Shown here: positions 1-32,352 of the stretch, piece by piece
Layout: each line of letters begins with the position of its first letter
How positions within the stretch are numbered: the first letter of the stretch is position 1
NCBI RefSeq assembly: GCF_001536285.1
Contig: NZ_FAOZ01000053.1
Location: 1 to 32,352, forward strand
Source: Parafrankia irregularis
GTDB taxonomy: Bacteria; Actinomycetota; Actinomycetes; Frankiales; Frankiaceae
Reading direction: 5' to 3'
DNA length: 32,352 nt
Made by a program: the position numbers and the translations under genes
The notes under the pieces: model-generated
The model's database searches: none
Told to the model about the DNA's origin: nothing
Seen by the model: only the letters and a program-made list of their open reading frames with translations

Positions 1-97
1 CACCCGTTCGCCGCTAGGAGCAAGCTCCTCGCTCGACTTGCATGTGTTAAGCACGCCGCCAGCGTTCGTCCTGAGCCAGGATCAAACTCTCCATCAA
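1..97 (-). rRNA. rrs: 16S ribosomal RNA, 5' end only (gene continues off the window)
   Basis: Read on the minus strand, bases 89 down to 61 give the universal 16S 5' sequence (GAGTTTGATCCTGGCTCAG followed by GACGAACGCTGGCGG). The actinobacterial GTGCTTAACACATGCAAGTCGA stretch comes next, and the V1 hairpin runs to the window edge. The mature 5' end is put about 8 nt upstream of GAGTTTG, near base 97, by analogy with E. coli 16S. Only the first ~97 nt are present, so 23S and 5S should lie beyond base 1. Confidence 0.97.
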
Positions 98-466
98 TGC
101 TTGAAAGAGATGGCCGGGCCGCCAAGCCCAACCGATCCTGGCAAGACAGATCCTCGTAAGATCGTCTGTCATTGCCAAAGGAATTTCCCACCACAACCAG
201 AACATCAGCCCTGGCCATGGACGGGGGTTTAAAACTAAATGGCACTGACTATTCGGTACGCTGTTGAGTTCTCAAGGAGCAGATGCTGCTGAGATTACGC
301 CGCGAAGCGTACATACCCAGGCAATTTGCTTTTCAAAGTTCTTTTCGGTCAGGTGCGTCGCAAATGCCTCGAAGGCTGCGATCCCGCCCGAAGACCCGAC
401 CTTGCGGTCCGATCCCGCGTCCCGAGTGGAGCCACCCTGTTCGGTGTCTGCCGTGTCTCGCTGACA
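98..466 (-). other. rrn operon leader with antitermination and processing elements
   Basis: This is the transcribed spacer between the predicted rrn start site and 16S. On the minus strand it carries TTGAGAACTCAA (264-275), the boxB-like hairpin motif found in actinobacterial rRNA leaders. An AT-rich boxA-like stretch, CTTTGAAAAGCAAATTG, lies at about 322-339. Nearer to 16S is a strong imperfect hairpin (arms 140-150 and 165-176, one bulge), which may be a processing or Nus-related structure. There is no coding sequence here. The element names follow resemblance to known leaders, and their functions are inferred. Confidence 0.75.
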
Positions 467-472
467 GAGAGA

Positions 473-502
473 ACATTACGGGGGGATGTCCGGGGGCGTC
501 AA
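473..502 (-). promoter_or_regulatory. Probable rRNA operon promoter
   Basis: The minus strand has a -35 TTGACG (502-497), an 18-bp spacer (496-479) and a -10 TAATGT (478-473). This is a good sigma-70/HrdB-type match in otherwise GC-rich sequence. The predicted start is near 466, giving a leader of about 370 nt. Other rrn promoters may exist, but I saw no second clear pair. Confidence 0.65.
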
Positions 503-522
503 ATCAATCGGGTCCCAGGATG

Positions 523-538
523 TGTGACGTATGTCACA
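523..538. promoter_or_regulatory. Perfect CRP/GlxR-type operator upstream of the rrn promoter
   Basis: TGTGA (523-527), six bases, then TCACA (534-538) is the exact CRP consensus. The central TA also fits the corynebacterial GlxR form TGTGA-N2-TA-N2-TCACA. Its centre (530.5) is about 64 bp upstream of the start predicted from the -10 element, a class-I activator spacing. That a CRP-family regulator binds here is inferred. Confidence 0.5.
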
Positions 539-819
539 GCTACCCAATCGGAGCTTGACGGTGCTGTCTGGTATGGGAGGCTTAGGGTTCTGCGCTCGAA
601 CAGGTGATCGGCCTCCGGGCCTGCTCCCAGGCCATCCGGCACCGCTCGGGCACCCCCGTCGGCGTGGGCCGCGAAGCTCCGGCGCCGGCAGCGCGCCGCT
701 GCACGGCACCGGTGCCCCGGCATCCGGTCTGGGCATCGGCACCGGGGCATCGGCACCAGGATCGGCGCCGGGGCATCCGCAGAGTCAGGCATCCCGGGCT
801 TCCGCACGCCGCGCGCAGC
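539..819. other. Non-coding spacer between the glycosylase gene and the rrn promoter
   Basis: I see no gene here. The spacer holds a 6-bp hairpin with a 3-nt loop (688-702) and a 12-bp palindrome GGCACCGGTGCC (705-716), either of which could help end the arginine operon transcript. It also holds a short tandem repeat (731-780). No U-tract follows the hairpins, so terminator function is uncertain. Confidence 0.5.
731..780. repeat. 14-nt tandem repeat in spacer
   Basis: Units of the form GGGCATCGGCACC(G/A) occupy 731-744 and 745-758. A shortened 12-nt unit follows (759-770), then a partial unit (771-780). The repeat is not in a coding frame. Confidence 0.7.
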
Positions 820-1518
820 TCACTGGTGCACCCGACGCACCGGTGGCACCCGGCTCACCGATGGCTCGCCCAGGAGCCAGAACCGGTTCGGCAGGTGAGC
901 TCCGGCTCGGATCCCGATGCGCGGTCCACGGCCCACCTCCTCGTCCGCGACCGGCCTGCCTCGGTGCACGGTCACGGGCCCACCGCCCGTCAGGTCCGTC
1001 CCGGTGCACGTGCCGTCGACGCCCAGCACCCGGGCGAAGCGCCCGGGGCCGGAGGCCACCCGCCGGGCCGCGAGGCCGCCGGCGGCCCGCCCGGAACCAG
1101 GCCCGCCGTCACCACGGTCCCGGTCCGCGGCCGCCAGGCCCACCTCCGGGTCGAACCGCTCCGAACCCGGCGTGACGCCGCCGAGCGCCTGCGGATTCGC
1201 ACCGGCCGCGCAGACGCTCCCGGCCCGGACGAGAACCGCCGCCGCCGTTCCCTCCGGGCCGCACACGACGTTGAAACACCAGTGCATGCCGTACACGAAG
1301 TAGACGTAGGCATATCCCGGTGGCCCGAACATCACCGCGCTGCGTGGAGTCGGACCGCGCCGAGCGTGGGAGGCGGGATCATCCGTCCCGCCGTAGGCCT
1401 CGACCTCGGTCACCCGCAACGCGACCGGCCCGTGCCGGATCGTCGTCCCGAGCAGATCCCGGGCGACGACCAGCACGGGCCGGTCGTAGAAGTCTCGGTC
1501 GAGGACGAGTCCGCTCAG
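820..1518 (-). CDS. mpg: 3-methyladenine DNA glycosylase (AAG/MPG family), probable CTG start
   Basis: This base-excision repair enzyme removes alkylated purines. The family core is clear: [13 protein letters not shown] near the N-terminus, VTEVEAY with the catalytic Glu, and the [14 protein letters not shown] block, ending in an arginine-rich C-terminus. The first ATG/GTG/TTG in frame is GTG at 1476 (218 aa). Family-like residues (DFYDRP) continue upstream of it, back to a CTG at 1518-1516 that overlaps the argH stop as CTGA. From that CTG the protein is 232 aa. An in-frame TGA lies a little further upstream, so no other ordinary start exists. Placement as the last gene after argH suggests co-transcription with the arginine operon. 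The function is secure, the start less so. Confidence 0.88.
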
Positions 1519-2990
1519 TTCCCCGCCCAGGCCCGGTCACGGTCCAGCACCGGAGCCAGGTCGCGGATCTGGTCCCGAACCCGATCCGGGGCCGTGCCGC
1601 CTGGCGCCGAGCGTGCCTCCAGCGCCCCGCGCACCGACAGAACCGAGCGGACGTCCGCGGTGAGCAGCGGGTTGATCACCGCCAGGTCCTCCGCGGAGAC
1701 GTCGTCGAGCTCGGCGTCGTGGGCCACACACCAGGCGACCAGCTGGCCGACCGCCTCATGCGCCTCCCGGAAGACGACGCCGTTGCGAACCAGGTACTCG
1801 GCGACGTCGGTCGCGAGCGCGAATCCGTCGGGCGCGGCCCGTTCGAGCCGCTCCCGGCGCACCCGCATCGTCGCGACCATGCCGGTCATCGCAGGCAGCA
1901 CGACCAGCAGGGTGTCGACCGCGTCGAAGACCGGCTCCTTGTCCTCCTGCAGGTCGCGGTCATACGCGAGCGGCAGGCCCTTGAGAGTCGTCAGGAGAGC
2001 GGTCAGCGCACCGATGAGCCGGCCGGACTTGCCCCGCGCGAGCTCGGCGATGTCCGGGTTCTTCTTCTGCGGCATGATCGAGCTGCCGGTCGCGAAGGCG
2101 TCATCCAGCTCGACCCAGCCGAACTCGCGGGTCGTCCACAGGACGATCTCCTCGCCGAGGCGGGACAGATGCACGCCCGTGAGCGCCGCGGCGAAGAGGA
2201 ACTCCGCCGCGAAGTCCCGATCCGACACCGCGTCCAACGAGTTCGCGAAGGCCCGGTCGAACCCGAGCTCCGCGGCCACCCCCGCCGGGTCGAGCGGCAG
2301 GGAGGAGCCGGCGAGGGCGCCTGCTCCCAGCGCGCTCACCGAGGCCCGGCGGTCCCAGTCACGCAGCCGGTCGACGTCCCGGACGAACGCCTGGACGTGC
2401 GCGAGCAGCTGGTGACCGAACGAGATCGGCTGCGCGTGCTGCAGGTGGGTCATTCCCGGCGCCGGGGTGTCGACGTGCTGCTCGGCGAGGGTGACGAGCG
2501 CACTCGACAGCTCGGTGAGCCGGCCCGCGACCTGCCGGGCGTGATCGCGGAGGTAGAGGCGCAGATCGGTGGCGACCTGGTCGTTGCGGCTGCGCCCGGC
2601 GCGCAACTTGCCGCCGAGGGCGCCGAGGTTCTCCAGCAGCCCCCGCTCCAGCGCCGTGTGGACGTCCTCGTCCTCGACGGTGGGACGGAACCGGCCCTGG
2701 GTGACGGCATCCGACAGGTCGTCGAGTGCCTTCAGCATCGCCGCCAGCTCGCCGGCGTCGAGCAGCCCCGCCCGGTGCAGCACCCGGGCGTGGGACCGGG
2801 AGGCGAGCAGGTCGTAGGGCGCCAGCCGCCAGTCGAACTGCACGCTGACCGACAGCCGGGCCAGCGCCTCGGCCGGACCGCCGGCGAACCGCCCGCCCCA
2901 CAGCCGCAGCGGCGCGGATCCGTCCGCACCGGGCACCGAGCCCGCGTCGTTCGTCGGGCCCGCGTCGTCATGCGCCCGTTCGGGATCCAT
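1515..2990 (-). CDS. argH: Argininosuccinate lyase
   Basis: ArgH performs the last step of arginine synthesis, splitting argininosuccinate into arginine and fumarate. It begins around [10 protein letters not shown], as family members do, and carries the fumarase/aspartase-superfamily signature [12 protein letters not shown] with the catalytic-loop serine. Other core motifs are [12 protein letters not shown] and [12 protein letters not shown]-like (read here as [12 protein letters not shown]). From ATG 2990 it is 491 aa, close to the family's 460-480 plus a short acidic N-terminal extension. I chose 2990 because GAGGAG lies 9 nt upstream. An ATG at 3053, overlapping the argG stop as ATGA, would give 512 aa and cannot be excluded. 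Confidence 0.96.
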
Positions 2991-3049
2991 CGTCACTCGC
3001 TCCTCGTCGACCGACGGGTACTCCCCCGTCGCCACCGGACCGACCGACG

Positions 3050-4252
3050 TCATGGGTGCAGCCGCTGCTCGCGGGCCGCCCAGACCTTGGTGGGCAGGCC
3101 CCACAGCTCGATGAACCCGCGAGCGTCGCTCTGGTCGAACTGGTCGCCGGCATCGTAGGTCGCGAGGGCGTGGTCGTAGAGGCTCCCCGGGCTGCGACGC
3201 CCGACGACCTGGGCCACACCGCCCGACAGCCGGAGGCGCACATCGCCGGAGACGCCGGCGCTGGACGAGTCCACGAAGGCGTCCAGTGCGGCCTTGAGCG
3301 GCGAGTACCACAGCCCGTCGTAGACGATCTCGCCCCAACGCTGGTCGACACCGCGCTTGAACCGCGCGATGTCGCGCTCGAGGGTGAGGTCCTCGAGGTC
3401 CCGGTGCGCCGTCAGCAGGGTGATCGCACCCGGGCACTCGTAGATCTCGCGGCTCTTGATACCGACGAGCCGGTCCTCGATCATGTCGATCCGGCCGACA
3501 CCCTGAGCTCCGGCCCGGGTGTTGAGCTCGGCGACCAGCTCGACCAGCGACAGGGCGCGGCCGTCGAGCGCGGTCGGCACACCGTCGGTGAACGAGATCG
3601 TGACCTCGTCGGCCGGGCGCGGGACGGTCGGGTCGGCGGTGTAGACGAAGACGTCCTCCGGCGGCTGCGCCCACGGGTCCTCGAGGATGCCGCACTCGGC
3701 CGTGCGGCCGAACAGGTTCTGGTCGATCGAGTACGGCGACTTCTTCGAGACGTCGATCGGCAGGCCGCGCTCCTCCGCGAAGGCGATCGCCTTGTCCCTC
3801 GTCATCCCGGAGTCACGGACCGGGGCCAGCACCCGCAGGCCGGGAGCCAGCGCCATCACGCCGACCTCGAAACGGACCTGGTCGTTGCCCTTGCCCGTGC
3901 AGCCGTGCGCGATCGCGTCCGCGCCGTGCTGGCGGGCGGCCTCGACGAGGTGCCTGACGATGATCGGCCGCGACAGCGAGGAGATGAGCGGGTAGCGGTC
4001 CATGTAGAGCGCGTTCGCCCGGATCGCGGGGGCGACGAAGTCCGCCGCGAACTCCTCGCGGGCGTCGACGACGATCGATTCGACGGCGCCGCAGGTGAGG
4101 GCACGCTGGCGGATCGCCTCCAGGTCCTCACCGCCCTGGCCGACGTCGACGGCCAGGGCGATGACCTCGGCGCCGGTCTCGGCGCCGATCCAGCCGATGG
4201 CCACGGACGTGTCGAGGCCGCCCGAGTAGGCAAGCACGACGCGTTCGGTCAC
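3050..4252 (-). CDS. argG: Argininosuccinate synthase
   Basis: ArgG joins citrulline and aspartate using ATP (released as AMP) to make argininosuccinate. At 400 aa it is a standard length. The N-terminus shows the ATP pyrophosphatase loop AYSGGLDTS (residues ~8-16), and later come [13 protein letters not shown] and the LFGRTAECG region. The start is GTG at 4252, with a good Shine-Dalgarno (AAGGAGA) about 7 nt upstream. It follows argR after a 109-nt spacer that contains repeats, and precedes argH. It probably belongs to the argC operon, though the spacer leaves room for internal control. Confidence 0.97.
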
Positions 4253-4266
4253 TGGGTATCTCCTTA

Positions 4267-4350
4267 GTTCTGGCTCAGGTTCTCTGGTACTGGCTGAGGT
4301 TCTGGCTCAGGTTTCGTCGACACGGTTGTCGTGGGCACGGTTGTCGTGGA
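4267..4350. repeat. Short direct repeats in the argR-argG spacer
   Basis: GTTCTGGCTCAGGTT occurs twice without mismatch (4267-4281 and 4299-4313), with a degenerate copy between. Next to these, CACGGTTGTCGTGG(G/A) occurs as two adjacent 15-nt units (4321-4335 and 4336-4350). They fill most of the spacer between argR and argG. I see no hairpin or promoter of note there. Confidence 0.8.
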
Positions 4351-4361
4351 CACGGGTTGGC

Positions 4362-4937
4362 TCAGCCCGTGTCGTCATCCGGGCCCGGCGGCTCGCCGAC
4401 ACCGTCCCGGGGCGTCGGTGCGGTGGGCCTGGCCCGGCCGTCGGCCAGGGACAGCAGCCGGCCGGCGAACTCCGGGCCGGCCGACGAGCCGTTGCGCCCC
4501 TGCATCGCCCGACAGACCACGAGAATCGTGTCGTCGCCGGCGATGGTCCCCATCACCTCCGGCAGGGCCGCCCGGTCGAGGGCTGAGGCGAACAGTTGCG
4601 CGGCGCCCGGCGGAGTCCGCAGCACGACGAGATCACCGTTCGCCTCCGCCGAGACCAGCAGCTCCTCGCAGAGCCTGGTGAGCGGGATGCGCACGGCCTC
4701 GGCCGGGGCCTGGTTGACGTCCACCCGGTAGATCAGGACGCCGTCAGGCCCACGGGCCTTCGTCGCGCCGATGTCCTCCAGATCGCGGGACAGGGTGGCC
4801 TGGGTGACCTGCACGCCCTCCGCGAGAAGCAGACGCGCCAGCTCCGCCTGTGACCGTACCGACCTGGCCGCGATCAACCCGGCCAGACGCGCCTGCCGGG
4901 CGTGTTTCGTCAGGGGGGCCGCCGCGCGGATCGTCAT
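4362..4937 (-). CDS. argR: Arginine repressor ArgR
   Basis: This transcriptional regulator binds ARG boxes when arginine is present. The N-terminal winged helix-turn-helix is seen in [13 protein letters not shown] and [14 protein letters not shown] (residues ~28-58). The C-terminal hexamerisation/arginine-binding domain carries the family motif [12 protein letters not shown]. At 191 aa it is longer than the usual 150-170 because of a proline- and charge-rich tail after the last conserved residues. Its ATG overlaps the argF stop (ATGA), so the repressor is made from the operon it controls. Its likely target is the pair of ARG boxes at argC (10483-10520). Confidence 0.95.
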
Positions 4938-5899
4938 CGGAGGGCGGCCTCCGACGAGGCGTCGTCTGAGGCGTCGTCGAGCAGGACCGACAGCAGTGCC
5001 TTCTGGGCGTGCAGCCGGTTCTCCGCCTGGTCGAACACCACCGACCGCGGGCCGTCCAGCACCGCGGCGGAGATCTCCACGTCGCGATGCGCGGGCAGGC
5101 AGTGCATGACGATCGCGTCCGGGCGCGCGACCTCGACGACCTTCTCGTCCAGGCGGTAGGGCTGGAAGACGAGCGCTCGGGTGTCCGACTCGTCGTCCTG
5201 GCCCATCGACGCCCAGACGTCGGTGTAAAGCACGTCCGCGTCGGTCGCGGCCTCCAGCGCGTCGTGCATCACCAACGCCTCGCCGCCGGTGACCGCGCCG
5301 ATCTCGTTCGCCTGCCGGACGACCTGGTCGAACGGCTCGTAGCCGGGCGGAGACGCCACATGAACCCGCATCCCGGCCATGGCCCCGGCGAGCATCAGCG
5401 AGTGCGCGACGTTGTTGCCGTCGCCCAGGTAGGTCAGGGTCAGGCCCGCGAGGCGGCCGCGCAGCTCACGGATGGTCTGCAGGTCGGCGAGCGCCTGGCA
5501 GGGATGGGCGTGGTCGGAGAGCGCGTTGATGACGGGCACGGTGGCCGCCGAGGCCATCCGCTCGACCCTTTCCTGCGCGAACGTCCGGATGACGATCGCG
5601 TCCACGTAGCGGCTGAGGACGGCGGCTGTGTCCTCGATCGTCTCCCCCCTGCCCAGCTGGGTGGAGGCGGAGTCGATCACGATCGGGTGGCCGCCCAGCT
5701 CGGCGACCGCCACGTCGAACGAAAGGCGGGTCCGGGTCGACGGCTTCTCGAAGATCAGCGCGACCGATCGGCCCTCGAGTGGACGGGGGGCCGTGCCACG
5801 CTCGCGGCGGGTGGCCTTGAGCCGGTCGGCGAGATCCAGCAGTGCGGCCTGCTCGGCCGAGGTCAGGTCCGTGTCGAGCAGGAAGTGTCGGGCCGTCAT
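4934..5899 (-). CDS. argF: Ornithine carbamoyltransferase
   Basis: ArgF makes citrulline from ornithine and carbamoyl phosphate. Carbamoyl-phosphate binding motifs are present: [11 protein letters not shown] (STRTR, residues ~51-61) and HPCQALADL. The ornithine-side MHCLPAHR is also there, with the reactive cysteine. At 321 aa the length is normal for the anabolic enzyme. It starts at ATG 5899, overlapping the argD stop as ATGA, and its own stop overlaps argR in the same way. Confidence 0.97.
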
Positions 5900-7125
5900 G
5901 GGCTGACCTTAGAGCTTTCGCCCGGGTTCTTCCCGGCCTCGGCCCGGCCACGGCCAGCCAGGACGCCGGCGGTGATTCCGGGCAGCGCCGACACGAACGC
6001 GTCCACGTCGGGCTGGGTGATCACCAGTGGTGGCGCGAGCCGGACGACGTCCGCGGCGACCGCGTTCACCAGGAAGCCGGCCTCGCGCGCGGCGGTCTCC
6101 AGCTCGGCGGCCCAGGGCCCGTCGAGCTCGATCGCCCGCCACAGCCCGACGCCGCGTACTCCGGTGACGCCGGCGGCGCCGGCGGCGAGGATCCCCGCGC
6201 GCAACGACTCGCCCAGCGCGGTCGCGTGGTCGAGCAGGCCGTCGGCCACGATCGTGTCCAGGACCGCGAGGGCGGCCGAGCAGACGAGGGGGCCACCGCC
6301 GAAGGTGCTGCCATGGTCCCCGGGCTGCAGCAGGCGCCCGGCGGCGCCGATGCCGATGCAGACCCCGATGGGCAGCCCGCCGCCCAGCCCCTTCGCGAGG
6401 GTGATCACGTCGGGGACGACGCCCGCGGTCTGGTGGGCGAACCAGGCGCCGGTGCGCCCGATGCCGCTCTGGACCTCGTCGAGCACCAGCAGCGCGCCGT
6501 GCTCGTCGCAGGCCGCGCGGGCCGCCGCGAGGTAGCCGGGCGGCGGCGCCACCACGCCGCCCTCACCCAGCGTCGGTTCCAGGAAGACCGCGGCCGTGCG
6601 CTCGCTGACCGCCTCGGCCAGCGCCTGCGCGTCGCCATAGGGAACGAAGCGCACACCGGGCAGCAGCGGCTCGAAGGGCGCCCGCTTCCCGGGCTGGCCG
6701 GTGATGGACAGCGCTCCCATGGTCCGCCCGTGGAAGGCGCCCTCGGCCGCGATGATCTCCGACCGGCCGGTCCGACGGCTGATCTTGATGGCGGTCTCGT
6801 TCGCCTCGGCGCCCGAGTTGCAGAAGAACGCCCGCCCGTCCACGCCCAGCAGCTCCATCAGCCGCTCGGCCAGCAGGACCTGAGGCGTGTTCACATACAG
6901 GTTCGAGGTGTGGCCGAGCGTGTCGAGCTGCGCGACCACCGCGGCCCGTACCGCCGGATGGCAGTGCCCGAGGACGCTCACCGCCACACCGGCGATCAGG
7001 TCCACGTACTCGCGGCCGTCGGCGTCCCACACGTGGGCACCGGCGCCACGGGTCAACGCGATCGACGGCCGGCCGTAGGTGGCCATGACGACGGCGTCCC
7101 GCCGGTCGAGCAGGTCGGCGTTCAC
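5896..7125 (-). CDS. argD: Acetylornithine aminotransferase
   Basis: This PLP-dependent class-III aminotransferase converts N-acetylglutamate semialdehyde to N-acetylornithine. The PLP lysine is in [14 protein letters not shown]. The cofactor-phosphate region [15 protein letters not shown] and [14 protein letters not shown] (the Asp contacting the pyridine nitrogen) are intact. It is 409 aa, close to the family's ~400. The start is GTG 7125, overlapping the argB stop (GTGA). It could also act as succinyldiaminopimelate aminotransferase, as some ArgD proteins do, but the operon supports arginine synthesis. Confidence 0.96.
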
Positions 7126-8123
7126 GATTCTCCTTCGGTGATGTCCGTGCCGGGGCCTGCCGTGCCGGGGCCGGCCGTGCCGAGGCCGGCCGTGCCGAGG
7201 CCTGCTCCGTCGTCGGCCCGGATCAGGGTGCCGATCCCCTCGTCGGTGAAGACCTCCAGCAGCACTGCGTGGGGCACCCGCCCGTCGAGCACGTGGGCCT
7301 GGGGAACCCCGCCGGAGACGGCCCGCAGGCAGGCTTCCATCTTCGGGATCATTCCGGACGACAGGGAGGGCAGGAGCCGCTCCAGCTCGCCTACCGTCAG
7401 TTCACTGATCACCTCGTCGCTGGCCGGCCAGTCCGCGTAGAGACCTTCGACGTCGGTCAGCACCACGAGCTTCGTCGCTCCCAGCGCCAGGGCCAGCACC
7501 GCGGCAGCCGTGTCCGCGTTGACGTTGTACACCCCGCCGTCGAGCCCGCGGGCCACCGAGGCCACGACCGGGACCTTGCCCGAGTCCAGCAGCGCGTTGA
7601 CGGTCTCGGGCTGGACCTCGACCACGTCACCGACCAGCCCGACGTCCACGGCCTGGCCGTCGACCATCGCCGGGCGGCGACGGGCGGTGAACAGGTTCGC
7701 GTCCTCGCCGGAGAGGCCGACCGCGAACGGGCCGTGGTCGTTGACCAGGCCGACGACATCCCGGTTGACCTGGCCGACGAGGACCATCCGGACGACCTCC
7801 ATCGTCTCGGGCGTGGTCACCCGCAGGCCGCCGACGAACTCCGAGGCCACCCCGAGCCGCTCCAGGTGCGCGGTGATCTGCGGGCCGCCGCCGTGCACGA
7901 CCACCACCCGGATGCCCGCATAGCGCAGGAAGACGATGTCGGCCGCGAACGCCTCCCGCAGCTCGGGCCGGGTCATCGCGTTCCCGCCGTACTTGATCAC
8001 CATCGTCGCCCCGTGGAACCGGGACAGCCACGGCAGGGCCTCGATGAGGACCTTCGTCTTCGTGAGCGCGGAATGCCCACGTGCCCGCGCGGCCGGGCCG
8101 CGCGTCGACGGACTGTCGCTCAT
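7122..8123 (-). CDS. argB: Acetylglutamate kinase with repeat-bearing C-terminal tail
   Basis: ArgB phosphorylates N-acetylglutamate and is normally the arginine feedback point of the pathway. Family motifs are present: VIKYGGNAM with the phosphate-binding Lys, [11 protein letters not shown], and [16 protein letters not shown]. The start is ATG 8123, overlapping the argJ stop (ATGA), and gives 333 aa. After the last conserved residues (GIGTLI) there is a tail of about 30 residues made largely of a pentapeptide repeat ([10 protein letters not shown], four copies), which is encoded by a 15-bp tandem repeat. The tail is unlikely to be catalytic. Confidence 0.96.
7147..7206. repeat. 15-bp tandem repeat x4 in the argB 3' end
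   Basis: Four contiguous units occupy 7147-7161, 7162-7176, 7177-7191 and 7192-7206, each a variant of GTGCCGGGGCCGGCC. They are in frame and encode the AG(L/P)GT pentapeptide repeats at the ArgB C-terminus. Confidence 0.92.
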
Positions 8124-9283
8124 GTCGAGTACGCCGAGTTCTCGTAGACGTACCCGTCGGTGAGGTCGTTCGTCCGCACGACCACCTCGGCGGAGCCCGC
8201 GTGCAGGTCCGCGACGATGCTGATCTCCCGCCCGGAGAGGTCGACCAGGTCCCGGGACTCGCCCGGGGCGCCGGCCCGGCACACCTGGACACCGTTCATG
8301 GCCACGTCGAGCTGGTCGGGCTCGAACGCCGCGGCGGTGGTGCCGATCGCCGCGAGCACCCGGCCCCAGTTCGGGTCCTTGCCGTAGAGCGCGCACTTGA
8401 GCAGGTTGTTCCGCGCGATCGCCCGGCCGACCTCCAGCGCATCCGCCTCGGAGGCCGCCCCGGTGACCGTGATGGAGATCGTCTTCGTGGATCCTTCGGC
8501 ATCGCCGAGCATCTGGCTCGCCAGGTCCTCGCAGACAGCGGTGACCAGCTCGGTGAGCTCGGCCTCGGGCAGCGCCCGCTCCGACGCACCCGACGCGAGC
8601 AGCAGCACGGTGTCGTTTGTCGACAGGCAGCCGTCGGAGTCGACCCGCTCGAAGGTCGTGCGGCAGGCCTCCCGCACGACCCGGTCAAGAGTCGCGGCGT
8701 CGGCGACGGCGTCGGTCGTGACGACGACGAGCATCGTCGCGAGCGACGGCGCCAGCATGGCCGCGCCCTTGCCCATGCCGCCGACGGTGACGACGCTCCC
8801 GCCCTCCCGGCTGTGGCGGACCGCCTCCTTGGCCACGGTGTCGGTGGTGCGGATGGCCTCGGCCGCGGCGCCCCCGCCACTCGCGGACAGCGCGGCCACC
8901 GCCTCGACCACCCCCGGGAGCAGGAGGTCCATGGGCAGCGGGACACCGATCAGGCCGGTCGAGCAGACCGCGACCTCGCCCGCTCCGATGCCGATCTCGG
9001 CGGCGACCCGCTCCGCGGTGGTGTGGGTGTCGGCGAACCCCGCCGGCCCGGTGCAGGCGTTCGCCCCACCGGAGTTGAGCACGACCGCGCGCAGCCGGCC
9101 TCCGGTGAGGACCTGGCGGGTCCACAGCACGGGCGCGGCCTGCACCCGGTTGCGGGTGAACACGCCCGCCGCGGCATCGGCGGGACCGTCGTTGACGACG
9201 ATCGCGACATCTGGACGCCCGGACGGCTTCAGCCCGGCCGCGACTCCGGCGGCCCGGAAGCCCTGGGCTGCGGTGACGCTCAT
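8120..9283 (-). CDS. argJ: Bifunctional ornithine acetyltransferase / N-acetylglutamate synthase
   Basis: ArgJ recycles the acetyl group from acetylornithine to glutamate. Bifunctional versions can also use acetyl-CoA. Conserved blocks include [13 protein letters not shown], then TTDTVAKEA with the threonine where the precursor self-cleaves into alpha and beta chains, and [18 protein letters not shown]. It is 387 aa, full length, starting at ATG 9283. It follows argC after a 133-nt spacer filled with 15-bp repeats, and overlaps argB by ATGA. With argJ present the cell uses the cyclic acetyl pathway. Whether this enzyme is mono- or bifunctional cannot be told from the sequence. Confidence 0.96.
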
Positions 9284-9319
9284 GCCTGTTCCCCTTCCCC
9301 ACTCACTCCGACTACGGAC

Positions 9320-9409
9320 CGGCTGCCCATGACCCGGCGAGCCACGACCCGGCGAGCTATGACCCGGCGCGCCATGGCCCCGCAGCCCGCGGCCCGGCGA
9401 CCCGCGGTT
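9320..9409. repeat. 15-bp tandem repeat x6 in the argC-argJ spacer
   Basis: Six contiguous 15-nt units related to CGGCGAGCCATGACC occupy 9320-9409, with increasing divergence toward the argC stop. They fill most of the only large gap in the first half of the arginine operon. They are not in the frame of either neighbouring gene. Confidence 0.88.
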
Positions 9410-9416
9410 GACGCGG

Positions 9417-10481
9417 TCACGGGGCGAGACCCTGGGCGCTCAGGCCGGTGCCCTCCGGCTGGCCGAGCATGAGGTTGGCGCACTGGAGCGCCTGGCCCGC
9501 GGCGCCCTTCGTGAGGTTGTCGATGGCCGCCACGACGACCACCCGGCCGGCCTCGGCGTCCACCGTCGCCTGCAGGTGCACGCAGTTGCTGCCGAGGGTG
9601 GACGAGGTGTGCGGCCACCGGCCCGGCGGCAGCACCCGCACGAACGGCTCGCCGTCGTAGAAGGCTCGCAGGATCCCGGTGACCGTCTCGGCGTCCGCGC
9701 CGAGGCCGGTGCCCAGATCGTCACCAGCCGCGAGCTCGGCGGACAGGCGGGCGGTGCAGGTCGCAAGAATGCCGCGCGGCATCGGCGCCAGGACCGGGGT
9801 GAACGACAACGACACCGGTGACCGCGCGTACCGGGTGAGGGTCTGGACGATCTCGGGCCGGTGCTGGTGACCACCGACCTTGTAGGCGGTCAGGTCACCC
9901 ATCACCTCGCTGCCGAGGAGGTTGACCTTCGCCGACCGCCCGGCGCCGGAGGTGCCGCTCGCGGCGACGACGACCAGATCGGACGGATCCACCGCGCCGG
10001 CCGCGATCAGCGGCACCAGCGCCAGGGTGATCGCGGTCGGGTAGCACCCCGGCGCGGCGACCCGGTTGCTGACCCTGATCTCCTCCCGGGCCCCGGGCAG
10101 CTCCGGCATGCCGTAGGTCCAGGTGCCGGCGTGTTCGCCACCGTAGGCCCGCCGCCACACCCGCGGGTCGGCCAGGCGGTGGTCGGCCCCGAGATCGACG
10201 ACCCGCACGCCGGCCGGCAACGTGGCCGCGACCGCGCCCGACTGCCCATGCGGGAGCGCGAGGAAGACGATGTCGGCGCTCGTGTCGGCCAGGGCCGCGG
10301 TGTCGACGAACACCTGCCCGGCGAGATCGGGCAGGTGCGGATGCACCTCGGTCACGTCCACACCGGCGGACGTGTTGGCCGCCAGGTCACCGATGTCGAT
10401 GCCGGGGTGGCCGAGCAGCAGCCGAAGCAGCTCCCCGCCGCCGTACCCGCTCGCGCCCGCTACCGCCGCAGTCACACCCAT
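9417..10481 (-). CDS. argC: N-acetyl-gamma-glutamyl-phosphate reductase
   Basis: ArgC reduces N-acetylglutamyl phosphate to the semialdehyde with NADPH. The N-terminal Rossmann motif is GASGYGGGELLRLLL, and the catalytic cysteine is in APGCYPTAITLAL. The full 354-aa protein runs from ATG 10481. A GTG at 10499 is in frame but lies within the -10 region of the probable promoter, so I reject it. It is the first gene of the arginine operon. The predicted transcription start is only about 3-5 nt upstream of the ATG, so the message would be nearly leaderless, with no Shine-Dalgarno. Confidence 0.96.
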   Translation of the reverse strand: MGVTAAVAGASGYGGGELLRLLLGHPGIDIGDLAANTSAGVDVTEVHPHLPDLAGQVFVDTAALADTSADIVFLALPHGQSGAVAATLPAGVRVVDLGADHRLADPRVWRRAYGGEHAGTWTYGMPELPGAREEIRVSNRVAAPGCYPTAITLALVPLIAAGAVDPSDLVVVAASGTSGAGRSAKVNLLGSEVMGDLTAYKVGGHQHRPEIVQTLTRYARSPVSLSFTPVLAPMPRGILATCTARLSAELAAGDDLGTGLGADAETVTGILRAFYDGEPFVRVLPPGRWPHTSSTLGSNCVHLQATVDAEAGRVVVVAAIDNLTKGAAGQALQCANLMLGQPEGTGLSAQGLAP

Positions 10482-10482
10482 G

Positions 10483-10520
10483 ATTGAAAACTTATACACA
10501 CTCGCCTATGGAAATTCAAG
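10483..10520 (-). promoter_or_regulatory. argC promoter overlaid by two ARG boxes
   Basis: The minus strand has a -35 TTGAAT (10519-10514), a 17-bp spacer and a -10 TATAAG (10496-10491). Two matches to the ArgR core TGnAT-N4-ATnCA overlap it: TGTATAAGTTTTCA (10498-10485) and TGAATTTCCATAGG (10518-10505, good in one half and weaker in the other). Their centres are 20 bp apart, matching the 2-3 bp gap between 18-bp boxes in known arginine operators. The AT-richness stands out from its surroundings. Repression by ArgR (4362-4937) is the natural inference. Confidence 0.8.
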
Positions 10521-10525
10521 AACCA

Positions 10526-10537
10526 GGTCACGTGACC
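10526..10537. promoter_or_regulatory. 12-bp perfect palindrome upstream of the argC promoter
   Basis: GGTCACGTGACC is a perfect palindrome whose centre is about 47 bp upstream of the predicted argC start and 6 bp above the -35. It could bind a dimeric regulator, but none is identified. Confidence 0.4.
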
Positions 10538-10673
10538 GCGCCGGCGACAACCTCCAGAGCGGGGGCACCTATTACCGACTCGTTACGTGAAAGTAAAGGA
10601 CAGAGCCGACGCCGCCGGGGCACACTTCTACAAAGACCACTCCGGGACAACGAGGTACCGGGGTGGGAAACGG

Positions 10674-10706
10674 GTCGGGGTGGGTGCCAGCAGCACCCAC
10701 CCCGAC
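10674..10706 (-). terminator. Probable intrinsic terminator of the pheST operon
   Basis: A perfect 14-bp inverted repeat (10674-10687 and 10693-10706) with a 5-nt loop lies about 100 nt downstream of the pheT stop, ahead of the argC promoter. No long U-tract follows, as is common for hairpin terminators in high-GC actinobacteria. The rest of the 10538-10805 spacer holds nothing else I recognise. Confidence 0.7.
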
Positions 10707-10805
10707 TCATCACCCAGACATCCGACCCACCCAGGCATCCGACGCCTCCGCACCCGCACCCGATCTCCGCCGGGTATGCGCGCGGACGCGGCGGGTCAGC
10801 CGCGC

Positions 10806-13451
10806 TCAGCCACGCAGCACCGCTCCAGTGCGGCTCGCGGCCTCGGCCACCGCCGCGTCGCGGATGTCGTTCGCCTCCCCGGCGGTCAGCGTGCGGTCGG
10901 CGGCACGCAGCCGGAGACCGAACGCGAGCGAACGCCGACCGGGGCCGACCTGACCGCCCTCGTAGACGTCGAACAGCGACAGCGACTCCAGCAGCTCCCC
11001 GGCGCCGGCCCGCAGCGCCTCGGTCACCGCGGCGACGGGCACCTCGGCACCGGTCACCAGCGCGACATCCCGGTCAGCCGGCGGGAAGGTGGAGATCGCG
11101 GGCGCGGCGACCGCCGGCCGTTCGAGCGCCACGGCGATCAGCGCGTCGAGGTCGAGCTCCATGGCGCACGAGCGGGCCGGCAGCCCGGCGGCGCCCAGCA
11201 CCCGCGGGTGCAGCTCCCCCGCGTGCCCGACGACCCGGCCGTCGACCGACAGCTCGGCGCAGCGGCCGGGATGCCACGGCAGTACGTCACCGGCGCTGAC
11301 CTTGAGCTCCACCCCGACCGCCGCCGCGACGCTGTGCGCGCCGGCGACCGCGTCGCCCCAGTCGGCGGCCCGGCCCGGGCCCCACCAGCCGGCAGGCTCA
11401 CGCAGACCCGTGAGGATGACCGCCACGTGCCGCGGCTGGTCGGGCAGGGCACTGTCCAGCGCGCGGATCTCGGCCTCGTTGGGCCGGCGGTCGACGGGCG
11501 GCGTGGCGACCGCGACGGCACCCCCCGCCGGCTCGCGGAAGACCAGTCCGCTCTCGAAGAGGGCGAGATCGGTCTGACCGCGGCCGAGGTTGCGGCCAGC
11601 GGCGTCGATCAGCCCGGACAGCAGCGTCGTACGCAGGTACGAGGCGTCCTGCGCGATCGGGTTGGTCACCCGGACGGCGGCCCGGCGCGGGTCGCCGTCG
11701 GGCAGGCTCAGGACGTCCGCGGCGTCCGCACCGACGAACGGCAGGGTCAGCACCTCGACGAAGCCGTCGGCGGCCAGCGCCCGCCCGACCGCCCGACGCA
11801 GCCGCTGCGCCTCGGTCAGCCCACGGCCCGCGGGAAGCAGCGGCAGGGTGACCGGGATCGTGTCGTAGCCCTCCAGGCGCACGACCTCCTCGACGAGGTC
11901 CGCCGGGCGCGCCAGGTCGGGACGCCACGAGGGCACCGTGACCTCGACCGTGCCCGAAGCGGCAGCACCCGACGCGGCAGCGCCCGACGCCGCGACATCC
12001 GAGGACGCGACATCCGAGGCGGGGCCGGAGACGACGGCGCCGATGTCGGCCAGCCGCCGCCGGATCACGTCGACGGGGTAGGGGCGACCGGCGAGCCGCT
12101 CCGGCTCACCCAGCGGGAAGGCGATCGTCACCGGTGCCGGCCGGTGGTCGACGTCGGTGCCGCCCGGCTCGGCGCTGGCACCGGCCAGCTCACCCAGCAG
12201 GTCGACGGCACGCTGCGCGGCCACCGGGGCGAGCGCCGGGTCCACGCCGCGCTCGAACCGCCGTGACGCCTCGGAACCGAGGCGGTGGCGGCGGGCGGTC
12301 CGCGCGACCACGATGGCGTCGAAATGCGCCGATTCCAGCACGATGTCGGTCGTCGTCGCGGAGATCTCCGTCGCCGCGCCGCCCATCACGCCGGCGAGCG
12401 CGATCGGACCGGAGTCGTCGGCGATCACCAGGTCCTCGGGGTCGAGCACCCGGTCGACCCCGTCAAGGGTGAGCAGACGCTCACCGGCCCGGGCCCGGCG
12501 GACGACGATCGGCCCGGAGAGCTTGGCCCGGTCGAAGGCGTGCAGCGGCTGGCCCAGCCCGAGCATCACGATGTTGGTGACGTCGACCGGGGCGGAGATC
12601 GGCCGCATCCCGGCCAGCGAGAGCCGCCGGGCCCAGCCCAGCGGGGTGCGGGCGTTCGGGTCGACGCCACTGACGACGCGCGCGACATACCGGTCGCAGG
12701 CGAGCGTGTCCTCCACTCGGACCGGGTAGCCCGCCGCACCGGCTTCCCCGCCATCGCCGGTGTCACCGGGCAGCGGGCCGGCGTCGGACGCCAGGCCACC
12801 CCACTGGCCTGGATCACCGAAGGGCAGACCGAACGCGGTGGCCGTCTCCCGGGCGATACCGCGCACCGACAGCCCGTACCCACGGTCGGGCGTGACGGCG
12901 ATGTCGAGTACCTCGTCGCTGACGGCGAGCAGCTCGGCGACATGCGCGCCGATCGGCGTGTCCGGCGGCAGCACCAGGATCCCGCTGTGGTCATCGCCCA
13001 GCCCCAGCTCACGAGCGGAGCAGATCATGCCGTCGCTGACATGCCCGTACGTCTTACGCGAGCTGATCTCGAAGCCGCCGGGCAGGACGGACCCGGGCAG
13101 TGCCACCGGAACCCGGTCACCGACCTCGAAGTTGAAAGCGCCGCAGATGACGCCGCGCACGCCCGGCTCGGAGACCTCGGCACCCGCCGCACCAGCCGCG
13201 TCCGCCGCATCGGACACGTCCGCCGCGCCCAGCTCCGCGACGCGGACCTGGCACCAGCGGACGTCCTTCTTCTTCGTCGGCACGACCTCGATGGAGACCA
13301 CCTCGCCGACCACGACCCCGGCCAGGTCCGAGCCGACGGTCTCCAGCCCCTCGACCTCGAACCCGGCGCGGATCAGTGCCTCCGCGACGGCCTTCGCCGG
13401 CGGCAGCGGGGCGCCGACCACCTCACGCAGCCAGGACATCACGATTCTCAC
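10806..13451 (-). CDS. pheT: Phenylalanine-tRNA ligase beta subunit
   Basis: PheT pairs with PheS to charge tRNA-Phe. The N-terminus (VRIVMSWLREVV) matches the family's MRxPxSWLREYV start, so I place the start at GTG 13451, four bases after the pheS stop. An ATG at 13439 would cut off conserved residues. Domains in order are an OB-fold tRNA-binding domain (~40-160), the B3/4 editing region, B5, the catalytic-like core and a C-terminal anticodon-binding FDX-ACB domain (STFPPADRDVALV onward). At 881 aa it is longer than the usual ~800-830, partly through Ala/Asp-rich insertions, including a 15-bp tandem repeat at 11953-12027. Confidence 0.96.
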   Translation of the reverse strand: MRIVMSWLREVVGAPLPPAKAVAEALIRAGFEVEGLETVGSDLAGVVVGEVVSIEVVPTKKKDVRWCQVRVAELGAADVSDAADAAGAAGAEVSEPGVRGVICGAFNFEVGDRVPVALPGSVLPGGFEISSRKTYGHVSDGMICSARELGLGDDHSGILVLPPDTPIGAHVAELLAVSDEVLDIAVTPDRGYGLSVRGIARETATAFGLPFGDPGQWGGLASDAGPLPGDTGDGGEAGAAGYPVRVEDTLACDRYVARVVSGVDPNARTPLGWARRLSLAGMRPISAPVDVTNIVMLGLGQPLHAFDRAKLSGPIVVRRARAGERLLTLDGVDRVLDPEDLVIADDSGPIALAGVMGGAATEISATTTDIVLESAHFDAIVVARTARRHRLGSEASRRFERGVDPALAPVAAQRAVDLLGELAGASAEPGGTDVDHRPAPVTIAFPLGEPERLAGRPYPVDVIRRRLADIGAVVSGPASDVASSDVAASGAAASGAAASGTVEVTVPSWRPDLARPADLVEEVVRLEGYDTIPVTLPLLPAGRGLTEAQRLRRAVGRALAADGFVEVLTLPFVGADAADVLSLPDGDPRRAAVRVTNPIAQDASYLRTTLLSGLIDAAGRNLGRGQTDLALFESGLVFREPAGGAVAVATPPVDRRPNEAEIRALDSALPDQPRHVAVILTGLREPAGWWGPGRAADWGDAVAGAHSVAAAVGVELKVSAGDVLPWHPGRCAELSVDGRVVGHAGELHPRVLGAAGLPARSCAMELDLDALIAVALERPAVAAPAISTFPPADRDVALVTGAEVPVAAVTEALRAGAGELLESLSLFDVYEGGQVGPGRRSLAFGLRLRAADRTLTAGEANDIRDAAVAEAASRTGAVLRG
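11953..12027. repeat. 15-bp tandem repeat x5 inside pheT
   Basis: Five adjacent 15-nt units (11953-11967 through 12013-12027) related to CCCGACGCGGCAGCG encode ASD/AASG-type pentapeptides in a linker of PheT. The units are in frame and diverged. Confidence 0.85.
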
Positions 13452-13455
13452 CGGG

Positions 13456-14574
13456 TCAGCCCTCGATTCCGAACGGCAGGCCGAAGCGGACGTCGCCGTC
13501 GACGAAGTCCCGGATCTCACGGACGTCATGCCTGGTCATCGCCGCGCGCTCCAGGCCCATCCCGAACGCGAAGCCGCTGTAGCGGGCGGGGTCGACGCCG
13601 CAGGCGCGCAGCACGTTCGGGTCGACCATGCCGCAGCCGCCGGCCTCGATCCAGCCCTCGTCCGAACAGACCCGGCACGGCTGGCGGCCCGCGTCGCCGC
13701 GGCAGGCGAAGCACTGGACGTCCAGCTCGGCGGAGGGCTCGGTGAACGGGAAGAACGACGGCCGCAGCCGGGTGGACAGGCCCGAACCGAACAGGGCCTG
13801 GGCGAACACCTCCAGGGTGCCCCGCAGGTCGGCCATGGTGATGCCCTCGTCGACGGCGAGGCACTCCAGCTGGCCGAAGACCGGCGAGTGCGTCGCGTCG
13901 ATCGTGTCGTTGCGGTAGGTGCGCCCCGGGCAGACCACGTACACCGGCAGTGGACGGGACAGCAGCGAGCGGATCTGCACCGGCGAGGTGTGCGTGCGCA
14001 GCAGCCGACCCGACGCGGCGGGCTCGACGTAGAGGGTGTCGTGCTCGCTGCGCGCCGGGTGGTCGGGCGCCATGTTGAGCGCCTCGAAGTTGAACCAGTC
14101 GTGCTCGACCTCGGGCCCCTCCGCGACCTCGTAGCCCATGGCCACGAAGACGTCGGTGAGCCGGTCGGAGAGCAGGCTCAGCGGGTGGCGTGCGCCGTGG
14201 CGCCGGCGGTCGACGGGGAGGGTCACGTCGACGCGCTCGGCGATCAGGATCTCGGCGTCGCGGCGCGCCGTGAGCTCGGTCAGCCGGGACTCGTAGGCGG
14301 TGCGGACGGCGGCGGTGGCGGCGTTGTGCGCCCGGCCGGCCTGCGCTCGCTGCTCGCGCGGCAGCGCGCCGAGCTGGCGCCGGGCCAGCGCGAGCGGCGC
14401 GGACTGGCCGTCGACGTGCGCGGAACGCACGGCGGACAGCGCGTCCAGGCCGTCGGCCGCGGCGATGGCCGCGAGCGCGGCGGCCACGTCGGCGTCCAGC
14501 CGGTTCTGGTCCAGGGCACCGAGATCCACAGGATCAGCGGTCTCGTTGGGGGCGGGCACGATGATCATCCTCAT
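13456..14574 (-). CDS. pheS: Phenylalanine-tRNA ligase alpha subunit
   Basis: PheS is the catalytic subunit of phenylalanyl-tRNA synthetase. It has the N-terminal coiled coil (~45-90, Ala/Arg/Glu-rich). Class-II motifs follow, with the DTLYVEP and TSPVQIRSL region, and motif 3 is FAFGMGLERAAM. The cysteine-rich CFACRGD, CRVC and GGCGMVDPNVL block is typical of actinobacterial PheS. From ATG 14574 it is 372 aa, within the family range. A second ATG at 14568 and a GTG soon after are also possible. pheT follows at once. Confidence 0.95.
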   Translation of the reverse strand: MRMIIVPAPNETADPVDLGALDQNRLDADVAAALAAIAAADGLDALSAVRSAHVDGQSAPLALARRQLGALPREQRAQAGRAHNAATAAVRTAYESRLTELTARRDAEILIAERVDVTLPVDRRRHGARHPLSLLSDRLTDVFVAMGYEVAEGPEVEHDWFNFEALNMAPDHPARSEHDTLYVEPAASGRLLRTHTSPVQIRSLLSRPLPVYVVCPGRTYRNDTIDATHSPVFGQLECLAVDEGITMADLRGTLEVFAQALFGSGLSTRLRPSFFPFTEPSAELDVQCFACRGDAGRQPCRVCSDEGWIEAGGCGMVDPNVLRACGVDPARYSGFAFGMGLERAAMTRHDVREIRDFVDGDVRFGLPFGIEG

Positions 14575-14656
14575 CGGTGGGTGGCGGGCCTGCGCGGCCC
14601 GCCGAACGAATGGGTCGGTTCTCCCGGGGCGCCCGCCGGTGGTGCGTCGTGCGGCC

Positions 14657-15796
14657 TCAGCCGAACACGGGCCCACCAGCGGGCACGGAAAATCGGAACT
14701 CCGCCCCGCCGCCCGGCGCCTTGCCGACCGAGATCGTCCCGCCGTGTGCCTCGATCAGCGCCTTGGCGATGTACAGCCCGAGACCCGTGCCGTTGCCACG
14801 GCTCGCACCGCGCCAGAACTTGGCGAACACCCGGCTGGCGTTGGCTTCCGGCACACCCTCGCCCTCGTCCGCGACGGTCACCTCGGCTCCTGTAGATGTT
14901 CCGCTGAGCACGACGGTCACAGTACCCGCGCCGTGGCGCAACGCGTTGTCGACGAGGTTGTGGAGAACCTGGTCGATCTTGTCCGGGTCGACCCACATCT
15001 CGGGGAGCTCACCGGTGAACCGGACGTCGAACCGTTCCGCCGGGGCGGAGCCGGCCGCGATCTTGCCCTCGACGACACGCCGGACGGCCGCACGCATGTC
15101 GACGATCTGCTTGCGGATCTGGACCCGACCGGCGTCGATGCGGGAGACGTCCAACAGCTCGGTCAGCAGCCGGGTGACGCGGTCGGCGTCGGTGTTGACC
15201 GTGTTGAGCATCAGTTTCTTCTGCTCGTCGGTGAACCTGTCCCAACGGGCGAGAAGTGTGGCGGTGAAGCCCTTCACGCTGGTCAGCGGCGAGCGCAGCT
15301 CGTGGGCGACGGTGGCGATGAGGTCCGCGCGGTTGCGTTCGATCCGCTCCCTGCTGACCGTGTCCCGCAGGCAGACCGCCACCCGCACCAGCACCCCGTC
15401 GACCCGGGTGAAGCGGGCGGTCACGTTGAAGTCGTGGTCGGAGTCCGGGCCGGCGTAGGTCAGGCGGCGTTCCGGCTGCCCGGTGACCCGGGGCAGCTCA
15501 CGGCTCGGCTGCGAGCACTCCCACCAGTCGTTGCCCCGTTCGTCGAGCAGCGGGAGGACCTCGGTGAGGTGACGCCCCACCGCCTTGCCCTGCGGCAGGC
15601 CGGTCACCTTCGAGGCGGCGCTGTTGAACATCTCCACGACACCCGACGCGTCGGTGACGACCACCGGATCGGGCAGCAGGTCGAGGGTCGCCGGAGTTTG
15701 CAGGTCCACCGACTCCTCCGCGGTATCGGGACCGGGACCAGGAACCTCGTTCCCGGAGAACTCCGGCCCGGGAGCGGAAGCGACGATGCGTGTCAA
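14657..15796 (-). CDS. PAS-domain sensor histidine kinase (orphan, soluble), TTG start
   Basis: This is a two-component sensor kinase without membrane segments. A PAS domain lies at ~40-145 (LLPDPVVVTDASGVVEMFN at its start). HisKA carries the phospho-acceptor His at ~165 (ATVAHELRSPLTSVKGF). HATPase follows, with the N box (HNLVDNALRHG), G1 (DEGEG), F box (FAKFWRG) and G2 (GTGLGLYIAKALIEAHGG). I start it at TTG 15796, which overlaps the methyltransferase stop as TTGA and has GGAGG 9 nt upstream. This gives 379 aa. Longer reading upstream is only a shadow of the methyltransferase gene. No response regulator is in the window. The location between rplT-trmH and pheS is a known actinobacterial arrangement, but the signal is unknown. 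Confidence 0.92.
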   Translation of the reverse strand: MTRIVASAPGPEFSGNEVPGPGPDTAEESVDLQTPATLDLLPDPVVVTDASGVVEMFNSAASKVTGLPQGKAVGRHLTEVLPLLDERGNDWWECSQPSRELPRVTGQPERRLTYAGPDSDHDFNVTARFTRVDGVLVRVAVCLRDTVSRERIERNRADLIATVAHELRSPLTSVKGFTATLLARWDRFTDEQKKLMLNTVNTDADRVTRLLTELLDVSRIDAGRVQIRKQIVDMRAAVRRVVEGKIAAGSAPAERFDVRFTGELPEMWVDPDKIDQVLHNLVDNALRHGAGTVTVVLSGTSTGAEVTVADEGEGVPEANASRVFAKFWRGASRGNGTGLGLYIAKALIEAHGGTISVGKAPGGGAEFRFSVPAGGPVFG

Positions 15797-16755
15797 CGCG
15801 CCCCACCTCCACTGGCACCGGACGTAGCTGACCGCACCGCTCTCTGCGCCCGCGCCGACGCATACATACACAGCGCCGACGCAACCGCAAGATTCAGTGA
15901 CTCGGCCTGACCGTACACCGGCACCCTTACCGCCGTGTCCGCGGAGGCCGCCGTCGCGGCCGTGAGGCCTCTCGCCTCGTTGCCGAAGACCCACGCGGTG
16001 GGGCCGGCAAGCACTCCCGCGGCGGCGAGTTCGTCGAGATCGCGGTCCGCGTGACCGGACGTCGCCAGCACCTGGCAGCCGAGCTCACGCAGCTCCCGCA
16101 CGACCGTGGGCGCGTCGGCGGCCACGATCACCGGGAGGTGGAACAGGCTGCCCGCGGACGAGCGCACGCACTTGCCGCCGAACGGGTCGACACTGTCACC
16201 GACGAACACGACCGCATCGGCGCCGGCCGCGTCCGCCGAGCGGATCACCGTGCCGGCGTTACCCGGATCGTTCGCGCCCTCGCACACCGCGACCAGGCGC
16301 GGCCGCCCCAGATCCGCCAGCCGGTGCCCGGGCAGCTCGGCGACGCCGACGAGCCCCTGCGGGGTCACCGTCTCCGAGAGAGCTGCCGCGGCGGCATCGG
16401 TCACGAACCGGACCGGCACGCCGGTTCCGGCCATCAGCTGGCCGTGCCGCGCCAGGGCCGACTCACCGACGAACAGCTCGACCAGCGCGTCGGCCTGCAG
16501 CGCCGCGGTGACGGCCTGGGCCCCCTCGACGAGGAACAGGCCCTCCTCACGGCGCGCCGCCGCACGCCGCAGCCGCCGGGCGGCGGCGACGTGGGCGGAG
16601 CGAAGCCCGTCGAACCGGTCGGGCGACGGGCCGGCGTTCAGAACGCCCCCACCCGTGAACGGGCCGGTGGACGAAGCTTCCGACAGCCCGGTGGACGACC
16701 CCGTGGACGACGTCGACCTGCCCGCGGAGGGGCGCTGCGGGCGGCGAGGTGACAC
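15793..16755 (-). CDS. SpoU/TrmH-family RNA 2'-O-methyltransferase
   Basis: This SAM-dependent SPOUT-fold methyltransferase probably acts on 23S rRNA or tRNA. The substrate-binding N-domain begins at RFDGLRSAHVAAARRL, with the EGLFLVEGAQAV core. The knotted catalytic domain shows the three family motifs: CEGANDPGNAGTVIRSADA (motif 1), VFGNEARGLT (motif 2) and VPVYGQAESLNLAVASALCMYA (motif 3). Upstream of the core is a ~45-residue Ser/Thr/Gly-rich leader. The only ordinary start between the rplT stop and the core is GTG 16755 (320 aa), without a clear Shine-Dalgarno. The product resembles RlmB/TsnR-type enzymes. The exact target cannot be assigned. Confidence 0.9.
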   Translation of the reverse strand: MSPRRPQRPSAGRSTSSTGSSTGLSEASSTGPFTGGGVLNAGPSPDRFDGLRSAHVAAARRLRRAAARREEGLFLVEGAQAVTAALQADALVELFVGESALARHGQLMAGTGVPVRFVTDAAAAALSETVTPQGLVGVAELPGHRLADLGRPRLVAVCEGANDPGNAGTVIRSADAAGADAVVFVGDSVDPFGGKCVRSSAGSLFHLPVIVAADAPTVVRELRELGCQVLATSGHADRDLDELAAAGVLAGPTAWVFGNEARGLTAATAASADTAVRVPVYGQAESLNLAVASALCMYASARAQRAVRSATSGASGGGAR

Positions 16756-16778
16756 CGGCGGAGGACGGCGGCGGGCTC

Positions 16779-17159
16779 TCAGGCGGCCGAGGCCTCGGCG
16801 GCCACGGGCAGCGCGGCGCGGGCGACCTCGACGAGAGCCGCGAACGCGGCCGCGTCGTTGACCGCGAGATCGGCCAGGATCTTGCGGTCGACCTCGACAC
16901 CTGCCAGGCGCAGGCCCTGCACGAAGCGGTTGTAGGTGAGACCGTTCGCCCGGGCGGCGGCGTTGATACGAGTGATCCACAACTGCCGGAAGTCGCCCTT
17001 GCGCGCGCGACGGTCCCGGTAGGAGTAGGTCATCGAGTGGAGCATCTGCTCCTTGGCCTTGCGGTAGAGCCGCGAACGCTGGCCCCGGTATCCGCTGGCG
17101 GCCTCGAGGACCTCGCGGCGCTTCTTCTGGGCGTTGACCGCCCGCTTCACGCGTGCCAT
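16779..17159 (-). CDS. rplT: 50S ribosomal protein bL20
   Basis: bL20 is an early-assembly protein of the large subunit. The sequence is canonical: [15 protein letters not shown], then [18 protein letters not shown], and [22 protein letters not shown]. At 126 aa it has an Ala-rich tail, slightly longer than the usual 117-120. It follows rpmI and infC, the conserved order in which L20 often represses the operon. GGAG lies about 12 nt before the ATG. Confidence 0.98.
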
Positions 17160-17243
17160 GAGGGCACCTGTCTCCTTCGTTCGTTCACGTTCGTTCGCGT
17201 CCGGTCCGGTCGGCCGCCCTGCGCGGCCACCAGGCCGGAGATG

Positions 17244-17438
17244 TCAGCGGCCCAGCAGACGCTTGATGCGGCGGTCGTCCGCGGAGCTCAGCACGACCTC
17301 GTCGTAGAGCCGGCGGGTGCGACGGCTCGTCTTGTGCTCAAGGAGGTGGGCGCGGTTGGCACGCCGGCGCATCACCTTGCCGGTACCGGTGACACGGAAC
17401 CGCTTGCCGGCACCGGTGTGACTCTTCATCTTGGGCAT
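17244..17438 (-). CDS. rpmI: 50S ribosomal protein bL35
   Basis: bL35 is a small basic protein of the large subunit, 64 aa. The start [21 protein letters not shown] and the [11 protein letters not shown] motif are diagnostic. The downstream spacer to rplT (17160-17243) contains repeated TTCGTTC-like bases but nothing recognisable as regulatory. Confidence 0.98.
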
Positions 17439-17550
17439 GATCGCGTCCCTGTGGTGGATTTCGGATGCTCGTCTGGGCGCGCCCGTCTGGTGCCCGTGTT
17501 CATGCGCGCCTGGGCCGGTACGACGTCTGGCGACGCCGACCGGTGGTAGC

Positions 17551-18105
17551 TCACCCCTGGGTCGCCGACTCCGGGACTCGCTGGGGCTTGGCGGGGCCCT
17601 TGTGCGGGGCCATGACCATCGTCATGTTCCGCCCGTCCTGCTTGGGCTGGGCCTCGACGTAACCGAGATCGGCGACATCGGTGGACAGCCGCTGCAGCAG
17701 ACGGATACCGAGCTCGGGCCGTGACTGCTCACGCCCACGGAACATGATGGTGATCTTTACCTTGTCGCCGGCCTTGAGGAAGCGCACGACGTGACCCTTC
17801 TTGGTCTCGTAGTCGTGCGGATCGATCTTCGGTCGGAGCTTCATCTCCTTGATGACCGTCTGGACCTGGTTCTTACGAGCCTCACGACGCTTCTGGTCGG
17901 ACTCGTACTTGAACTTGCCATAGTCCATCAGCTTGCAGACCGGCGGACGGGCGGTCGGCGCCACCTCGACGAGGTCGAGATCCGCCTCCTGCGCGAGGCG
18001 CATGGCCTCTCCGATGGAGACGATGCCGATCTGCTCGCCCTCCGCTCCCACGAGGCGAACCTCCGGGACGCGGATCCGGTCGTTGATGCGTGACTCTGTG
18101 CTGAT
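17551..18105 (-). CDS. infC: Translation initiation factor IF-3, probable ATC start
   Basis: IF-3 keeps 30S subunits free and checks initiation codons. The N-domain ([15 protein letters not shown], then [22 protein letters not shown] and [15 protein letters not shown]) and C-domain ([12 protein letters not shown] and onward) are complete. The first ATG/GTG in frame (18051) would remove the conserved INDxIR segment. The true start is most likely ATC at 18105-18103, with a strong GGAGG (18117-18113) 7 nt upstream, giving 184 aa. Rare AUU/AUC-type starts are known for infC and let IF-3 repress its own translation. rpmI and rplT follow. It is odd only in the start codon. Confidence 0.95.
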
Positions 18106-18460
18106 GTGCGTTCCTCCGTGGCTCGACGCGCGGGCACGACCTCACCGCAGCGGAGCACCAAGCCCGGGGTAACCCAGGCTCCCGGCCGACATGCCGTGGC
18201 AACGGCTCGGCCGACCGGCGACCCGGCCACCGCGCCAGCCGGCGGGCTGGCGACCGGCCGGATCATCTCCGACGGCGGCGACGGGTGGAGGGCGAACCCC
18301 CGCTTTGACCTGGTTACGCGGGCACGACGTATGCGACTGCGCCGAAGTGGGACAGTCTGGGTGCGACTGCCGGACACGGCGACCGAAGCATGGTGCCAGT
18401 ACCTGCCACCAGGTGGTCTGCAGCCCAGCGTAGCAGAGCCCGCGGCGAGGGACGATCAAC
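18106..18460 (-). promoter_or_regulatory. infC leader and promoter region
   Basis: About 350 non-coding bases upstream of infC. They include the strong Shine-Dalgarno GGAGG (18113-18117) and an inverted repeat around 18162-18181 (AGCCCGGGGT against ACCCAGGCT). A -10-like TACGCT lies near 18430 without a convincing -35. A long structured leader fits autoregulation by IF-3 or L20, but I cannot identify a known leader family. Confidence 0.4.
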
Positions 18461-18589
18461 AAGGGCTTCCGTCCCGATCCGCCCCGCGCGCCCGGCCAGG
18501 CCAGGCCAGGGGCGACAGCCCCGCTCCGGATCCCGGTCGGTCACCGACCGGCGTACCGCCACGATCAACGCCGAGCCTTTTCCATCTCA

Positions 18590-18629
18590 CCTCTGCGGAC
18601 ACTGTCTCGCCTCTGCGGACACTGTCTCG
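18590..18629. repeat. Perfect 20-bp tandem duplication
   Basis: CCTCTGCGGACACTGTCTCG occurs twice in succession (18590-18609 and 18610-18629) in the non-coding gap between the sseB-like gene and infC. The rest of 18461-18712 holds nothing I recognise. Confidence 0.9.
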
Positions 18630-18712
18630 GCAGGTCAGAGCCGACAACGGAACAGGTCGGAGTCAGCGGCCGAAATGGCCCACTCCTGCTGGTGGCGCCG
18701 CCGGCATCCCGG

Positions 18713-19804
18713 TCACGACCGGGACCGCGCGCCCAGCAGCCGAAAGCCCCGGCGCCCCGGTGGACGAACCCCACGCCCGAGGTGCGCCCGCACCGCCGGC
18801 ACCTCGGTGGGGTCGACCACGAGCACCGCGGCCGCCATCTCGTCCGGGCCCTGGCCGCCGCCGGTGCCGACGATCGTCGGTGCGGACGGGTCCTCCATGG
18901 CCTCCCGCAGCCGGCGCACGATCTCGGTGACCATCGCGTCGAGCTCGGCCTCCGTGCCGCGGCCACCGGCCGCACCGCCGGACCCCCCGGCCGGCGCGCC
19001 ACCGGCCCGCGCGCGGGCGCCCGTGGCGGCGCCGGCACGGGCCACACCGTGCACCGCCACGGCGAGCACCGGACGTGCCTGGTGATCCGGCCCGACCGAC
19101 TGCGCGAGCTCCGCCGGCCACACCTCGGTACCGGCGGGCAGACCGGCCAGCGCCGCGCGAATCCGCCGCCGGCCCCGCGCGCCCAGCGGCACCGGGCGCG
19201 GGCGCAGCAGCCCGCCGCCGTCGTCGTCAGCCACGATCACCTCGTCACGCCGGTCGGAAGCAGCCCCGCCGACGGCCTGCGCGGCCCCGTTCGCCGCACC
19301 ACCGCCGGCGCTCGCCGCCCCGGAGGAGATCCACATGCCCTCGCCGGACCCGAACGGCCGCGGACCACGCCAGGCGGCACCCCTGGCACCGTCCTCGGTG
19401 GATGGCCGCACGTCCAGGGTGACCGGCGCCGGCCCACCGAGATCGATCACCACCGCGGCCAGACCCATGCGGACGGCCTCGGCGCAGGCATCCGGCAGCG
19501 TCACCGGCACCGGACGCACGGACGGACGCCAGGCGGCCATGACGTCGACCGAGCTGAAGACCGGCAGCGCACCAGAACCGGACGGCGTGCGCAGGGTCAC
19601 CAGAACCATGTCGCTCTTCTTGTCCGCGCCGGTAACGGCATCGGTCGCGAGCGCCCTCGCCTCCACCCCGACGAACACCCGGGCCCCCGGCAGCGCCGCC
19701 GTCAGCGCGGCCCGGTCGCCAGATCGCAACGCGGCCAGCAGCGCGGAGTCGGCAAGCCCGTCATCACCCTGCCCGGGTGGCGTCAGCAGGTCGGGAGGCA
19801 TCAC
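18713..19804 (-). CDS. SseB-family protein
   Basis: This is a 363-aa protein with two SseB-like regions. The N-terminal one (~15-145) contains LLAALRSGDRAALTAALPGARVFVGV and VFSSVDVMAAW followed by RPVPVTLPDACAEAVRMG. A second segment (~220-350) resembles the SseB C-terminal part (ALAGLPAGTEVWPAEL and a late VLVVDPTEVPAVRAHL). The two are joined by a Gly/Ala/Ser-rich linker. SseB-like proteins are common upstream of infC in actinobacteria, and their role is not established. It starts at GTG 19804 or the adjacent ATG 19801. The downstream gap of about 600 nt separates it from infC, and the ParA-like gene is 43 nt upstream. Confidence 0.75.
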   Translation of the reverse strand: MMPPDLLTPPGQGDDGLADSALLAALRSGDRAALTAALPGARVFVGVEARALATDAVTGADKKSDMVLVTLRTPSGSGALPVFSSVDVMAAWRPSVRPVPVTLPDACAEAVRMGLAAVVIDLGGPAPVTLDVRPSTEDGARGAAWRGPRPFGSGEGMWISSGAASAGGGAANGAAQAVGGAASDRRDEVIVADDDGGGLLRPRPVPLGARGRRRIRAALAGLPAGTEVWPAELAQSVGPDHQARPVLAVAVHGVARAGAATGARARAGGAPAGGSGGAAGGRGTEAELDAMVTEIVRRLREAMEDPSAPTIVGTGGGQGPDEMAAAVLVVDPTEVPAVRAHLGRGVRPPGRRGFRLLGARSRS

Positions 19805-19847
19805 ACCGACTGTAGTGCCTCGATCGGTCCGTCCGGCACGGCGGCTG

Positions 19848-21557
<1,710 letters not shown>

Positions 21558-21911
21558 CTGCCCCACCCCATGTGTGTCGACCGTCCGAAAGGCCGGCGCC
21601 GGTGGCGGGCCCCCCGCCCACCACCGAACCGGCCTGTCGTACCGGAACCCCGCATGAGGCGACGCGTACGCGGCAGGCCCCCCTCGAACCCGCCACCGCG
21701 ACCACCGTGCGGCCACGGTACGCCCCCGGCCGCCGCGTGCCTGCGTGGACCCCGCATCACGCGAGGTCACCGATACGGTTCGAAAACACACTCTCGCGGA
21801 AGGTGCGTCCCCACAAGTGTGACGGGCCGACACCATCGTGACGGACCGTCCACACCTGATGACAGGCCACCGACATCCCACAGGGACATGGAGTCGGGCG
21901 AGCGGGAGGTG
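21558..21911. other. Spacer between ribH and the ParA-like gene
   Basis: About 350 bases with no gene I can support. On the minus strand the reading upstream of the ParA-like start stays open, so a longer protein cannot be ruled out. Only small 4-bp hairpins follow the ribH stop, and I found no clear terminator or promoter. Confidence 0.5.
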
Positions 21912-23919
<2,008 letters not shown>

Positions 23920-23920
<1 letters not shown>

Positions 23921-24606
23921 CAGTGTGATCCGTTCAGATCCGCATGCAGCTTTTCGACGTATTTGGCCAGGACGTCGACCTCTATGTTGACCTTGTCGCC
24001 GACCGCGCGGACACCCAGCGTGGTGTCGGCGAGAGTGGTCGGGATGAGGCTGACGGTGAAGCTCGCGGGCTCGTCACCAGCCGCCGGGCGCACGTCGACC
24101 ACGGTCAGGCTGACACCGTCGACGGTGACCGAGCCCTTCTCCACCAGGTAGCGGTCCAGCCGCGGCGGCAGGGCGATCCGGACGACGTCCCAGTGCTCGG
24201 CGGGCGCCCGCTCCAGGACGACGCCGACCCCGTCGACATGGCCCTGCACGAGATGCCCACCGAGGCGGTCGGACAGCCGTACCGGGCGTTCCAGGTTCAC
24301 CCGGTCACCGACGGACAGCGCGCCGAGCGAGGACCTGCGCAGCGTCTCCAGCATCACGTCGGCCGTGAACACACCGGCCGGGTCCGCGGCGGGCTCGGCC
24401 ACGGCGGGCTCGGCCACGCCGGCGCCCTCCGCGTCCGGAGGACGGGCATAGGAGGTCACGGTGAGACATACGCCGTTGACCGCCACCGAGGCACCATGCG
24501 CCACATCGCTCAGGACGTTTCGACACTCGATGGTCAAGGACGCGGCGTCCTGCCGCGGCTCGATCGCGGTAACCACGCCGAGTTCCTCGACGATGCCGGT
24601 GAACAT
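23920..24606 (-). CDS. ribE: Riboflavin synthase alpha subunit
   Basis: RibE dismutates two lumazine molecules to riboflavin plus a pyrimidinedione that RibH can reuse. It has the two-barrel architecture: [10 protein letters not shown] at the start, then [11 protein letters not shown] in barrel one, with [11 protein letters not shown] and [12 protein letters not shown] in barrel two. It is 228 aa. ATG 24606 is chosen because MFTGIVE is the universal N-terminus and GGGGA lies 5 nt upstream. The first barrel carries a small AEPAV pentapeptide insertion from a 15-bp duplication (24388-24417). It is the first gene behind the FMN riboswitch. Confidence 0.97.
24388..24417. repeat. Perfect 15-bp duplication inside ribE
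   Basis: GGCGGGCTCGGCCAC occurs twice in tandem (24388-24402, 24403-24417), in frame, encoding the [10 protein letters not shown] loop. Confidence 0.9.
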
Positions 24607-24705
24607 CCGATCCCCGCGCCTTCCCGGTCCCGGCACCACGTCCCGAGAACACAGAAAGATCACGCGGGTCAAAGCCGACGCGGCAGCGCCGACCCAACGC
24701 CGCGA

Positions 24706-24736
24706 CGACCACACGCATGGTCGGCACGGCGGTGCC
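24706..24736 (-). promoter_or_regulatory. Two adjacent hairpins below the FMN aptamer
   Basis: CGACCA...TGGTCG (24706-24711 with 24718-24723) and GGCAC...GTGCC (24723-24727 with 24732-24736) lie between the aptamer and ribE. They share one base, so they may be alternatives. They are candidates for the riboswitch expression platform. There is no obvious U-tract, so translational or Rho-type control is as likely as intrinsic termination. Confidence 0.4.
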
Positions 24737-24743
24737 CCGCGCG

Positions 24744-24861
24744 CGTCCTCCCATCCGGACTTTCACCGTCGGTCCCGGAATTCCACCAGGTCCACCGGCC
24801 ACCACACGGGTGGACGGGTCGCGGACTATCACCGCCGGCTCGGAATTTCACCGACCCCGGA
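24744..24861 (-). promoter_or_regulatory. FMN riboswitch (RFN element)
   Basis: On the minus strand the conserved RFN core is plain. It begins at GGTCGGTGAAATTCCGAGCC (near 24857-24838), then GGCGGTGATAGTCCGCGACCC. After a variable stem come GGTGGAATTCCGGGACCGACGGTGAAAGTCCGGATGGGAGGA-type segments (ending near 24746). It lies about 140 nt upstream of ribE, so ribE-ribBA-ribH should be turned down when FMN is plentiful. Confidence 0.95.
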
Positions 24862-25095
24862 GCGCGCGTGCTGTTGTCAGTACGCGGTCAAGTCTGACAT
24901 ACGACGGCCTCGGACGCTCGGGCCCACGAGCGTAATTCACGTCATTCTCCGAGGGCCCACAATCGGTACGGAGCGGCACCAACGGGCAGTCGACACGCGA
25001 CCATCAACATCGCGGCGCGACCACATGGACGCCCATCGTGAAAATCGATCAATAACTCTCGGCGAACATCACCGAAAGTAATGAATCAATTCCGA
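24862..25095. other. Spacer between rpe and the FMN riboswitch
   Basis: About 230 bases, unusually AT-rich near the rpe stop (25030-25095). It should hold the promoter of the rib operon, but I found no convincing -35/-10 pair. A TTGACC at about 24890-24895 lacks a good -10 partner. No gene is visible. Confidence 0.5.
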
Positions 25096-25821
25096 TCAGA
25101 ATCCGGACGCGGTGGCGGGAGCAGGGGCGGTGAGGCGCGGGGCGGCGGCAAGCGCGAGCGCTCGCAGCGACTCGACGGCCGCGGCGGGATCCTCGAGGCC
25201 GAACACCGCCGTACCGGCCACGAACACGTCGACACCCGCCTCGGCGGACCGTTCGATGGTCTCCCGGTTGACACCACCGTCGATCTGAAGCCACAGATCC
25301 AGCCCCCGGTCGTCGATCAGCCGGCGAGCCGCGGCGATCTTCGGCAGGACCTCGTCCATGAACTTCTGACCGCCGAAGCCCGGCTCGATCGTCATCAAAA
25401 GCAGCAGGTCGAACCGGTGCAGGTCGTCGAGGTAGTGCTCGACCGGGGTCGCCGGCTTCACCGCGAGCCCCGTGCGGGCCCCGGCGGCGCGGATCGCGTC
25501 GGTGGTGCGGGCGATGTCGTCGACGGCCTCGGCGTGGATCGTCACGTTCGCCGCGCCACGCTCGGCGAAGCCCGGCGCCCAGCGGTCCGGATCGTCGATC
25601 ATCAGGTGGCAGTCGAGCGGAGTGTCGGTCACCCGGCGCAGCGCGTCGACGGTGTCGGGCGAGAACGCCAGGTTGGGCACGAAGTGGTAGTCCATGACGT
25701 CGACATGCAGCCAGTCCGCGTGCCCGGCCACGGCGCGCGCCGCATCGGCGATTCGCCCGAAGTCGGCGGCGAGCATGCTGGGATAGATCTGCGCGGTTGC
25801 CACGCGAGCGAGCGTATCCAC
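25096..25821 (-). CDS. rpe: Ribulose-phosphate 3-epimerase
   Basis: Rpe interconverts ribulose-5-phosphate and xylulose-5-phosphate in the pentose phosphate pathway, which also supplies the ribulose-5-phosphate used by RibBA. It is a TIM-barrel enzyme with the metal ligands in HVDVMD and the conserved [22 protein letters not shown] and LQIDGGVN blocks. GTG 25821 gives 241 aa. A second GTG at 25803 would give a start closer to the family's conserved YPSML, so the start is open. It is separated from rsmB by 127 nt containing hairpins, so it may have its own promoter. Confidence 0.95.
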
Positions 25822-25831
25822 TGCGGTCCAC

Positions 25832-25870
25832 CGCTGAACCAGCGCTGTGAGGAGGACCTGATTCCTCCTC
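25832..25870. promoter_or_regulatory. Two small inverted repeats upstream of rpe
   Basis: CGCTG-AAC-CAGCG (25832-25844) and a perfect 7-bp repeat GAGGAGG...CCTCCTC (25849-25855 with 25864-25870, 8-nt loop). They lie 11-50 nt before the rpe start. Their role is unknown, but on the minus strand the second one contains GGAGG within its stem. Confidence 0.45.
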
Positions 25871-25892
25871 GTGCCGGATCAGTGAGCATCTG

Positions 25893-25929
25893 CCGTCTCG
25901 CACCATGGTCGCCGGATGGCGCGAGACGG
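25893..25929 (-). terminator. Possible terminator after rsmB
   Basis: A perfect 9-bp inverted repeat, CCGTCTCGC (25893-25901) against GCGAGACGG (25921-25929) with a 19-nt loop, begins about 20 nt after the rsmB stop. No U-tract follows. Confidence 0.45.
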
Positions 25930-25948
25930 AATCGGCGGCGGAAAAGGC

Positions 25949-27379
25949 TCAGTCGCTCCGGCGCCGCAGCAGTGCCAGGAACATCGCGTCGGTCCCGTGC
26001 AGATGTGGCCAGAGCTGGACGAACGGGCCCGAGCCGAGGCTGTCCGCCGGCACGTCGGCGAAGACCGGCGAGCGACGCGCGTCGAGCGTGACCACGTCCG
26101 CCCGCTGCCCGACGACGGCGCTGACCACCTCGGACGTCTCCTCCCGGTGCGGTGAGCAGGTCACGTAGGCGACGACCCCACCGGGGCGGACGAGATCCAG
26201 CGCGCTGACGAGAAGCTGTCGTTGCAGCGGCGCCAGCACCGCGATGTCGGCGGGGGTACGCCGCCACCGGGCCTCGGGCCGGCGCCGCAACGCACCCAGC
26301 CCGGAGCAGGGGACGTCCACCAGCACCCGATCTGCGGTACCCGGGCGCACCGGCGGCATCCGGCCGTCCGCACGCACGACGTGGGCGGCCGGGAAACCGG
26401 CGAGGGACGCCGCCACCAGCCCGGCGCGGGCGGCACGGGGCTCGAGCGCCAGCAGCCCCTCCCCTGGCGACCGCTCGGTGGCGAGAACGGCCGCGAGCAG
26501 GGCGGCCTTGCCGCCCGGGCCGGCGCACAGGTCCACGGTCAGCCCGCTGCTCCGGCCGACCATCGGCACCGCGGCGAGAGCCAGGGCCATGAGCTGGCTG
26601 CCCTCGTCCTGCACCGCGGCATCGCCGGCCACGACGGCGCCGAGCGCCCCCGGATCACCGCCTTCGAGGTGGACGGCGTACGGCGAACAGGCCCCGCGGT
26701 GGGCCTGCAGACCCGCCGCCGTGGCCTGTGCCACCAGTTCGTCGACTCCGATCCGGCCGGGCCGGGCGACGAGATGGACCCCTGGCCGCTGGTCGTTGGC
26801 CGCGAGCGCCGCCTGGGCGCCGGCCACGTCGCCGTCCAGCGCCTCCAGCACAACCTCGACGATCCACCGCGGATGCGCCGAGACCACCGAGAGATGACCG
26901 ACCGGGTCCACGGAGACGTCCGGTGCGGACAGCAGGACCGCCACGTCGCCCGCGGTCTCCTCGACCCGGGCCGCGACCCGGCGCAGCACCGCGTTCGCGA
27001 ACCGCACGGGGCGCTCCCCGCAGGTGGCGCGGACCAGCTCGACCGTCGACGCGACGGCCGCCCGGGCCGGCACCCGTGTCGAGAGCAGCTGATAGGTGCC
27101 CAGGCGCAGCGCGTCCCGCACCGGTGGGTCCACGGTGTCCACCGGGCGGCTTGTCACCGTGCCGAGCACGCCGTCGAGCGTGCCCTGCGCGCGCAGCGAG
27201 CCGTAGGTCAGCTCGGTCGCGAACCCGCGGTCGCGCGGGGAGAGCCGGCGCCGGTTCAGCAGCGCGGGCAGCATGAGGTTCGCGTAGGCGCCACGCTCGT
27301 CGACGGCGCGCAGCACCTCCCAGGCGAGCAGGCGGGCCGGATCGGCCGCCCCGCCGCGCCGCGGCGCCGATGTGTTCAT
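25949..27379 (-). CDS. rsmB: 16S rRNA m5C methyltransferase, RsmB-like (NusB + Fmu/Sun domains)
   Basis: This SAM-dependent enzyme methylates a cytosine of 16S rRNA, C967 in E. coli. The N-terminal NusB-like RNA-binding domain (~10-150) contains [15 protein letters not shown]. The Rossmann methyltransferase domain (~240-470) shows [15 protein letters not shown] (SAM binding) and VDVPCSGLG with one catalytic cysteine. The second catalytic cysteine is in [11 protein letters not shown]. It is 476 aa, typical of actinobacteria. Its ATG overlaps the fmt stop (ATGA), the conserved fmt-rsmB pair. The exact rRNA position in this organism is inferred from the family. Confidence 0.95.
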
Positions 27380-28389
27380 GAGAAGGCCTCCTCCGAGCTG
27401 GGGCGCAGGCCGCGGATCCAGTCCGCGGCGGGCATCGCGCCCCGCCCTTCGGGACGGACCTCGCCGAGAGCCACCGGAACGGTTCCCGTGCCCACGAGCA
27501 CGGCACCGTTCCCGGCCATCACGATCCGCCCGGGCGGCAACGACCCGCCGTCGCCCGCGGCGCCGCCGTTCGGGATCCCGGCGTTCGGGCTGCCGGTGTT
27601 CGGGCTGCCGGTGTTCGGGCTGCCGGTGTTCGGGCTGCCGAGTCGCACCGGGCCGAGCTTCACCCGCCGGTCCCGCAGCGTCGTCCAGGCCCCCGGCGCC
27701 GGGGTCGCCGCGCGCACCAGCCGGTCAATCGCCACCGCGGGCTGCGACCAGTCGACCCGGACGTCGTCAACCGTGAGTTTCGGGGCCAGCGAGACCCCGT
27801 CGGCGGGCTGCGGACGTGCCTCGACCGAACCGTCCTCGATGCCGTCGAGCACTGCCACCAGCAGGCGGGCGCCGGCGACCGCCAGCCGCTCCAGCAGGTC
27901 ACCGGAGGTGTCGCTGGGACGGATGCGCTCGGTCAGCACCCCGTAGACCGGGCCGGTGTCCATGGCCGGCTCGATCTGGAAGACGCTCGCACCGGTGAGG
28001 TCGTCGCCGGCGAGCACGGAACGCTGGACCGGCGCCGCTCCCCGGTAGGCGGGCAGCAGCGAGAAGTGCAGGTTCACCCAGCCGTGCTTGGGGATCTCCA
28101 GTGCCGGGGCGGGCAGCAGTGCTCCGTAGGCGACGACCGGGCAGCAGTCCGGGGCGATCTCGCCGAGCCGGCCGAGGAACTCCGGATCCCCGGCCCGGGC
28201 CGGGGAGAGCACCTCCAGCCCACGTTCGCCCGCCAGCTCATGCACGGGCGACGGGCGGACACGCCGGCCACGGCCCGCCGGGCGGTCCGGCCGCGTCACC
28301 ACGGCGACGACCTGGTGGCGCGGGCTGTCCAGCAGCGCGCGCAGGCTCGGGATCGCCACATCGGGAGTGCCGGCGAAGACAAGACGCAT
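27376..28389 (-). CDS. fmt: Methionyl-tRNA formyltransferase with pentapeptide repeat insertion
   Basis: Fmt adds the formyl group to initiator Met-tRNA. The catalytic domain starts [16 protein letters not shown] and contains [17 protein letters not shown] with the active-site Asn and His. The DTGPVYG and [13 protein letters not shown] segments mark the C-terminal tRNA-binding domain. It is 337 aa. In the C-terminal domain (~250-270) sits a Gly-Ser-Pro-Asn-Thr pentapeptide repeat, four to five copies, from a 15-bp tandem repeat. Normal Fmt has no such repeat. GAGGAG is found 11 nt before the ATG and overlaps the stop of a possible small upstream gene. Confidence 0.96.
27571..27645. repeat. 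15-bp tandem repeat x5 inside fmt
   Basis: CGGGCTGCCGGTGTT is perfectly repeated three times (27586-27600, 27601-27615, 27616-27630). Diverged copies flank it at 27571-27585 and 27631-27645. It is in frame and encodes GSPNT repeats. Perfect identity of the inner copies suggests recent expansion. Confidence 0.96.
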
Positions 28390-28404
28390 GACCGCAGCAG
28401 CTCC

Positions 28405-28557
28405 TCAGCGCCGGTCCCGGGGCGGATCCGCAGCAGCCGCCGATCCGATCGTCCCCACCATCATCACGATCATCGAACTCGCGGCGGACCCGATCGTGGA
28501 ACCGATCACCGTGCCCACCACCGAACCACTCGCCGTCGCCGCCAGTAGCGCGGCCAT
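28405..28557 (-). CDS. Possible 50-residue glycine-zipper membrane peptide
   Basis: This small open frame lies between def and fmt. It runs MAALLAATASGSVVGTVIGS, continues as a hydrophobic stretch with spaced Gly/Ser (GxxxG-like) and a MIVMMVG segment, and ends in a short basic tail. About 80% of codons end in G or C. Its TGA is immediately followed by GGAG and overlaps the fmt Shine-Dalgarno (TGAGGAG), suggesting coupling. It has no strong Shine-Dalgarno itself and I know no family. It could be a non-coding gap that happens to be open, so confidence is low. Confidence 0.35.
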   Translation of the reverse strand: MAALLAATASGSVVGTVIGSTIGSAASSMIVMMVGTIGSAAAADPPRDRR

Positions 28558-28577
28558 TATGATCTTCGCGTGGAAGC

Positions 28578-29129
28578 TCAGCGCCCGCGGCCGAACAGCG
28601 GGTGCGGCGAGACCTTCACGGTGGGCTTCGGCTCGTTCGCCCACTCCGCCTCGCGGATGGCCTTCATCGCCGCCCGCTTCGTCTCCTTGTCGAGGCGGTC
28701 GATGAAGAGGATCCCGTCGAGGTGATCGGTCTCGTGTTGCAGGCACCGGGACAGGATGCCACTGCCCTCGATCGTCACCGGGTCACCGTGAACGTTCTGC
28801 CCCACCGCGAGGACGCGTTCCGGGCGACGGAGATCGAACGACAGCCCGGGAAGGGACAGACATCCCTCCTCACCGTCCATCATCTCCTCGCTGAACGGCC
28901 CCAGCACCGGGTTGACCAGGTGGCCCACCTCGTCGGAGTCGTCCAGATAGGTGAAGACACGCAGGGAAACCCCGAGCTGTGGGGCGGCGAGCCCGACACC
29001 ACCGGCCTCGTTCATGGTCTCGGCCAGGTCGTCGACCAGACGGCGCAGCTCCCGGTCGAAGGTCGCCACCGGGTCGGCGACCGTGCGCAGCACCGGATCC
29101 CCCAGCAGGCGGATGTCACGGACGGACAC
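28578..29129 (-). CDS. def: Peptide deformylase
   Basis: Def removes the formyl group from nascent proteins and is the partner of Fmt. All three family motifs are intact: GVGLAAPQ, EGCLSLPG with the metal-binding Cys, and QHETDHLDG with the two His and the catalytic Glu. I start it at GTG 29129 (183 aa), since GGGAG lies 5 nt upstream and MSVRDIRLLGDPVLR is the usual N-terminus. GTG 29135, two codons earlier, is also possible. It lies downstream of priA and upstream of fmt. Confidence 0.96.
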   Translation of the reverse strand: MSVRDIRLLGDPVLRTVADPVATFDRELRRLVDDLAETMNEAGGVGLAAPQLGVSLRVFTYLDDSDEVGHLVNPVLGPFSEEMMDGEEGCLSLPGLSFDLRRPERVLAVGQNVHGDPVTIEGSGILSRCLQHETDHLDGILFIDRLDKETKRAAMKAIREAEWANEPKPTVKVSPHPLFGRGR

Positions 29130-29303
29130 GGCCACTCCCTGAATGTCGTCATCTGAACGTCGTCAACTCGCTGGGCACCGCCCCTGGCACCGGCGCCGCC
29201 AGGCGCCCGAACAGGGCTCACCCGGATGACCCCGGACAGCGATCGCCGCCGGATCAGTGAGATCGGACAGCCTCATGCTACGGGGTCGGCCATCGACCGC
29301 GGA

Positions 29304-31775
29304 TCAGCCGATCATCAGCGGATCGAGCTGGACCCGCACCCGGTCCGCGCGGCGGGCGTCAAGTGTGCCGCGGGCCGCCCGCAACGCGCGGGCCAGCTCA
29401 GCGCCCTGATGCCGCCGGACCCGGATGATCAGGCGCTCGACCTCCTCGCCCGGACCCTGATCGTGCGCGGCGACCGCGTGCTGTTCCTCGGCCGCACCGC
29501 CCTCCACCGCGCCACCGCCTTCCACCCGATCCGGCCCGGTCTGGCGGCCGGGGCGCGCGGGCCGCGTGGGGCGGGCGGGACGGGTGCCGCCGGAGACCCG
29601 GCGCGGTACCGGTACCGGCACCGGGCCGAGCACGTCCGCGCCGTCCGGCAGCCTGGCCGCGGCGAGCAGCTCGCCAAGCGCGGCCGGGGTGCCCTCGACG
29701 GCCGCGACCCTGCTGGCGGGCGGAAAACCCAGCTCGGCACGTTCATCCGCCTCACGCCCGACGAACTGAGCGGGATCCCACCGCACCAGCGCCTGGACCG
29801 GGCCGAGGCCGAGATCGGCCGCGACCACCACGAGACCACCGGCCTCGGCGGGCCGGGCCAGCGCGGCGGCCGCCAGCCATCTGCGCAGGCTCTCCTCCCC
29901 CGCGCGCAGATCGGGCCGGCCCAGCAACGCCCAGCCGTCCAGCAGGAGAACGGCCCCGTAGCCGCCGGCCGCGACCGGCTCGGCGCCCGGCGTCGCGATG
30001 ACCAGCATGGGCTCCCCCGGCACCGTGGCCAGCACGGTGTCCCGCCCCGAGGTACGAACCGGCACTCCGGGAAACGCCCGGCCCAGCTCCTCCGCCGTGC
30101 GGCGATCACCGACGACCGAGGCTCGCAGCTGGTCGCCGCCGCAGTTCCCGCACCGCCAGCCGCCCGTGGGCCGCCCCGCCTGCCCCGCCCGGGTGGGGTC
30201 GGCCGGCCGAGGAACCGGCCGGCCGCACCAGCGGCACGCCAGCGCGGCCGCGGACGAGGTACGCCCCAGCGGCCCCGAGCAGGCCCGGCAGCGGGCCGGG
30301 CGACGGCATCGCGCGCAGGCGATCGACGGCTGGTAGCCGCGTCGGGGCACCTGCACGAGCGCTGGCACACCCGCGGCGAGGGCGGCCCGCACCGCCCGGA
30401 CCGCGAGCGACGGCAGCCGGGCGGCCCTGGCCGCCGGGTCGATCGACGCCTCGAAGTCGGAGCCGACCGGCTCGACGCGCGGGGCGAGCCGCCGCAGGGC
30501 GTCTCGGCCGGGTCCGAGCCGGCCCGCCCAGCCGACCCGGACCAGTGCCTCGGCCTCCACCGACGGGGAGAAGCCGCCGACGAGAACCGCGCAGCCTTCC
30601 TCCCGGGCGCGCAGGACCGCGACGTCCCGGGTGTGCGGGTAGGGGGCACGCGGCTCGGCGTGCAGGTCATCGCCGTCGTCCCACACCACCAGCAGGCCGA
30701 GGTCCACCACCGGCGCGAAGATCGCCGCCCGGGTGCCCACCACCACCCGCGCCTGGCCACGGCGGACGGCGAGGAAACGCCGGTACCGCTCCTCGGGACC
30801 GAGGTCGGCCCGCAGCACCAGCGGTGGTGACGGGTCGACCGCCGAAACGCCCGTCGGCACCGAGCCCACCGACGACGAGCCCACCGACGACGAGGCCAGC
30901 GACGACGAGGCCAGCGAGCCGGCCAGGGCCGCGGCGACCCGGTCGACATCCCGATGGTCCGGGACGACGACGAGCGCGCCACGGCCGGACGCAGCGGTCG
31001 CCGCGACGGCCGAGGCGATCATCTCCGGCCAGGACGGGCCGGGGGGCGCCCACCACACGGCGCGCGGCGAGGCGCCACTCGCCAGCGCGCGCAGGAAGGC
31101 GGGCCCGTCCGGGCAGATCGACCAGTCCGCCCGGCCGGGCTCGGGAACGGATTCGGTCGCCTCCGACGGATCCTGCCGGCCGGCCGAACCACCGGCCTGT
31201 CCGCCGGACGAACCGTCGGCATGGGACGCGACGGCTCCGCCATCCGGCGGCAGGCCCGCCGTCTCGGCCCGGGCGTGCCGAGGCGGGACCGCCAGCCGCA
31301 GCACGTCGGCCATCGTTCCCGCGTACCGGTCGGCGACAGACCGGGCCAGCCGTGCGATCGGCGGCGACAACACGGACACCGGGGACACCGATCGGGCGAT
31401 CGGGGCCAGCCGCCCCTCGTGGTCGGAGCTGGCGCACCGCTCCAGCACGATTCCGTCCACCAGACGCCCGGCGAACCGGACCCGCACCCGTGAGCCTGCC
31501 ACCACCGCGGCGGCCAGCGAGGCCGGGACCAGGTAGTCGAACGGCCGGTCGAGATGGACCAGCGGGGTGTCGATCATGACACGGGCGACCGGCAGCTCGT
31601 CGGCCACTGCGACGGGCTTACCTTTGGCCGTTCGTCCGCCCGTGCCCGCTCGTGCTCCGCGCCCGGCGCCGGTCAGCCCGGTGGAACGATCCGCGCCCCC
31701 GGCGCTGGCAGTGCCCGATGAACCTCGAGCGCCCGTGGAGCCACCAGTGCTCGGGCCCTCGAGGCCCGGGATCAC
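29304..31775 (-). CDS. priA: Primosomal protein N' (PriA) without helicase motifs
   Basis: PriA-like replication restart protein. The N-terminal 3'-DNA-binding domain (VMIDTPLVHLDRPFDYLVP and VRVRFAGRLVDGIV) and the zinc-binding region (four CxxC pairs around CARCRRP, CRACSG, CRWCGRP, CGNCGG) are clear. The Walker A (GxGKT) is absent, and the DEAH position reads WDDGDDLH, so it cannot be an ordinary ATP-driven helicase. This is typical of actinobacterial PriA. Ser/Ala-rich and Gly/Pro-rich linkers are inserted, one made of a 15-bp repeat. I favour GTG 31775 (823 aa), which has GGGAG 4 nt upstream. GTG 31820 is the alternative. Confidence 0.88.
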   Translation of the reverse strand: MIPGLEGPSTGGSTGARGSSGTASAGGADRSTGLTGAGRGARAGTGGRTAKGKPVAVADELPVARVMIDTPLVHLDRPFDYLVPASLAAAVVAGSRVRVRFAGRLVDGIVLERCASSDHEGRLAPIARSVSPVSVLSPPIARLARSVADRYAGTMADVLRLAVPPRHARAETAGLPPDGGAVASHADGSSGGQAGGSAGRQDPSEATESVPEPGRADWSICPDGPAFLRALASGASPRAVWWAPPGPSWPEMIASAVAATAASGRGALVVVPDHRDVDRVAAALAGSLASSSLASSSVGSSSVGSVPTGVSAVDPSPPLVLRADLGPEERYRRFLAVRRGQARVVVGTRAAIFAPVVDLGLLVVWDDGDDLHAEPRAPYPHTRDVAVLRAREEGCAVLVGGFSPSVEAEALVRVGWAGRLGPGRDALRRLAPRVEPVGSDFEASIDPAARAARLPSLAVRAVRAALAAGVPALVQVPRRGYQPSIACARCRRPARCRACSGPLGRTSSAAALACRWCGRPVPRPADPTRAGQAGRPTGGWRCGNCGGDQLRASVVGDRRTAEELGRAFPGVPVRTSGRDTVLATVPGEPMLVIATPGAEPVAAGGYGAVLLLDGWALLGRPDLRAGEESLRRWLAAAALARPAEAGGLVVVAADLGLGPVQALVRWDPAQFVGREADERAELGFPPASRVAAVEGTPAALGELLAAARLPDGADVLGPVPVPVPRRVSGGTRPARPTRPARPGRQTGPDRVEGGGAVEGGAAEEQHAVAAHDQGPGEEVERLIIRVRRHQGAELARALRAARGTLDARRADRVRVQLDPLMIG
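30856..30915. repeat. 15-bp tandem repeat inside priA
   Basis: Units of GACGACGAG(C/G)CCA(C/G)C type occupy 30871-30885, 30886-30900 and 30901-30915 (the last two identical), with a partial unit before. They encode the LASSS/VGSSS pentapeptides of a PriA linker. Confidence 0.92.
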
Positions 31776-32002
31776 CGCGCTCCCGTCGTCCACCAAGCAT
31801 TCGTACCAGCCGGGCCCCACGGAACCAGAGCGCGGCCGGGCCTCTTCGGCGACGGATCACCGAACGGCCACGGATCATCGCGCAGCGGGCACACGCATCG
31901 TTGAACGCCACCCGCACGTACTCGAACGCCGCCGGGCCACCCACCGCACAATGCCGTCAATCCGCCATAAAAGGGGCGCAGAGTCATCTGGCGGTCCGCA
32001 AG
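31776..32002. other. Spacer between priA and the insertion sequence
   Basis: I see no recognisable gene. The frames here do not resemble any protein I know. This should be the priA upstream region, but I found no convincing promoter. Confidence 0.5.
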
Positions 32003-32352
32003 ACTTGACGATTTTGGTCGTTCTCACAGCTTGTCTTCAGGGGGTCATCGCACAGGCTTCTGCGTAGACCTGTGATGGTGTCTTCCAACCCAGGGTCTGT
32101 CGAGGTCGGGCGTTGAGCTGAGCGGCGACGCGAGCGAGGTCGTCGGGGGTATGGACGGACAGGTCGGTGCCCTTGGGGAAGTACTGGCGGAGCAGACCGT
32201 TGGTGTTCTCGTTGCTACCGCGTTGCCAGGGGCTGTGGGGATCGCAGAAGTAGACCGGGATCCCGGTCGCGACGGTGAACCGGGCATGCCGCATCATCTC
32301 GACGCCCTGGTCCCAGGTCACCGAACGGCGTAGCCGCTCGGGGATCCCGGCC
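32003..32352. mobile_element. IS30-family insertion sequence, one end only
   Basis: It contains the 3' part of an IS30 transposase gene. The end near 32005 (TTGACGATTTTGGTCGTTCT, just past the transposase stop) is a plausible terminal inverted repeat. The other end lies outside the window, so the boundary and any target duplication are approximate. Confidence 0.6.
32037..32352 (-). CDS. IS30-family transposase, C-terminal part (starts outside the window)
   Basis: This is a DDE transposase. The visible ~104 residues are open to the window edge and cover the end of the catalytic core: [13 protein letters not shown] with the second Asp, [30 protein letters not shown] with the catalytic Glu, and the [18 protein letters not shown]-terminus. 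This is very typical of IS30. The protein is intact as far as seen. The start is beyond 32352. Confidence 0.93.

Follow-up and report, generated by a model that had tools for sequence, protein, structure and literature searches.

A putative ArgR operator-promoter superimposed on the argC start codon of Parafrankia irregularis, and the leaderless or near-leaderless arg message predicted from it

Contig NZ_FAOZ01000053.1 of Parafrankia irregularis (assembly GCF_001536285.1), analysed here over its whole length of 32,352 bases and referred to as the window, carries an arrangement in which putative ArgR sites, a predicted promoter and the argC start codon are packed within about 40 bp; similar packing recurs in many actinomycetes. 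We consider it probable (about 0.82) that this operator-promoter drives an argCJBDFR(G) mRNA with a leader of only 0-4 nt, that ArgR represses it by occlusion, and that argR belongs to the operon. According to the proposed mechanism two 20-bp ARG boxes would stand head to tail, the distal one holding the -35 element and the proximal one, which ends on the argC start codon, the -10 element. RNA polymerase would start on the A of the ATG or no more than about 4 nt from it, and the argC message would be read without a Shine-Dalgarno (SD) site. ArgR, probably in complex with arginine, would occupy both boxes and would thereby keep the polymerase away from -35 to +1. Repression would also limit the amount of ArgR, since its gene stands further down this chain of genes.

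The arg genes and their surroundings

Genes were identified by matches to protein family profiles, and their coordinates are listed in Table 1 together with the elements discussed below. The product of argC is an N-acetyl-gamma-glutamyl-phosphate reductase (TIGR01850), 99% identical to ArgC of Parafrankia sp. EUN1f. The gap of 133 bp between argC and argJ leaves room for a second promoter serving argJ-argR; much of it (9319-9400) is taken up by 15-bp tandem repeats, and arrays of 12- and 15-bp repeats are found in the argR-argG gap (4267-4355). From argJ to argR the genes overlap by ATGA or GTGA, which makes feedback of ArgR through a shared transcript likely, and co-transcription would extend over the whole operon. 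The first-pass annotation had placed ArgR in the same operon, and the profile match and the chain of overlaps bear this out. The protein passed TIGR01529 and scored below the cut-off of 200 on NF002880 (185.1 bits); no second ArgR was found in the 9.5-Mb genome. Its best match in the PDB was 3ere (E 1.7e-39), and 3fhz, 3laj and 3lap were matched as well; the aligned residues 10-144 include GTIAGDDTI, a motif linked to arginine binding in the part of PMC5839063 that was covered.

Table 1. Features of the argC region and the arg gene chain in the window
Feature	Position	Strand	Remarks
argG	3050..4252	-	TIGR00032, 501.4 bits (cut-off 268.2); 109 bp after argR; preceded by AAGGAG
argR	4362..4937	-	TIGR01529, 135.6 bits (cut-off 130.45); ATGA overlap with argF
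argF	4934..5899	-	TIGR00658, 399.9 bits (cut-off 280.85); ATGA overlap with argD
argD	5896..7125	-	NF002874, 598 bits (cut-off 457); GTGA overlap with argB
argB	7122..8123	-	TIGR00761, 251 bits (cut-off 151.3) on 7122-8060; ATGA overlap with argJ stop
argJ	8120..9283	-	NF003802, 445.7 bits (cut-off 351)
argC CDS	9417..10481	-	TIGR01850, 361.6 bits (cut-off 233.6); ATG at 10481 aligned with start codons of relatives
Predicted transcription start zone	10481..10485	-	leader 0-4 nt, predicted from the two -10 registers
Proximal ARG box GTGTGTATAAGTTTTCAATC	10482..10501	-	touches ATG; contains putative -10; 11.4 bits; aligned box in relatives
Putative -10, register B, TAAGTT	10489..10494	-	fits TANNNT; ends 7 nt before ATG; would be fully leaderless
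Putative -10, register A, TATAAG	10491..10496	-	17-bp spacer; ends 9 nt before ATG
Distal ARG box	10502..10521	-	adjoins proximal box; contains putative -35; 3.7 bits, weak
Putative -35, TTGAAT	10514..10519	-	read from the sequence; of the 90 pairs scoring at least 12 bits, 41 have TTGNAT at positions 3-8 of the distal box
Strong hairpin between pheT and argC	10664..10716	-	24-nt arms, 83% complementary

Upstream of argC, and on the same strand, lies pheT, which ends at 10806 (profile match and ORF list) and leaves an intergenic region of 324 bp. The hairpin in this region is a probable pheT terminator: for 10650-10800 a folding energy of -94.8 kcal/mol (z -4.67) was calculated, and a terminator scan requiring a T-tail did not list the structure. 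A 17-bp direct repeat (10711-10743) lies beside it. No Rfam family was matched at the argC start region; the only matches in the window were an FMN riboswitch (24739-24869, minus strand, 95.5 bits, gathering score 66.2) and the beginning of a 16S rRNA gene (1-97, minus strand, inside the first 100 bases of the gene). As the low end of the contig lies inside the 16S rRNA gene, the assembly stopped at an rRNA operon.

ARG boxes in front of argC

The window was scanned with a matrix derived from ten S. coelicolor boxes belonging to argC, argG, argH, arcB and SCO1086 (PMC5839063, Table 1), termed the arg-gene matrix. No single site in the window scored higher than the proximal box, and 10482-10521 was the best pair (15.1 bits), the next one scoring 6.0. 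A pair of contiguous 20-bp imperfect palindromes, the form that defines a Streptomyces-type ARG pair, was thus found at 10482-10501 and 10502-10521, with a centre-to-centre spacing of 20 bp. Single sites of at least 11.4 bits appeared in 11% of simulated windows. In contrast, first-order Markov simulation of the window gave no value of 15.1 bits at 20-bp spacing in 200 runs (highest value 13.7), and the pair score was not reached either when the 200 bp before argC were simulated 5000 times. The 38-base site occurs in the genome once, here, even with up to three mismatches permitted.

It had been claimed that TTGAAT-17-TATAAG coincides with two ArgR boxes 20 bp apart from centre to centre, and this was borne out by the sequence and by the pair score. 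The site had been placed at 10483-10520; its true extent is 10482-10521. Of the two box matches, the proximal one stood firm and the distal one was weak in the window's genus (1.5-5.8 bits across six genomes), where, however, the string TTG.AT.T.CATAGG within it was identical in all six. The weakness of the distal box counts against the proposed operator, as does a second matrix built from 37 boxes, which takes in many weak sites: in its ranking the proximal box came 10th in the window and the pair came 6th among the pairs listed, so that the site was not singled out. Both observations would fit an AT-rich start region that resembles ARG boxes by chance and has no role for ArgR, and so would the existence of actinomycete families that look leaderless and have no pair recognised by the model. 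Such a coincidence is nevertheless very unlikely in view of the simulated windows, of the relatives' pairs at the corresponding place, which score up to 27.3 bits within the Frankiaceae, and of the class-wide survey described below, where the 90 pairs that reached 12 bits were without exception spaced by exactly 20 bp, 19-22 bp being allowed.

Promoter elements and the predicted start of transcription

Read on the minus strand, the region upstream of argC consists of TTGAAT (10519-10514), 17 bp, TATAAG (10496-10491), nine bases and the ATG at 10481, and in the window sequence no GGAGG-like sequence precedes the ATG. The -10 element had been said to end 10 bp before the ATG; its position was correct, and ten is the count to the A of the ATG, the intervening bases being nine. 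Compared with a sigma-70-type housekeeping promoter, whose hexamers stand 16-18 bp apart, TTGAAT-17-TATAAG has 9 of 12 matches, and with the sixth-position rule dropped the window holds four such pairs as compared with a mean of 1.03 per simulated window; the -35/-10 match by itself says little. A promoter scan of 8500-18500 demanding T at the sixth position of the -10 returned no promoter-like sites, and it was bound to miss the one at argC, since TATAAG ends in G. Support for the putative argC promoter comes instead from its conservation in relatives.

Two overlapping hexamers could serve as -10. Register A would place +1 near 10484, with a leader of about 3 nt, whereas register B would place it at the argC ATG and leave no leader. 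Register A occupies proximal-box positions 6-11, where the family-weighted consensus has TATAnT, and lacks T at its sixth position; register B stands 19 bp from the -35, and its TANNNT gap is 7 nt in all six genomes of the window's genus. The window's argC shows two sequence traits expected of a leaderless gene, namely no SD site and a hexamer (TAAGTT) ending 7 nt before the ATG.

A genuine leader of 3-4 nt, as register A would give, is a variant of the preferred explanation and not exclusive of it, and we put it at somewhat less than an even chance. It is favoured by TATAA being invariant in the six genomes of the window's genus, by the 17-bp spacer and by the agreement of register A with the class-wide position of the -10 within the box. 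We lean, however, to register B, because a hexamer at exactly 7 nt from the start is seen again in lineages whose box-to-ATG distances differ by 2 nt, and because an ATG or GTG at +1 is described as necessary and sufficient for leaderless initiation in mycobacteria (PMC4633059, text covered in part). As leaders shorter than 9 or 10 nt count as leaderless in S. coelicolor, the term covers both registers. The expectation that transcription starts a few bases from the ATG can therefore be kept as regards the nearness of the start, with either register, and so a leader of about 3 nt or none, being compatible with the sequence.

Conservation in the Frankiaceae

In 33 Frankiaceae genomes the edge of the proximal box lay directly before the start codon (0 nt) in 20, 2 nt inside it in 11 and 11 nt from it in the remaining two. 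An SD match before argC was found in none of the 33, the window's genome included, and the gap between a -10-like hexamer (TANNNT or TATAAN) and the start was exactly 7 nt in 30 and 6 nt in one more. By this comparison two further claims of the first-pass annotation held up: that box, promoter and ATG are superimposed (box edge at 0 or -2 in 31/33) and that argC probably lacks an SD and is transcribed from the ATG or from close to it. Named strains, such as Frankia torreyi, Frankia sp. QA3 and Parafrankia soli, have the argC arrangement of the window.

Conservation was concentrated next to the gene. Mean column identity over the last 41 bases before the ATG was 0.87 in genus g1 (6 genomes), 0.87 in g6 (8 genomes) and 0.80 in g5 (11 genomes), and it was 0.48-0.59 in two 30-base stretches between -110 and -51 in the same genera. 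This drop upstream of the distal box bears on the reading in which the ArgR operator is real and the main promoter lies further upstream, in 10522-10660, producing a leadered message that lacks an SD. The length of the intergenic region leaves room for such a promoter, and the low information of the hexamer match alone is also in its favour. It is made improbable, besides the loss of conservation, by the lack of SD matches in the Frankiaceae and by the finding that a start-proximal -10 was missing in 27 of the 28 surveyed genomes with an SD match.

The same alignments served to place the start codon. The longest ORF (9417-10499) begins at an in-frame GTG at 10499, and with that start the boxes would fall inside coding sequence; GTGTATAA is moreover kept in the six genomes of the window's genus. 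In genus g5, however, the distance between box and ATG is 2 nt shorter in 11 of the 12 genomes used, so that the frame is displaced and other residues would precede the ATG, in-frame stops occur at most five codons before the start in G011, G054, G055, G095 and G116, and the GTG has no SD. On these three grounds the start at 10499 was rejected as scarcely credible, and the argC start was set at 10481 instead of the 10499 of the longest-ORF reading.

Protofrankia coriariae (L072 = L007 = G018) and Ca. Frankia californiensis (L096 = L055 = G021) carry extra bases upstream of argC. In these two of the five genomes of genus g2 the insertion brings another ATG to the leaderless position; it opens a six-codon frame, MGTPWG-stop, whose TGA overlaps the third codon of argC (ATG). 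This suggests a leaderless upstream mini-ORF coupled to argC.

Survey of actinomycete argC genes

The comparison was extended to 112 genomes, 52 of them from the relatives search (58 genomes, 55 matched; G007, G034 and G043 were left out because the gene start was missing) and 60 hand-picked from a class-wide search in which the best-scoring matches were listed. The sample is not random, and the following counts refer to related genomes that were partly chosen by hand among the best-scoring matches. A start-proximal -10 (gap 6-8 nt) alone was present in 70 genomes, an SD match alone in 27, both in one and neither in 14, the SD test being a simple 4-6-mer match that yields some chance matches. 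The split corresponds to a Fisher p of 1.3e-14, uncorrected for kinship, and a start-proximal -10 arose in 3.6% of shuffles. The -10-like hexamer and the box signal are not independent, since the ARG box has TA-rich half-sites and tends to supply a -10 near the ATG.

To every row a best pair was assigned, however poor. It lay no more than 3 nt inside or 6 nt ahead of the start ('near') in 69 genomes, of which two had an SD match, and further from the start ('far') in 38, of which 26 had one; in five it lay beyond the start. We read the AGGA of G055 as a chance match and the AGGAG of G302 as a real SD. Pairs of at least 12 bits were found in 90 genomes and not in the other 22: 58 were near and 32 were not. 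At this score and 20-bp spacing they made up 58 of the 69 near and 32 of the 38 far rows, if those of at least 12 bits among the five rows with a pair more than 3 nt past the start, which stand outside both groups, are counted with the far ones.

Only SD matches were seen in families f5, f6, f12, f13, f17, f18, f23 and f36, and both start modes were present within f14 and f28. In the two genomes of f36 the best pair was 47-49 nt away and the best single box lay 6 nt from the start, before the SD. The 14 rows with neither signal were read by eye. In nine of them a CATAnT stops 7 nt short of the start; two, from f32, contain another in-frame ATG later in the sequence, two more have the insertion described for Protofrankia, and for G037 no explanation was apparent.

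The nine genomes of f33, f37 and f40 have a start-proximal -10, no SD and no pair of 12 bits. As these families look leaderless, a leaderless argC does not need an operator of the window's kind, which counts against the proposed reading. Short repeats like TATGCGTATA run into the start-proximal -10, again with no SD, in members of these families (G181, G243, G257 and G204; L157, L171, L177 and L158) as well as in L085 and L088. The Streptomyces matrix recognised no ARG pair upstream of argC in any of these, and the repeats are possibly a different form of operator. In family f25, G074 and G218 (L200, L186) have pairs of 26.5 and 32.3 bits ending 8 and 27 nt before argC, respectively. Both have a TANNNT ending 6 nt ahead of the start and lack an SD, so that argC is probably leaderless; the box overlaps the -10 in G074 and ends about 15 nt upstream of it in G218.

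The 80 named loci, many of which are the same strains as the surveyed genomes, included 22 without a usable start or upstream sequence, which left 58 for scoring. A near pair and no SD were combined with a -10 in 32 loci and stood without one in seven; one near locus had both SD and -10. Among the loci without a near pair ten had an SD and eight did not, four of the latter with and four without a -10.

Geometry of the operator

With 29 families weighted equally, the consensus of the proximal box was TG(T/C)ATAnTCATGC. T at position 6 had a frequency of 0.57 in the proximal and 0.05 in the distal box, and T at position 11 had 0.78 and 0.27; the putative -10 appears to be written into the left half of the proximal box. 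TTGNAT was present at positions 3-8 of the distal box in 29 of 58 near pairs and in 12 of the 32 others. As 17 bp separate distal position 8 from proximal position 6, the box repeat of 20 bp would, by this consensus arithmetic, set the promoter spacer.

These observations can be brought together by assuming that the argC operator of the Actinomycetia is one inherited module, in which the 20-bp repeat gives the 17-bp spacer and the proximal box carries the -10, and in which the start codon either lies on the box or follows a short leader with an SD. The operator, the promoter and the way translation begins would then have evolved together and would have switched more than once, both states occurring in f14 and f28. 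We would give this scheme even odds. That one gene, at an unchanged operator spacing, is apparently leaderless in some lineages and SD-led in others amounts to a naturally replicated experiment. argC thus makes it testable how genes switch their mode of initiation, and whether a repressor site holds a gene leaderless.

Comparison with known systems

ARG boxes of E. coli are 18 bp long with 3-bp gaps, giving a 21-bp repeat that differs from the 20 bp of the window, and we know of no leaderless start at an E. coli ArgR operator. What the two have in common is that the ARG-box pairs of E. coli overlap the promoter, with one known exception (PMC3293853). For this and the other papers cited, part of the text was covered.

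The closest likeness is to the argC operators of S. coelicolor and S. clavuligerus, where the argC of an argCJBDR cluster, which includes argR, is preceded by two head-to-tail ARG boxes and repressed by ArgR (PMC3293853, PMC5839063). In the 2018 Streptomyces description the ARG box measures 20 bp; fragments carrying a contiguous pair of boxes at argC are bound by S. coelicolor ArgR, and of the arginine genes it is argC whose expression is reported to rise most in the argR mutant (PMC5839063). ArgR would be expected to bind the window's pair likewise. By analogy, repression in Parafrankia may depend on arginine; in S. coelicolor, added arginine caused no significant repression of argCJD, argG and arcB, a result that weighs against the proposed mechanism, and loss of argR raised expression (PMC3293853). 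The nearer box of S. coelicolor is 18 nt from the argC start codon, unlike the box of the window, which touches an ATG that has no SD; the S. coelicolor argG box is at -2 from its start codon (PMC5839063). In our survey f18, presumably the Streptomycetaceae, had a clear pair 14-15 nt away together with an SD in four of six genomes and no clear pair in the other two.

The predicted start also resembles the leaderless mRNAs of actinobacteria, in which a -10 stands just before an ATG or GTG at the 5' end (PMC4895711, PMC4681348, PMC3898074, PMC4633059, PMC3890552). TANNNT is the -10 motif in S. coelicolor (PMC4895711) and M. tuberculosis (PMC3898074). In S. coelicolor, where leaders under 9 or 10 nt are called leaderless, 21% of the primary start sites fall into this class (PMC4895711, PMC4681348), and in C. 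glutamicum about 33% of the mRNAs are leaderless (PMC3890552). The words argC and ArgR are absent from the main texts of these five papers, as far as these were covered. An arginine-related gene of C. glutamicum, argT, is reported to be leaderless; it differs in being a transporter gene, with no ARG-box overlay in the text covered (PMC10105947). Among titles and abstract openings of mostly non-subscription literature, neither a leaderless argC nor an ARG box on a leaderless start came to light. ArgR pairs at argC and leaderless messages are thus both known as parts, and their fusion into one arrangement at argC appears to be a modestly new addition to these systems.
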